DNA of 54,018 bases, taken from positions 1 through 54,018 of the forward strand of contig JACRIR010000069.1 in assembly GCA_016215705.1 (NCBI GenBank), given 5' to 3'. The position numbers and the translations under genes were made by a program. The notes under the pieces are model-generated. The model was not told the origin of the DNA, searched no databases, and worked only from the letters and a program-made list of their open reading frames with translations. Source of the DNA: Candidatus Poribacteria bacterium (GTDB taxonomy: Bacteria > Abyssobacteria > SURF-5). Each line of letters starts with the position of its first letter. The first letter of the stretch is position 1. Positions 1 to 54,018 of this stretch are shown in pieces.

Positions 1-314
1 GTGAGGCCGGTGTCGATGATGTCCTCGATGACAAGGACATCTTTGTTGCGCACGCCTGTGGACAGGATTGGAGAGAGGTCCACGCGGCCTGTGCTGTCAT
101 GGCGGTGATAGCTTGAGGCAGCGACAAAATCGAGTTCGAGGTCGACCGTGAGGTTTCTGATGAGGTCTGAAAGAAAGATGACGGCCCCTTTGAGCACGGC
201 GATGGCCAGCAGGTTCTTGTCGCGGTAGTCGCGCGAGATGACCGCAGCCAGTTCCTTGACACGTTCGGAGATTTGGTCTCTTCCGAGGAGCACCTGCAAT
301 TGGTCTTTTTGCAT
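1..314 (-). CDS. hpt: Hypoxanthine phosphoribosyltransferase, N-terminal part (cut by window edge)
   Basis: Salvage enzyme that joins hypoxanthine or guanine to PRPP to give IMP or GMP in the cytoplasm. The reading frame opens at an ATG (312-314) and stays open to the window edge without a stop, about 104 codons. It reads MQKDQLQVLLGRDQISERV at the start, then a stretch resembling the LAIAVLKGAVIF segment of the family. It reaches the PRPP-binding motif VLVIEDIIDTGLT at the edge, the family's hallmark acidic DxxxDTG loop. It lies just downstream of tilS on the same strand. The tilS-hpt order (often followed by ftsH) is common in bacteria and supports the call. The C-terminal half is outside the window. 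Confidence 0.93.
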   Translation of the reverse strand, partial: MQKDQLQVLLGRDQISERVKELAAVISRDYRDKNLLAIAVLKGAVIFLSDLIRNLTVDLELDFVAASSYHRHDSTGRVDLSPILSTGVRNKDVLVIEDIIDTGL

Positions 315-424
315 AATCAATGTCCTTTGCGGATAAATTCGCATCTGCACCGGGGAGGCGAAAGGAGTAAGGCGAAAGACGAAAGGGAAAAAAGAGGACT
401 TCTGCAAAGAGATTCGCACATACA

Positions 425-1906
425 TCAGTATGGAGTATTTCCGGTTGTTCTTTTTTCATAATCAACCCTGAGAGCCGCCTTCGAGGTCGGTTTAAGCCTG
501 AATTCCTTGTCTATGGCGTGACCCATGACCCACATGAGCTTGCCATTCGAGAAGAGTAGAGGCACATGGTCGCGGAGAAACCTCGGAACTTTCGCATCTA
601 TGAAATAATCTTTCAGCTTCTTGCTCCCGCTTGCGCCGAGCGGGCTGAATGAGTCGCCTGCGCGTCTCGGCCGGATTTCGAGGGGAACCTTCACAACGTC
701 CATGTCAAAATACTGCCGATATGCATTGCAGAGTTTCACGAGACGTTGCGGCGAGGCGACGTTGGGCATGAGGCTGGTCTTTACGACGATGTCGAAATAC
801 GGGATCAACGTGCTTCCGCCGACTGCGATGCTATGACTCGTCGGAACGCCGGCGCGTCGTCTCGGCGTTTCCGAGATGAGGCCGGTCTTCTCGCTGATTT
901 CCAAACGCAGTTTGCCCGGCAGATCGAGTTTGCCTGCGCCTGCGCAGATCAATGAGTCCGCATCCTGATAGTGGGAAGACTCGAGCATCGGTGAATCGGC
1001 GCGAGCCAGGCGCACAAGATTCGCGACTATCCTTCTTCTCAGCGCCGGATGCAACCCGGCAAGCATGGCGGCGTCGAAGACAAGCCATCCGCAATTGCTC
1101 TCAAGGAGAATCTCCGCCGACAGAAGCCTTGCCTCGGCCTCCAGGAAGTCACTCTCGAGCGCAAGTGACGCGGCCGCGCTCACCAGACGCTGTTTGATTT
1201 GCGGGTTGTAACGCGTTTCCAATTCGGGGATGAGTTCGTGGCGGATACGATTGCGCAGGTATTCCGGCGAAAGGTTGGTCTCATCCTCGCGGTATCCCAA
1301 TCTGTGTTCGCGCACATAAGCCATGATTTCGCTGCGCCACACCTTAATGAGAGGCCGTATGATCCTGGGAATCGAAGACCCGCCTGAAGGCTCGCCGGGG
1401 GGCCTGCCGAAGGATTCGGTGAGAAGTCTTACGGGCGGGATGCCTGCGAATCCATCCGGACCTGAGCCGCGCAGGAGGCGCATGAGAATGGTCTCCGCCT
1501 GATCGTCGGCCGTGTGGCCCAAAGCAATCTTATTTGCGCCGAGAGCCCGCGAAGAACGCCGCAGGAAATCGTACCTCAGCTTGCGACCCGCGGCCTCTAT
1601 GGAGAGTTTTTCTTGCTTGGCCACCGCACGAACGTCGGCCGAACTCGAAATAAAAACGAGCCCTTTTCGCGCAGCCACCTCGCGTGCAAATGCGGCATCC
1701 TCATTTGAGGCTTCTCCCCGCAGCCTGTGATTGAAATGCGCGACGGATATAGTGAATGAGTGCTTCGGGCGCAAATGCTCGAGGACTTCGAGAAGACACA
1801 TCGAATCCGGCCCGCCCGACAGCGCCACGAGCACACTATCGCCCCGGCTCAGCATCTCATATCGCTCGATGGTGTCTTGAACGACTTTTCTCAAGGTGTT
1901 TTTCAC
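425..1906 (-). CDS. tilS: tRNA(Ile)-lysidine synthase TilS
   Basis: Attaches lysine to cytidine 34 of the AUA-reading tRNA-Ile in an ATP-dependent reaction, changing both its codon and amino-acid specificity. At 493 residues it is full length for the long family form. The PP-loop motif SGGPDS is at residues 30-35, followed by the family signatures HFNHRLRG (58-64) and GHTADDQAET (130-139). The C-terminal part has the usual substrate-binding domain, with RPRRAGDSFSPLGASGSKKLKD near residue 410. Residues about 161-180, between GIPPVR and IIRPL, form an insertion rich in Gly, Pro and Ser. Most homologues have only a few residues there, so this may be a repeat-derived insertion. The gene is followed by hpt on the same strand. 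Confidence 0.95.
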   Translation of the reverse strand: MKNTLRKVVQDTIERYEMLSRGDSVLVALSGGPDSMCLLEVLEHLRPKHSFTISVAHFNHRLRGEASNEDAAFAREVAARKGLVFISSSADVRAVAKQEKLSIEAAGRKLRYDFLRRSSRALGANKIALGHTADDQAETILMRLLRGSGPDGFAGIPPVRLLTESFGRPPGEPSGGSSIPRIIRPLIKVWRSEIMAYVREHRLGYREDETNLSPEYLRNRIRHELIPELETRYNPQIKQRLVSAAASLALESDFLEAEARLLSAEILLESNCGWLVFDAAMLAGLHPALRRRIVANLVRLARADSPMLESSHYQDADSLICAGAGKLDLPGKLRLEISEKTGLISETPRRRAGVPTSHSIAVGGSTLIPYFDIVVKTSLMPNVASPQRLVKLCNAYRQYFDMDVVKVPLEIRPRRAGDSFSPLGASGSKKLKDYFIDAKVPRFLRDHVPLLFSNGKLMWVMGHAIDKEFRLKPTSKAALRVDYEKRTTGNTPY

Positions 1907-1973
1907 AGAAAGACTATAGCAGATTCACACAGGAGCATCAAGGAGAGACGAAGGACGAAAGGGGAACGCGCAA

Positions 1974-2019
1974 GGTTCATGGTTCATGGTTTATGGTTCA
2001 TGGTTCATGGTTTATGGTT
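1974..2019. repeat. Tandem GGTTCATGG / GGTTTATGG repeat
   Basis: Five to six imperfect tandem units of 7-8 bases alternating GGTTCAT and GGTTTAT. Shorter relatives occur at about 4500-4530 (as the complement ACCATGAACC), 20699-20718 and 21820-21842. Confidence 0.85.
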
Positions 2020-2696
2020 GGGGAAAGACAAAAAAGGGGAGATAGCAGGGAGCAATGGTGAGTGATGGGTGATAAATGCGGAACGAAGGCGCAACTGCAG
2101 AGAGACGCGGCGAAGCAAAGCCGCAACCAACCAAAGAAAAGAAGAAACGGGAATCCGCAGATTGCGCAGATTCTCACGGATTTTGAGAAGAAGAAAAGAC
2201 ATAATCCACGAAGGCGCACGAAGAGACACGAAGAAGCACCAAAAAGAAAAGGAACCGGATTCACTGATTTGCGCGGATTCTGAGGAAAAGGGAAAAGGAA
2301 TCGCGACAAGAATTCACTCTTGTCCAAGATAGCAGAATCAAATCATCGAGAAAGCCTGTCACCACTGAGTAACGCTGACATGCACGAACCAGGAAACCTC
2401 TTTTTCATAAGCAGCAAAGGAGAAGAAGCTTGCACAAATCATTAACCGCAGAGTACGCAGAGTACGCTGAGGACATTGGCTTTCTGCCGTTTTTCTCTGC
2501 GCCCCTCCGCGCCCTCTGCGGTTCAAGCTTTTTTGTCTTGGACAGCACTGAATGAAGAAGATACGAATCATCGACCGCAGAGGGCGCAGAGGAACGCGGA
2601 GGTCTTATCGTTTCTGCTTTTTCCTCTGCAGTGCTCACTGTTAATTTCTTGAATTTGTGTCGTGATTTCTCGCGACGCTTTGGATGGAAATCACAC

Positions 2697-2765
2697 GGGC
2701 GCAATGAATTGCGCCCCTACGGGCATGAATCAAGAAACGCTGTAGGGGCGCGATTCATCGCGCCC
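2697..2765. repeat. Two GGGCGC palindromes (intergenic REP-like elements)
   Basis: First palindrome 2697-2716: arms GGGCGCAAT and ATTGCGCCC around GA, followed by CCTAC. Second palindrome 2746-2765: arms GGGCGCGAT and ATCGCGCCC around TC, preceded by GTAG. A copy of the first, with similar flanks, is at 50468-50487. Both arms match perfectly. Confidence 0.85.
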
Positions 2766-3057
2766 GATGTATCCTGTTTAGTTGCGGCTACGCCGCGCTG
2801 CGAACCTCAGCGTCCTCTGCGGTTCAGATTCTTTCATTTTGGACAGCAGTGACAAGAATTCATGATTCTGACATTGAGTAGTGCAGACTCCTGCGTGTTA
2901 TTCCCGCGAAGCCTGTCCTCGATCTCATCATCACCGACGCCAACACTGACGGCATTCTCATCTCCTGCGTGTCATTCCCGCGAAGCCTGTCCTCGATCCC
3001 CAATCGAGTTGAGGACAAGCTCTGATCGGGGGGCGGGAATCTGTCCCGGGACAACGA

Positions 3058-3339
3058 TCATTTCTCTTGTTTGAGCCATTTGCCCTTTGACTTCTTCCAA
3101 TGCTGGATTGTGAACACGACCCGCTTGACCCCTTTGGAGCGCAGGATGTTGCTTTCGAGCACGGTGAGCGTGCGGGCGGTCTCACGGTCATTCATTTCAT
3201 GTCCGGTCATCTTCTTGAATTCTCCCCGGATCATTACGGACCCCGAGGCCGTGCTCACGCCCAGTGAGGAAGTATCAAGATTATTCTCGACAAGAATCTT
3301 GCGCACTCTCGAGTTTATCTTAAGGTCATCTTCGGACAT
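3058..3339 (-). CDS. Small conserved-looking protein, possibly BON-like fold
   Basis: A 93-residue protein that I do not firmly recognise. It starts MSEDDLKINSRVRKILVEN, has a central segment TASGSVMIRGEFKKMTG, and a C-terminal segment with a VFTIQHWKKSKGKW tail rich in Lys. The pattern of a helix, a short strand with GSVMIRG, a long helix and a final strand ending VKRVVFTIQ resembles a BON or similar small alpha/beta domain, but this is only an impression. There is no signal peptide or membrane segment. No clear Shine-Dalgarno precedes the ATG. It stands alone between repeat-filled gaps, transcribed in the same direction as the GNAT gene upstream. Confidence 0.6.
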   Translation of the reverse strand: MSEDDLKINSRVRKILVENNLDTSSLGVSTASGSVMIRGEFKKMTGHEMNDRETARTLTVLESNILRSKGVKRVVFTIQHWKKSKGKWLKQEK

Positions 3340-3489
3340 GATGTATTGAGTGTTACGTCTTGCTTATTGCGTGGACTAGGGCTAGGAACGAAGAGATCAT
3401 GTTCCACAAGAAACAGGGCCTGGCCTTGAAACTTGAAATCGCTTCTCGCGGAGGATTCAACCGGGAACCAAGAACCAGGAACCACCTTT

Positions 3490-4014
3490 TTAGAGCAGAT
3501 ACTCCATGACGAGCACGTCCACGAGCTTATCCTTTATCTTGGCGTGCCGTCTGAGCATGCCCGCTTCCTCATAGCCCAGTCGCTTGTAGAAGCCCAGCTT
3601 TTCCCTGTTGAAATAATAGGCGAAAAACATAAGCTTCTTGAAACCCTTTTTTCGGGCGGCGGCGAATACCTTCTCGGCCAGCTTGCGCCCTAAGCCTTGT
3701 CCGCGAAAATCTTTTTCCACCCATATGGTGGCAACCCCGATGTGCGAATACACATCATCTTGCGAAAAAGGCTGTAAGGCGCTGAAACCCACGACGCAAC
3801 CACCCATATCCGCTACAAGCACAGCCTCGCGACTGCTCAGGCTCTTGAACCACGCAAGCCTCTGATTGAGCGGGTACGGCGTGATGTCCAGCACGGACTC
3901 ACGATCAACGATGCCCTGGTTGTGAATCTCCGTGATTCGCTGAACATCCTTCAAGATCGCTTCGCGCACTCGGGCCTTCGAGTCGGCCCTCTCGACAGTT
4001 GTGGAACGTGCCAT
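3490..4014 (-). CDS. GNAT family N-acetyltransferase (phosphinothricin acetyltransferase-like)
   Basis: Transfers an acetyl group from acetyl-CoA to an amine; the substrate is unknown. The protein starts at the ATG at 4012-4014, preceded at a good distance by a strong GGAGGGGGG ribosome site. A longer reading frame exists upstream but is not needed. The sequence has the GNAT order: an early helix (VQRITEIHNQGI), a central strand ending VVGFSALQPF, the acetyl-CoA loop in DFRGQGLGRKLAEKVF (R/QxxGxG), and a C-terminal FYKRLGYEEAG segment. The overall layout resembles the Pat/YncA subgroup. Length, about 174 residues, is normal for the family. Upstream of it lies a long repeat tract (4081-4430). 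Confidence 0.88.
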   Translation of the reverse strand: MARSTTVERADSKARVREAILKDVQRITEIHNQGIVDRESVLDITPYPLNQRLAWFKSLSSREAVLVADMGGCVVGFSALQPFSQDDVYSHIGVATIWVEKDFRGQGLGRKLAEKVFAAARKKGFKKLMFFAYYFNREKLGFYKRLGYEEAGMLRRHAKIKDKLVDVLVMEYLL

Positions 4015-4080
4015 TTCCCAACCCCCCTCCCCCCAGTCTGCTAACAATTTACCACCCAAAACGTCAGGAGTCAAGAGGCA

Positions 4081-4430
4081 TCAGTAGGCGAAAGGCGAAA
4101 GGGCAAAGGCGAAAGGGGAAAAACCAGTAGGCAAAAGGCGAAAGGACAGAGGCGAAAGGGGAAAGACCAGTAGGCGAAAGGCGCAACCAGAAAGGCGCAA
4201 GGAGAACGCAAGAAGATAGGGGCGAAAGGGGAAAAACCAGACCAGAAAAGGTCGCAGACCCGAGCCGCGACCACAAGAAGAAGAAACCCAAGAAGAAACT
4301 CCGGGAACACGAATGTCGCGAATGGCGCAAGGCGCGAGACGAATCGCACGAATAAGAATTCTTGGGGGGAAAAGGGGAAACGGGGAAAAGGCGAAAAGGA
4401 CGGGGAACAAGCGAAGAAGAAAAAGAAATT
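4081..4430. repeat. Tandem purine-rich repeat of GGCGAAAGG / GGGGAAA units
   Basis: Imperfect head-to-tail units built from AGGCGAAAGG and AGGGGAAA, with an interspersed CCAGTAGGC word (about 4130, 4168). Toward 4260-4340 are CACGAATGTCGCG-like words. No coding gene is apparent; the open frames here are by-products of the repeat. Related short runs lie at 355-395, 1945-1965, 21781-21800, 24530-24545, 40123-40140, 47397-47430 and 50048-50085. Confidence 0.85.
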
Positions 4431-4535
4431 GGGACACGAATACCACGAATTATGCGAATACCACGAATGAAAAGCCGAAAGAACCTTGAGTTATTTCAAC
4501 CATAAACCATGAACCATGAACCGTGAACCAGGTTT

Positions 4536-6329
4536 TCACCCCGTTATTCTGGCCCAGACATGTTTGAGGCTTTTTATGCTTTCGTCCGGCGCGCCGTGCG
4601 TCGAGTATTCCGCCAACAGGAACATCTTGAGGAGAGTATGGAACTCCTGCGCCTGCAAATCTTCAGGAAGCGACCTCATGAATTCGGTAGGTGTTTGCCC
4701 GATCAATGGAGTATGACCCTGCGCGTGCGCGAAGTTTTCGAAGGCTCTGTACGTATAACTTACCAGTTCCTCTTTTGACATACTCTTGAGCAACCGACTG
4801 TTCGCAAAAGGATTCTCGAGATAGAGATTCTCTTGCTTCAATATCTCCTCGGTCTCCTTCACTGATATACGACGTTCTCGCTTGCTCTTCAACAGATTAC
4901 GCAGACGCGCCGCGAATTCCTTCAGCCTGTTTGAGGCGCGACTGAGAGGGTTGCTTCTCCCCAGCGTGACTAACAGTCTGCCGAGCCCGAACAGCAGGCC
5001 GACAATGAGCAGGATGGCAAGCGCTATTCTCCCCAACGTCTCGAGTCCGTGAAGCGGCGGCGTCGGAAGCGGCGCGCGCTTTGCAGGCGCAGTATGGGCT
5101 TCCTGTGCAGCCGTTCGACGCGACTTGTCCGAAGACTCGCCCTCAGGCGAACCGCTTTTGCCATGACCGGCCCGCCCTTGAGATGATGCCGGGCCGGATT
5201 TTCCTTGATCTTTCCCTCCCTCGTCTTTGGACCCGTCTTTCTTACCCTCTTTTCCGTCATCCTTGCCCGACATTTCCTTTGCCATTTTCTTGGCATCCCG
5301 CTCTTCTTTCTCAAGAGCTGTCTCGATCTTGAAGGTCTGGCCTCCCCACGTCTCACCGGATATGCCCTTCTCTTCACCTTCCAACTCCTTGTCGGACGCA
5401 GCCAATTCGAGAGGACTCGAGGCCGAGCGAACAAGGTATTTCGAAACGGGACGGGGCGGAATGCTCGCGAGCGAGACAACAAGCACTATCGAGGCGCCGC
5501 CTGCCAGCGTCCAGAACCATCCGATGCGGGAAGGCGCGTCGATCTTCTTCTCCCAACAATGGAATCTTAGAGCCGATAATGTGGTTAACAGCAGGAGCGC
5601 AAGTGTGCACACTAGATTCTCGAGCATATAAGCGTATGCTCGCGAATACAACTGCCAATTATCAGCGGGCAACAGTCTCTGGCCGATGGTGAAGACAATC
5701 ATCGAGAAAAGCGAAAAATATATTGTCCAGTTGCTCGGGCGCCGCGCAAAAACAGGGACAGACCCTATTTGGGGGACTGTTGTCATTCTTGTTTCTTTCT
5801 TTTCGGCTTCGAGCCTTTTCTTCTCCTGTTCCTCGACATACTGCTCGCGCCGATACCAGTCCTGGCGGGCCCGGATTTCCGCCCTCATCCGGAGGTCACT
5901 CTTTTCCGGCGCGTCCGGCTTAATGTCGAAGCACGATTCGCGGCACAATTTATACGACGCGAACCCTACCACTGCCACGATACCCAGGTTGCCCAAGAAA
6001 CCTTCACCTGCAGCGGTTCCGCCGGCAATAAATCCAAAATGCGCGCAGAAAGTGAGCGCAAACAAAGCCATGACGCCCACAAGCGCAATGCTGTACAAAT
6101 TCGCCTTTTCAGACTCGCCATAGAGACCCGCAAGTCGATTCACCATTACGGTTCCCATGACGTAAAGGAAGAATACCCATGTGAGCGCCCGCTCCTGGCC
6201 GGGATAGAAGACACCCTTGAGGGCGATTGCGAACGCAACGAGGCTCCATATCAGCCCGATGATGAACACGGGTATGAGCGCCTCAACGACAAAATCAGTA
6301 ATAGATGTCCTGCGTGGCAAATTTCGCAA
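4536..6329 (-). CDS. Membrane protein with C-terminal DUF4129, partner of MoxR/DUF58
   Basis: A 597-residue integral membrane protein of unknown exact role. Residues 1-130 hold four hydrophobic segments. A charged linker follows (about 140-200), then three more membrane segments (about 205-295), and a very hydrophilic Lys/Glu/Gly/Ser-rich stretch (about 310-420) likely outside the membrane. One more membrane segment comes near 430-450. The tail (about 480-597) has the DUF4129 pattern: ETEEILKQE, then YTYRAFENFAHAQG, TPTEFMRSLP and LAEYSTHGAPDES. DUF4129 proteins usually travel with MoxR, DUF58 and a transglutaminase; no transglutaminase triad is visible here. Its start overlaps the end of the DUF58 gene by 35 bases, indicating one operon. 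Residues near 180-195 come from an in-frame repeat. Confidence 0.8.
   Translation of the reverse strand: MRNLPRRTSITDFVVEALIPVFIIGLIWSLVAFAIALKGVFYPGQERALTWVFFLYVMGTVMVNRLAGLYGESEKANLYSIALVGVMALFALTFCAHFGFIAGGTAAGEGFLGNLGIVAVVGFASYKLCRESCFDIKPDAPEKSDLRMRAEIRARQDWYRREQYVEEQEKKRLEAEKKETRMTTVPQIGSVPVFARRPSNWTIYFSLFSMIVFTIGQRLLPADNWQLYSRAYAYMLENLVCTLALLLLTTLSALRFHCWEKKIDAPSRIGWFWTLAGGASIVLVVSLASIPPRPVSKYLVRSASSPLELAASDKELEGEEKGISGETWGGQTFKIETALEKEERDAKKMAKEMSGKDDGKEGKKDGSKDEGGKDQGKSGPASSQGRAGHGKSGSPEGESSDKSRRTAAQEAHTAPAKRAPLPTPPLHGLETLGRIALAILLIVGLLFGLGRLLVTLGRSNPLSRASNRLKEFAARLRNLLKSKRERRISVKETEEILKQENLYLENPFANSRLLKSMSKEELVSYTYRAFENFAHAQGHTPLIGQTPTEFMRSLPEDLQAQEFHTLLKMFLLAEYSTHGAPDESIKSLKHVWARITG
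5748..5783. repeat. GGGACAGACCC repeat embedded in the DUF4129 gene
   Basis: The core GGGACAGACCCTATTT followed by GGGGGACTGTTG lies inside the coding frame and is translated as TVPQIGSVPVFA on the minus strand. A related copy lies in the neighbouring DUF58 gene at 6849-6874. Confidence 0.75.
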
Positions 6330-7644
6330 GGCCTTCCACGTCCTTTATGTGGTAAATGTCGATGGATTTCGAGACGAGCTTGTCCACTGCCTCGAAGTAT
6401 CCTGCTTCATTATCTATCATGAACAGATATATTGAGAAGCCCGCTTCCTTCATCACGCTCAGCGTAACCGCCGTGGCGTCACTCACTTCGGGCACTATGA
6501 CGAGGATCGACGAATCGCGGCTCAGTTGTTGAATTACATAGCTCAGGATTCTGTCGATGCTCGAACCATCGGTATAGTCGAGCCGCGCAAGCGCCTCGAG
6601 AATCAACCGCCCCTGTTCGGAGCCCTTGCGAGTCGGTATCATGAAGGGGGCAAGCGCGGTGGATTTCTCGCGTCTTCGCGCGCTTTGCGCCACTTGCTCG
6701 CGGAACTTGCCGAACAGCGGGAGCGATTCCCATCTCGCCTCCTCCGCGAGATCACGGCCGTTCGTGATAAGCCCCACTTGTTCATTGGCCTCTGCGATGT
6801 AGTTTGCAAGAGAGGCGGCCGTGATGACCGCGAGTTCGCCGCGGTCCCGGGAAATAGGGACAGACCCTGTTTTCCTGTATCCGTCCTCATGAAAGTCAAG
6901 AACTATTGTAGCGCCGATCACCTTTGACGGCTCGTAGACCTTTGTATGGAGAACGCCTGTGCGGGCGGAAGTCTTCCAATGTATCCGATTGAACGGGTCG
7001 CCCGGCGCATACTCGCGCACGCCGAGAATCCTTGCCGGGTCCTCGAATATTCTGTTCGTGATCTTGACGGTTCCCAGAGGCCTTCTGGCTGCGATATCGT
7101 ACTCCGTTATGGACTCGACCGAGGGGTAAACGATGACATAGTCTTTGGCCGAACCGGTTTTGTATCGCCTGAAAAACCCGAAGATGTCTCCTGTCTCTGT
7201 CAGGACAGGCCCGATTTGATGGTAACCCCTGCGGTTGAAAACAATCTGGTAGAGCAGCTTCTCCTCCTGGCCGGGCATGAGAGTCAGCAGGCGCGTATAC
7301 TCGCCCGTTATCGGCATTTTCTGAGGCAACAGGTCCTCGACGAACGCCCACGGGATAGGCAAGAAGCCCTTGTTCCTGACGGTAAGTATCACCTCGACTC
7401 TCTCGCCGATGGGGATTTCCATGCGGCTCACCTCACGCAGGCATTCGAGACCGCGCAGACATATCTCGACAATCAGACGCGAAAGCGCCATAATCAGCAG
7501 AGTCGCGTACAGGAAATAGACCACGAGGCCTGAGCCTGTGGCATATGCGAACAACAGGAGAGCTGCCGCTCCGGCGAACCATGTGAGGTTTCGGCGACCG
7601 AAGGCAGGTTTCTTTTCTATTGACTTCTTCATATTCCTAATCAT
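6295..7644 (-). CDS. DUF58 domain protein (MoxR-associated, vWA-like)
   Basis: A 449-residue protein of the DUF58 family, encoded with a MoxR ATPase and thought to act in assembly or maturation of envelope complexes. Two membrane segments lie near the N-terminus (about 20-60). The DUF58 signature is seen in LGVREYAPGDPFNRIHWKTSARTG (about 210-233), with the expected REYxxGDxxNxIxWKxSAR pattern. A vWA-like strand follows, ATIVLDFHEDG. Soon after comes KTGSVPIS, which matches an inserted GGGACAGACCC repeat. The gene is 137 bases downstream of moxR, with a palindrome between them. It overlaps the start of the DUF4129 gene by 35 bases. The first ATG has no clear ribosome site; an ATG four codons later is possible. 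Confidence 0.88.
   Translation of the reverse strand: MIRNMKKSIEKKPAFGRRNLTWFAGAAALLLFAYATGSGLVVYFLYATLLIMALSRLIVEICLRGLECLREVSRMEIPIGERVEVILTVRNKGFLPIPWAFVEDLLPQKMPITGEYTRLLTLMPGQEEKLLYQIVFNRRGYHQIGPVLTETGDIFGFFRRYKTGSAKDYVIVYPSVESITEYDIAARRPLGTVKITNRIFEDPARILGVREYAPGDPFNRIHWKTSARTGVLHTKVYEPSKVIGATIVLDFHEDGYRKTGSVPISRDRGELAVITAASLANYIAEANEQVGLITNGRDLAEEARWESLPLFGKFREQVAQSARRREKSTALAPFMIPTRKGSEQGRLILEALARLDYTDGSSIDRILSYVIQQLSRDSSILVIVPEVSDATAVTLSVMKEAGFSIYLFMIDNEAGYFEAVDKLVSKSIDIYHIKDVEGLAKFATQDIYY
6849..6874. repeat. GGGACAGACCC repeat embedded in the DUF58 gene
   Basis: The plus-strand sequence GGAAATAGGGACAGACCC plus TGTTTTCC is a near-palindrome and is translated in frame as RKTGSVPIS on the minus strand. 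Confidence 0.75.
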
Positions 7645-7671
7645 TCCCGCGGGTTTGTTCGGGGCACGGGT

Positions 7672-7710
7672 TTATTCGGGGACACCATGCCGCATGGTGT
7701 CCCCGAATAA
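7672..7710. repeat. GGGGACAC palindrome, copy 1
   Basis: Perfect inverted repeat with 19-base arms and a single central base. The core is GGGGACACCATGC and the outer part of the arms is TTATTC/GAATAA. A half copy follows at 7741-7758 (CATGGTGTCCCCGAATAA). It lies between moxR and the DUF58 gene. Confidence 0.95.
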
Positions 7711-7780
7711 ACCCTCCTGCCGCTCACCAACCCCACGTCTCATGGTGTCCCCGAATAAACCCCTTCTTCTCTCTTTCGCC

Positions 7781-8740
7781 TCACTGTCGCCAATCGGGCC
7801 GGTTGACGGGTGCGGGCGTAGCCTGAAGAATCTCTTCGATAAGGTTTCTAGGCGTCCGGCGCTTAAGCCTGCTCTCCGGTTTTACGATGAGGCGGTGCGC
7901 GAGCACTGCCGGCGCAAGAATCTTTATGTCGTCGGGGATCACGTAGTCTCTGCCGTCGAGTGTCGCGAATGCCTGAGCGGCCCGGTACAGGTTGAGCGAG
8001 CCTCTCGGGCTCGCGCCGAGCGCGAGGTCGGGATGTGTGCGGGTGGCGTGAACGATCCTCAGAAGATAGTCCTGAACCGAGGCGTGAAGATGCACGGACT
8101 TTATCTGTTCCTGCACTGCCAGGAGCTCATCCGCCGAGCTGATTTTCTGGAGCGAGCGGATCGGATGTTGCCGGCGCTGCTGCTCGAGAATCGTCCTTTC
8201 GTGTTCGAGTGAAGGATAACCCACGGAGATTCTCATGAGGAACCGGTCGAGCTGAGCTTCGGGCAACGGAAACGTGCCTTCGTGCTCGATCGGGTTCTGC
8301 GTCGCCACAACCATAAAGGGTCTGTTGAGCGGCCGCGTCACGCCGTCGACGGTCACCTGCTTTTCGGCCATCGCCTCGAGCAGGGCCGATTGCGTGCGCG
8401 GAGTGGCGCGGTTCAACTCATCCGCGAGGATGAACTGGCTGAATACCGGTCCGGGATGGAACTCGAACTCGGAGGATTTCTGATTGAAAATGGTGACGCC
8501 CGTGACGTCAGTCGGCAGCAGGTCGGGCGTGCATTGGATTCGCGTGAATTTGCAGCCGAGCGATATGGCAAGTGAGTTGACAAGTATTGTCTTCGCGACA
8601 CCGGGCACGTCTTCGATCAGCGCGTGCCCGTCGCACAAAGTGGCAATCGCAAGCAGGCTGACCGCCCCTCGTTTCCCAACGACCACTTTCTCGATATTGC
8701 CGATGATTTTCTGCGCAAACTGAGTGGAGGCCAATGCCAT
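7781..8740 (-). CDS. MoxR family AAA+ ATPase (first copy)
   Basis: A 319-residue AAA+ ATPase of the MoxR subfamily, thought to act as a chaperone that remodels vWA/DUF58 partner proteins. The Walker A region is EDVPGVAKT (43-51), the usual MoxR variant. The Walker B is FILADELNRATPRTQSALLEAM. Sensor 1 is VVATQNPIEHEGTFPLPEAQLDRF, and the lid contains SPRGSLNLYRAAQAFA. All are intact. A GGGAG ribosome site precedes the ATG. It is the first gene of a moxR-DUF58-DUF4129 row on the minus strand and lies 52 bases after the acyl-CoA ligase gene, so it may be co-transcribed with that too. A second MoxR is encoded at 19666. Confidence 0.95.
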   Translation of the reverse strand: MALASTQFAQKIIGNIEKVVVGKRGAVSLLAIATLCDGHALIEDVPGVAKTILVNSLAISLGCKFTRIQCTPDLLPTDVTGVTIFNQKSSEFEFHPGPVFSQFILADELNRATPRTQSALLEAMAEKQVTVDGVTRPLNRPFMVVATQNPIEHEGTFPLPEAQLDRFLMRISVGYPSLEHERTILEQQRRQHPIRSLQKISSADELLAVQEQIKSVHLHASVQDYLLRIVHATRTHPDLALGASPRGSLNLYRAAQAFATLDGRDYVIPDDIKILAPAVLAHRLIVKPESRLKRRTPRNLIEEILQATPAPVNRPDWRQ

Positions 8741-8792
8741 ATCGCGAGTCTCCCAAGAAATGGTCCAACTGACTTTACTTCATCAGTCGAGT

Positions 8793-10640
8793 TCATCTCC
8801 ATGCATCCAGCAACTGCTCTCTCCCGTTCTCTTTGAACTCGACGCGCAGCTTTTCCATTTCTTCTTTCGTGAATAGTTCGTATGTCCCAAAGCCTCGACG
8901 AAAGAAATAAACGTTTCCTTCCCGTATCCATTCCAGGTTGTAGAACTCGTGCTTGAGAGGTCTTACAAGCACTTTCTCGGTGCGTGTGAATTCGAACTCG
9001 TCTACAATCCTGATAAAATCCGGTTTCCACTTGCTGTCCATGCTTCCGCTCCGACATTGTTGCTCCACGTACTCATGAAAGTCTGCGGCATTAAAGGTCT
9101 GTCCCGTCCGCAATCTTGCCGCCGCCATGACCCACTCGTCGGAGACCGGGCAAGGCACGCCGTATGCCGCAACCAGCTCGAACGCCGGAAATCCGCCGAC
9201 CACCTGCGCCACGTTTTCCGCGGAAAAATTCTCGCCGTCCTTCCTTATCCAATCGTTGGTTCTTCCGTCGAAGTAGAGGTACCTGTTGCCGTCAATTATT
9301 CTGATGTGTCCGAGGTCTCCCGAGTGGTAGACACCGCCTCTGATCTTCTTAGAGTCCTCCTCGGGAAGCTCATAATACCCCTCAAACTCGGGAAGCGCGC
9401 CTCCCTCTCTCACAATCTCTCCGACTGCCTCGGTGTAGTTGAGGAACTTTCCCTTTTCATCGTATTCCGCCGGGGGACATTCGTTTCCGCCCTCATTATG
9501 AATCTTCACATCGGGGTCGATAATCAAGCCTACGCTTCCTCTCGGGTTGTCCTTGTGACCCATCACTGCGATCGCCATCTCCGTTGACCCGTAGGATTCC
9601 ATCATGTTTTCCAGGCCGAAATATCTGATGAACTTCTCCTGATCGACCCATGAGGCCCCGTTGCCAAAGGCTATTTTGAGCTTGCTGTCAGGGTTTTCCG
9701 CAATGTTTCTTATGATGTTCTGCTCGCTTCCGTATTTGCGTTCGAGCGCGAGCACAATATAGTGCACCGGCTGTCCTACGTAATTCCACCACGTAACGCC
9801 ATACTTCAAAATGTCAGGCACGAAGCCGCTGGCGCTGAAGCGATCCCTCAGAACGAATGAAGCATTGAATACAAACGCCGGCATGACGGCCAGGAACATG
9901 GAATTCGAATGGAACAACGGCATGCATGCGTAACCCCTGTCTTCTCGCCCCGGCTCATAGTCCATGCCGACCAGAAAAGCGCCCACGCCCATACCCATTC
10001 TCATCAATTTGTTGTGCGAATTCTTGATGCCCTTGGGCAGGCCCGTGACTCCGGAAGTGTAAATGGTCAACAGGTTCATAGTCAGGTCTACTTCAACCCT
10101 TGGCCGCTGTTGTGCCGCGTCGCCCATCTGTTCCTGCAACTCGGAGACGACCTCTTCGATATCCCGCAAATCACCCGGCATATCCCGATGTTCCACGTCG
10201 GTTTTCAGCAGAAATATTCTCTCAGGTGTTATGTGTTCCAGTCTATCCCCGATGTCTTTCACTCTGTCGCAGTGGCGGTCATCGGTTATCACAAACTGGC
10301 ACCTAGCCTTGTTCAAAACATCGGCCAGAAGGTCTCCCCGTAAACCGGTGTTGATGCCGAAAAGAGTTCCGCCGGTTAGAGCGCATGCTCCAAAGGAATA
10401 GAGAAACACCGGATGGTTGTCCATAAAAACAGCCGCCCTGATCTCTTTGTCTCCGGTGGACGCATTATCGTAAAGTTTTTGGAAAAGGTGCGCGTAAGAA
10501 GATGAGGTCCTGTAAAATTCGCCGAAGGAAATCCGCCGGTTCCGGAAAATGATAAAAGCCTTATCCCGCGTGTTCTCGTCCAGAGCTTTGGCCTCCATCC
10601 GGCCTGCAACAGTGGAATCGAAGGTGCTCTCCTCAGCCAT
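8793..10640 (-). CDS. AMP-dependent acyl-CoA synthetase, FATP/very-long-chain type
   Basis: Activates a fatty or other carboxylic acid with ATP to an acyl-adenylate and then to the CoA thioester. The start at 10638-10640 has GGAAAGG nine bases upstream; a TTG eight codons earlier is also open. The P-loop of the adenylate-forming family is IYTSGVTGLPKGIKNSH (about residues 200-216). The A5-like motif is MMESYGSTEMAI. The later motif YHSGDLGHIRI plus YFDGRTNDWIRKDGENFSAENV matches the FATP-like subgroup (GDL...RTGD..RWKGENVS). The expected catalytic Lys region is the diverged RTEKVLVRPLKHE near the C-terminus. About 615 residues, normal for this subgroup. The exact substrate cannot be read from the sequence. 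Confidence 0.88.
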   Translation of the reverse strand: MAEESTFDSTVAGRMEAKALDENTRDKAFIIFRNRRISFGEFYRTSSSYAHLFQKLYDNASTGDKEIRAAVFMDNHPVFLYSFGACALTGGTLFGINTGLRGDLLADVLNKARCQFVITDDRHCDRVKDIGDRLEHITPERIFLLKTDVEHRDMPGDLRDIEEVVSELQEQMGDAAQQRPRVEVDLTMNLLTIYTSGVTGLPKGIKNSHNKLMRMGMGVGAFLVGMDYEPGREDRGYACMPLFHSNSMFLAVMPAFVFNASFVLRDRFSASGFVPDILKYGVTWWNYVGQPVHYIVLALERKYGSEQNIIRNIAENPDSKLKIAFGNGASWVDQEKFIRYFGLENMMESYGSTEMAIAVMGHKDNPRGSVGLIIDPDVKIHNEGGNECPPAEYDEKGKFLNYTEAVGEIVREGGALPEFEGYYELPEEDSKKIRGGVYHSGDLGHIRIIDGNRYLYFDGRTNDWIRKDGENFSAENVAQVVGGFPAFELVAAYGVPCPVSDEWVMAAARLRTGQTFNAADFHEYVEQQCRSGSMDSKWKPDFIRIVDEFEFTRTEKVLVRPLKHEFYNLEWIREGNVYFFRRGFGTYELFTKEEMEKLRVEFKENGREQLLDAWR

Positions 10641-11094
10641 TCGAGACATCCTTTCCGGAATCAAGATACGCCCAACCCTTGTCCGAATGAACCCCCATTG
10701 ATTTTCATCCCGGACATGAGGAATAGCATTCGAGAAACTCCTGACCTCCCTAATATTTAGAGTATATCAAAAAGCGCTAATATCTTCACTTTTCTGGGTT
10801 GATTACTTCCACGCTCCAAGTGTGGGTGGCGGTGGTGAAGTTCGGGTTCACAGTAATCTGGGCGGTGTAGAATGAGGCTGCATATCTATTTGCAGATATT
10901 TCGCTGGCGGTCGTAGATGGGTACATTCCGCGTGCTTGTGTCAAATGTCAATGTGACCCCAATTATGAAACGCGCGAAAGTCCGGCGAGGCGCGGATGGC
11001 GGCGAAATGCGATGAAGCACATATTGTTTGGGGAAAGGAGATGTTTAATGTAGAATAGACGTGCAGAACGGAGAGCTTATTTTGGAGGGACGCC
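10641..11094. other. Gap between the acyl-CoA ligase and hicB
   Basis: About 450 bases with no intact gene. The part near 10745-10790 is AT-rich, and a possible decayed coding fragment occupies 10786-10970. A TGGAGGGA ribosome site for hicB lies at 11082-11090. Confidence 0.5.
10786..10970 (-). pseudogene. Possible remnant of a secreted protein's C-terminus
   Basis: On the minus strand one frame reads GVTLTFDTSTRNVP. After a single-base shift the next frame reads STTASEISANRYAASFYTAQ, then ITVNPNFTTATHTWSVEVIN, ending PEK and a stop. Alternating beta-type residues with many Thr, Asn and Ser look like the end of an extracellular Ig-like or beta-sandwich domain. No start and no upstream coding part remain. 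This is an inference from one short stretch. Confidence 0.3.
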
Positions 11095-11289
11095 ATGAGA
11101 TATAGGGTGGGTCTGAAGAAGACGAGCGAAGGTTATGCGGTTTGGGTGCCGGGATTGTCTGGCTGTTGGTCACAGGGCGACACAGAGCAAGAGGCGTTGG
11201 AAAATATTAAGGACGCGATAAAAGCATATTTGGAAACAATAGACGAATTAAGCAAGGGTAAGGAGTCCATGTATGTTGAGGTAGGATGA
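11095..11289 (+). CDS. hicB: HicB-like antitoxin
   Basis: A 64-residue protein with the HicB/UPF0150 fold pattern: a first strand RYRVGLKKTSEGYAVWVPGL, then GCWSQGDTEQEALENIKDAIKAY and a polar tail. In the family this partial RNase H-like domain binds and blocks HicA. It is a short version lacking the C-terminal DNA-binding helix-turn-helix or ribbon-helix domain of longer HicBs, so autoregulation may differ. A GGAGGG ribosome site precedes the ATG. The hicA toxin gene starts three bases after its stop. The antitoxin-first order is one of the known hicBA arrangements. Confidence 0.88.
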   Translation: MRYRVGLKKTSEGYAVWVPGLSGCWSQGDTEQEALENIKDAIKAYLETIDELSKGKESMYVEVG

Positions 11290-11292
11290 CCC

Positions 11293-11505
11293 GTGCCAAA
11301 GCTTTCAGGCATAAATCATGAGAGAGCAGTAAGGGCTTTCGAAAAAGCGGGATACTGGATTTCCAGACAAGGAAAACACATTGCTATGACGAATGGCGAG
11401 CGAATCATAACTATTCCCAGGGCGAATCCAATTAACTCCTTCGCAATGGCTGGAATTGTGAAAGGTGCAGGCCTTAACATGGAGGAATTCAAGAAGCTGT
11501 TGTGA
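11293..11505 (+). CDS. hicA: HicA-like mRNA interferase toxin
   Basis: A 70-residue HicA family toxin, which cleaves mRNA independently of, or on, the ribosome when free of HicB. It begins at a GTG directly after hicB. The double-stranded RNA-binding-like pattern is complete: MPKLSGINHERAVRAFEKAGY, then the WISRQGKHIAMTNG segment containing the catalytic-type His, then ITIPRANPINSFAMAGIVKGAGL. The expected HxxM pattern of HicA is kept as HIAM, so the toxin looks intact. Pairing with the gene upstream makes the assignment firm. Confidence 0.9.
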   Translation: MPKLSGINHERAVRAFEKAGYWISRQGKHIAMTNGERIITIPRANPINSFAMAGIVKGAGLNMEEFKKLL

Positions 11506-12098
11506 CCATTCGCGTTCATCTGCTTCCCAAACAGCCAAACCCTCAAACCCTTTTCTGTTCGCTTTCATCCCTCATCATTCACCGTCGACCATAACCATGA
11601 CCCAAGATTTCCTGTCCAATCCGCAACCGCTTAGTCACGCGCTTCGCGGCTCCCTCTTGTCTTTGACCTCTTATTGACCTGCAACTCGCAACCCGTGACC
11701 AGAGACTCCACTTCCCCCCTTCCCCCCTTATAGCTTATACATTGAACCTTATGCCTTCTCCTCTCCGCCGCTTGACATTGTTGAGCGCGAGTAGTACTCT
11801 ATGGGGAAAAAGCGCAAAGTGCGACGAAGTCCCTGAAGTCGCCGAACCGGCCAGTCACATGATGCAAAGGAAGATACGCGAGAACGCGCTGGCTCTGTAA
11901 GGTATGTGGACCCTCTTGGTTCAGTATGCTAAATTGTGCTCATGGTGTGAGCAATGTATCTCGGCCTTTGAGCCCGAAGAGAAGGCACATTCAGGACTAG
12001 ATATCCGACCCCTTGCATGTCGGATTAGAGAAGACCCCGCGAGAACTAATTCTAATACTCAATCGGCACTCAATGATGCCCAAAGGTAGCCTGATTCC
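11506..12098. other. Gap between hicA and the methyltransferase gene
   Basis: About 590 bases with no gene I can support. A TTGACA at 11772-11777 has only a poor -10 box after it. Around 11680-11700 are phrase-type repeats (CAACTCGCAACCCGTGACC). A short open frame at 11780-11899 ends VPEVAEPASHMMQRK plus a few residues; it looks protein-like but has no start and may be a remnant. Confidence 0.4.
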
Positions 12099-13283
12099 TT
12101 GGTGACTGAACTCTCGAATGGGAAGTGCGGACAGATTGCCAGTGTTCGGAAGCGCAAGGTACTTGATCCACATTGCACCTTGCCTGCACAGACAGATCCG
12201 GTCCTGCGTCTTCATACCTTGTGTCCCTACTATACCATGTTTCCGCTGCGTTTCCCTTTCACCGCTCTGTCGCAGGCTAACGCGGGAGATTGGGTTCTTG
12301 ACCCGTTTTGTGGCCGTGGCACGACTCTCTTCGCATCACGGCTGAGGGGACTCCCTTCGGTGGGGATTGACAGCAATCCGGTAGCGGCTGCTATCGCGGC
12401 CGCCAAATTGGCAATTGCCACCGCTGAAGATATAATCGCTCTGTGCCGGCGCATTCTTGAAGAAGGTGACAGCCATCAAGACGTTCCCGAAGCAGAATTC
12501 TGGCAACGGTGTTATTCCCGCAAGACTCTGCTCGCTATCTGTATTCTTCGGGAGTACTTTGCCCATCGTTGTGTAACTCCAGAGGAGATTATCTTGCGTG
12601 CCCTTGTCCTGGGAATCCTCCATGGCCCGCAAACAAGAAATACTCCAACATATCTCTCAAATCAAATGCCTCGGACATATGCTACCAAGCCTGCAGCGGC
12701 TCTTCGATTCTGGAAGCGACATCGTATGTTCCCATCGACCGTCGATGTTTCTGCCGCTGTGCGAAGGCGTGCGCATTTTTCCCTGGCCGAGATTCCCAAG
12801 GCTTCTGGTGGCCGAGTCTACTTGGCAGACAGCAGAACTGCCAATATTGGCCTCCGACATCCGCCGTTCACATGGGTAATTACCTCGCCACCGTACTTTG
12901 GCATGAGGACATATCGGCCTGACCAATGGATTCGCAATTGGTTCCTCGGAGGAAGGGTAGACGTCGATTACGGGCAAGATGGCCAGATTCCCCATCAAGA
13001 CGAGTCTTTCACCGCAGAGATGGCAAAGGTCTGGGCAAACGTCGCCCGGTTCTGCCAAAATGGCGCACGACTGGTTATCCGCTTCGGATCGCTGCCGAGT
13101 AAGGAAACCGATGCTCGTGCGATCATTCGAGAATCACTTTCTCTTGCTGACCGCGGTTGGCGCATTCTCACAGTCCGTGATGCGGGAAAGGCATCGAACG
13201 GCAACCGGCAGGCGGAACAGTTCCGGGGAAAGACTAATGAGGCTCTTCGCGAAATCGACGTATATGCACGTCTGGAGACATAA
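12099..13283 (+). CDS. DNA methyltransferase of the methyltransferase-NurA-HerA cassette
   Basis: A predicted S-adenosylmethionine-dependent DNA amino-methyltransferase of 394 residues. The SAM-binding motif I is DWVLDPFCGRGTTLFAS (64-80), followed by VGIDSNPVAAAIA (88-100). The catalytic motif is VITSPPYFGMRTY (260-272), the (D/N/S)PPY form used by N6-adenine and N4-cytosine enzymes. Motif I comes first, with about 185 residues (a likely target-recognition region) before the catalytic motif. The first possible starts are TTG 12099 and GTG 12102, because a stop lies just upstream; AAAGGT precedes at about 12 bases. The nurA-like gene begins one base after its stop. I infer that it marks host DNA so that the NurA-HerA pair spares it. 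Confidence 0.82.
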   Translation: MVTELSNGKCGQIASVRKRKVLDPHCTLPAQTDPVLRLHTLCPYYTMFPLRFPFTALSQANAGDWVLDPFCGRGTTLFASRLRGLPSVGIDSNPVAAAIAAAKLAIATAEDIIALCRRILEEGDSHQDVPEAEFWQRCYSRKTLLAICILREYFAHRCVTPEEIILRALVLGILHGPQTRNTPTYLSNQMPRTYATKPAAALRFWKRHRMFPSTVDVSAAVRRRAHFSLAEIPKASGGRVYLADSRTANIGLRHPPFTWVITSPPYFGMRTYRPDQWIRNWFLGGRVDVDYGQDGQIPHQDESFTAEMAKVWANVARFCQNGARLVIRFGSLPSKETDARAIIRESLSLADRGWRILTVRDAGKASNGNRQAEQFRGKTNEALREIDVYARLET

Positions 13284-13284
13284 C

Positions 13285-14454
13285 ATGTTCGATCCAAACG
13301 AACTCCCAAATCTTCGTGAAGCCATACGCGATTGCACTGTTGGTGATAAACACCTGCTGGACGATATTTGCGGCGAAGTTCGGAAGATCAAGCCGGAAGT
13401 GCGTTCGATAAAGCCCCGTTCAACCACATCTGTCTCTATCGTTGCGAGTGATGGCGGTAATAACAAGCTAGTCTATGATCCGTTCCATGTCCAACTTGTT
13501 CGCGTTGTTGATTCTTATGGCAACCCTCTCTGCGTCGATGCTATAACTCCGACTACTGATATAGATGTGCTCAGTAAGCGTCAGTTTCATGAGGATGGTA
13601 GACCCCGGACAGCGTTGGGACAGGTTATGGCCGACCTTATTGTAGAGCCATCCAAACGAACCCTGAACGAACTCAGCCACATGATTCCCTCCGCAGAAAA
13701 CGTTAAGAAATCACCATATGAAGTGTCTCCGTCCTGGGTGTTGGTGTATCGTGATTTATGCGAATGGGCAGCTTTGTATGAATTGATTTGTCATAAGAAA
13801 TTTGCCACAGATACTCTCTTGGTTCGAGATGGACTTCTCCGCAGCAAGCTTTACAGGGGAGAGTACTTCATTCGCTTTAGACAGCAGATCGAGAATTCCA
13901 TCGATAGGATTTACCGTGAGAATCGGCGGAAAGTCTTCTTGGTCGGGCTGGCAAAACACAGTAAGGTCCTTGCTCGATACTCTCTTGCAATGTCCGTCGA
14001 AGGTGTGTTGCATCCCGGAGAGCCTCGCTATGTAAGAATACCGCGAGCGATGGAAGCCAAAGCATATGTGTGGCCTGAGTATGCTCGTGGAGAGGAGACC
14101 GAGGGTAGTGGCGGTGAGGCTCCCAAATTCGTCGGTGGTGATATGTTCTGTGTTCGCTTTGGCTCCAGGAGCGGCGATCCTATCTGGACCGTCGACATCC
14201 TTAGTAAGCAGAGGACGCAGGCTGCCGAGGTCTTGGCTTACTTACTCGCTGACGCAATCGACGGGTTTCCCATCCCTTTTTATCCACGGTGTCTGCAAAA
14301 AGCACATGAGCATGCATCTGTTGTGGACTTTGACCTGGAAATTCTTCAGAATGAAATCATTGACGCGGTGAGAAGCATGCTACCAGATAACCAGCGGCAG
14401 ATTCTTGATGCCATGTCTCTTCAGGAAGATGTCACGGGACGGAGGTACGAATGA
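13285..14454 (+). CDS. NurA-domain nuclease
   Basis: A 389-residue protein with the NurA nuclease pattern. The family has an RNase H-like fold with metal-binding acidic residues and digests DNA ends together with the HerA translocase. Seen here: IVASDGGNNKLVYD (motif with D56), LLVRDGLLRSKLY (D182), VFLVGLAKHSKVL (the Lys/His motif, K224), and PFYPRCLQKAHEHASV (333-346, with the conserved YP and AH). The first Asp motif is usually DGS; here it is DGG. The start chosen is the ATG one base past the methyltransferase stop; the open frame continues upstream but overlaps that gene. The end overlaps the herA start in ATGA, so the two are translationally coupled. Confidence 0.82.
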   Translation: MFDPNELPNLREAIRDCTVGDKHLLDDICGEVRKIKPEVRSIKPRSTTSVSIVASDGGNNKLVYDPFHVQLVRVVDSYGNPLCVDAITPTTDIDVLSKRQFHEDGRPRTALGQVMADLIVEPSKRTLNELSHMIPSAENVKKSPYEVSPSWVLVYRDLCEWAALYELICHKKFATDTLLVRDGLLRSKLYRGEYFIRFRQQIENSIDRIYRENRRKVFLVGLAKHSKVLARYSLAMSVEGVLHPGEPRYVRIPRAMEAKAYVWPEYARGEETEGSGGEAPKFVGGDMFCVRFGSRSGDPIWTVDILSKQRTQAAEVLAYLLADAIDGFPIPFYPRCLQKAHEHASVVDFDLEILQNEIIDAVRSMLPDNQRQILDAMSLQEDVTGRRYE

Positions 14455-16601
14455 AGCTGTTCACGCGAGACAGTGCTGTCGGCGTTTTTCGTGGATTTAG
14501 CGAAGGAGGCCTTGAGTTTCATGCAGACCTCGTTCTACCGTATCGGAACGAGTTCCAAAGTGCACCAATGCATGGTCAATTCCTTGTCGTCCAACTTGAG
14601 AATGAGGACGAGGCTGTGCTGGGTCGCATCACATCCATCAGTGCCCAGGGAAGGCTCGCTTCCAGCGCCGGTGAGGACTATGGTATTCGCGCGGTCGCAG
14701 AAGACCGACAAATGCCGGAAGATCTCCGAGAGCAGTATCTCAAGTATCGGGTCAATATGCGAGTACTCGGAGTGTTGCGGATTGTTGACGATAAGACTGT
14801 TTTTGCAGCATCTCATCGCCGACTAACACATGTAGGAAGTAAAGTTGGATTCCTGCCGAAAGACCTTCTTCAGGAGGTCGCTGGACACAATGAAAATGGA
14901 GCCGAGTTGGGTTACTTTGCACTGGGAGAGTTCATCTACACTGGAGATGACTCAAACCTGAAACCCGAGTCATGGATGCAATTGCGTTCACCGAGAATTG
15001 TGTCACGGTTTCCCGTCGAGAATCTGGTTGCCCGTCGCAGTTTTGTCTTTGCTCGTGCTGGTTTCTGCAAGTCAAACCTTGTAAAACTTCTCTTCAGCAA
15101 CCTCTACGCAAAGCCGGTGGCGGTCGAAAAACGAGGTGGCCGGAAGGTTCCAGTGGGGACCATTATCTTCGACCCAGACGGCGAGTATTTCTGGCCAGAT
15201 GACAAAAACCGCCCCGGTTTGTGTGATGTTCCCGCACTGGAGGACAAGGTTGTTGTTTTCACATCACGGACTGGGCCAAGCCCCTTTTATCAGTCATTTG
15301 TGGCAGGCAATATTAGGCTGGATATACGGCGACTTCGGCCAGCGGACGTGATCTCAATTGCGCTTTCGCCTGAGAAACAGGACCAGCAAAACGTTCGTAA
15401 GCTCAAGGGACTCAACGATACTGCTTGGCGCAGGCTAGTGGATGAAATCTATCAGAATGGAAACACAGCGGACGAGCATCTGATTCAGCAGTTGCTGAAT
15501 CTTAACCAGGACCAGCAAGCTGAAACCATTGCCGCTCGAGCAAATATGACCACCATTGTCCGCATGCTTCATGACCCTAGCAGCCAGATGATGGACATGC
15601 TTATTGCCGCGCTTAGGGAAGGAAGGATTTGTGTCGTGGATGTCTCGCAGATGCGTGGGACCCCTGCGCTTGTTTTGTCCGGCCTTATTCTTTCCAGAAT
15701 ATTTGACCATAACCAGGAAGAGTTCACTAAGGCACAGCCTGAAACAATTCCCGTTATTGCCGTCGTCGAAGAAGCTCAGACCGTCCTCGGGGGTAGCGGC
15801 AGTAGTGGCGAAGGTCCCTACATCTCGTGGGTGAAGGAAGGACGGAAGTACGACTTGGGGGCAATGCTAATTACCCAGCAACCTGGCTCGATCTCTAGTG
15901 AGATTCTGAGTCAAGGTGACAACTGGTTCATTTTTCATCTTTTGTCTGCTGGTGACCTTGCTGCTGTAAAGCGAGCCAATGCTCATTTCAGCGACGACCT
16001 ACTCAGTTCGCTACTAAATGAACCGATTCCTGGACATGGCGTATTCTGGAGCAGCGTCAGCGGCAAGAGTTATCCCATTCCTATTCGAGTCCTTTCCTTT
16101 GAGGCTCTCTACCAAGCGCATGATTCGCAATACAGCAAACCTGCGGCGAAAACATCTGCCGTTGCACTGGAACAGAGATTCACCCAAGCTCTGACAACGA
16201 GCCGCTTAGCCTCTAGTAGTGGTCAATTGCCTACAAAGCTCTCCGATGAGAAACCGGGAGCCGTATCACAAGACGTTTCCGACGACACCATCAGTGTGGA
16301 AACCCAATCCGAGAGTCCCGAGGATGTATTGGAGACATATGTATGCTCAGCTATTCAACACTTGTCTTCAGAGAAATCATACATTGGTAAGCTGCGAAGT
16401 CAGGGGGCTCCCTGGCGCGATGTTCTGGAGAAACTAAAGGAAGGCCTGCCGGATGTAATTGAGGATAGCGAACGTAACAACTTGGCTCACCAATCTGTGG
16501 CACGAGCGATGGAAGAAATATTCGGCAGAGGCAAATGGAGAACAGAGAAAAGGCCCTCAAAGTCTGGCGGAGGCACAACAACCTGGATTGTTGTTCAGTA
16601 A
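14451..16601 (+). CDS. HerA-like DNA translocase ATPase with a variant Walker A
   Basis: A 716-residue HerA/FtsK-superfamily ATPase (DUF87-type), expected to form a hexamer that pumps DNA to its NurA partner. Residues 1-65 fit the HAS-barrel, a small N-terminal beta-barrel. The P-loop region is FVFARAGFCKSNLVKLL (198-214); the glycine normally before Lys is Cys206 and the first glycine is Ala201. Then come TIIFDPDGEYFW (237-248), Walker B IPVIAVVEEAQTVLG (433-447), and KYDLGAMLITQQPGSIS (466-482), typical of HerA. The C-terminal 180 residues are a low-complexity linker and a small unrecognised domain ending GGGTTTWIVVQ. Downstream of nurA with a 4-base overlap. Whether it still hydrolyses ATP is open. 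Confidence 0.85.
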   Translation: MKLFTRDSAVGVFRGFSEGGLEFHADLVLPYRNEFQSAPMHGQFLVVQLENEDEAVLGRITSISAQGRLASSAGEDYGIRAVAEDRQMPEDLREQYLKYRVNMRVLGVLRIVDDKTVFAASHRRLTHVGSKVGFLPKDLLQEVAGHNENGAELGYFALGEFIYTGDDSNLKPESWMQLRSPRIVSRFPVENLVARRSFVFARAGFCKSNLVKLLFSNLYAKPVAVEKRGGRKVPVGTIIFDPDGEYFWPDDKNRPGLCDVPALEDKVVVFTSRTGPSPFYQSFVAGNIRLDIRRLRPADVISIALSPEKQDQQNVRKLKGLNDTAWRRLVDEIYQNGNTADEHLIQQLLNLNQDQQAETIAARANMTTIVRMLHDPSSQMMDMLIAALREGRICVVDVSQMRGTPALVLSGLILSRIFDHNQEEFTKAQPETIPVIAVVEEAQTVLGGSGSSGEGPYISWVKEGRKYDLGAMLITQQPGSISSEILSQGDNWFIFHLLSAGDLAAVKRANAHFSDDLLSSLLNEPIPGHGVFWSSVSGKSYPIPIRVLSFEALYQAHDSQYSKPAAKTSAVALEQRFTQALTTSRLASSSGQLPTKLSDEKPGAVSQDVSDDTISVETQSESPEDVLETYVCSAIQHLSSEKSYIGKLRSQGAPWRDVLEKLKEGLPDVIEDSERNNLAHQSVARAMEEIFGRGKWRTEKRPSKSGGGTTTWIVVQ

Positions 16602-16754
16602 AAACAGAAGGGCGTCCCTGCACCCCTGACAGGACAGGATGCAAGGCCCATTTCCATGCAAATGTATTCTACTTCATCATCATATCCGCTCCCGCTCTGT
16701 CTTTCTCCAGCCCCTCCATGGTGAACAATCAACCAACGCCAATCTGCGATATTC

Positions 16755-16916
16755 ATGGACAAAGGAGTCCCCTCCACCCTTTGTAGCTGCTATGGGCACA
16801 AGTTCAATGACGAGATCTCGCGCCTTGTCAAGAATCGCAGCATCAGATTGCGCCTGGAGCAAGATGTGGAAGACAAAAGGCGCATGTCACCTGAAAAGTT
16901 TTCATGGTTTCATTGA
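16755..16916 (+). CDS. Possible small protein (53 residues) upstream of higB
   Basis: An ATG-to-TGA frame that starts MDKGVPSTLCSCYGHKFNDE, continues ISRLVKNRSIRLRLEQD, and ends RMSPEKFSWFH. It is polar, with Cys-rich CSCYGH near the start and a helix-like charged centre. Third codon positions are fairly GC-rich, which fits coding. AAAGGAG occurs only inside the frame, and there is no clear ribosome site before the ATG. I do not recognise it. It may be a gene or a remnant of a longer one. Confidence 0.3.
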   Translation: MDKGVPSTLCSCYGHKFNDEISRLVKNRSIRLRLEQDVEDKRRMSPEKFSWFH

Positions 16917-16943
16917 ATAAGATTTGACAAAAGGGTTCCACTT

Positions 16944-17246
16944 GTGAATATAATATTCAGGACAAGAGCGTTGGAGGATGCTTACCAGCATATCGAGGTT
17001 GGCGCCAAGAAGTGGGGTGGCGTGGTCGCTCGCAGATATGTCCAGCGTGTGGATATCCTCAAGGTAGTCAACGACCTCAGCGCTTTAAGAGCCTATCCCT
17101 CTCTTCGGTACCATCCTCTCAAAGGAGATCGTGAAGGACAGCATTCGATTAAGCTGGCGAATCGCTACCGGCTAATCTTCACTTTTCACGGCGAAAGGAT
17201 GGAAACCGTTAGGATCGAGGAGGTTAGCAAGCACTATGGTGACTGA
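16944..17246 (+). CDS. higB: HigB-like RelE/ParE family toxin
   Basis: A 100-residue RelE-superfamily toxin of the HigB type, which in the family cuts mRNA at the ribosome. It starts at a GTG and reads NIIFRTRALEDAYQHIEVGA, then a helix with RRYVQRVDILKVVNDLSALRAYPSLRYHPLKGDREGQHSI. It ends with the strands LANRYRLIFTFHG and VRIEEVSKHYGD. The RYHPLKGDREG and NRYRLIF blocks are characteristic of the HigB/RelE set. The coding end overlaps the antitoxin start by 11 bases, the usual toxin-first higBA order. A TTGACA and a TATAAT lie around the start codon (16924-16954), but their positions are awkward for a promoter. Confidence 0.88.
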   Translation: MNIIFRTRALEDAYQHIEVGAKKWGGVVARRYVQRVDILKVVNDLSALRAYPSLRYHPLKGDREGQHSIKLANRYRLIFTFHGERMETVRIEEVSKHYGD

Positions 17247-18315
17247 CAATGACAGAGTTATCTGGCCGGACATTGCCATTCCGCCTGGAGAACTGTTAGC
17301 GGAAACGATTGAAGCCAAGAACCTAAGCCAATCTGAATTGGCAAGGCGGATGGACCGCCCGATTCAGGTCATAAATGAAATCATTAAAGGGAAGAGGAGC
17401 ATCACTCCTGAGACAGCCATACAACTCGAGCGTGTACTCGGCACTCCAGCCTATGTATGGATCAATCTGGAAAAGAACTACGAATATAACAAAGCGCGAC
17501 TGGTGGACCTGAAGGAATTGGAGAAGCAGATTCCGTGGTTGGACTCCTTTCCATACAGGTGCATGGCAGAATTGGGATGGGTGAGAAGCACTGGCGACAA
17601 AGTAGAACGCGTAAAGGAGTTGCTATCGTTTTTTGGCGTCACTTCATTCGAGGAATTGAAATGCTTCTGGGAAGTGGCATACCGCAGGTCTTACGCCAAG
17701 CGGCCGTCGCCCGAAGCTCTTGCGGCCTGGCTGAGAAGAGGAGAAATCGAGGCACACGGGATCGACGTGGCCGGTTTCGATGAGAAGAAACTCAAAGAGG
17801 CCCTTGCCGCGTTCCGCGAACTGACACGGAAACCCGCCAGAGAATTTTCGCTGGTTTTGCGAAGTCTTTGCGCTTCGTGCGGGATCGCGCTCGTTTTCAT
17901 TCCCCATCTTCCGAAGACTTACGCGCACGGCGCAACCCGCTGGCTGGCGCCAGACAAAGCCCTAGTCCAACTAAGTGTCCGATACAGATATGACGACATC
18001 TTCTGGTTCAGCTTTTTCCACGAGGCGGGACACATTATTCGTCACGGCAAGAAAAGGGTTTTCGTCGAGATTAACGAATCAAACAAATCCGATGAAGAAA
18101 TGGAAGCCGACAGATTTGCGCGTGACACACTGATTCCGCCGGATGAGTTCCGGCTCTTCACCTCTTGCGGACGCATGTTTTCAAAAGCCGCCGTGGTTGA
18201 ATTTGCGTGTCGAATCGAAGTCGCGCCGAGCATCGTTGTAGGACGGTTACAACATGAGGGATTGATCCCGCATACCCATCTTAACGCTTTGAGAACGCAG
18301 TTTACAATCAAATAA
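17236..18315 (+). CDS. higA: HigA-type antitoxin fused to an ImmA/IrrE metalloprotease domain
   Basis: A 359-residue two-domain protein. Residues about 15-75 are a HigA-type helix-turn-helix (PPGELLAETIEAKNLSQSEL, then RPIQVINEIIKGKRSITPETA), which in the family binds DNA and neutralises HigB. The C-terminal part (about 210-330) is an ImmA/IrrE zinc metallopeptidase domain with the intact HExxH in FHEAGHIIRH and the downstream EMEADRFARDTLIPP segment that supplies the third ligand. The middle part is helical and unassigned. Antitoxins of this long type with a protease-like tail are known. Here the domain could control antitoxin or regulator turnover in response to stress. It is the last gene of the island. 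Confidence 0.88.
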   Translation: MVTDNDRVIWPDIAIPPGELLAETIEAKNLSQSELARRMDRPIQVINEIIKGKRSITPETAIQLERVLGTPAYVWINLEKNYEYNKARLVDLKELEKQIPWLDSFPYRCMAELGWVRSTGDKVERVKELLSFFGVTSFEELKCFWEVAYRRSYAKRPSPEALAAWLRRGEIEAHGIDVAGFDEKKLKEALAAFRELTRKPAREFSLVLRSLCASCGIALVFIPHLPKTYAHGATRWLAPDKALVQLSVRYRYDDIFWFSFFHEAGHIIRHGKKRVFVEINESNKSDEEMEADRFARDTLIPPDEFRLFTSCGRMFSKAAVVEFACRIEVAPSIVVGRLQHEGLIPHTHLNALRTQFTIK

Positions 18316-18497
18316 AGACCTTGCCCATAAGCAAAGGGGTCACGTTTGCACTCTTGACACGTTCAACCGTCCCCCGTCGTCCAAAGACTTTCCATACTAC
18401 CCAATTTCAAAATCGCGAATTCTTCTCGAAAACGAAGGGGTCAGACCTACACATTTACAAAGCCACAGAAAAGAAATCCCGTGGGAAGTAAACAATT

Positions 18498-18674
18498 ATG
18501 GAAAATAGTATAGACCCATCATTGGCCGAGTATGCCCACAACGGCGGTGGTCTGATGGCGAACGTCAAGAAACATAAGAACGACGTGTTCTCTTTGCCGG
18601 CATCGAGAAACAAGCGCAGCCAAAGAGAAAAACCAAAAGGGTCATACACACTTGACAACACCACGAGGAAGTGA
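18498..18674 (+). CDS. Possible 58-residue protein, first of a related pair
   Basis: Starts MENSIDPSLAEYAHNGGGL and continues as a very basic polar chain (ANVKKHKNDVFSLPASRNKR) to DNTTRK. The first 19 residues resemble those of the next small ORF (MEIHLTQSLAECSHNGGSL), including the SLAE and HNGG blocks. The rest does not match. No recognised family, no membrane segment. It may be a small protein or the translated trace of a DNA repeat. Confidence 0.35.
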   Translation: MENSIDPSLAEYAHNGGGLMANVKKHKNDVFSLPASRNKRSQREKPKGSYTLDNTTRK

Positions 18675-18695
18675 ATCTCAAAGAAGTAGATATAT

Positions 18696-18980
18696 ATGGA
18701 AATACATTTAACGCAGTCTTTGGCCGAATGTAGTCACAACGGCGGCAGTCTTCCGACCGGCGCGAATCCGAATGAGGGCATCACCGGCTATGAAGATGAT
18801 GCCCCGCTGAAGCGTCTGAGCATCAACAGGGAATCAGATTCCGATATCGCTCTTGTCCAAAACGCTCAAAGGAAATCTGTGAATCCTCTTAAGGCAGAGT
18901 CTACGAGACCGAAGCCCCGACCACGGGGAACACGGGGAGTCACCAGGCTCTTTAGTCGCGGGCCGTGCCGCGCCAGGTAG
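18696..18980 (+). CDS. Possible 94-residue protein, second of a related pair
   Basis: Starts MEIHLTQSLAECSHNGGSL and proceeds through an acidic GITGYEDDAPLKRLS segment to a strongly basic Pro/Arg tail ending RPRGTRGVTRLFSRGPCRAR. The first 19 residues are similar to those of the ORF at 18498, and the DNA there is also similar (TTGGCCGA...CACAACGGCGG). The C-terminal part is built partly on phrase-repeat DNA (CACGGGGAACACGGGG). Unknown function; coding status uncertain. Confidence 0.35.
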   Translation: MEIHLTQSLAECSHNGGSLPTGANPNEGITGYEDDAPLKRLSINRESDSDIALVQNAQRKSVNPLKAESTRPKPRPRGTRGVTRLFSRGPCRAR

Positions 18981-19087
18981 ACCCCTGCTTTTGTCCTGGT
19001 TCGCCAACTGTGGGACAGTCTGTTGGGGGGATTTGTTTGCCTGAATTGCGGCTACTACGAGCCTCTATTGAGGAAAAAATATTCTTT

Positions 19088-19117
19088 TTGACATTTTTTC
19101 CCTATTCGAGGTATCCT
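19088..19117 (+). promoter_or_regulatory. Candidate sigma-70 promoter ahead of the bat cluster
   Basis: TTGACA (19088-19093), an 18-base spacer, and TATCCT (19112-19117) in an AT-rich island. It lies about 550 bases before moxR. Plausible but unproven. Confidence 0.4.
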
Positions 19118-19665
19118 ACCTAAGAATTTGTGTTAGAATAAGTTATGCCTTTCCTGAAACTGCTGGCATCGAGTTTGCTTGTATCTTCATGAATTCGTGT
19201 GCCCAATCAGCGGAGAAAATGCGAAAAGGGCTCCAATTAGGGGTGGGAGCGACAGCAGAGCGAGTGGGCGGAACCCCGGCGACACACGGCGAAGTCCAAA
19301 GTCTATGGTTTGCGGTTCAGAGTTTGAGATTTAGGGTTCCACTAAGAGACTCCCCGCCCCGCGCAGCCCCGAATGAAGGCGATACCCCATCCGCTCGAAA
19401 GAGAAATATCTAACCACGGATTTAGACAAGAAAGGAGAAGCAAGCTTTGACCACGGATTTCTCGGATCCCTCACGGATTCTGAGAAAAGAAGAAGTGATC
19501 GTTAACCACGGATTTGCACGGATTCACACGGATTGGGATAAAGAAGAAAAAGAAGAAGCGGCCCCTCTGATTCACACGGATCCCTCTGTGCCAACATGGT
19601 TGAGACAGTCTCCTCTAATGAATTAGAGTAGTAGTTGGAGGGCGAGGAGGCGAGAAGAAGCGGGA

Positions 19666-20673
19666 ATGGAGGATGCTGAGGATATGGGTGAAGACATTCA
19701 GGTAATAACGCAGCGAGTCAAGGAACAGAGCAAGTTTGTGCGGGCTTTGGCGGCGGAGATTGGGAAGGTGATAGTCGGGCAGAAGTATATGGTCGAGCGC
19801 CTGCTCGTCGGGCTTCTCTCGAACGGCCACATTCTCCTCGAGGGTGTTCCCGGGCTTGCAAAGACGACCGCCGTCCGTGTTCTGAGCCAGTGCATAAACA
19901 CAAAGTTCCAGCGCATCCAGTTCACACCCGACCTCTTGCCGGCCGACCTTGTGGGCACACAGGTGTACAACCCGAAAGACGGACAGTTCAACGTCAAGAA
20001 AGGGCCGTTGTTTGCCAATCTCATACTCGCCGACGAAATCAACCGCGCCCCCGCGAAGGTGCAGAGCGCGCTGCTCGAGGCGATGCAGGAGCGGCAGGTG
20101 ACAATAGGGGAGAAGACTTTCAAACTCGATGAGCCCTTCCTCGTTCTGGCCACTCAGAATCCGATCGAGCAGGAGGGCACATATCCGCTGCCCGAGGCGC
20201 AAGTGGACCGTTTCATGCTCAAGCTGAAGATTACGTATCCGAACAAGCAGGAGGAGCGCGAGATAATGGACCGCGTGGTTGTCGGCTCCGATTTTCAGCT
20301 AAAGCCCGTAATCGCTCCGAAGGACATAATGGACGCGCGCGCGGCCGTGAACTCCGTGTATATCGACGACAAGATAAAGGACTACATCGTGAACGTGGTC
20401 TTTGCGACACGCGAGCCGAAGAGCTACGGCATGCCGGAGCTCGAGGGACTGATAGAGTACGGCGCTTCTCCGCGCGCCTCGATTTATCTGAGTCAGACAG
20501 CCAAAGCGTACGCATTCATGCAGGGCCGCGGCTACGTCACGCCGCAGGATGTGAAGTCGATAGGTATGGACGTGCTGCGCCACAGGGTCATCGTTTCGTA
20601 TGAGGCCGAGGCGGAGGAAAAGACCTCGGAGGATATTGTTCAGAAGATTTTTGATAATGTTGCGACGCCGTAG
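19666..20673 (+). CDS. MoxR family AAA+ ATPase of the bat cluster (second copy)
   Basis: A 335-residue MoxR ATPase. Walker A is LEGVPGLAKTTAV (about 63-75), Walker B ILADEINRAPAKVQSALLEAMQE, sensor 1 VLATQNPIEQEGTYPLPEAQVDRF, and the lid YGASPRASIYLSQTAKAYA. In the family it is the chaperone partner of DUF58 and vWA Bat proteins, and here it heads exactly such a row. The best start is ATG 19666; an ATG six codons later is also possible. It differs clearly from the MoxR at 7781, for example in the Walker A context and C-terminus, so the two probably serve separate partner sets. Confidence 0.95.
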   Translation: MEDAEDMGEDIQVITQRVKEQSKFVRALAAEIGKVIVGQKYMVERLLVGLLSNGHILLEGVPGLAKTTAVRVLSQCINTKFQRIQFTPDLLPADLVGTQVYNPKDGQFNVKKGPLFANLILADEINRAPAKVQSALLEAMQERQVTIGEKTFKLDEPFLVLATQNPIEQEGTYPLPEAQVDRFMLKLKITYPNKQEEREIMDRVVVGSDFQLKPVIAPKDIMDARAAVNSVYIDDKIKDYIVNVVFATREPKSYGMPELEGLIEYGASPRASIYLSQTAKAYAFMQGRGYVTPQDVKSIGMDVLRHRVIVSYEAEAEEKTSEDIVQKIFDNVATP

Positions 20674-20769
20674 GGCGGCGCGAAGCGCGCCGGGTTTAGG
20701 GTTTGTGGTTTATGGTTGAAAAGAAACAACACAATGAGTCCCGGCACGGTTAAGTGTGCAAGGAACGGC

Positions 20770-20814
20770 CCTTGATTCGGGGACACCATGCGGCATGGTG
20801 TCCCCGAATTAAGG
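20770..20814. repeat. GGGGACAC palindrome, copy 2
   Basis: Arms of 22 bases with one mismatch (CCTTGATTC against GAATTAAGG) around the core GGGGACACCATGC and a single central G. It lies between moxR and the DUF58 gene, the same relative place as copy 1. Confidence 0.92.
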
Positions 20815-20886
20815 ACAACCGTCCCCAAGTTCTTAAGATAATTTATTCAGAAACCAGGAATTCGAAACCAGAAACCATTTTCAACC

Positions 20887-21780
20887 ATGCCGGCGATACC
20901 GAAAGAGATTCTGAAGAAGATTCGCAGGATACAGATTTATACTGCGCGGACGGTGAATGACGTGCTCGCGGGTCAGTATCGGAGCGTGTTCAAAGGCCGC
21001 GGCATCGAGTTCTCCGAGGTGAGGGAATATGAGGTCGGCGACGACGTTCGAATGATAGATTGGAACGTGACGGCGCGGATGGGCCGCCCCTACATCAAAC
21101 AGTTTTCGGAAGAACGCGAGCTCACGATAATGCTGCTGGTGGACGCTTCGGGCTCAGGACGCTTCGGCTCGCTCGAGCAGACAAAGAACGAGATTGCCGC
21201 CGAGATTGCCGCCCTCATAGCGTTTTCCGCAATACGGAACAACGACAAGGTCGGCCTGATAATATTCACCGACCGGATCGAAAAATTCATTGCGCCCAAG
21301 AAGGGGCGCTCGCACGTGCTGCGCGTAATACGCGAGATTCTCTATCACGAGCCGACCGGCAAGCGGACGGATGTGTCGGTCGCCATCGAGTATCTTATCC
21401 GCGTGTCCGCGCGCCGCACGGTTACTTTTCTTATCTCGGATTTCATCGCTTCGGGCTATGAGAAAAAGCTGCGCGCCGCGAACCAACGCCACGATGTCAT
21501 CGCCCTGCGAATAACGGACCCGCGCGAAATCGAACTGCCGCAGGTCGGGTTGATCCAGGTCGAGGACCCCGAGACGGGCGGCAGGGTCTTACTGAATACG
21601 CGGAGCGCGAAACTCCGGAGGCAATATGAATTTCTGGCGCGGAAACGGCTTGAAGATCAGACTCAGGCGTTCCGCTCGATGAACGTTGACAGCGTCGATC
21701 TCTGGACCAATTCGTCTTATGTCGAGCCGTTGGTCAAGTTCTTCAGGATGCGGGAAAGAAGGCTGGCGGCGGGGAAATAA
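20887..21780 (+). CDS. DUF58 domain protein of the bat cluster
   Basis: A 297-residue cytoplasmic DUF58/vWA-like protein. The DUF58 signature is FSEVREYEVGDDVRMIDWNVTARMGRP (about 43-69). A vWA-like MIDAS region LLVDASGSGRFGS (about 84-96) follows, then an acidic TDRIEKFI and the ITDPREIELP strand. Unlike the DUF58 protein at 6295 it lacks N-terminal membrane segments and is close to the short BatA-associated form. It sits between moxR and the bat genes on the same strand; MoxR-DUF58-BatA-E order is typical of aerotolerance clusters in diverse bacteria. Confidence 0.93.
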   Translation: MPAIPKEILKKIRRIQIYTARTVNDVLAGQYRSVFKGRGIEFSEVREYEVGDDVRMIDWNVTARMGRPYIKQFSEERELTIMLLVDASGSGRFGSLEQTKNEIAAEIAALIAFSAIRNNDKVGLIIFTDRIEKFIAPKKGRSHVLRVIREILYHEPTGKRTDVSVAIEYLIRVSARRTVTFLISDFIASGYEKKLRAANQRHDVIALRITDPREIELPQVGLIQVEDPETGGRVLLNTRSAKLRRQYEFLARKRLEDQTQAFRSMNVDSVDLWTNSSYVEPLVKFFRMRERRLAAGK

Positions 21781-22218
21781 GAGGCGAAAGGGGAACGGGG
21801 GCCGCGCAAGGCGCGGGGTTCATGGTTTATGGTTCGTGGTTGAAAAGAAGCGGTAACACGAATATGGGCAAATGGCACGAATAGAGAGGGAAAGATTTGC
21901 AGTTGCAGATGGACGCAGCGCGGCATAGCCGCAACCAACCAAAAGAAGAAACGGGGAATCCGCAGATTTCACAGCGCGGCATAGCCGCAACCAAAAAGAA
22001 GAAGAAGCTTTGGATCACGAACATCACAAATGGAAGAACGGATAACACGAATGGAAAAGAAGAAGCTGGGATCACGAATGGAACGAATCACACGAATGAA
22101 CCGCTTCTTTTTTATCATTCTCCCGAGAGCGGGAATCCACTTTGAGACAACGAGTCGCACAAATGCATCTATGAAAATCATGAGAGGAATTCGTGATTTC
22201 AACAGTCAGTAGTACAGA
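21781..22218. repeat. Phrase-repeat tract before the bat lipoprotein gene
   Basis: Contains GAGGCGAAAGGGGAACG, a GGTTCATGGTTTATGG piece, two near copies of GCGGCATAGCCGCAACCAA (about 21922 and 21975), runs of CACGAAT words (22017-22100), and a CCCGAGAGCGGGAATCCA element (22122-22141). No gene is supported. Confidence 0.8.
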
Positions 22219-23352
22219 TTGGGCAGATTCGGGGAAAAGAAGAAGAAAAGTCGCCGGGGAACACGAATGATACGAGTGTGGACGAAGCATTTGGATGAGC
22301 ACGGTTCAATCCAAAATCCAAAATCCAAAATCCAAAATCGATTGAACCGGAACTGGGCGCGCTTCGCGCGGTTCCAGTTCGCTCCCCGCCTTTCGCTTTT
22401 CGCCTGGTTAGGGGTGTTGCTGTTGGCGCTTGCATCGTGCGGGGGCCACGAAAAGACGGCGCAATCCGTGCATCCAGTGAAAGAGCCGCTGGAATTGAGC
22501 GCCAGGGTTGACAGGGCGTCCGTCAGTCCGGGCGACATTGTTACGTTCACGGTTGCCGCCGATTACGCACAGGGTGTGTCGATCAATCTTCCCGAAATCG
22601 CCGACAGACTCGCGGATTTTCGTATTGTCAACTCCGGCGATTCGGGGCCTACTAAGAAGGGGGATCGCCTTCTCGCCGAGCGCTGGTACAAGCTCCAGGC
22701 CGACGTCGCCGGCTCTTATACGATTGAGCCGATAGAAGTAAGTTACGTCCAGGGAGGCGGCGCTCAAAAGACCCTGAAGACGCCCAAGATATTCATCGAG
22801 GTCGTATCGCTGCTGGGAAAAGAGGGCGAGGCAAACGATATCAGAGACATCAAACCGCCGCTGCCGGCCGCACTGCCGTACAAGAGAGTCCTCTTGACGC
22901 TGGCGGCGCTTGGCGCATTCGTTCTGTTGGTTCTGGGTATGCGGTGGCTGGTTGTTTGGCTGAGGCGAAGGGCGGAGGCGCGGAAGGCCGCCTCGCGACT
23001 GCCGCATGAGGAAGCTCTGGAAGCGCTCGAGAAATTGCTAAAGAAGAGATTGATCGAGAAAGGGCGCGAGAGAGAATTCTGTTTCGAGATTTCCGAGATA
23101 TTCAGGCAATACATGCAAGCGCGTTTTGAGATTCCGGCAGTTGACTGGACGACAGACGAGATACTTCTTCATATAGATGGGAACGGAATGATCGAGGAGA
23201 CTCTCAAACCGATTGTGCGGGCGTTCTTGATTGATACCGACATGGCCAAGTTCGCACGGCATCAACCACCTCGCGAAGACCTGGACAGGATAATCGAAGA
23301 CACGCGGAGTTTTATCAGCCGAACGAAATTGGAACACGAATTCCACGAATGA
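22219..23352 (+). CDS. Bat-cluster membrane lipoprotein (BatD-like short protein)
   Basis: A predicted lipoprotein with a lipobox LALASC, then a beta-rich extracytoplasmic domain (PLELSARVDRASVSPGDIVT, TVAADYAQGVSINLPEIADR, SYTIEPIEVSYVQGGG), one membrane segment (RVLLTLAALGAFVLLVLGMRWLVVWL) and a helical cytoplasmic tail (EEALEALEKLLKKRLIEKG). This layout resembles a shortened BatD or the C-terminal part of one. The true start is uncertain: the frame from 22219 to about 22390 is made of repeat DNA, including an NPKSKIQN stretch and GGCGAAA words read in reverse. A likely start is the TTG at 22341 or nearby. Next genes are batA and batB on the same strand. Confidence 0.7.
   Translation: MGRFGEKKKKSRRGTRMIRVWTKHLDEHGSIQNPKSKIQNRLNRNWARFARFQFAPRLSLFAWLGVLLLALASCGGHEKTAQSVHPVKEPLELSARVDRASVSPGDIVTFTVAADYAQGVSINLPEIADRLADFRIVNSGDSGPTKKGDRLLAERWYKLQADVAGSYTIEPIEVSYVQGGGAQKTLKTPKIFIEVVSLLGKEGEANDIRDIKPPLPAALPYKRVLLTLAALGAFVLLVLGMRWLVVWLRRRAEARKAASRLPHEEALEALEKLLKKRLIEKGREREFCFEISEIFRQYMQARFEIPAVDWTTDEILLHIDGNGMIEETLKPIVRAFLIDTDMAKFARHQPPREDLDRIIEDTRSFISRTKLEHEFHE
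22302..22349. repeat. CCAAAAT tandem repeat flanked by inverted CGGTTCAATC
   Basis: Four tandem CCAAAAT units enclosed by CGGTTCAATC and GATTGAACCG. The outer parts can pair to form a stem. It is read in the frame of the lipoprotein gene as NPKSKIQN. Related TTTTGGAT units lie at 25570-25600 and 51360-51415. Confidence 0.8.
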
Positions 23353-23480
23353 AGAGCGAATGCCACGAAGAACCCCAAACTGTTTTCCTATAAGCGCCTG
23401 ATCGCGCTTGCGCGGGGTTGTTTAGAGAAGAAACACATGGATTCATTTTTCGACTTTCAAAGGAAACCAAGTGTCTTTCC

Positions 23481-23519
23481 AACCGTGAACTGTAGACTGT
23501 AAACCAGCTTTCTCAGGAG
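23481..23519 (+). promoter_or_regulatory. Leader-type repeat ending in a ribosome site before batA
   Basis: AACCGTGAACTGTAGACTG continues through AAACCAGCTTTCTCAGGAG. CAGGAG is eight bases before the batA GTG. Its relatives before mmdA (45771) and oadA (48029) end in TTAGGAG at the same place. Confidence 0.6.
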
Positions 23520-23527
23520 TAGCGCCG

Positions 23528-24529
23528 GTGAACACGTTTCGCTTCGAGGACCCTTGGCTGATTTTACTTGTCATCGGGGTTGTGCCGCTGGTGCTATTCA
23601 GTCTCACGGCGCTGAGAGGGGGAAGCGTCAAGTATCCGCCATTGGCGTTGGCGCGCAAACTTGCCGGCGGCTCGCGGCCGCGTGTGTACTATGTGCCGAT
23701 TGCACTGCGTTCGCTCGCGTTTCTGGCGCTTGTTTTCGCACTCGCAAGACCGCAACTCGGCAACAGGAGCACCGAAATCCTGAGTGAGGGAGTCGACATC
23801 ATGCTCGCGATAGACACTTCCGGCACGATGGAGGCGCTCGATTTTGTTGCGGACGGCAAACGGGTCACCCGGCTCGACGCGGTCAAGAAAGTGGTCAAGG
23901 ATTTTGTTCGCGGCCGCGAGGCCGACAGGATAGGGATGATAGTGTTCGGAAGCAACGCCTTTCTGCAATGTCCTTTGACGCTCGATCATGGCGTGCTTCT
24001 CAGTTTTCTTGACAAGGCCGAAGTCGGAATGGCGGGTGAGTACACCGCCATCGGGTCGGCGGTCGCCCTGGGCGCCAGCCGGCTGAAAGACCTGCCCGGC
24101 AAGGATAAGCTCGTCATCCTCTTGACCGACGGCATCAACAACCGGGGCAAAATCTCGCCTGAGATGGCGGCGGACATAGCGGGAACGCTGGGTATCAAGG
24201 TTTACACGATCGGTGTCGGAACGAAAGGAAGAGCGCCGTTTCTTGTGAACACCATCCTCGGCGACCGGCTCCAGTACGAATACGTCCCTCTCGACGAGGA
24301 GACTCTTCAGAAAGTTGCGAAAAAGACCGGCGCCGAATACTTCAAGGCGACCGATACGGAAGCGCTTGCTCAAATCTACAAGCGCATAGACAAGATGGAG
24401 AAAACAGAAGTTAAGGTTAAAGAATACACGGAATATTTCGAGATGTACCCGTGGTTTGTATTCCCCGCGCTCGCACTGGTGTCGCTGGAGCTATTGCTGA
24501 AAAATACGGTGTTGAGGCAGATACCGTAA
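23528..24529 (+). CDS. batA: BatA-like vWA protein
   Basis: A 333-residue vWA-domain inner-membrane protein of the Bat aerotolerance family. It opens FRFEDPWLILLVIGVVPLVL with a membrane segment, then VKYPPLALARKLAGG and a second membrane segment near 57-75 (the usual BatA/B N-terminus). The MIDAS motif DTSGT (96-100) is in AIDTSGTMEALDF. The later ILLTDGINNRGKISPEMA and GVGTKGRAPF are vWA family blocks. A final membrane segment lies at the end. The start is GTG 23528, with CAGGAG eight bases upstream. It is followed by batB after 57 bases. Confidence 0.93.
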   Translation: MNTFRFEDPWLILLVIGVVPLVLFSLTALRGGSVKYPPLALARKLAGGSRPRVYYVPIALRSLAFLALVFALARPQLGNRSTEILSEGVDIMLAIDTSGTMEALDFVADGKRVTRLDAVKKVVKDFVRGREADRIGMIVFGSNAFLQCPLTLDHGVLLSFLDKAEVGMAGEYTAIGSAVALGASRLKDLPGKDKLVILLTDGINNRGKISPEMAADIAGTLGIKVYTIGVGTKGRAPFLVNTILGDRLQYEYVPLDEETLQKVAKKTGAEYFKATDTEALAQIYKRIDKMEKTEVKVKEYTEYFEMYPWFVFPALALVSLELLLKNTVLRQIP

Positions 24530-24586
24530 CAAAAGACGAAAGGGGGCCGCGCAAGGCGCGGAAGAACCTGAAGGCAAGTGGCATAA

Positions 24587-25582
24587 ATGAAACTGGCGAA
24601 TCCACAACTGACGTATCTGTTCCTGCTGATTCCAGCGCTTGTTTTCGTGATTGTTTTTGGCGTGGCGCAGAAGAAGCGCGAATTAACCATGTTCGTCAGC
24701 GAGAAGATGCTCCCGCGCGTGGTCCTCGGCTGCAGCCGCCTGAGGCGCAACATGAAGAGTTGCCTCTTTGTTTCTGCGGCGGCCTTCTCTATTCTCTCGT
24801 TGCTGGGGCCGCAGTGGGGTTTTCATTGGGAGGAGATAAAGCGGCGCGGAGTGGACATTGTCATCGCGCTGGATACATCTGACAGCATGCTGAGCCAGGA
24901 TGTGAAGCCTAATCGGCTCGAGCGCGCGAAACGAGAAGTCTATGATCTTATAAATATGCTCCGGGGCGACCGGGTCGGCCTGGTGGTGTTTTCAGGCGGC
25001 TCGTTTCTCCAATGTCCTCTCACGCTCGATTATGGCGCATGCCTCATGTTCCTGGATTACATTGACACGAGCATCGTGCCACAGAAGGGAACGAATCTCG
25101 AGGGAGCAATCACGAAAGCCGTCTCCGCGTTCGATGCCCGCAACCGCAGCTCGAAGGCCATAATCCTCATATCCGACGGCGGCAACCTTCAGGGAGACCC
25201 CATGAAAGCCGCGCGAGAAGCGAGCCGCAATGGAATCAAGATATATGCGATCGGCATCGGACGGGACGAAGACGTGCCGATTCCTTTGACCGGCGGATTC
25301 AAGTACAGCGAGGGCAGGATGGTCACGACGCGGCTGGAGGACAAGACCCTTCGGGATATCGCGCTCGTGACGGGAGGAACATACGTCCGCTCGGTCACGG
25401 GAGACCTCGACCTCGAGCGAATCTACTATGAGCATATAAACAAGAAGATGGAAAAGCGCGAGCTCGAGGGCAGCCGCCGCAAACGCTGGGAGGAACGTTT
25501 TCAATGGCCGCTGCTCGTGGCGGTCGCGCTGCTTTTTGCGGAAGCGCTTACAGGGGAAAGGGGAAGGCATTTTGGATCTTAG
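24587..25582 (+). CDS. batB: BatB-like vWA protein
   Basis: A 331-residue paralogue of BatA with two N-terminal membrane segments (LTYLFLLIPALVFVIVFGVA and SCLFVSAAAFSILSLLGPQW). The MIDAS motif DTSDS (96-100) is in VIALDTSDSMLSQDVKPNRL, and VVFSGGSFLQCPLTLDYGA, IILISDGGNLQGD and GIGRDEDVPIPLTGG are clear BatB blocks. A last membrane segment is PLLVAVALLFAEALTG. Its stop codon lies inside a TTTTGGATCTTAG repeat, so the last few residues (RGRHFGS) probably derive from repeat DNA rather than from the ancestral protein. The batC frame begins inside its last codons. Confidence 0.93.
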   Translation: MKLANPQLTYLFLLIPALVFVIVFGVAQKKRELTMFVSEKMLPRVVLGCSRLRRNMKSCLFVSAAAFSILSLLGPQWGFHWEEIKRRGVDIVIALDTSDSMLSQDVKPNRLERAKREVYDLINMLRGDRVGLVVFSGGSFLQCPLTLDYGACLMFLDYIDTSIVPQKGTNLEGAITKAVSAFDARNRSSKAIILISDGGNLQGDPMKAAREASRNGIKIYAIGIGRDEDVPIPLTGGFKYSEGRMVTTRLEDKTLRDIALVTGGTYVRSVTGDLDLERIYYEHINKKMEKRELEGSRRKRWEERFQWPLLVAVALLFAEALTGERGRHFGS

Positions 25583-26492
25583 ATTTCGGATTTTGGATTG
25601 GAGATGGGCAAATTTCCCCTCTCCCCCCTTTGTCAAAGGGGGGAATGCAGCGGCCGTCTTTCTTGCAGTGATCGGTTTCGCACTGTTTGCGGCGACGGGT
25701 TATTGTGAATCTGTCTCCGGGTCGGTGCGGAAGGCGAACTCGCTTTATGCTGAGGGCAAATATGAAGAGGCTCTCAAGGAATACAAAGCTGCGCAGGTGG
25801 ATTCGCCGAATGACGAGCGGATCATGTTCAACCTCGGGAATGCGCAATACAAGCTTGGCCGATATGATGAAGCTCTTTCAGAGTATACGATGTCGGCCGG
25901 AGACACCAATCCGAGAATCCGTGCTCAGAGCCGCTATAATGCAGGCAACGCTCTCTATCGCGCGGGCAAACTTGAAGAAGCCGTCGAGCAGTATCGAAAG
26001 GCGCTTGAGAACGACCCCAATGATGAGGATAGCAAATTCAACCTGGAGTTCGTCCAGCGAGAAATCCGTCGCCGCATGAACGAGCAGCAGAAACGCCAGC
26101 AAGAGCAGGGGAAACAGGGAAAGCAGGGGCAGGATAAGCAGGACTCGAAGGAAGGGTCTCAGGGCAAGCAATCCGACAAGCAACAAGGCCAACAAAACCA
26201 GAATCAACAGCAGGAAGCATCTCAGCAGGAGAAAAAGCAACAGCAAGACACGGGACAAGAGAAAGAAAAGCAGACCGGCGAGCTTCGCGAGGCCGAGCCG
26301 CAGGAACAGAGCGGCGCGGGTGAGCAAAGCAGCGAGGAACATGCGGTTGAGGGCGGGCAGGAGAAGAACGTCGACAAGGAGAATGTGCAGCGCTGGCTCG
26401 ACGCGATTGAAGCTGAAAGCACGGAAAACATGAAAGAGTTTCTCAGAAAACAGCAACGTGGTGAAGTCGCCCCCGGTCAGAAGGACTGGTGA
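25536..26492 (+). CDS. batC: BatC-like TPR protein with repeat-derived N-terminus
   Basis: A TPR protein of the Bat cluster. After a hydrophobic signal-like segment (AAVFLAVIGFALFAATGYCES) come three TPR units: KANSLYAEGKYEEALKEYKA, NLGNAQYKLGRYDEALSEYT and NAGNALYRAGKLEEAVEQYR. A long Gln/Lys/Glu-rich tail (about 170-290) follows, as in other BatC proteins. The first about 37 residues are encoded by repeat DNA: TTTTGGAT units (25570-25600) and an AATTTCCCC...GGGGGGAAT element (25611-25646). The ATG at 25536 lies in the batB end. The true start may be later, for example a GTG near 25669 or a non-ATG codon in the repeat. Next is batD. Confidence 0.8.
   Translation: MRKRLQGKGEGILDLRFRILDWRWANFPSPPFVKGGNAAAVFLAVIGFALFAATGYCESVSGSVRKANSLYAEGKYEEALKEYKAAQVDSPNDERIMFNLGNAQYKLGRYDEALSEYTMSAGDTNPRIRAQSRYNAGNALYRAGKLEEAVEQYRKALENDPNDEDSKFNLEFVQREIRRRMNEQQKRQQEQGKQGKQGQDKQDSKEGSQGKQSDKQQGQQNQNQQQEASQQEKKQQQDTGQEKEKQTGELREAEPQEQSGAGEQSSEEHAVEGGQEKNVDKENVQRWLDAIEAESTENMKEFLRKQQRGEVAPGQKDW
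25570..25646. repeat. TTTTGGAT and CCCCCTTTG/CAAAGGGGGG repeats at the batB/batC junction
   Basis: TTTTGGATCTTAGATTTCGG with another TTTTGGATTGG (25570-25600), then an imperfect inverted repeat AATTTCCCCTCTCCCCCC, TTTGTCAAA, GGGGGGAATG (25611-25646). A relative of the second type is at 28730-28775 and 40481-40526. Confidence 0.75.
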
Positions 26493-26551
26493 GAGCGGGT
26501 AGTGGGTTTTCTGCGTGGCTGGCGACTGTCGAGACTGAAATGCCTTACGCC

Positions 26552-26627
26552 GTTATTCTGAGCAAAGCGAAGAAGCTGCGAGGCCAAAGCTATTAAGCCA
26601 GAGATTCTTCGCTTCGCTCAGAATGAC
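26552..26627. repeat. Inverted repeat of the GATTCTTCGCTTCGCTCAGAATGAC family
   Basis: Left arm GTTATTCTGAGCAAAGCGAA (26552-26571) and right arm TTCGCTTCGCTCAGAATGAC (26608-26627) are near-complementary, around about 35 bases. Single copies are at 47477-47504 and 50650-50697. It lies in the gap between batC and batD, which holds no gene. Confidence 0.8.
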
Positions 26628-26736
26628 GTATATGTATGTCAGCGTTTATCACAGAAAGAGTTATATGGCGTGCGCATGGGTGGGCAGCAGTTTATTTTGG
26701 CTCCGGGATTTGATAGAGTAAGATCCGTAATTGACT

Positions 26737-28617
26737 ATGAGAAAGCGTTTTCCCATGACATTTAGCTACAAATGTGCCAGGGCCCTCTCAATCGCGCGGC
26801 TTGTGGCGCTGAGTGTCTTTGCTCTACTTCCGGGCGGAGCGAACGCGGATTCCGAGCCCAAGATCGAGATCACTCTGTCCAGACCTCAGATTACACTGGG
26901 AGAAGGCACGTCACTCATCGTTACGCTAAGCGGGACAGGCGGGTCTTCTGAGCCGATTTTGCCCCAGATAGCAGAAGTGGATATTGTTCTTCAGGGAAGG
27001 ACCCAGAGCGTCCAGATAATAAACATGGAAGTAAACACGTCGCGAATATTTCGATATGCGGTCATGCCCCACAAAACGGGCGAATTCACGCTCGGGCCCG
27101 CCGAGATCAAACGAAACGGCCAGACATACAAGAGCAACGTTGTTCAACTGTCAGTGACCGGCGCCGCTTCGCAGGACCGGCAACCGAACGCCGCCGAGAC
27201 AAGGAACGTCATCGTAGAGGTCAGTGTCGACAACGCGAAGCCATACGTGGGCCAGCAGATAAACCTTATTCTCCATCTCGCCAGAAAAGCCGGCGCCCGC
27301 ATAGGAAACGCAGATTTCAAGCTTCCGGACTTACCGGGTTTCTGGAATGAAAACATGGAGAGCAGGCGCGAGTACACTCAGCGAGTGGGAAATGCCGACT
27401 ACATGGTTACCGAGGTCGCGATTCCGCTGTTCCCCATGAAAGAAGGGGATACTACAGTAGGTCCGATTACCATAGGCTACGACGAAGTCGTTCAGTCGGG
27501 AAGCTCTCCTTTCGAGTCGCCCTTCTTCAACGACCCGTTCGGCAAGAGCCCCTTTGATGATGACTTCTTCAAGTTGTTCAAGCCCGAGCAAATTGTCAAG
27601 CGCGCGGTGAGCACCAGGCCGATACAGATTCGAGCACGTCCTTTGCCCTTGGAAGGCCGACCGGAAGCGTTCAAAAGCGGTGTCGGCAGCTTCAGCCTGA
27701 ATACACGCCTCAGCAGCAAAGAAGTGAAGGCCGGCGAATCGGCCACCTTGACGGTCACGGTGAGCGGCGAGGGAAACATCAGGGACATAACCGACCCGAA
27801 ACTGAACATCGAGGGCGTGAAAGCATATTCGGATACGCCGTCAGTGAATGTGAAGAACTATCGGGAGAACGTGGTGGGGGAGAAGGTCTATAAGCTTGCC
27901 CTCGTTCCGCAATACGCGGGCGACGTTGTCATCCCGAAACTATCCGTGCCCTATTTTAATCCCAAAACAGGCCGGTATGAGCTCGCTACTTCGGCGGCGC
28001 TGACGCTCAAGGTTCTGCCGTCCGAGGAAGAAACCGTGGCTTCACAAGCGAGCGAGACCCCGCGCGCCAGAGAGCGAGCCGATTCGACGAGACACGACAT
28101 ACTTCCCATTCATGAAAGGATAGGATCGATCGAGAGCGACCGGCTGGTACTGTGGCTGAGCCGCCTGAGACTGCTCGTGTATCCGCTTCCCCTGGCTGCA
28201 TATGCGCTTTGTTTTGCAATCGTCAGGCGGAGGGAGCGGCTGCGGACCGATACTGCGTTCAGGCGTTACAAGTTTGCGCTCAAGACCGCAGAGGCGCACA
28301 TGGAAAAAGCGCGCGAGGCCGCACAGCGACAGAAGTGGGATGAAGTTTTCACCGAATGTTCCAGGGCTCTCGCAGAATACCTGGCCGATAGGCTCGATGT
28401 TCCCGCCGCAGGGCTGACCGCGGCCGACATCTGTGCGGCTCTTTCGTCCAGGAATGTGCGCGAGGAGTTGACGGCCGAAATAGTGAAGTTCCTCGAAGGC
28501 TGCGATTACGGCCGCTTCGCTTCGGCGGGAAGAGGCGCGGGCCTTGCCGATGAGTATTTGAAGGAAACCGACCGACTGATCGGCCTTTTGCAGGAAGAGG
28601 AGACGCTAAGGCGATGA
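26737..28617 (+). CDS. batD: BatD-like oxygen tolerance protein
   Basis: A 626-residue secreted and membrane-anchored BatD-family protein. A signal peptide (ALSIARLVALSVFALLPGGA then ADSEPK) leads to repeated beta-domains: ITLSRPQITLGEGTSLIVTL, VIVEVSVDNAKPYVGQQINL, SFSLNTRLSSKEVKAGESAT. The loop FFNDPFGKSPFDDDFFKLF is typical of BatD (often NPFF-type). The membrane segment is near 470-495 (LRLLVYPLPLAAYALCFAIV), and a helical cytoplasmic tail (EAHMEKAREAAQRQKW, TECSRALAEYLADRL) follows. The start is the ATG at 26737; two codons upstream a TTG is also open. It overlaps batE by 4 bases. The cluster is expected to help the cell with oxygen or envelope stress, but the mechanism is not known. Confidence 0.93.
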   Translation: MRKRFPMTFSYKCARALSIARLVALSVFALLPGGANADSEPKIEITLSRPQITLGEGTSLIVTLSGTGGSSEPILPQIAEVDIVLQGRTQSVQIINMEVNTSRIFRYAVMPHKTGEFTLGPAEIKRNGQTYKSNVVQLSVTGAASQDRQPNAAETRNVIVEVSVDNAKPYVGQQINLILHLARKAGARIGNADFKLPDLPGFWNENMESRREYTQRVGNADYMVTEVAIPLFPMKEGDTTVGPITIGYDEVVQSGSSPFESPFFNDPFGKSPFDDDFFKLFKPEQIVKRAVSTRPIQIRARPLPLEGRPEAFKSGVGSFSLNTRLSSKEVKAGESATLTVTVSGEGNIRDITDPKLNIEGVKAYSDTPSVNVKNYRENVVGEKVYKLALVPQYAGDVVIPKLSVPYFNPKTGRYELATSAALTLKVLPSEEETVASQASETPRARERADSTRHDILPIHERIGSIESDRLVLWLSRLRLLVYPLPLAAYALCFAIVRRRERLRTDTAFRRYKFALKTAEAHMEKAREAAQRQKWDEVFTECSRALAEYLADRLDVPAAGLTAADICAALSSRNVREELTAEIVKFLEGCDYGRFASAGRGAGLADEYLKETDRLIGLLQEEETLRR

Positions 28618-29741
28618 AGAGGCGGCGCGCATGTCCGTCCTGCAATTCCTCAAGTGCGAACATGTTGGCATTCACAAGAGGAATAAATTCCAGAAGTGTT
28701 GTGCGAGAGAATTCGCCTGATAATAATCGAGAGGGGAAATCTCCCCTACCCCCTTCTAGTAAAAGGGGGGCAGGGAAGCTGATGTCAATTCGCCGGTTTT
28801 CGGATAGACTCAATGATCGGAATTTCTGCAACTGCGCGCATCTGTTGAGAAATGAGAAAATTGGGGACACGATGCGGCATCGTATCCCCAATTTTCTGCG
28901 TGTCCCCCATTTTCTCGCGAAACAGGCATCGGCGTTGAGAAATTGCGCCTGCGTGGTTTTGATGGCGCTGCTCTTGCCGGCAATGCCGTCTCTTTCCGCT
29001 TACGCATCGCGACAGTCTCAACCACCAAGCATGGCGCCAACTGTGCCTGCGGGGCAGGTGAACGACGTATTCGATATCGCAAACGAGGAGTATAAAGCCG
29101 GCAATTATGAAAACGCCGCCCGGCTGTATGAGAATCTGCTTTCCGGCTCGCGCCTGAAGAAGGCCGATGTCTGCTACAACCTGGGGAACTCTTATTTCAA
29201 GCTCAACAAATACGGGAAGGCGATTGTCGCATACAGGCGCGCACTGAGTCTTGCTCCGAGAGAACAAGATATTCTTGCGAACCTCAGCTATGTCCGCAAC
29301 GCAACCCGGGATAAGATAGACGAGCCCCGGAGCACGGAGCTTTTGCGCGAGGTTCTTTTTTTCCACTATGGCATCAATGGGCCGGAAGCTGAAACTATCT
29401 TTCTCATCGCGTACATCGCCTCGGCCTTGTTCGGAATGTTGTACCTGCTACGGAAGAGGAAGACGTTTCGCGTCCTGGCTTATGTTTCGCTGGTTGCGAC
29501 GCTGGCGTTTGCCGTATCTGCCGGGGCACACGCCTCCGGCTCAGCGCATTCGAAGGAGGCAGTCGTTGTGGTTGATACAGCCGATGCGCACACGGGGCCG
29601 GACGATCATTACTCGGTGTCTTTCACTCTGCACGATGGCGCCGAGTTGGAGATTCGCAAGCGCGAGAACGGGTGGGCTCAGGTCGAGCTTCCGGACGGAA
29701 GACGCGGGTGGATGAAGGAATCGGAGATCGAGGACGTCTGA
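28614..29741 (+). CDS. batE: BatE-like TPR and SH3 protein with repeat-derived N-terminus
   Basis: A TPR protein that ends the Bat cluster. After a signal segment (NCACVVLMALLLPAMPSLSAYA) come TPR units FDIANEEYKAGNYENAARLYENLL and CYNLGNSYFKLNKYGKAIVAYR, two membrane segments (ETIFLIAYIASALFGMLYLL and VLAYVSLVATLAFAVSAGA) and a C-terminal bacterial SH3-like domain (VVVDTADAHTGPDDHYSVSF, GWAQVELPDGRRGWMKESEI). This matches BatE. The first about 100 residues are largely made of repeats: a CCCCC...GGGGGG element (28730-28775) and a GGGGACAC palindrome (28856-28896) translated as KIGDTMRHRIPNFL. The real start may lie downstream of these. The first ATG overlaps the batD stop (ATGA). Confidence 0.82.
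   Translation: MKRRRACPSCNSSSANMLAFTRGINSRSVVRENSPDNNREGKSPLPPSSKRGAGKLMSIRRFSDRLNDRNFCNCAHLLRNEKIGDTMRHRIPNFLRVPHFLAKQASALRNCACVVLMALLLPAMPSLSAYASRQSQPPSMAPTVPAGQVNDVFDIANEEYKAGNYENAARLYENLLSGSRLKKADVCYNLGNSYFKLNKYGKAIVAYRRALSLAPREQDILANLSYVRNATRDKIDEPRSTELLREVLFFHYGINGPEAETIFLIAYIASALFGMLYLLRKRKTFRVLAYVSLVATLAFAVSAGAHASGSAHSKEAVVVVDTADAHTGPDDHYSVSFTLHDGAELEIRKRENGWAQVELPDGRRGWMKESEIEDV
28730..28775. repeat. CCCCTTTTA-type repeat in the batE 5' end
   Basis: GAGGGGAAATCTCCCCTACC, then CCCTTCTAGTAAAAGGGGGG. It is related to the repeats at 25611 and 40481 and is read in the batE frame as EGKSPLPPSSKRGAG. Confidence 0.75.
28856..28896. repeat. GGGGACAC palindrome, copy 3 (inside batE frame)
   Basis: Arms of 20 bases (GAAAATTGGGGACACGATGC and its complement) with one mismatch, around a central G. 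A degraded half follows at 28898-28920 (GTGTCCCCCATTTTC). Confidence 0.9.
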
Positions 29742-29779
29742 CGGGCATTGTCTGCTCCGGGCAATAATGGAAATCTGCA

Positions 29780-32542
29780 ATGGATTATCTGGACGATATT
29801 AAGCATAGATTCGCAGAGATTGACGCTTCGGCGCCCGCCGACTCGAGGCGGCCGCGCTTGCTTGCGGTTGCGAAGGAATTTGTGCTGGAGAAGAAGGACG
29901 AAATCCTCGCAATGCACCTGAGCGGCGCGGGAGGGGCGACAATTGTCGCTCACTACACCTCAATGGTGGATTCGGTCGTCAAAGCAATATACTTTCTGGC
30001 GATTGGCAAGGGGGACCGTCCGCGAAGGGACCGTTACCGTTCTCACGCGCTTCTGGCGCTCGGGGGATATGGACGCGAGGAACTCTGTCTGTGTTCCGAT
30101 ATCGATATCATGCTTTTGCATGAGGGCCGAATCGAGCGGCCGCTCGAGGCCATGAACGAGTATTTGCTTTACTTCTTGTGGGACCTTGGCTTCGAGGTCG
30201 GTCACAGCGTCCGCTCGAGCGGCGAAGCGCTGAGACTCGCAGGAGAGGACGACACGATTCTCACCTCGATGCTTGAGTCGCGTGTGCTCGCCGGCGACTC
30301 TCGAGTTCATGAAGAGTTCCTCGAACGGCTTGCCGCTCAACTGAAATCAGACGGAGTGAGACGCTTTATCCGCAAGAAAGAGAGGGAGCGGAAACGCGCG
30401 TATCGCGAGGCGGGCGTCGAAATATATCACGTCGAGCCGAATATCAAGCAGACGGCGGGTGGGTTGAGGGATTACCACACCGGGATATGGATTGCGCTGG
30501 CGCGATTCGGATTGAAGACGGCTCGTCAGGTCTTCAACGCCGGCTTGGTTACGGAGGAGCAGTTCCTTCGTCTCGAGCAGGCATTGGATTTCCTCTGGCG
30601 CGTTCGCAATCAAATGCGCCTGGAGGATAGCGGACTGCAAGATATGCTCACCCTCAGCAGGCAGGAGCGGATTGCGAACGCTTTCGGATACCCCCCTTCG
30701 CGAAAGGGCGCACTGGCCGTCGAATTGTTCATGCAGGATTATTACACCCACGCCGCCGAGATACATCGTTTTTATCAGGACATGCTGCGTTTGGGAGGGC
30801 TCCCGGAGACTCATTCCAGGGCGAAAGCCGTCAGAAGGGGCGGCAAGATCGAGCGCGGTCTCAGGATCGCGCAGCGCCGCGTATATCTTCCCGCCAAGGA
30901 CACCAATTGGTTTCGCGAGAATCCGGCGAGAATACTCGAGGTAGTGTGGTACTCGCAGAAGCATGGGCTAAGGCTGAGCGAGGGCGCAGCGTCGGGAATC
31001 AGGGCCAACGTGAATCTGATCGACGATAGATTCCGTGTGTCCCCCGTCGCGCGCGATTACTTCATGGCGATTCTCTCAGACCTCTCGCGCGTCGGCTCGA
31101 CGGTAAGGCAAATGGCGCGTCTTGGAATTCTCGGAAGATATCTGCCGGAATTCTCGGCAGTGAAGCATTTGGTCAGGTATGATTCCTTTCACCAGTACCC
31201 GGTTGATGAGCATTCTTTGCGAGCCCTCGAGAATCTGGCGGTGATACCGCACCTGCGCGAGATCGGAGCGGATGCGCTCAAGGGGGTTCTTGCGGAGGCG
31301 TCATCGCCCGAGATACTCTCATTGGCGATTCTGTTGCATGACCTTGGGAAGAGCGGACAAGGTCCGCACGTGGAAGAAGGTGTGAGAATCGCCGAGGCAG
31401 TGGGCCAGCGTCTTGCTCTTAGTGAGGAGCAAATGCGCACTCTGAGGTTTCTGATTCAGAGCCATCTCAAGATGACGCATCTGAGTCAGTATCGCGACCT
31501 TGACGATAGAGAAATAATACGGGCGTTTGCCTCAGAGGTCGGTTCGGCAGAGTACCTGAACCTGCTCTACCTGCTCACGTTTGCAGACCTGTATGCCGTC
31601 AGGCAAGGCGCATGGAACGACTGGAAATCCGCGCTCCTGTTCCAGCTTTACAGCCTGACGAAGCAGATGCTGGCCAGGCCCGCTCCGCCGGAGAGAGAGC
31701 GCGTCGAGTATTGGGAGACCCCGAAGGCGAGGGCCGTCTGTGAATACCTCAAGAGCGGCGACTTCGCGTCAGTCAAGAAGCACCTCTCGCTTTTGTCCCC
31801 GCGCTACCTCGGTTGCTTCTCGCCGAAGGAAGTCGCCGAGCACATGCGCATGGCCGATTCGCTTCGATCAAAGAGATCGACGGTGAAATGCGCGCCGCTT
31901 TCAGGATATTCTCTATCCCAAATAACGGTCTGCGCAAGAGACAGGATCGGCCTGTTTGCGGAGATTGTCGGCGCCTTCGCTTCTCAGCGGGTGAGCATCG
32001 TGAGCGCCGCGATCTTCACTCGCTCCGACGGAATCGCCATAGACAGCTTCCAGGTGGTTGACGGCGCGACGGAAGGCCCGCTGGCATCCACGAAATGGGC
32101 GCTGGTAAAGGCAAACCTGAAGAAGGCGCTCAGGGGGGAACTGGATGTCACGGAACTAATCAGGCGCGCTGAACGCAGCCCCCGCCTTGTTCATCGAACG
32201 ATGTCGTCTCTCAGGCGCGGCGTATATTTCGACAATTACGCTTCTGCAACGCATACCGTCATAGACGTCGAAGCCCCCGACAGAATCGGCTTGCTCTATG
32301 ATATCGCATCGACTCTCTCGAGCCTCGGACTGAACCTTTCCCTTGCGAAGATCGCAACCGACGTGCGACAAGCGCGCGACGCTTTTTATGTCACTGACGG
32401 AGAGGGAGGAAAGATAACGAACCCCTTGCGAATTGAGGAAATAAGCGAAAAACTATGTAGGATATTGGCAAATAGCCGTGGGTCTGTAGTCCCTGTCGAT
32501 GAACAGACGGGGAAAGCTAAAAGGAGAGTGAAAGCAAAATGA
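29780..32542 (+). CDS. glnD: PII uridylyltransferase / uridylyl-removing enzyme GlnD
   Basis: Senses glutamine and adds or removes UMP on PII proteins to control nitrogen assimilation. At 920 residues it is full size. The nucleotidyltransferase site is LLALGGYGREELCLCSDIDIML (91-112), with Gly-Gly and the D107/D109 pair. The central HD domain is ILLHDLGKSGQGPHVEEG (about 515-532). Two C-terminal ACT domains start at about 712 (QITVCARDRIGLFAEIVGAF) and 824 (HTVIDVEAPDRIGLLYDIAS). All parts look intact. It follows batE by 38 bases and overlaps the htrA start in ATGA, so it is probably transcribed with both. No PII gene (glnB) is in the window. Confidence 0.95.
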   Translation: MDYLDDIKHRFAEIDASAPADSRRPRLLAVAKEFVLEKKDEILAMHLSGAGGATIVAHYTSMVDSVVKAIYFLAIGKGDRPRRDRYRSHALLALGGYGREELCLCSDIDIMLLHEGRIERPLEAMNEYLLYFLWDLGFEVGHSVRSSGEALRLAGEDDTILTSMLESRVLAGDSRVHEEFLERLAAQLKSDGVRRFIRKKERERKRAYREAGVEIYHVEPNIKQTAGGLRDYHTGIWIALARFGLKTARQVFNAGLVTEEQFLRLEQALDFLWRVRNQMRLEDSGLQDMLTLSRQERIANAFGYPPSRKGALAVELFMQDYYTHAAEIHRFYQDMLRLGGLPETHSRAKAVRRGGKIERGLRIAQRRVYLPAKDTNWFRENPARILEVVWYSQKHGLRLSEGAASGIRANVNLIDDRFRVSPVARDYFMAILSDLSRVGSTVRQMARLGILGRYLPEFSAVKHLVRYDSFHQYPVDEHSLRALENLAVIPHLREIGADALKGVLAEASSPEILSLAILLHDLGKSGQGPHVEEGVRIAEAVGQRLALSEEQMRTLRFLIQSHLKMTHLSQYRDLDDREIIRAFASEVGSAEYLNLLYLLTFADLYAVRQGAWNDWKSALLFQLYSLTKQMLARPAPPERERVEYWETPKARAVCEYLKSGDFASVKKHLSLLSPRYLGCFSPKEVAEHMRMADSLRSKRSTVKCAPLSGYSLSQITVCARDRIGLFAEIVGAFASQRVSIVSAAIFTRSDGIAIDSFQVVDGATEGPLASTKWALVKANLKKALRGELDVTELIRRAERSPRLVHRTMSSLRRGVYFDNYASATHTVIDVEAPDRIGLLYDIASTLSSLGLNLSLAKIATDVRQARDAFYVTDGEGGKITNPLRIEEISEKLCRILANSRGSVVPVDEQTGKAKRRVKAK

Positions 32543-33963
32543 GACTGCAAAAAACTATGAACGGAATCATGCTTCTTGTATGCGCCGCCCTTATTCTGAC
32601 GTTTTCTGCTCAAAGCTGGGCGGCAGTGGACAAGGGCCTTGTTGACATTCAGAACGGCTTCATCGCAGTAGCTGAGGCGGCAAAGCCAAGCGTTGTGCAT
32701 CTTGTTTCAGAGAGGCGCCCGTTCAAGAACCTGAAAGACAAACCGGAGGGAGAAGAGCTCTTCAAGATGTTCCCCTTCCCCATGGATCCGGAACAGTTCC
32801 GCGCGCAGGCGGCGGGCTCCGGGGTGATCGTGGACAAGGCCGGTTACATTCTCACCAACAACCATATGGTTGAAGGTTCCGACGAAATCACGGTCAAGAT
32901 AAGCGACTCAGGCAGTGACAAGGGAAAAGAATATGAGGGTCGAGTTGTCGGACGCGACCCTGCAACCGACCTGGCCGTCATCAAGATTGACGCCGGCGCT
33001 CCTCTGGCCGAGGCGAAATTGGGTGATTCATCCAAGCTGAGAGTCGGCCAGTGGGCGATTGCAATAGGTGACCCCTTCGGCCTGGAGAAGACTGTAACCG
33101 TCGGCGTAATCAGCGGGTTGGGCCGCTCCAGGTTCGGAGGGCCGCTCAGTTCCGTGACGTATCAGGATTTTATCCAGACCGACGCATCAATCAACCCGGG
33201 CAACTCGGGCGGCCCGCTCCTGGACATAGACGGAGAGGTGATAGGCATCAATACCTTTATCGAGAGCTCGGGCACGGGCACCGGCTTTGCCATTCCTATC
33301 AACATGGCAAAGGAAGTCTATGAACAACTTGTCAAGCACGGCGAAGTGATTCGTGGCTTCCTCGGTGTCCAAATCAGCGACATGGAAGAAGGGCTGGCGC
33401 AAGCTTTGAAAGCGCCCGACCTCAGCGGCGCTCTCGTTCAGGACGTGATAACTGACACGCCCGCCGAGAAGGCCGGCCTCCGTCATGGCGACATAATACG
33501 CGTGGTCGACGGCCAGAAGATCGAGAATTCCAAGATGCTCCAGCAGATGATCTCGCACAAAGTGCCCGGTGAAAAGGTTCGCGTAACGGTTCTGCGAAAC
33601 GGCGAAACAAAGGAGCTAATCGTCGAGCTTGCCAAACTGCCAGTGCAGATGGCTTCCGAGGAAGCGCTCAAGCCAAAGAAGAACCTCATCGGAATCGCCG
33701 TCGATGAAATTCCCGCGCAGTTGGCGCGGCCAAACGAAAAAGGCGTGATTATCACTGAGGTCGCCCCGGGCAGCGCCGGTGACAAAGGCGAGTTGGCAAA
33801 GGGTGACATAATCCTCGAAGTGAATATGCAAGAAGTGACCGGTGTCGCCGATTTCCTGAAAATGGTTGAAAAGCTGAAGCCCGGTCAATGGGTCAGCTTC
33901 TATATCAGAAGAGGCGATCAGACGCTTTACAGAGCGGTCAAGATTATGTCCGAAGAAAAATGA
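32539..33963 (+). CDS. Periplasmic serine protease, DegP/HtrA family
   Basis: An envelope quality-control protease of 474 residues. A signal peptide (MLLVCAALILTFSAQSWAA) is followed by the trypsin-like domain with the full catalytic triad: H109 in GYILTNNHMVEG, D144 in RDPATDLAVIKI, and S223 in INPGNSGGPLLD. Two PDZ domains follow: FLGVQISDMEEGLAQALK with GDIIRVVDGQKIENS, and IGIAVDEIPAQLARPNEKGV with GDIILEVNMQEVTG. AAAGGAG precedes the ATG, which overlaps the glnD stop. Length and two PDZ domains fit DegP/DegQ. The coupling to glnD and the Bat cluster is consistent with an envelope-stress role. Confidence 0.95.
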   Translation: MRLQKTMNGIMLLVCAALILTFSAQSWAAVDKGLVDIQNGFIAVAEAAKPSVVHLVSERRPFKNLKDKPEGEELFKMFPFPMDPEQFRAQAAGSGVIVDKAGYILTNNHMVEGSDEITVKISDSGSDKGKEYEGRVVGRDPATDLAVIKIDAGAPLAEAKLGDSSKLRVGQWAIAIGDPFGLEKTVTVGVISGLGRSRFGGPLSSVTYQDFIQTDASINPGNSGGPLLDIDGEVIGINTFIESSGTGTGFAIPINMAKEVYEQLVKHGEVIRGFLGVQISDMEEGLAQALKAPDLSGALVQDVITDTPAEKAGLRHGDIIRVVDGQKIENSKMLQQMISHKVPGEKVRVTVLRNGETKELIVELAKLPVQMASEEALKPKKNLIGIAVDEIPAQLARPNEKGVIITEVAPGSAGDKGELAKGDIILEVNMQEVTGVADFLKMVEKLKPGQWVSFYIRRGDQTLYRAVKIMSEEK

Positions 33964-34011
33964 CGATTCAGCGATTCGTGGATTCGATGATGTGTACAGT
34001 TGGCATGCGTG

Positions 34012-34034
34012 GGGGCGACTCGCTGAGTCGCCCC
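34012..34034. repeat. Perfect hairpin GGGGCGACTC/GAGTCGCCCC
   Basis: Ten-base arms around GCT. It lies 49 bases after the htrA stop, without a T-run, so it is more likely a palindromic repeat than a Rho-independent terminator, though it may slow transcription. Confidence 0.8.
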
Positions 34035-34222
34035 GGCAGGCGGATCGTCCCCCGGAGAAGGAATAGTGAATCATGCGCGGATGGCCGCTATGGACGAGAT
34101 ACAAGCGAAAGGCGACCGGCAGGAAGTGTAATCATCTGAGACGGGCTGACTTATACATATGGACAGGCGTCTTCCGAAATGGAAAAAATGTGAAGATTCT
34201 TCCGCGTTAATGAAATTTGCTG

Positions 34223-34250
34223 TTGCTTTTTCATGAGAATATGGTATAAT
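34223..34250 (+). promoter_or_regulatory. Sigma-70 promoter with extended -10 for the XRE gene
   Basis: TTGCTT (34223-34228), a 16-base spacer, and TGGTATAAT with a perfect TATAAT at 34245-34250. A GAGGGG ribosome site and the ATG follow. Confidence 0.75.
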
Positions 34251-34282
34251 GTCGGCTGATTTGACAAGAGGAGAGGGGAAAT

Positions 34283-34687
34283 ATGTCCATCGGAAAAATA
34301 ATCAGGAAGCGACGGCAGGAAATAGGGATGAAGGCGAATGAGTTGGCCCAGCGGATTAATGTGAGCCAGAGTTTCTTGAGCAACATCGAGAACGATCTCA
34401 AAATACCGCGTTTCTTGCTGCTTCACAAGATAGCGTCCGAGCTCAAAATGAGTCTGGCGAGCTTTGATGACATTGAAGGTGAAGGCGCCAGTGTGTTCGC
34501 CAAAGGAACAAAGGGCTCCCGGCGGGAATTCTCAATTCTCCGTGACCCCGCATTTGCGCCCATGTTCGAGAAAGATGACATGGGCAAGCTTTCCGCGCTT
34601 GCAAAGAAGGAACTTGCCGAGTTCTACAGAGACGTAAAGTCGTTCGACACCGAGAAACGGAATCCGGACGGAACTGTGAAGGACTAG
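34283..34687 (+). CDS. XRE family transcriptional regulator
   Basis: A 134-residue regulator with an N-terminal Cro/C1-type helix-turn-helix (about 1-70): SIGKIIRKRRQEIGMKANEL, then RINVSQSFLSNIENDLKIPR, LLHKIASELKM. The C-terminal half is a polar region with an FAKGTKGSRREFSILRD segment and no known domain. A strong promoter precedes it, and the next gene, 18 bases after its stop, codes an ImmA/IrrE-like protein. In such pairs (for example ImmR/ImmA of Bacillus ICEBs1) the peptidase removes the repressor; here that is an inference by analogy. Confidence 0.88.
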   Translation: MSIGKIIRKRRQEIGMKANELAQRINVSQSFLSNIENDLKIPRFLLLHKIASELKMSLASFDDIEGEGASVFAKGTKGSRREFSILRDPAFAPMFEKDDMGKLSALAKKELAEFYRDVKSFDTEKRNPDGTVKD

Positions 34688-34705
34688 AGGGGGAAGTGGC
34701 GGGCC

Positions 34706-35248
34706 ATGCTCTACGAGATGCTGGAAAAAGTGGAACAAGGGACCGATTTCGGTTTCAACAAGCGGCCGCTCGGTTATGGTGATTTCAAGCGCATCTGCAG
34801 GAAGAGTCAGATTTGCGTCAAAGAAAAGCCTTTGCTGAGCGAACTGAAAGGCATCTTCACATGGTACGGCGAGAACCCGTATGTCTGCGTGAACTCACGG
34901 TTGCCGGAGCGCGAACGCACCTATGTTGCCTTTTGCGAGCTTGGCCATTTCCTGCTTCACGACAAGACGAACCACTTTTTTACCAAGATGCAGGACAAAT
35001 GCGAACTGGGCGAGATGGAGTATCAGACGCACGTGTTCGCTTCTCTTTGCGTCGTTCCTACGGCTGACCTGGTGGAGATATTCAATCGTCGGCGGGGGCA
35101 GGGGAAGCCGATGAATTTCCGCTATCTTTGCGAGTTGTCCGAGTTGTACAATACGACGTTCCCGATCATTGATTCGAGGCTGCGCATCTTTTACGACTAT
35201 ATCTTCGCCCGTCCCGACATTCTCGGGCGCGGGGCGTGGCCGGTCTGA
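34706..35248 (+). CDS. ImmA/IrrE-like protein with Cys in place of the first metal-binding His
   Basis: A 180-residue protein with the ImmA/IrrE layout: a strand-helix start (FKRICRKSQICVKEKPLLSE), NPYVCVNSRLPERERTYVAF, the active-site helix, and EYQTHVFASLCVVPTADLVE, which corresponds to the third-ligand helix. The usual HExxH is CELGH here (C77, E78, H81), so one zinc-binding His is replaced by Cys. Cys can bind zinc, so activity is possible but unusual. The C-terminal end (FPIIDSRLRIFYDYIF) is unassigned. It is paired with the XRE gene upstream. It converges with the DUF4340 gene, only 8 bases apart. Confidence 0.78.
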   Translation: MLYEMLEKVEQGTDFGFNKRPLGYGDFKRICRKSQICVKEKPLLSELKGIFTWYGENPYVCVNSRLPERERTYVAFCELGHFLLHDKTNHFFTKMQDKCELGEMEYQTHVFASLCVVPTADLVEIFNRRRGQGKPMNFRYLCELSELYNTTFPIIDSRLRIFYDYIFARPDILGRGAWPV

Positions 35249-35256
35249 GCCATTTT

Positions 35257-36993
35257 TCAAAACTTCTCAAGCCATCTCGATAAAGCAAGCGCCTCTATTT
35301 CCATCACTTGTTTGTCGTCTGCGCCCTGCACATAATAAATCCCCTTTTCGGGCGCGTGCTTTCCGATCAACAATCTGACCGGTTTTTTTTCGTCGGCTGT
35401 CCATAACTTGATTAGGCGCGTGGGAGAGTCAAAGCCGTAGGTTTTATCGTTCTTTGCTGCCGCTGTGACAGCCCTATACTTCAAATCGCGCAAATCCCAG
35501 AGGAACTGATCGGCATCATATGGCTCCATCTTCAGAGAACCCGGAACTTTCCATCCTGTGCCTTTCCGCTTTATGACGAACGACTTGTCTTTTGTGGTGA
35601 CCTCGATCTTCTGTATCGCAGCGGGATCAAACGCAAGCACCGACTTGTCTCTTAGATCCTCCGGCTTGATCGACAACTTTGCCAGAAGTTGTTCGCTGAC
35701 AGTCGAGAGGTCGGTCAACCGGCTCGTCTTTGCATAGACTTCGGACTTTCCCTCAAGCTTGGATAGCGAGAGCTGAGCCAGCGTCCCGTTATTCTTGTCC
35801 GACAGAGTAAGTTGCACCAACGGATTCGCCAGGACCGCTTCAACCGGTTTTGACTCGCTTGCTTTCAGGAAGCGGGCGGCTTTCACCTCGAGCAGATCAG
35901 AAAGCAGCGTTTCCGCTTTCTCCTTGTCGGCTTTGCCTGTCTGCGGCTCAACGAGCCGCCATTCTCCGGAACTCTCCGACGACCGCTCGAGCTCGATTCG
36001 TCCGTTGCGTTGGTCAATCCGAAGGCGCGCAACGGCAGCCGTGTCAAACCGCGCAAGGTGTTTGTCCCGCCAGTCACCCACGTTCGCGGATAGCTGTTTG
36101 ATCATCTCGGAGCTAAGCTCGAATACTTGTCGCTGCCCATCCCGGCGCGCATAGATTGCGGATGCATCGACCCCCGTTTCCTTGCCCAGCAGAAGCGCCT
36201 TTTTGCCGTCGGAAAATGCAAGTTCTATCCGGCCTCGAGGGCTCGAAAGACCGTACTTGTCCATGTCCGGCGCTTCCTCCTCGACAAATTTTTGAGCTCG
36301 CGCATACTTGACGGAGTCGAGCAGAGTTCGGATTCTGTCGCTGTCAGCCGGATGTTTCTCAGGCGTTGTCATTTGCCAGTCGTCTTTGGGCACGGCCTCG
36401 AACATGAAAACCTTATCGCCCAGCGACACAGCAAGGCCTTTCACGTCAGGCACGGCGAAATCGAACACCGATTTGTCGCGCAAATCAAAAAGCGTCCTGT
36501 CGATTGAGGCTTTCACCGAAGCCGCGACGGTGTAGACTTTTTGGTCTTCGGCCTTTTTGGCATAAAGGTTGGCGCCGTCGGGGGTGGCCGCCCCCAGCAA
36601 CAATTTGCCAATGTCTCCATGAGTTCCTTGAATCTCGATTCCCATCTCGGGCTCGCCCAGGCCGAAGGGCTTAAGGTCAGTCTGAGCCCCTAACTCGCGC
36701 TCGTATTTCAGTTCCGACAGCGCGCGCAGAGCCTGCTCGACGGTCTTTTGTTCAGCGGGAGCGGCAATTGGCTCTCGTATGACCCATTTGTCGCCCTTTT
36801 TCTCTGCGAGAATTGTCTCGCCCGCCTTCTTAAGAACCAGAGCCGTTGCATCCTCAAGTTTGAAGGGCAGGAGAAGCTTTCCCTGCTTCTCGCTCTCCTC
36901 ACGTGACGCCTTGCCTTTGTACTCATAGAAGTAATAAGAACCGGCAAGCGCTAGAAACAACAAGAACAAGACGAGCGTGCGTTTGTAACTCAC
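35257..36993 (-). CDS. DUF4340 domain protein of a Gld-type ABC cluster
   Basis: A 578-residue protein with a single N-terminal membrane anchor (RTLVLFLLFLALAGSYYFYE) and a large extracytoplasmic part of repeated DUF4340-like units. Each has a beta-strand pattern such as VKTDKSFVIKRKGTGWKVPG and an LRDKSV block (FDLRDKSVFDF, PEDLRDKSVLAFDP). DUF4340 proteins accompany GldG-like auxiliary proteins of ABC transporters in many phyla. The start overlaps the end of the GldG-like gene by 4 bases, so it is the last gene of the four-gene row. The substrate is unknown. Confidence 0.88.
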   Translation of the reverse strand: MSYKRTLVLFLLFLALAGSYYFYEYKGKASREESEKQGKLLLPFKLEDATALVLKKAGETILAEKKGDKWVIREPIAAPAEQKTVEQALRALSELKYERELGAQTDLKPFGLGEPEMGIEIQGTHGDIGKLLLGAATPDGANLYAKKAEDQKVYTVAASVKASIDRTLFDLRDKSVFDFAVPDVKGLAVSLGDKVFMFEAVPKDDWQMTTPEKHPADSDRIRTLLDSVKYARAQKFVEEEAPDMDKYGLSSPRGRIELAFSDGKKALLLGKETGVDASAIYARRDGQRQVFELSSEMIKQLSANVGDWRDKHLARFDTAAVARLRIDQRNGRIELERSSESSGEWRLVEPQTGKADKEKAETLLSDLLEVKAARFLKASESKPVEAVLANPLVQLTLSDKNNGTLAQLSLSKLEGKSEVYAKTSRLTDLSTVSEQLLAKLSIKPEDLRDKSVLAFDPAAIQKIEVTTKDKSFVIKRKGTGWKVPGSLKMEPYDADQFLWDLRDLKYRAVTAAAKNDKTYGFDSPTRLIKLWTADEKKPVRLLIGKHAPEKGIYYVQGADDKQVMEIEALALSRWLEKF

Positions 36994-38375
36994 GGATGCC
37001 TGCTCCTCTTCAAGAAGACGTAAATGCCGACGAATAGCACGATGCCGGGCAACACTATGACCGGCAAGAAGAACAACATTTTCGCGTCTGAAGGCGTCAG
37101 GACGATGGGCGAGAATTTGGTCTGTTTGGGCGGGATTGCAATCAATGTTTCCTCTCTGCCGAGCCAGTAGATCGCGTTCATGAACAAGTCAGCGTTGGCC
37201 TGAAGATTGACTCTTCCGTTTGTCATGAAATCGGAATCACCAAAAGCAACCACTGCGCCGGCAGCGGGCTCACCTGACTCTTCGGTTTTCTTCTCGACCG
37301 GTTCGAGCTCGGAAACAGCAGCGAGCGTGACGGGGCCTGGTAGGTCCTTGCCGGCGTCGAAAGCGGCCTTGTTTTGCCTCAACCCCGCGAGGTCGGTTTC
37401 AGCCCAACTGCCCTCGCCGCTTTTTGCAAGCCACGTCGCATGGGCGCCCTGCGCCTCGCGCGTGGAAACGGAGCGAGCAAGCGGGAAGAATGCCGCCACC
37501 TGCATGTTCTTCGTGATAGGATGCTCGGAGTACGCGGTCAGGAGCGGAGTGAAATAGTCTCCGGCGAAAAGCCTGCTCAAACGGTCGATCACGACGTCGT
37601 TGCCCAAGACTATCCCGTAATTCTCGAGGAACGGCTTGAGCGCGGGCGCCGTCTCCGGATCGACGAGGAAGAATACCCTTCCGCCGGCCTTGACGTATTG
37701 CTGGATGGAATCCAGTTCCGCCGCCAGCAGGTCCTTTTGCGGTCCTGCCACGACAAGCGTTGCGCAGTCGTCCGGTATTTTTTCAGCCCGCATGAGCATA
37801 AGCGGCCTTGGCTCATAGTTCTTGTCCTCGAGCAGCTTCTTGACGATGCCCAACCCATTCTCTTCGTTATCATCCAACGCTTTCTCACCGTGGCCGGTCA
37901 GGAAGTATACGATTTTCTTCTTTCCGCGTGTAACCTTTATAAGGGCATTCGTGAGTTGTTCTTCATCGAGTGTCGTCAGGGTTTCTCGCCCTTTTTCGCC
38001 TTCAAGAAAAGCCACGGGCGGCCTGTGGCGGCGGATATCGTATTGGTTGGCGAGATTCGGGTTGAGATCGGGGTCAACGATATTGACGTCCAGCATTTTC
38101 GATTCGCGCATATATAGGTCCAGCAACTGCTTCAGTCCTTCGTATGATGGGTCGCCTTTCTGGATAAAGGTCGTGATCTTTATCTTTTCTTTCAGGTCTC
38201 GCAGAACGTTTAGGCTCTGTTCCGAAAGGCTGTGCCGTTTGTTCGCAGTGAAATCTTTGCGCCAGTTGTGCCGATATGAGAACGCTTCGGCAATGCCGAT
38301 TATGAGGATGACAAGCGCGACGGCTGCCACAGTATTGATCCCATAGCGCGTTGAGAGTCGGAGTCGCGAATTCAT
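36990..38375 (-). CDS. GldG-like ABC transporter auxiliary protein
   Basis: A 461-residue protein of the GldG / ABC-type uncharacterised transport family. An N-terminal membrane segment (INTVAAVALVILIIGIAEAF) is followed by a domain with NVLRDLKEKIKITTFIQKGD, and VDPDLNPNLANQYDIRRHRP. The ITRG-type region is KVTRGKKKIVYFLTGHGEKA (typical of the family). Further on are YVKAGGRVFFLVDPETAPAL and LLTAYSEHPITKNMQ. A C-terminal membrane segment (FFLPVIVLPGIVLFVGIYVF) precedes KRSRHP. It lies three bases after the permease gene and overlaps the DUF4340 gene. In Flavobacterium GldF/G/A supports gliding, but this family is far wider than gliding bacteria. Confidence 0.9.
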   Translation of the reverse strand: MNSRLRLSTRYGINTVAAVALVILIIGIAEAFSYRHNWRKDFTANKRHSLSEQSLNVLRDLKEKIKITTFIQKGDPSYEGLKQLLDLYMRESKMLDVNIVDPDLNPNLANQYDIRRHRPPVAFLEGEKGRETLTTLDEEQLTNALIKVTRGKKKIVYFLTGHGEKALDDNEENGLGIVKKLLEDKNYEPRPLMLMRAEKIPDDCATLVVAGPQKDLLAAELDSIQQYVKAGGRVFFLVDPETAPALKPFLENYGIVLGNDVVIDRLSRLFAGDYFTPLLTAYSEHPITKNMQVAAFFPLARSVSTREAQGAHATWLAKSGEGSWAETDLAGLRQNKAAFDAGKDLPGPVTLAAVSELEPVEKKTEESGEPAAGAVVAFGDSDFMTNGRVNLQANADLFMNAIYWLGREETLIAIPPKQTKFSPIVLTPSDAKMLFFLPVIVLPGIVLFVGIYVFLKRSRHP

Positions 38376-38378
38376 CGA

Positions 38379-39161
38379 TCACGCCTTCCCTTTCCATTTA
38401 GTGACTTCCAAGGAACGGAGCGTCAAGAACATGAACAGTATCACGAAGTTCAGGTAGTATACGAGGTCGCGAGTGTTCAAAACCCCGCGCGCGAAATTCT
38501 CCATGTGGTTGAAAAGGGAGAGGTCGGTCAGGACGGTATTGTAGGGCGGCGGCACGCTGTCCTCCGTCGCCCCGAGAAGCCAGAACAGGAGCAACAGGCC
38601 GTAGCTGGTCGCAACGGCGATGATCTGGTTCTCCGTCATTGACGAAATGAACATGCCGACGGAAACAAAAGCGGCTCCGCTCAGGAGCAGGCCGACGTAC
38701 CCCATCACGACACTTGCCGTCTCGGGGTTCGACAGTTTTGCGGTCAGCGCCGGATACAGAAGCGTCAGGGCGATCATGCAAGCGTAAACGATGAAGCAGG
38801 CGAGGAGTTTCGAGAGGGCGACTTCAATATCGCGCACAGGGTACGTGAGAAGAAGCTCGATGGCGCCCGACTTCTTATCTTCGGAGAAAGACCGCATCGT
38901 TAGCATGGGGATAACGAACAAGGAAAGAAAGCTTATGGTGTAGAATATCGGCTCCAATACCTGCTCGGTGACGTTGATTTCATACTGCTGCATCATGTAT
39001 GGGTTTCTCGAGACTTCAAGCGAATACTGGTAGAAGAAAGAAAACCTGAGCCAGAAAATGACGCCAGTCACGACAAGGAAGACCGTGATGACGGCGTAGG
39101 CGATCGGCGATTGGAAATACGAACGCAGTTCCCTCTGAGTCAACGTCAGGATATTCCTCAT
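38379..39161 (-). CDS. ABC-2 type permease (GldF-like)
   Basis: A 260-residue integral membrane protein with six membrane segments, for example IAYAVITVFLVVTGVIFWLR and IIAVATSYGLLLLFWLLGAT. The signature FFTISFLSLFVIPMLTMRSF-like block (residues IFYTISFLSLFVIPMLTM) and EDKKSGAIELLLTYPV is typical of ABC-2 permeases of the GldF and NosY type. The start is the ATG at 39159-39161, with GGGGGAGG upstream and an ATGA overlap with the ATPase stop; a longer upstream frame overlaps the ATPase and is not supported. Between the ATPase and GldG-like genes. Confidence 0.92.
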   Translation of the reverse strand: MRNILTLTQRELRSYFQSPIAYAVITVFLVVTGVIFWLRFSFFYQYSLEVSRNPYMMQQYEINVTEQVLEPIFYTISFLSLFVIPMLTMRSFSEDKKSGAIELLLTYPVRDIEVALSKLLACFIVYACMIALTLLYPALTAKLSNPETASVVMGYVGLLLSGAAFVSVGMFISSMTENQIIAVATSYGLLLLFWLLGATEDSVPPPYNTVLTDLSLFNHMENFARGVLNTRDLVYYLNFVILFMFLTLRSLEVTKWKGKA

Positions 39162-40099
39162 TGCTCCACCTCCCCCTCTTCTGCCGTCGCCCTGATGAAG
39201 ATGTCCTCCAGGCTCAGGCCCTCCGGCCGGAGCTCTATAAGTTCCCATCCGCTGCCGACGACAAGCGCCGAAATCCCGGGCCGAGGGTCAGCGCCCGGCT
39301 TGAAACTGACATCGAGGCGCACGCCGGTGGCCGTGCGTTGCAGTTCGGCTACCTTCCCGACCCCCTCAACGCTCGATATGGCGGCGACGACTTTCTCCGG
39401 CGGACCGTTGACACCCAGAGTGATTCGCATTTGCCGGCCCGTGTGCAGGTTGCTGATAGAGTCTTTCGCTACAATTCGGCCCTCATTGATTATGGCGACG
39501 CTATCGCATATCATGCTCACCTCGGGAAGGATATGGGTGCTCAGGATTATCGTTCTCTTGCCGGCCAAACTTCGGATGAGATTCCGAATCTCGACGATTT
39601 GTTTTGGATCAAGTCCAACGGTGGGTTCGTCCAGGATCAGCACTTCGGGGTCGTTGAGCAGCGCCTGTGCGAGGCCGACCCGCTGAGTATAACCGCGGGA
39701 GAGTTTGCCGATAATTCTGCCGGAGACATCGTGAAGCCCGCAGTTGGTCTTGACTTCGTCAATCTTGGTTTTTCTGGAGCGCGAGGGGACTCCCTTCAAC
39801 CTGGCGACAAAATCCAGGTAGCAATCGACGGTCATGTCTTTGTAGATGGGCACACGCTCGGGGAGGTAGCCGATTCTTTTGCGCACTTCGAGCGATTGCG
39901 TGAACACGTCGAATCCTCCCACGCGGACCGTTCCGCTCGTGGCAGGAATAAAGCAGGTCAGGATACGCATCGTGGTGGTTTTGCCGGCGCCGTTCGGGCC
40001 GAGGAACCCGAGCACTTCGCCGCGCTCTACCGTGAACGAAACGTCCCTGATGGCCGGTGTCTGCCCATAATATTTTGTCAGGTGTTCCACCTCAATCAT
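39158..40099 (-). CDS. ABC transporter ATP-binding protein (GldA-like)
   Basis: A 313-residue ABC ATPase and the first gene of its row. Walker A is FLGPNGAGKTTTMR (about 32-45), the signature loop LSRGYTQRVGLAQALLNDPE, Walker B VLILDEPTVGLDP, and the His switch ILSTHILPEV; all look complete. After residue 220 a C-terminal extension contains the FKPGADPRPGISALVVGSGW and LRPEGLSLEDIFIRATAEEG blocks of the GldA/NatA-type exporters. A TTCTTAGGAGG ribosome site at 40111-40121 precedes the ATG; this site forms part of a repeat. Expected to drive export with the ABC-2 permease next to it. Confidence 0.95.
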   Translation of the reverse strand: MIEVEHLTKYYGQTPAIRDVSFTVERGEVLGFLGPNGAGKTTTMRILTCFIPATSGTVRVGGFDVFTQSLEVRKRIGYLPERVPIYKDMTVDCYLDFVARLKGVPSRSRKTKIDEVKTNCGLHDVSGRIIGKLSRGYTQRVGLAQALLNDPEVLILDEPTVGLDPKQIVEIRNLIRSLAGKRTIILSTHILPEVSMICDSVAIINEGRIVAKDSISNLHTGRQMRITLGVNGPPEKVVAAISSVEGVGKVAELQRTATGVRLDVSFKPGADPRPGISALVVGSGWELIELRPEGLSLEDIFIRATAEEGEVEQ

Positions 40100-40362
40100 G
40101 AATGCGGCTCCCTCCTAAGAAGAAGGCGAAAGGGGAAAGAAAAAGAAGAAGAAATTCTTCGCTTCGTTCCTAAGAATACGTCGTGGATGCTTCCCTCGCT
40201 TCACCTTTCTTCCCCAATTAATCACGCTGAAGGCGTGATTGGGTTGCTCCTAAGAAAATCAAAAGTTGAAGGTCAAAAGTCAAAAACCGAAGCGACTCCT
40301 TTCTTCCACATGTAACCGCGCCAAGGCGCGATCAGCCGCTCCTAAGAGAATGGCAATTGGCG

Positions 40363-40409
40363 CCGATAATTTGGGGACACGATGCCGCATCGTGTCCCCA
40401 AATTATCGG
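40363..40409. repeat. GGGGACAC palindrome, copy 4
   Basis: Perfect palindrome with 23-base arms. Core GGGGACACGATGC, single central C, outer part of the arms CCGATAATTT. Confidence 0.95.
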
Positions 40410-40480
40410 GCGTGTCTTCCAGACATAACCATGTCGCATGGTGTCCCCGAATAAGTCCGGATTCCTCAAAAACATCGGAA

Positions 40481-40526
40481 AAATCCCCCCTCACCCCCCT
40501 TTGCAAGGGGGGGGCAGGGGGGATTT
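40481..40526. repeat. CCCCCC/GGGGGG inverted repeat
   Basis: AAATCCCCCC and GGGGGGATTT enclose TCACCCCCCTTTGCAAGG plus more G. Related to the elements at 25611 and 28730. Confidence 0.8.
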
Positions 40527-40592
40527 CACATTTCAAACTCAGCGTACAGGTCTCAACGTGCCGAGTCTCTTGGCGTTTCTTTGGGTTCCACC

Positions 40593-40620
40593 GTAGAGGC
40601 GCACAGCCGCGCGCCTCTAC
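40593..40620. repeat. GTAGAGGCGC hairpin downstream of groL
   Basis: Ten-base perfect arms around ACAGCCGC. It may serve as a transcription end for the groS-groL operon, read from the minus strand, but lacks a T-run. Confidence 0.7.
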
Positions 40621-40678
40621 AACAGAACGTTGAACCCATTGAAACGACGATGGTTCCTCTTATTTGATTGCGAACGGC

Positions 40679-42620
<1,942 letters not shown>

Positions 42621-43169
42621 GCCTATACTCCTTTCGCTCACCTATTCACGGTTAAACCTACCTTTGATCCCTGGCCCATGCCCGGGATCGCTTGCGATAC
42701 TCCTTACCCTCGCGCCTATTTTCTTCCTGCGTACCTCCCTTCCCTCACTTAGCATTTTCAATTACTATTCATATTCTTGTTCGAGAGCACAATACGCACT
42801 CTTACACCTTTTAGATAGAGCAATGACGATGCCAGTCCGCAATGATGCGCCATAACTGCTTTTAGCGCAATCAGATATGTACTTGACGCAAGGCGTCAAA
42901 TTTGTCGGAGATCACATTCGGGTTGCCCAAATGGCGCCTCTGAGACTGAGGTTCAGATTCCTGGAAGTCGATTCTTCTTCGGTTGGCAATTCCAATTTGA
43001 AACAAATCCAACAAGGCAGGAGTAGAATCGTCACTGGTAGGTTCGCGGCAGGTGGCGTGCTATCGCAGAATGAAACAGAAAGAGATCATACGGACTTTCC
43101 GTACCGCTTGCCCAATTGGCAAAGATACCGTTTGATGGAGGCAAGGAGTTCGCGGAGGATAATTCAAGT
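42621..43169. other. Gap upstream of groS
   Basis: About 550 bases. No clear CIRCE operator or heat-shock promoter was found. A 99-codon open frame at 42877-43176 has no ribosome site and looks unlike a gene. A weak possible promoter for groS lies on the minus strand near 42760-42800, in AT-rich sequence. Confidence 0.5.
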
Positions 43170-43854
43170 TTACTGAAGCGATTCCTTTGTCTTGCGGCGC
43201 CGTATCCTTGTCACTATCCGGATAACACACCATTTTGTGACATCGAAAAGAACGGTGCAAACAACCCCTGTTCTCAACAATCCCACGCCGACTATATCAA
43301 ATCCACCCCCAAGGATAGTGGAAGGCGCTGAGACAAGGTACATGAGGAATGCCATAGGGTAATTCAGTTTGGATTCATATATCCGCGCTATCTTGTCGTT
43401 ACGCTCTATATATTGACTCATCATGCAGTTGCCACAGCCGCTCCCCGGTCTTGCCGACTTATAGACCCGAAGCGCATCGCGCCTGTCTTCATTCTTTAGA
43501 TAAACGTTTCCGAGATACATGCGTGTCCTAAAGCCGAAACTCCCAAAGGATATTCTGTATTCTTTCTTGAATAGGGATTCGTATGTGCCGATCAAACGTT
43601 CGGCCTCGAAGAACTGTCCCTTTTCGATGGCGAGATTGACCTCCCGAATACCTTTGTCGTAAGCCACGCTCAGTCGATGGAGTTCGCGATCCTCGTCAGT
43701 TCCTGCTTCAGTCTTCTCCTCTGCGGGCTCCATATTCCGAGTCATATAAAGCAGCGAATACTCTTCTTGGTCTCCTCCGAAGCGGACCAATGAACATGCC
43801 ACGAAAATGAGCAATCGTGGCGCCAAGTACCAGATACCCTTTGTCAGGGCCTGT

Positions 43855-43862
<8 letters not shown>
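43170..43862 (-). CDS. Hypothetical protein with TPR-like helices
   Basis: A 230-residue protein that I do not recognise. A hydrophobic start (GIWYLAPRLLIFVACSLV) acts as signal or membrane anchor; then a polar helical part, LHRLSVAYDKGIREVNLAIE, EAERLIGTYESLFKKEYR, MYLGNVYLKNEDRRDALRVY, reads like two degenerate TPR units. A CGNCMMSQYI segment carries two Cys, and the C-terminal part has hydrophobic segments (YPMAFLMYLVSAPSTILGG, LLRTGVVCTVLFDVTK) that could be one or two membrane helices. It overlaps the 3' end of the sigma-54 activator gene by 8 bases, so it may be co-transcribed with it and regulated as its companion. No ribosome site decides its start. Confidence 0.55.
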
Positions 43863-45216
<1,354 letters not shown>

Positions 45217-45419
45217 TGGCTGAAGCCTCTCGCTCAAGCACTTAAACACATTGCCCGAACAACTATCGCGTAATTATAGCATAACGCAAAGTCAAAAGTC
45301 GCAGGTTATAAGTAGACAAGAAGAATCAACCCGCAAAGAGTCGCAGGCGGCGGAGAGTTCCGACCTTCAACCTTCAACTTTCGACCTTCGACCCGTGACT
45401 TTTCTTATTAGTGATTTGT

Positions 45420-45448
45420 TTGACAAATTTCTGTAGATTCGATAGAAT
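45420..45448 (+). promoter_or_regulatory. Strong sigma-70 promoter upstream of the carboxyltransferase operon
   Basis: A consensus TTGACA (45420-45425), a 17-base spacer, and TAGAAT (45443-45448), about 370 bases before the mmdA start. The gap between it and mmdA holds phrase repeats, a CGCTTTCGCGGGAATGACA element (45724-45742) and the leader below. Confidence 0.75.
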
Positions 45449-45770
45449 GAGCCCCGATAAATTGCAATCCTCGGTCCCAATCGATCAACCAACTCACCCC
45501 GGAACAGATGTGTGTTTCGTGTGCTTCTTGCTTTGATCGGAAGAGGACCATCGTGAATCAGAATCTAATCATGGGTGATCTGGGCTCCATGGCGCGAAAG
45601 ATTTTCCGCAAGCGTTCGGGACGGACATGGCGGACGATTTCCCGTCCTATCGAATTATAGAGCATACAACTGCCGCTCGAAAGAGCGGCGTTTGTCTTTC
45701 TGTGAGGAAATACTGGATTCTCGCTTTCGCGGGAATGACATGAGCCGCCAACTCCTCTGTGATTCGACCG

Positions 45771-45811
45771 CAAACCGTAAACTGTAAACCATGAACCAGC
45801 TTTCTTAGGAG
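45771..45811 (+). promoter_or_regulatory. Leader-type repeat ending in a ribosome site before mmdA
   Basis: CAAACCGTAAACTGTAAACC, ATGAACCAGCTTTC, TTAGGAG; AGGAG (45807-45811) is six bases before the ATG. Same family as 23481 and 48029. Confidence 0.65.
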
Positions 45812-45817
45812 ACACCA

Positions 45818-47374
45818 ATGGCAGGAACCGTTCCGGATAAAATGGAAGACCTCAAGAAGAGAATGGCGCGAGAGATCGCCATGGGTGGCGAGGAGCGGGT
45901 ACAGAAGCAGCATGAGTCAGGGAAATTGACTGCCCGCGAGCGTCTGGATGTCTTTTTCGATCCCGGCACATTCCGTGAGCTTGGCATGTTCGTGCGCCAC
46001 AGGTGTACGCATTTCGGCATGGCCGACACGTTTACTCCCGGCGAGGGTGTTGTAACCGGGCACGGTCTGGTCAATGGCCGCACTGTGTTCGCGTTCGCGC
46101 AAGATTTTACGGTCGTTGGCGGAACCCTTGGCGAAATGCACTCGAGGAAAATCTGCAAGATCATGGACCTTGCGCTCAAGAATGGCGCGCCCGTCGTCGG
46201 GTTCAACGACTCGGGCGGCGCCCGCATACAGGAAGGGGTGGACGCGCTCAGCGGCTACGGCAACATCTTCTTCCGGAACGCATGCGCTTCCGGAGTCGTG
46301 CCCCAGATTTCGGCCATCATGGGCCCCACGGCCGGCGGCGCAGTGTATTCGCCCGCTATGACTGACTGGGTGTTCATGGTCAAGAACACGAGCTACATGT
46401 TCATCACGGGACCCGAGGTCATCAAGGCGGTTACCGGCGAGAAGATATCGTTCGAGGAACTTGGCGGCGCGATGACTCATAACTCCAAGAGTGGAGTGGC
46501 CCATTTCGCATGCGAGGACGACCGCGACGCCATAGCGCGCATCCGCGAGCTTCTGTCGTATCTGCCCTCGAACAACATGGAAGACCCGCCTGTGGTAGAC
46601 CTCAAGGACAGCCCCGACCGCTTCGACCCTGCTCTCGACGCGATCGTTCCGAATGATCCGAGACAGAACTATGATATGAAGGCGATCATCCGCTTGCTGG
46701 TCGACGGCGGGCAAATCATCGAACCGCATCAATACTACGCCGGAAACCTGATCGTATGTTTCGCGCGACTCGATGGCCGAACCGTCGGCATCATCGCGAA
46801 TCAGCCGATGGTGCTCGCCGGAAGCCTCGACGTGGACGCTTCCGACAAAGCCACGCGGTTCATCAGATTCTGCGACTCATTCAATATTCCGCTCATCACA
46901 CTCGTCGACGTGCCCGGATACCTGCCGGGGAGCGACCAGGAATGGAGCGGCATCATCCGCCACGGCGCAAAGCTCTTATGGTGCTACTCAGAGGCGACGG
47001 TTCCCAAGGTTACCCTTATTGTTCGCAAGGGAATCGGGGGCGCATATCTTGCTATGTGCAGCGCCGACCTCGGGGCCGACTACGTGCTCGCATGGCCTAC
47101 GGCCGAGATAGCCGTCATGGGCGCCGCCGGCGCCGCCAACATCATTTATCGAAAGGCGATTACGTCCGCGCCCGATCCCAGTGAGGCGCGAAAAGAGAAA
47201 ACGCGCGAGTATGAAGAGCTATTCTCGAATCCATACATCGCGGCCTCGCGAGGGTTCATCGATGCCGTCATTTATCCGCGCGAGACGCGGCCGCGCCTGA
47301 TAGACGCCTTGCGGGTTCTGCTCTCGAAGCGCGAGAGCCGCCCGCCTAAGAAGCATGGGAATATACCGATGTAG
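45818..47374 (+). CDS. Methylmalonyl-CoA/propionyl-CoA carboxyltransferase, MmdA/12S-type
   Basis: The acyl-CoA carboxyltransferase subunit of a biotin-dependent enzyme, 518 residues, all present. Two half-domains are recognisable: the N-terminal half with FNDSGGARIQEGVDALSGYG and MGPTAGGAVYSPAMTDW, and the C-terminal half with VDVPGYLPGSDQEWSGIIRHGAKLL, VRKGIGGAYLAMCSADLG and TAEIAVMGAAGAANIIYRK. The two GGA turns (GGAR, GGAY) are the oxyanion holes of the fold. The family moves carboxyl between methylmalonyl- or propionyl-CoA and biotin. With the OadA-like gene at 48079 and no membrane subunit nearby, a transcarboxylase (methylmalonyl-CoA to pyruvate) is a reasonable guess, not certain. Driven by the promoter at 45420. 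Confidence 0.93.
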   Translation: MAGTVPDKMEDLKKRMAREIAMGGEERVQKQHESGKLTARERLDVFFDPGTFRELGMFVRHRCTHFGMADTFTPGEGVVTGHGLVNGRTVFAFAQDFTVVGGTLGEMHSRKICKIMDLALKNGAPVVGFNDSGGARIQEGVDALSGYGNIFFRNACASGVVPQISAIMGPTAGGAVYSPAMTDWVFMVKNTSYMFITGPEVIKAVTGEKISFEELGGAMTHNSKSGVAHFACEDDRDAIARIRELLSYLPSNNMEDPPVVDLKDSPDRFDPALDAIVPNDPRQNYDMKAIIRLLVDGGQIIEPHQYYAGNLIVCFARLDGRTVGIIANQPMVLAGSLDVDASDKATRFIRFCDSFNIPLITLVDVPGYLPGSDQEWSGIIRHGAKLLWCYSEATVPKVTLIVRKGIGGAYLAMCSADLGADYVLAWPTAEIAVMGAAGAANIIYRKAITSAPDPSEARKEKTREYEELFSNPYIAASRGFIDAVIYPRETRPRLIDALRVLLSKRESRPPKKHGNIPM

Positions 47375-47519
47375 TTTCTTTCCGCTTCGCTCCAAGAAAA
47401 GGGGAAAGACGAAAGGAACAAGGGGAAAGGGAACGGAATAAACCAATTCCTGGTTTCTGGTCAAAAAAAGCGAATGAGAGATTCTTCGCTTCGCTCAGAA
47501 TGACGCAGAAGGAAAAGAA

Positions 47520-47560
47520 CATATTCGGGGACACCATGCCGCATGGTGTCCCCGAATATG
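47520..47560. repeat. GGGGACAC palindrome, copy 5
   Basis: Perfect palindrome with 20-base arms, single central C, and outer part of the arms CATATTC. Confidence 0.95.
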
Positions 47561-47605
47561 CGGCCGCCCGCATGGGAATGAAGTACGTGTGAAGGGACAA
47601 CGCTT

Positions 47606-47800
47606 ATGAAGCTTGACAAAAAGGTAGTGGCGGCGGTCAATGCTGCCGTTGTCGCGTATATCGAGGCTGAGAAGGTGGCGGTTCAAGCCGCACGGCCGGC
47701 GCGCTTTGCCGGTCCCGCGACCGATTCGTGGAGTCAGTCCGGCCGGCAGGAAATTATGCGGCATCGCCAAATGTGGCAATTGAGAATTGTCTCGAGATAG
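47606..47800 (+). CDS. Small accessory subunit of the biotin carboxyltransferase complex (MmdE/OadG-like?)
   Basis: A 64-residue protein starting MKLDKKVVAAVNAAVVAYIE, then basic Ala-rich AEKVAVQAARPARFAG, then a C-terminal SWSQSGRQEIMRHRQMWQL. The tail with a Trp, SGR and a second Trp resembles the end of small subunits that sit between mmdA-type and biotin-carrier or OadA-type genes in other bacteria, and the gene is placed just there. Only the short length and this position support the link; the hydrophobic first part could be a weak membrane helix. The ATG has GAAGGG upstream. A palindrome follows the stop. Confidence 0.6.
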   Translation: MKLDKKVVAAVNAAVVAYIEAEKVAVQAARPARFAGPATDSWSQSGRQEIMRHRQMWQLRIVSR

Positions 47801-47804
47801 CATG

Positions 47805-47851
47805 CCCTTAATTCGGGGACACGATGCGGCATCGTGTCCCCGAATTAAGGG
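47805..47851. repeat. GGGGACAC palindrome, copy 6
   Basis: Perfect palindrome with 23-base arms, central G, outer part of the arms CCCTTAATTC. Confidence 0.95.
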
Positions 47852-47910
47852 AAACAATGGATTCCCGCTTTTGCGGGACTGACATGTTGTGTTCAGCTTC
47901 TCTTCGATTC

Positions 47911-48073
47911 AACCGTAAACTGTAAACTGTGAACCTGCTTCCTTAGGAGCGCCTTACCCCACTGCCCGGGGTTGATTGTGCGAGACAAGCGTGAATTTGA
48001 CCTGGAACCTGAAACCGTCTTTTTCTTTCAACCGCAAACTGTCAAACCGTCAAACCTATTTTCTTTAGGAGGA
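47911..48073 (+). promoter_or_regulatory. Two leader-type repeats with ribosome sites before oadA
   Basis: First: AACCGTAAACTGTAAACTG, then GAACCTGCTTCCTTAGGAG (47911-47949), with no annotated gene after it. Second: CAACCGCAAACTGTCAAACC to TTCTTTAGGAGGA (48029-48073), with AGGAGGA a few bases before the oadA ATG. Both are of the 23481/45771 family. Confidence 0.6.
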
Positions 48074-48078
48074 TAAAC

Positions 48079-50049
48079 ATGGCAGCGCCCAAGAGCAAAA
48101 CAGATAAAGAGAAGTCAAGAAAGCCGGCGGCGGCAAAAAACCCCGTCAAGATAACCGACACCACTTTCCGCGACGGCCACCAATCGACGCTCGCCACGCG
48201 GATGCGGACCGAAGACATGCTTCCGATAGCCAGCCGCATGAACAAGATGGGCTTCTACTCGATGGAGGTCTGGGGTGGCGCCACATTCGACGTGCCCACC
48301 CGCTTTCTCAACGAAGACCCGTGGGACAGGCTTAGGGTCTTGAAGCAGCAAATCCCCGACACGCCGCTGCAAATGCTTTTGCGCGGGCAGAACCTCGTCG
48401 GCTACCGCCAGTATCCCGATGATGTTGTCCGGGCGTTCGTGAAGGAAACCGCGGATGCCGGAATGGATATTTTCCGCGTGTTCGATGCTCTCAATGACGA
48501 ACGCAACTTCGAAACGTGTTTCGACGAGATCAAGAAAGCAGGAAAGAAGATACAGGGAACCATCTGCTACTCGCTCACCGAGCGGCATCTCGGCGGGCCG
48601 GTTTTCAATACCAAGTATTTTGTGAATAAGGCAAAAATCCTCGAGAAGATGGGGGCGGATATCCTCTGCTTGAAGGACATGGCCGGCCTCATCTCGCCGC
48701 TCGACGCATATGACCTTATCAGCGCGCTGAAGGATGCGATTGATATCCCGATCTCGCTGCACACGCATTACACGAGCGGCATGGCGTCCATGTCGTATTT
48801 GAAAGCGATCGAGGCAGGTGTAGACACCATAGATACCGCACTGGCGCCCTTTGCGCTGAGGTCTTCCCAGCCGGCCGTTGAACCGCTCGTGGTCGCCCTT
48901 GAGGGAACGGACCGTGACCCGGGGCTTGACCTGAACGAACTCATCGATATGGGGCGGCACATTGAGTCTATCGCGCCGAAATACAAACACTTCCTCGATA
49001 CAACGACGATGTCAATCATTGACACCGGCGTGCTCCAGCACCAGATACCGGGTGGGATGACCACGAATCTAGTGAGCCAGCTCAAGGAGGCCGACGCCCT
49101 CAATCGCATCAACGAGGTATATCAGGAGTTGCCGATTACCCGCAAGGAACTGGGGTATCCTCCGCTCGTGACGCCCACGAGCCAGATCGTCGGGATTCAG
49201 GCGGTTCAGAATGTGCTGTTCGGCCGCTACCAGATGGTGTCCGATCAAGTGAAAGACTACATGTACGGCCTTTACGGGCGCACACCTGCGCCGGTGGATG
49301 AGCGGGTGCAAAAGATCGTGTTGAAGGACTACTCGCGTGGCCAGACGCCGACCACAAAGAGGCCGGCTGATTTGCTCGAACCCGGTATGGAGAAAGCGCG
49401 CGAAGACGGCAAGGGCCTGGCCAAAAATGAGGGAGACGTGCTTATCCTTGCAATTTATCCTGTTACCGGCAAACGCTTCCTGCGCTGGAAGTACGGTCTC
49501 GAGCCAATCCCGCCCGAGGTTAAACCGAAGACGCTGGAAGACGTTAAGCGCGAGAATGCCCTCGTTGCCAAAGCGCTCAAGGGCGAGTTGGTCGAAAAAC
49601 CGAAAAAGGAGGCCCCCAAGAAAGGCCCCGGCACGCGCACTTTCAACGTATTTGTGGATGGAGACTATTTCGAAGTGGACGTTGACGAAGCCGGCGCCGT
49701 TCCCGTCGTTCAGTGTATTATACCGCAACCTGTCGCTGCCGCCCCGAATCCTCAAGCGGCCGCGCCGTCCGTGTCATCCGTCGAAGCGAAAGCGGCTGTG
49801 AAAGCAGCGCCGGCGGCTGCCTCCGGAGCCGTTGCGGGCACAGCCCTGACCGCTCCGATGCCCGGCGTGATTATCAAGGTGCTGGTGAAAGAAGGCGACG
49901 ACATCAAAGCCGGCGATGCGGTCATAGTGCTCGAGGCGATGAAAGTCGAGAACACCCTGACAGCCTCCGCAACCGGAAAAGTCCTTTCCGTCAACTGCAA
50001 ACAGGGCGATTCGGTGAAGAAAGGCGACGTGCTTGTGAGAATAGGGTAA
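48079..50049 (+). CDS. OadA/5S-type carboxyltransferase with a biotin carrier domain
   Basis: A 656-residue biotin-dependent carboxyl transferase. After a basic linker the TIM-barrel carboxyltransferase domain starts at ITDTTFRDGHQSTLATRMRT (metal-binding Asp in DTTFRDGHQS), with ILCLKDMAGL (the Lys), and the metal His pair in ISLHTHYTSGMASM. A conserved PYC/OADA domain follows, then an Ala/Pro-rich linker (about 555-580) and a C-terminal biotinyl domain with the biotin site EAMKVEN, K622. It acts on oxaloacetate or pyruvate, moving carboxyl to and from biotin. OadA of decarboxylase pumps works with membrane OadB/OadG, which are missing here; together with the MmdA-like gene this fits a soluble transcarboxylase, or subunits lying outside the window. 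It ends the row. Confidence 0.93.
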   Translation: MAAPKSKTDKEKSRKPAAAKNPVKITDTTFRDGHQSTLATRMRTEDMLPIASRMNKMGFYSMEVWGGATFDVPTRFLNEDPWDRLRVLKQQIPDTPLQMLLRGQNLVGYRQYPDDVVRAFVKETADAGMDIFRVFDALNDERNFETCFDEIKKAGKKIQGTICYSLTERHLGGPVFNTKYFVNKAKILEKMGADILCLKDMAGLISPLDAYDLISALKDAIDIPISLHTHYTSGMASMSYLKAIEAGVDTIDTALAPFALRSSQPAVEPLVVALEGTDRDPGLDLNELIDMGRHIESIAPKYKHFLDTTTMSIIDTGVLQHQIPGGMTTNLVSQLKEADALNRINEVYQELPITRKELGYPPLVTPTSQIVGIQAVQNVLFGRYQMVSDQVKDYMYGLYGRTPAPVDERVQKIVLKDYSRGQTPTTKRPADLLEPGMEKAREDGKGLAKNEGDVLILAIYPVTGKRFLRWKYGLEPIPPEVKPKTLEDVKRENALVAKALKGELVEKPKKEAPKKGPGTRTFNVFVDGDYFEVDVDEAGAVPVVQCIIPQPVAAAPNPQAAAPSVSSVEAKAAVKAAPAAASGAVAGTALTAPMPGVIIKVLVKEGDDIKAGDAVIVLEAMKVENTLTASATGKVLSVNCKQGDSVKKGDVLVRIG

Positions 50050-50735
50050 AAGGGGAAATAGGTAAAAGGCGAAAAGGGGAAACGGGAACCAAATCCAAAA
50101 AAGAAGAAGCTTCTTTATCCGCAGATTTCTCAGATTCGCGCTGATTTAAGGCGGCCCTATGTGGCCGCCTGTTCCGTTTCTTGGAAGTCGTTTACCGCAA
50201 AGGCGCAAACAACCAAGAAAAGCTATCAGATGTGAACGAGAGCAAAAACAGATTACTCGAATAGATTCTCATCCTCTCCCTTCATTCGGGTATTCGTGTT
50301 CCCAGACGTCTTTTTCTTTGCGTGCTTCGCGCCTTGGGCCTGCGGCCCTTTGCGGTGAAAGGAATTTTGGGCGAACACGAGGTTCGCCAATGCAAAATCC
50401 ATACTGCTCACGTCGAAAGTGTGAATTTTTGTCGCGATTCCCATAACACATCGTATGAAACTCACACGGGCGCAATGAATTGCGCCCCTACAGAAAAGAA
50501 TGGAGAAAATCGGGGACACGATGTCGCATTGTGTCCCCGATTTTCTAGGTTCTCATCCTCTCCCTTCATTCGGGTAATTTGTGTTCCCGGATATCTTCTT
50601 CTTTGTTCTTTGCGTGCTTCGCGCCTCGGGCCTGCGGCCCTTTGTGGTGAAAAAGAGATTCTTCGCTTTGCTGATTCTTCGCTTCGCTCAGAACGGCGTC
50701 TGCGCAAATCTTCGCAATCTGTGGATTCAAAGATA
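50050..50735. repeat. Repeat-filled gap after oadA
   Basis: About 690 bases with no gene. Contents: GGCGAAAAGGGGAAA runs (50048-50085), CGCAGATTTCTCAGATTCGC (50119-50138), CCTTGGGCCTGCGGCCCTTTG (about 50332 and again as CTCGGGCCTGCGGCCC near 50626), a GGGCGC palindrome unit (50423-50490) shared with 2650-2720, a GGGGACAC palindrome, and GATTCTTCGCTTCGCTCAGAA repeats (50650-50697). Confidence 0.8.
50504..50546. repeat. GGGGACAC palindrome, copy 7
   Basis: Outer arms AGAAAATCGGGGACAC and GTGTCCCCGATTTTCT match perfectly; the centre GATGTCGCATT has decayed by two changes from the GATGC C GCATC type. Confidence 0.92.
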
Positions 50736-51983
50736 CTACGAAGGTTCTGCGGATTCTTTGTGGACGAGGAATGAGAATGGCAGGATGGCGGCGAGCATGA
50801 CTGCGGCGGCGACTGCGAAGCTGGTCTTGTATCCTGATGCGGCGACTATGATGCCCGCGACGACCGGGCCGGAAGCGTGGCCGACGTCCATGATCGAACT
50901 CAGGAGTCCCATCGAGGAGCCGTGGGTACCTTTGCGGCTGAGGTCGGCCGCGAGCGCAGCGGTCGAGGCGGTGACGATTGACATTGCGAAGCCGAAGGCG
51001 ATAAGAACGAGTGCGATGATGACAAACTGCTCCACAAGAGCAACGCATGCGACTGCGACTGCGCCGAGCGTCAGCCCGATAATGATTGCTCCTTTCCTGC
51101 CGTAGCGGTCCGACATTCTTCCCATCAGCGGTTTGCTGAACGCAATCGTGAGTATCTGCGCGCTGAACAAGACGCCAACCTCTCCCGCATTCATTCCATT
51201 CTTGATTGCATAAAGGGGAAAGAACGTCTCCACTGCTCCGAAGGCGAAGTAGAGCGCGGCGTCGCAGGCGCTGGTGACGATAAGCGGCCCATTGGTGAAC
51301 AAGTCCTTGAATTCCTTCATGAGACCGTTCAGGTCAAACCTCTTCCCTGACCCATTCGATTTTGGATTTTGGATCCTTCGGCTACGCTCAGGACATGTTT
51401 TGGATTTTGGATTGAAGAAGAAACCAAAAACCGAGCCAGAAGCCGTGCCAGGCAGGAAGATGAGGAGCGCAAGGGCGATGATTCCGAAGATTCCGCAGAA
51501 CAGATAAGTCGTCTTGAAATCAAATTTGACGATGAGGAATCCGCCGAGCAGCGGCGCGATGAATCGCCCGATGAGTGTCGCTGACGAGAACCAGCCCATC
51601 TTTTCAGCTCTATGAGCCGAAAACATATCTGCGACGAATGCGAGCGCGACCGGTCCGAAGATTGCGGTCGCAAAACCGTGATAGAGCCTGAGCGCTGCAA
51701 GTTGTCCGGGGGTCCGGACTAAATAATAGAGGAAAGGAGCTGAGGCAAAGACGAATCCGGCCGCGAGGATTATTTTTTTGCGGCCAATGTAGTCCGAAAG
51801 CAGGCCGACCGGCGCGCTTGTCAGAATACCGACAACCGTCGCGGCGGCCGCGATCAGGCCCACGGTCTGCGGGGCCGCGCCCAAGCTGTCCGCAAACAAC
51901 GGCAGCACCGGCGTCTTGGACATGGTGGAACTGAATATGGCGAATCCACCCGCGGCGCAGAGAATTAAGAAAGAGGAATGCAT
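50736..51983 (-). CDS. MFS transporter with a repeat in its central loop
   Basis: A 415-residue major facilitator transporter with 12 membrane segments. The motif-A loop is GLLSDYIGRKK (about 60-70), and the related C-terminal loop is RMSDRYGRKGAI. The central cytoplasmic loop between segments 6 and 7 (about 190-215) carries NPKSKTCPERSRRIQNPKSN, which is translated repeat DNA (TTTTGGAT words around GGATCCTTCGGCTACGCTC plus AGGACATG). The frame stays open through it. Substrate cannot be predicted; multidrug and sugar-phosphate types both fit. It is the last gene of the alkD-chrB-MFS row on the minus strand, with a repeat-rich gap of 91 bases from chrB. Confidence 0.9.
   Translation of the reverse strand: MHSSFLILCAAGGFAIFSSTMSKTPVLPLFADSLGAAPQTVGLIAAAATVVGILTSAPVGLLSDYIGRKKIILAAGFVFASAPFLYYLVRTPGQLAALRLYHGFATAIFGPVALAFVADMFSAHRAEKMGWFSSATLIGRFIAPLLGGFLIVKFDFKTTYLFCGIFGIIALALLIFLPGTASGSVFGFFFNPKSKTCPERSRRIQNPKSNGSGKRFDLNGLMKEFKDLFTNGPLIVTSACDAALYFAFGAVETFFPLYAIKNGMNAGEVGVLFSAQILTIAFSKPLMGRMSDRYGRKGAIIIGLTLGAVAVACVALVEQFVIIALVLIAFGFAMSIVTASTAALAADLSRKGTHGSSMGLLSSIMDVGHASGPVVAGIIVAASGYKTSFAVAAAVMLAAILPFSFLVHKESAEPS
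51357..51415. repeat. TTTTGGAT and TCCTTCGGCTACGCTCAGGAC repeat inside the MFS gene
   Basis: Two TTTTGGAT pairs flank a GGATCCTTCGGCTACGCTC + AGGACATG element. It is in frame with the transporter and does not add a stop codon. Confidence 0.85.
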
Positions 51984-52074
51984 TATTCACTCATCGGATC
52001 ACAAATGACGCGAGTGGAAAAGAAGAAGCTGGGATCACTAATAACACGAATGAAACGAATCACACGAATACTCA

Positions 52075-52494
52075 TCACACCTTGGCCTTGCAATACTCAT
52101 AGAGCGCATCGTACACAATGAGCTCTTTTTCAAGAGTCTCGTGGTCATCATGACAAATGGCCCGAAACCCGGCAGCGATGGCGCGGAGGCCGGCTCCCTC
52201 GGGCGCGGATTCGATGTCTTCGGGCACGTCTGCCGCGTGCACGATCCTGGCAAGCTCAAGCAGCACAGGATCCTTCAAATCATATTTTTCAATGATCGCC
52301 TCGAAGCTGCAGTTGTTCCCACGATGGCCGAGCTCGACCCCTTTCATGTCAAACGGGATACCATCTTTGACGGTCTCGGGGTCTGTGTCATAGGCGACAA
52401 ACTCGAAGACTGCATTTTGATCAATAAACCGCTTGATCAGCCACGGACAAGCCACCCTGTCGACGGCCACATGCTCACGTGTTACCCATTTCAT
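52075..52494 (-). CDS. ChrB C-terminal domain protein (chromate-resistance type)
   Basis: A 139-residue protein that matches the C-terminal domain of ChrB, linked to chromate resistance in other bacteria. It starts at the ATG at 52492-52494, with GGAGG eight bases upstream; the longer open frame is repeat DNA. Blocks: MKWVTREHVAVDRVACPWLIKRFID, FEFVAYDTDPETVKDGIPFD, GVELGHRGNNCSFEAIIEKY, and LARIVHAADVPEDIESAPEG, including the Cys at VACPW. The N-terminal part of full ChrB and a ChrA transporter are not present; the MFS gene next to it could be a functional substitute, which is a guess. Full ChrB proteins are about twice this size. Confidence 0.82.
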   Translation of the reverse strand: MKWVTREHVAVDRVACPWLIKRFIDQNAVFEFVAYDTDPETVKDGIPFDMKGVELGHRGNNCSFEAIIEKYDLKDPVLLELARIVHAADVPEDIESAPEGAGLRAIAAGFRAICHDDHETLEKELIVYDALYEYCKAKV

Positions 52495-52676
52495 TGAACA
52501 CCTCCATGATTTTCTCTTTATCCGCAGATTTCGCAGATTCAATTGACCACAAAGGCATCACAAGGAAAAAAGAAAAGATGAACCACTAAGACACGAAGCG
52601 AAGAAGAACCTGTTCTCTTTGATGCCTTGGTGGTTAAGATACTTCTCAATCAGTGAGAATCTGCGAAATCTGCGGA

Positions 52677-53360
52677 TCACAGTTTTTCGCGGAGTCTCTT
52701 TTGAACCTGCTTGCTCTCGAGTTCCCGGATCGCGTCGGCTGCGATCCAGCGGGCAGCTTTTGAATCGATTTGCTGGATTTCCTTTGCGGCTTTGATCGCC
52801 AGTTTGTTTAGTGTGAGGTTTCGTTTGCCGATTTGGCGAAGCGCCCAGTTGACGGCTTTCTTCACATAGTTTCGCTCGTCGGTGGCCTCTCTTTTTATTA
52901 TGGGCAAGAATCTTTGGAAGGCTTCATTCTTGGCGGCCTTATCGTGAACCGACAGGCAGGCCATGAGGGCGAAGCCGGTCCGCTTGACGAACTCCTGCTT
53001 CCGCTTGCTCCACTCGACCGCTTTCTGATGCGCGTAAGGCGTCTTGTCCAGCAGATTGCTGCAGCACTGGTCGCAGACGTCCCACGAGTTGAAGTCTTTC
53101 ACCCAGCTTTCGGCCTGTTTCTCGGTCAGCTTGCGCGGGTCGGCGATCATTCCTGCAAGGATTCGCGCCTCGTGAACTCCCGATGCCCACAGTTCGAGCG
53201 CGAGCGCGTGATCGCGCCCCGCCTCTTTCGCCATTTTCCTTAGCACCGGGATTGACACACCCAATGTGTTGTCGGCCGTGATTCCAAACCGCGCCATACC
53301 GGCGACATTGGCGGGATTCGAGAGAGATTTCAGACGGGCCAGGATTTCTTCACAGCGCAT
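52677..53360 (-). CDS. alkD: DNA alkylation repair protein, AlkD family
   Basis: A 227-residue HEAT-like repeat DNA glycosylase of the AlkD type, which removes 3-methyladenine and 7-methylguanine without base flipping. It begins MRCEEILARLKSLSNPANVA, then GITADNTLGVSIPVLRKMAK, VHEARILAGMIADPRKLTEK and VKDFNSWDVCDQCCSNLL; the Trp and Asp of the SWDVCDQ segment correspond to active-site residues of the family. Further blocks are RTGFALMACL and YVKKAVNWALRQIGKRN. It stands upstream of chrB in the same direction. Intact and close to the normal length of 225-235 residues. Confidence 0.93.
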   Translation of the reverse strand: MRCEEILARLKSLSNPANVAGMARFGITADNTLGVSIPVLRKMAKEAGRDHALALELWASGVHEARILAGMIADPRKLTEKQAESWVKDFNSWDVCDQCCSNLLDKTPYAHQKAVEWSKRKQEFVKRTGFALMACLSVHDKAAKNEAFQRFLPIIKREATDERNYVKKAVNWALRQIGKRNLTLNKLAIKAAKEIQQIDSKAARWIAADAIRELESKQVQKRLREKL

Positions 53361-54018
53361 TTCTCAAACCTTTCTTGGGAAAAGGAACCACGGATTTCAC
53401 GACGCAGCGTAACCGCAACCACCAAAAAGAAAAAGAAACAAAAGAAGAAAAAGGAACACGAATATCACGAATTGTACGAATTACGAATGAACAGATTGTC
53501 TTCCCTATCATACCCGCGAAGCAAGCCCTCGACTCCGATCAGGGGGCGGGAATCCGTTTTAGAATAACGAGTTACAGACATATGTTCCTGAAGCCGTTTA
53601 AGTCTATAGGATTGGGGGAATGAAATCAAGTGAGGGATCGGAAGGCAAAGGAGTTATCCACGAAGTTCACGAAGATGCACGAAAAATAAATATCATCGGG
53701 GACCACGGGAGCGCGGGGAGTCCCGGGGAAAGAAGAAGCGACCACGGAGTTCTTATCCACGGATTCACACGGATTAGCACGGCGCAACGTAGCCGCAACC
53801 AACCAAAAAGAAGAAGAGTGGATCACGAATGTAACGAATCGCGCAAAGCGCGAGACGAATTATACGAATCAAATCCATGTAGCGCGCCCGGATACTTGGA
53901 CACAAGTTTAGGCAATTTGATGGCCAAAAGTTTCCTCATTGAGAGGGACTCTGTTGTTTGGTCTTCCCATCGAGAACGCGTTTTCTGTTGAGCCGTTGCC
54001 ATCACGCTGCCGCCTTCA
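53361..54018. other. Repeat-filled gap to the right edge
   Basis: About 660 bases. CACGAATATCACGAATTGTA (53456-53475) and further CACGAATG words (53823-53868), GCGGGAATCC-type pieces near 53546, and a phrase CACGGATTCACACGGATTAG (53758-53777). At 53895-53925 a TTGGACACAAGTTTAGGCAA word might be an insertion-sequence end. No gene is supported. Confidence 0.6.

Follow-up and report, generated by a model that had tools for sequence, protein, structure and literature searches.

A methyltransferase–NurA–HerA gene trio as a candidate restriction-modification-like defense cassette in bacteria and archaea

The window, the whole 54,018-nucleotide stretch of DNA analyzed here (contig JACRIR010000069.1, Candidatus Poribacteria bacterium), carries three closely packed genes on the forward strand, encoding a class I amino-type DNA methyltransferase (MT; 12099–13283, 394 aa from TTG), a TdpB-like nuclease with the NurA fold (13285–14454, 389 aa), and a TdpA-like DNA translocase of the HerA type (14451–16601, 716 aa). 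MT was assigned from Pfam, sequence motifs, and an AlphaFold2 model, NurA from an AlphaFold2 model with structure and profile matches, and HerA from Pfam, PDB sequence, and PADLOC matches. For MT, the TTG at 12099 and a GTG at 12102 are equally possible starts. Consistent with the preliminary description of this locus, the ORFs of MT and NurA were separated by 1 base, those of NurA and HerA overlapped by 4 bases (ATGA), and codon use was less GC-rich than in neighboring genes, as judged at third positions (GC of 0.522, 0.495, and 0.506 for MT, NurA, and HerA, respectively; 22 other genes of the window averaged 0.681, sd 0.041). The flanking window genes scanned encoded housekeeping functions (TilS, MoxR/DUF58/BatD-type, an AMP-ligase, and a GlnD-like protein). 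No convincing terminal repeats bounding the cassette as an inserted element were found, and promoter-like sites were no more frequent than in shuffled sequences. Downstream of the cassette (16944–18315), a HigB-like toxin and HigA/M78-domain antitoxin pair is possibly a further defense module, the antitoxin matching PADLOC PD-Lambda-2_B (E = 1.1e-36). Short direct repeats of 22–30 nt, ending in ACCACGGATTT, were also present upstream of the MoxR gene (19402–19515).

MT scored above the cut-off for Pfam N6_N4_Mtase (E = 1.6e-9). Its motif I (DPFCGRGTT, residues 68–76) precedes motif IV (TSPPY, residues 262–266), and both showed little or no variation among 65 aligned sequences; the catalytic motifs were also conserved in alignment A2, upholding the earlier identification of an amino-type DNA methyltransferase from these same elements. 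The AlphaFold2 model of MT (pLDDT 86.5) adopted a class I methyltransferase fold. In amino-methyltransferases, TSPPY favors methylation of N4-cytosine, and, judging from this motif, N4-cytosine is probably the base methylated here. Between motifs I and IV lies a helical insert with strongly conserved LGxLHGP and SNQxPRTYxxKP elements; mean conservation across residues 180–215 was 0.69, compared with 0.72 and 0.74 in the catalytic regions. This insert may be the DNA-recognition part of the enzyme, and if so the target sequence may be common to different hosts.

The window NurA matched Pfam NurA (PF09376) at E 0.11, its 12.4 bits being below the cut-off of 21, and PADLOC models gave no match. 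Because this search was subthreshold, Pfam/NCBIfam matches were rejected as the sole basis for nuclease identity and the assignment rests on structure. An AlphaFold2 model (pLDDT 89.8), built from alignment A1 of 50 relatives, found its best solved match in TdpB (8wfd_G; Z 23.7, rmsd 4.2 over 324 residues), at 15–17% identity in the structural alignment. The next matches were NurA of Thermococcus and Sulfolobus and structures 3tai, 3tal, and 3taz (Z 12–15), followed by Argonaute proteins. A profile search of PDB sequences likewise returned TdpB (E = 1.2e-5), with the EWA, DGxL, and GVxKxS motifs aligned. Hence, the NurA-domain nuclease proposed in the preliminary description was not recovered by a plain Pfam search, and its support comes from a model matching TdpB and archaeal NurA. 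Six acidic residues were invariant in alignment A1, namely D56 (DGG), E160 (EW), D182 (DGLLR), E239, E257, and D304, and these include candidate active-site residues. In the NurA of Thermococcus kodakarensis, Asp49 is required for cutting (PMC12977600); the DGG motif suggests that D56 is its counterpart.

HerA was readily recognized, confirming the translocase assignment made at the outset. It matched Pfam DUF87 (E = 2.3e-18) and PADLOC HerA models (E down to 2.3e-17), and among PDB sequences it matched TdpA best (E = 7.4e-16), archaeal HERA (1.7e-9) and the HerA proteins of other solved complexes ranking lower. The Walker A loop, ARAGFGKSN in the HerA family, reads ARAGFCKSN in the window copy, codon 206 (15066–15068, forward strand) being TGC (Cys). 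Glycine occupies this position in 81 of 82 aligned sequences, the cysteine is unique to the window HerA, and TGC is one base from a Gly codon; the remaining conserved HerA positions are intact. G206C could reflect a miscalled base, a change that the protein tolerates, or a mutation that inactivates it, and the window copy may therefore be impaired. The HerA–NurA of T. kodakarensis cuts both strands of dsDNA with a requirement for the HerA ATPase (PMC12977600), so the change could be consequential in this copy, though it does not count against the cassette family. The authors of that study suggested that T. kodakarensis HerA–NurA acts against viruses.

HerA was scanned across 84,980 species, with one genome per species. 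Of 135 relatives, 80 were kept and joined by one IMG/VR contig, giving 81 loci. NurA immediately preceded HerA in 79 of these, that is, in every locus with readable upstream DNA, the two exceptions lying at contig ends. In 59 loci, 1.3 kb or more was available on each side; MT adjoined NurA–HerA in 48 of these, including three (L032, L039, and L041) in which the MT ORF runs into HerA and tblastn placed MT directly after HerA. As in restriction-modification systems, a methyltransferase with intact motifs I and IV is thus linked to a nuclease in 48 of 59 loci. MT took one of three positions: ahead of NurA–HerA, as in the window; behind the pair and co-directional with it; or behind the pair on the opposite strand. 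In the HerA tree, loci of this third type constituted one side of a branch that had support. No adjacent MT was found in 11 of the 59 loci. In two of these (L036 and L069) a strong MT match lay at another site in the genome, and the same was true of L033, a locus close to a contig edge; another two (L067 and L068) had only weak matches, and the rest had none. In both L036 and L069, which are betaproteobacterial, a large gene lies upstream of NurA (3324–6695 and 3469–6723, respectively), that of L036 encoding Sacsin and NOV_C domains. All 14 MT-bearing genomes tested carried a single MT copy.

Pairwise distances among the three proteins were correlated (Mantel r of 0.75 for MT–NurA, 0.76 for MT–HerA, and 0.90 for NurA–HerA, against permutation maxima of 0.24, 0.23, and 0.28), indicating that MT, NurA, and HerA move together as one unit, and were congruent despite the variable MT order. 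The HerA tree mixed phyla, the window copy grouping with Myxococcota, Bipolaricaulota, Latescibacterota, and Planctomycetota, and a Thermoplasmata archaeon (L025) also bears the cassette. Far from being unique to this genome, the trio recurs across many phyla, the kind of recurrence that the preliminary description had regarded as favorable, with gene order varying for MT only. The cassette was absent from two other genomes of the window's family, and a sample of 398 Pseudomonadota genomes held two carriers, one of them the sample's chosen center. Such patchy occurrence across phyla is what a mobile accessory system would show. Among 72,556 plasmids and 50,697 phages, none carried a full-length HerA of the window subtype. 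The IMG/VR contig (L083, 14.6 kb) carries NurA–HerA–MT, and a viral or proviral element may therefore carry the cassette. Cultured carriers include Alicyclobacillus acidiphilus, Elizabethkingia miricola, Pandoraea nosoerga, and Sphingobacterium paucimobilis, and long-read sequencing of these strains could thus reveal the methylated motif.

Neighbors of the relatives were mixed, including some defense genes (Type I R-M, MADS, PtuA-like, Sacsin/NOV_C, and integrases) and much housekeeping. The expected occurrence near other defense genes was thus borne out in part, some such neighbors being present in mixed surroundings; given this mixture, we make no claim of defense-island enrichment. No fourth gene recurred across loci. 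Four Bacteroidota loci (L016, L018, L023, and L051) carried two extra genes tightly downstream of HerA, an AAA_15/AAA_21 (AbiEii-type) ATPase and a protein of ~300 aa without a Pfam match (tested in L018), which suggests an added effector pair.

A second, deeply divergent HerA–NurA–MT cassette was found in the same genome on another contig, C263 (342–4814 in L116; also L002/L085), its HerA being the only other HerA match in this genome. The C263 HerA (670 aa) was ~30% identical to the window HerA in the C-terminal core only, and no sequence similarity was detected between the NurA encoded beside it (449 aa) and that of the window. Unlike the latter, the C263 NurA exceeded the cut-off for Pfam NurA (PF09376; E = 5e-15, 56.1 bits). 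The two MTs were 35% identical over 260 aa (E = 4e-38), the SNQM element included. This second subtype was complete in two further genomes (L109 and L110). A plasmid from the haloarchaeon Halorarius halobius carries it in the order HerA, NurA-like, MT. The megaplasmid of Deferribacter desulfuricans likewise bears the trio, with an IS200/IS605-TnpB element interrupting its HerA gene (L104, 8172–11970). Second-subtype HerA–NurA without this MT was found in three loci (L111–L113) and on a cyanobacterial plasmid. The strongest indication of a functional association is the retention of one kind of MT alongside HerA–NurA pairs that differ so much from each other. The Allochromatium tepidum plasmid pAt1 carries an orphan member of this MT family (L107, 5962–7068), with 49% identity to the window MT, adjoining a TnpB/IS200 element and with HerA–NurA not nearby; this orphan is possibly a protective methylase.

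Gene content, conservation, co-inheritance, folds, and candidate active-site residues are directly supported by these data, and we consider it likely that the cassette is a standalone, ATP-dependent, restriction-modification-like defense system in which self DNA is marked by methylation and HerA–NurA does the cutting. MT would methylate the host genome at a target sequence. HerA would load on dsDNA as a hexameric ring and, by ATP hydrolysis, pump it into a NurA dimer that would cut both strands; this motor-nuclease part follows published HerA–NurA work (PMC12977600). Methylated self DNA would be spared, presumably by the mark stalling or preventing HerA–NurA action as phosphorothioate reportedly does in TdpAB, and unmethylated phage or plasmid DNA would be degraded. 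We infer hexamer and dimer assembly, the methylated base, the sensing of methylation by HerA–NurA, and antiviral action. The self/non-self marking envisaged in the preliminary description is strengthened by TdpAB as the closest solved relative and by the second, divergent cassette, and is qualified by the 11 of 59 loci without a nearby MT and by the Walker A substitution, which may disable the translocase of the window copy.

We judged two other readings of the cassette family to be improbable. The less probable of them is a DNA end-processing or repair module with no defense role, in which HerA–NurA resects ends and MT regulates or marks DNA for repair. HerA–NurA has been described as end-resection machinery in archaea and Deinococcus (reviewed in PMC12977600), and several loci have HerA–NurA without MT. 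However, the Thermococcus enzymes cut both strands without leaving overhangs, raising doubt over resection (PMC12977600), and the patchy spread across phyla, a dedicated, co-inherited MT, lower GC, and kinship with TdpAB fit a horizontally moved defense better. Loci retaining HerA–NurA and no MT could be read as a Type IV-like or signal-triggered system, in which HerA–NurA hits foreign modified DNA or senses infection and MT has a separate role (decoy or regulation). Sir2-HerA and HerA-DUF4297, as HerA defenses that lack a modification gene, offer precedents, yet most loci have MT linked to the HerA–NurA pair, with which it coevolves, and the orphan MT on the Allochromatium plasmid is as expected of a protective methylase; hence we think this reading unlikely.

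Decay in the window's genome concerns this copy and not the family, and is compatible with the defense reading for the latter. Here, G206C would have abolished the ATPase, leaving at most a working methylase, as the rarity of cysteine at this position and its single-base distance from a Gly codon might suggest. However, all three genes retain full-length frames, HerA is otherwise intact at conserved positions, and a base error is possible in an assembly of 270 contigs; decay is therefore a serious possibility that we nonetheless lean against. Turning back to methylation-guarded defense at the level of the family, we see an even chance that the cassettes constitute an undescribed class of ATP-dependent restriction-modification in bacteria and archaea, with at least two deeply divergent subtypes and one MT family providing the self mark for a HerA–NurA ring. 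If so, HerA–NurA, which has long been considered a repair machine of unclear purpose, would be the cutting arm of a methylation-guided defense in many bacteria.

Among known systems, archaeal and Deinococcus HerA–NurA share with the cassette the same two folds and the adjacency of herA and nurA. Unlike these, the cassette includes a linked methyltransferase, which is not described for them in the literature found, and its NurA falls below the Pfam NurA cut-off and is structurally nearer to TdpB than to archaeal NurA. Sir2-HerA (Nezha) and HerA-DUF4297 similarly combine a HerA ring with an effector enzyme in phage defense, but their effectors are Sir2 and DUF4297 rather than a NurA fold. HerA/FtsK capture systems and BREX-related HerA systems are different assemblies (PMC10853773, PMC12839542). 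Types I and III restriction-modification likewise unite a modification enzyme, an ATP-driven translocase, and a nuclease; in contrast, the motor of the cassette is a HerA/FtsK-type ring and not an SF2 helicase, its nuclease has the NurA fold, and there is no specificity subunit. PADLOC returned generic HerA and MTase models and a weak mad8 match, naming no system of this make-up, and our literature search found no description of the trio, with an earlier mention possible in Iyer 2004 (HerA-FtsK) or the Tdp paper. This agrees with the initial impression that no well-described system has exactly these parts.

The closest known counterpart is TdpAB, reportedly a phosphorothioation-guided anti-phage system (Thermus-type) in which the phosphorothioate mark is said to hamper TdpA movement. 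Among PDB sequences, the window HerA is matched best by TdpA, with the GFGKSN loop context and downstream core in common, and fold and profile comparisons both give TdpB as the top match for the window NurA (PDB 8wet, 8wfd, and 8y1k). The compact layout of modification, pump, and nuclease is also shared with TdpABC, and the cassette probably works like it in outline. TdpC is the phosphorothioation enzyme of that layout. The cassette differs in that its self mark would come from a methyltransferase and not a phosphorothioation enzyme; a PAPS-reductase/DndC-type gene was absent from the scanned flanking window genes, and DndC-type families, used as queries in place of TdpC itself, had no match in the genome. 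With a different modification gene and no DndC in the genome, we rejected identity with TdpABC. What is new is probably the methyltransferase as the modification gene within a modification-guarded HerA-nuclease defense. If this is true, the cassette and TdpABC together imply that a HerA–NurA machine can pair with unrelated self marks, and the swap from phosphorothioation to methylation would make self-recognition by a pump and nuclease directly testable, with the same kind of motor facing two marks.
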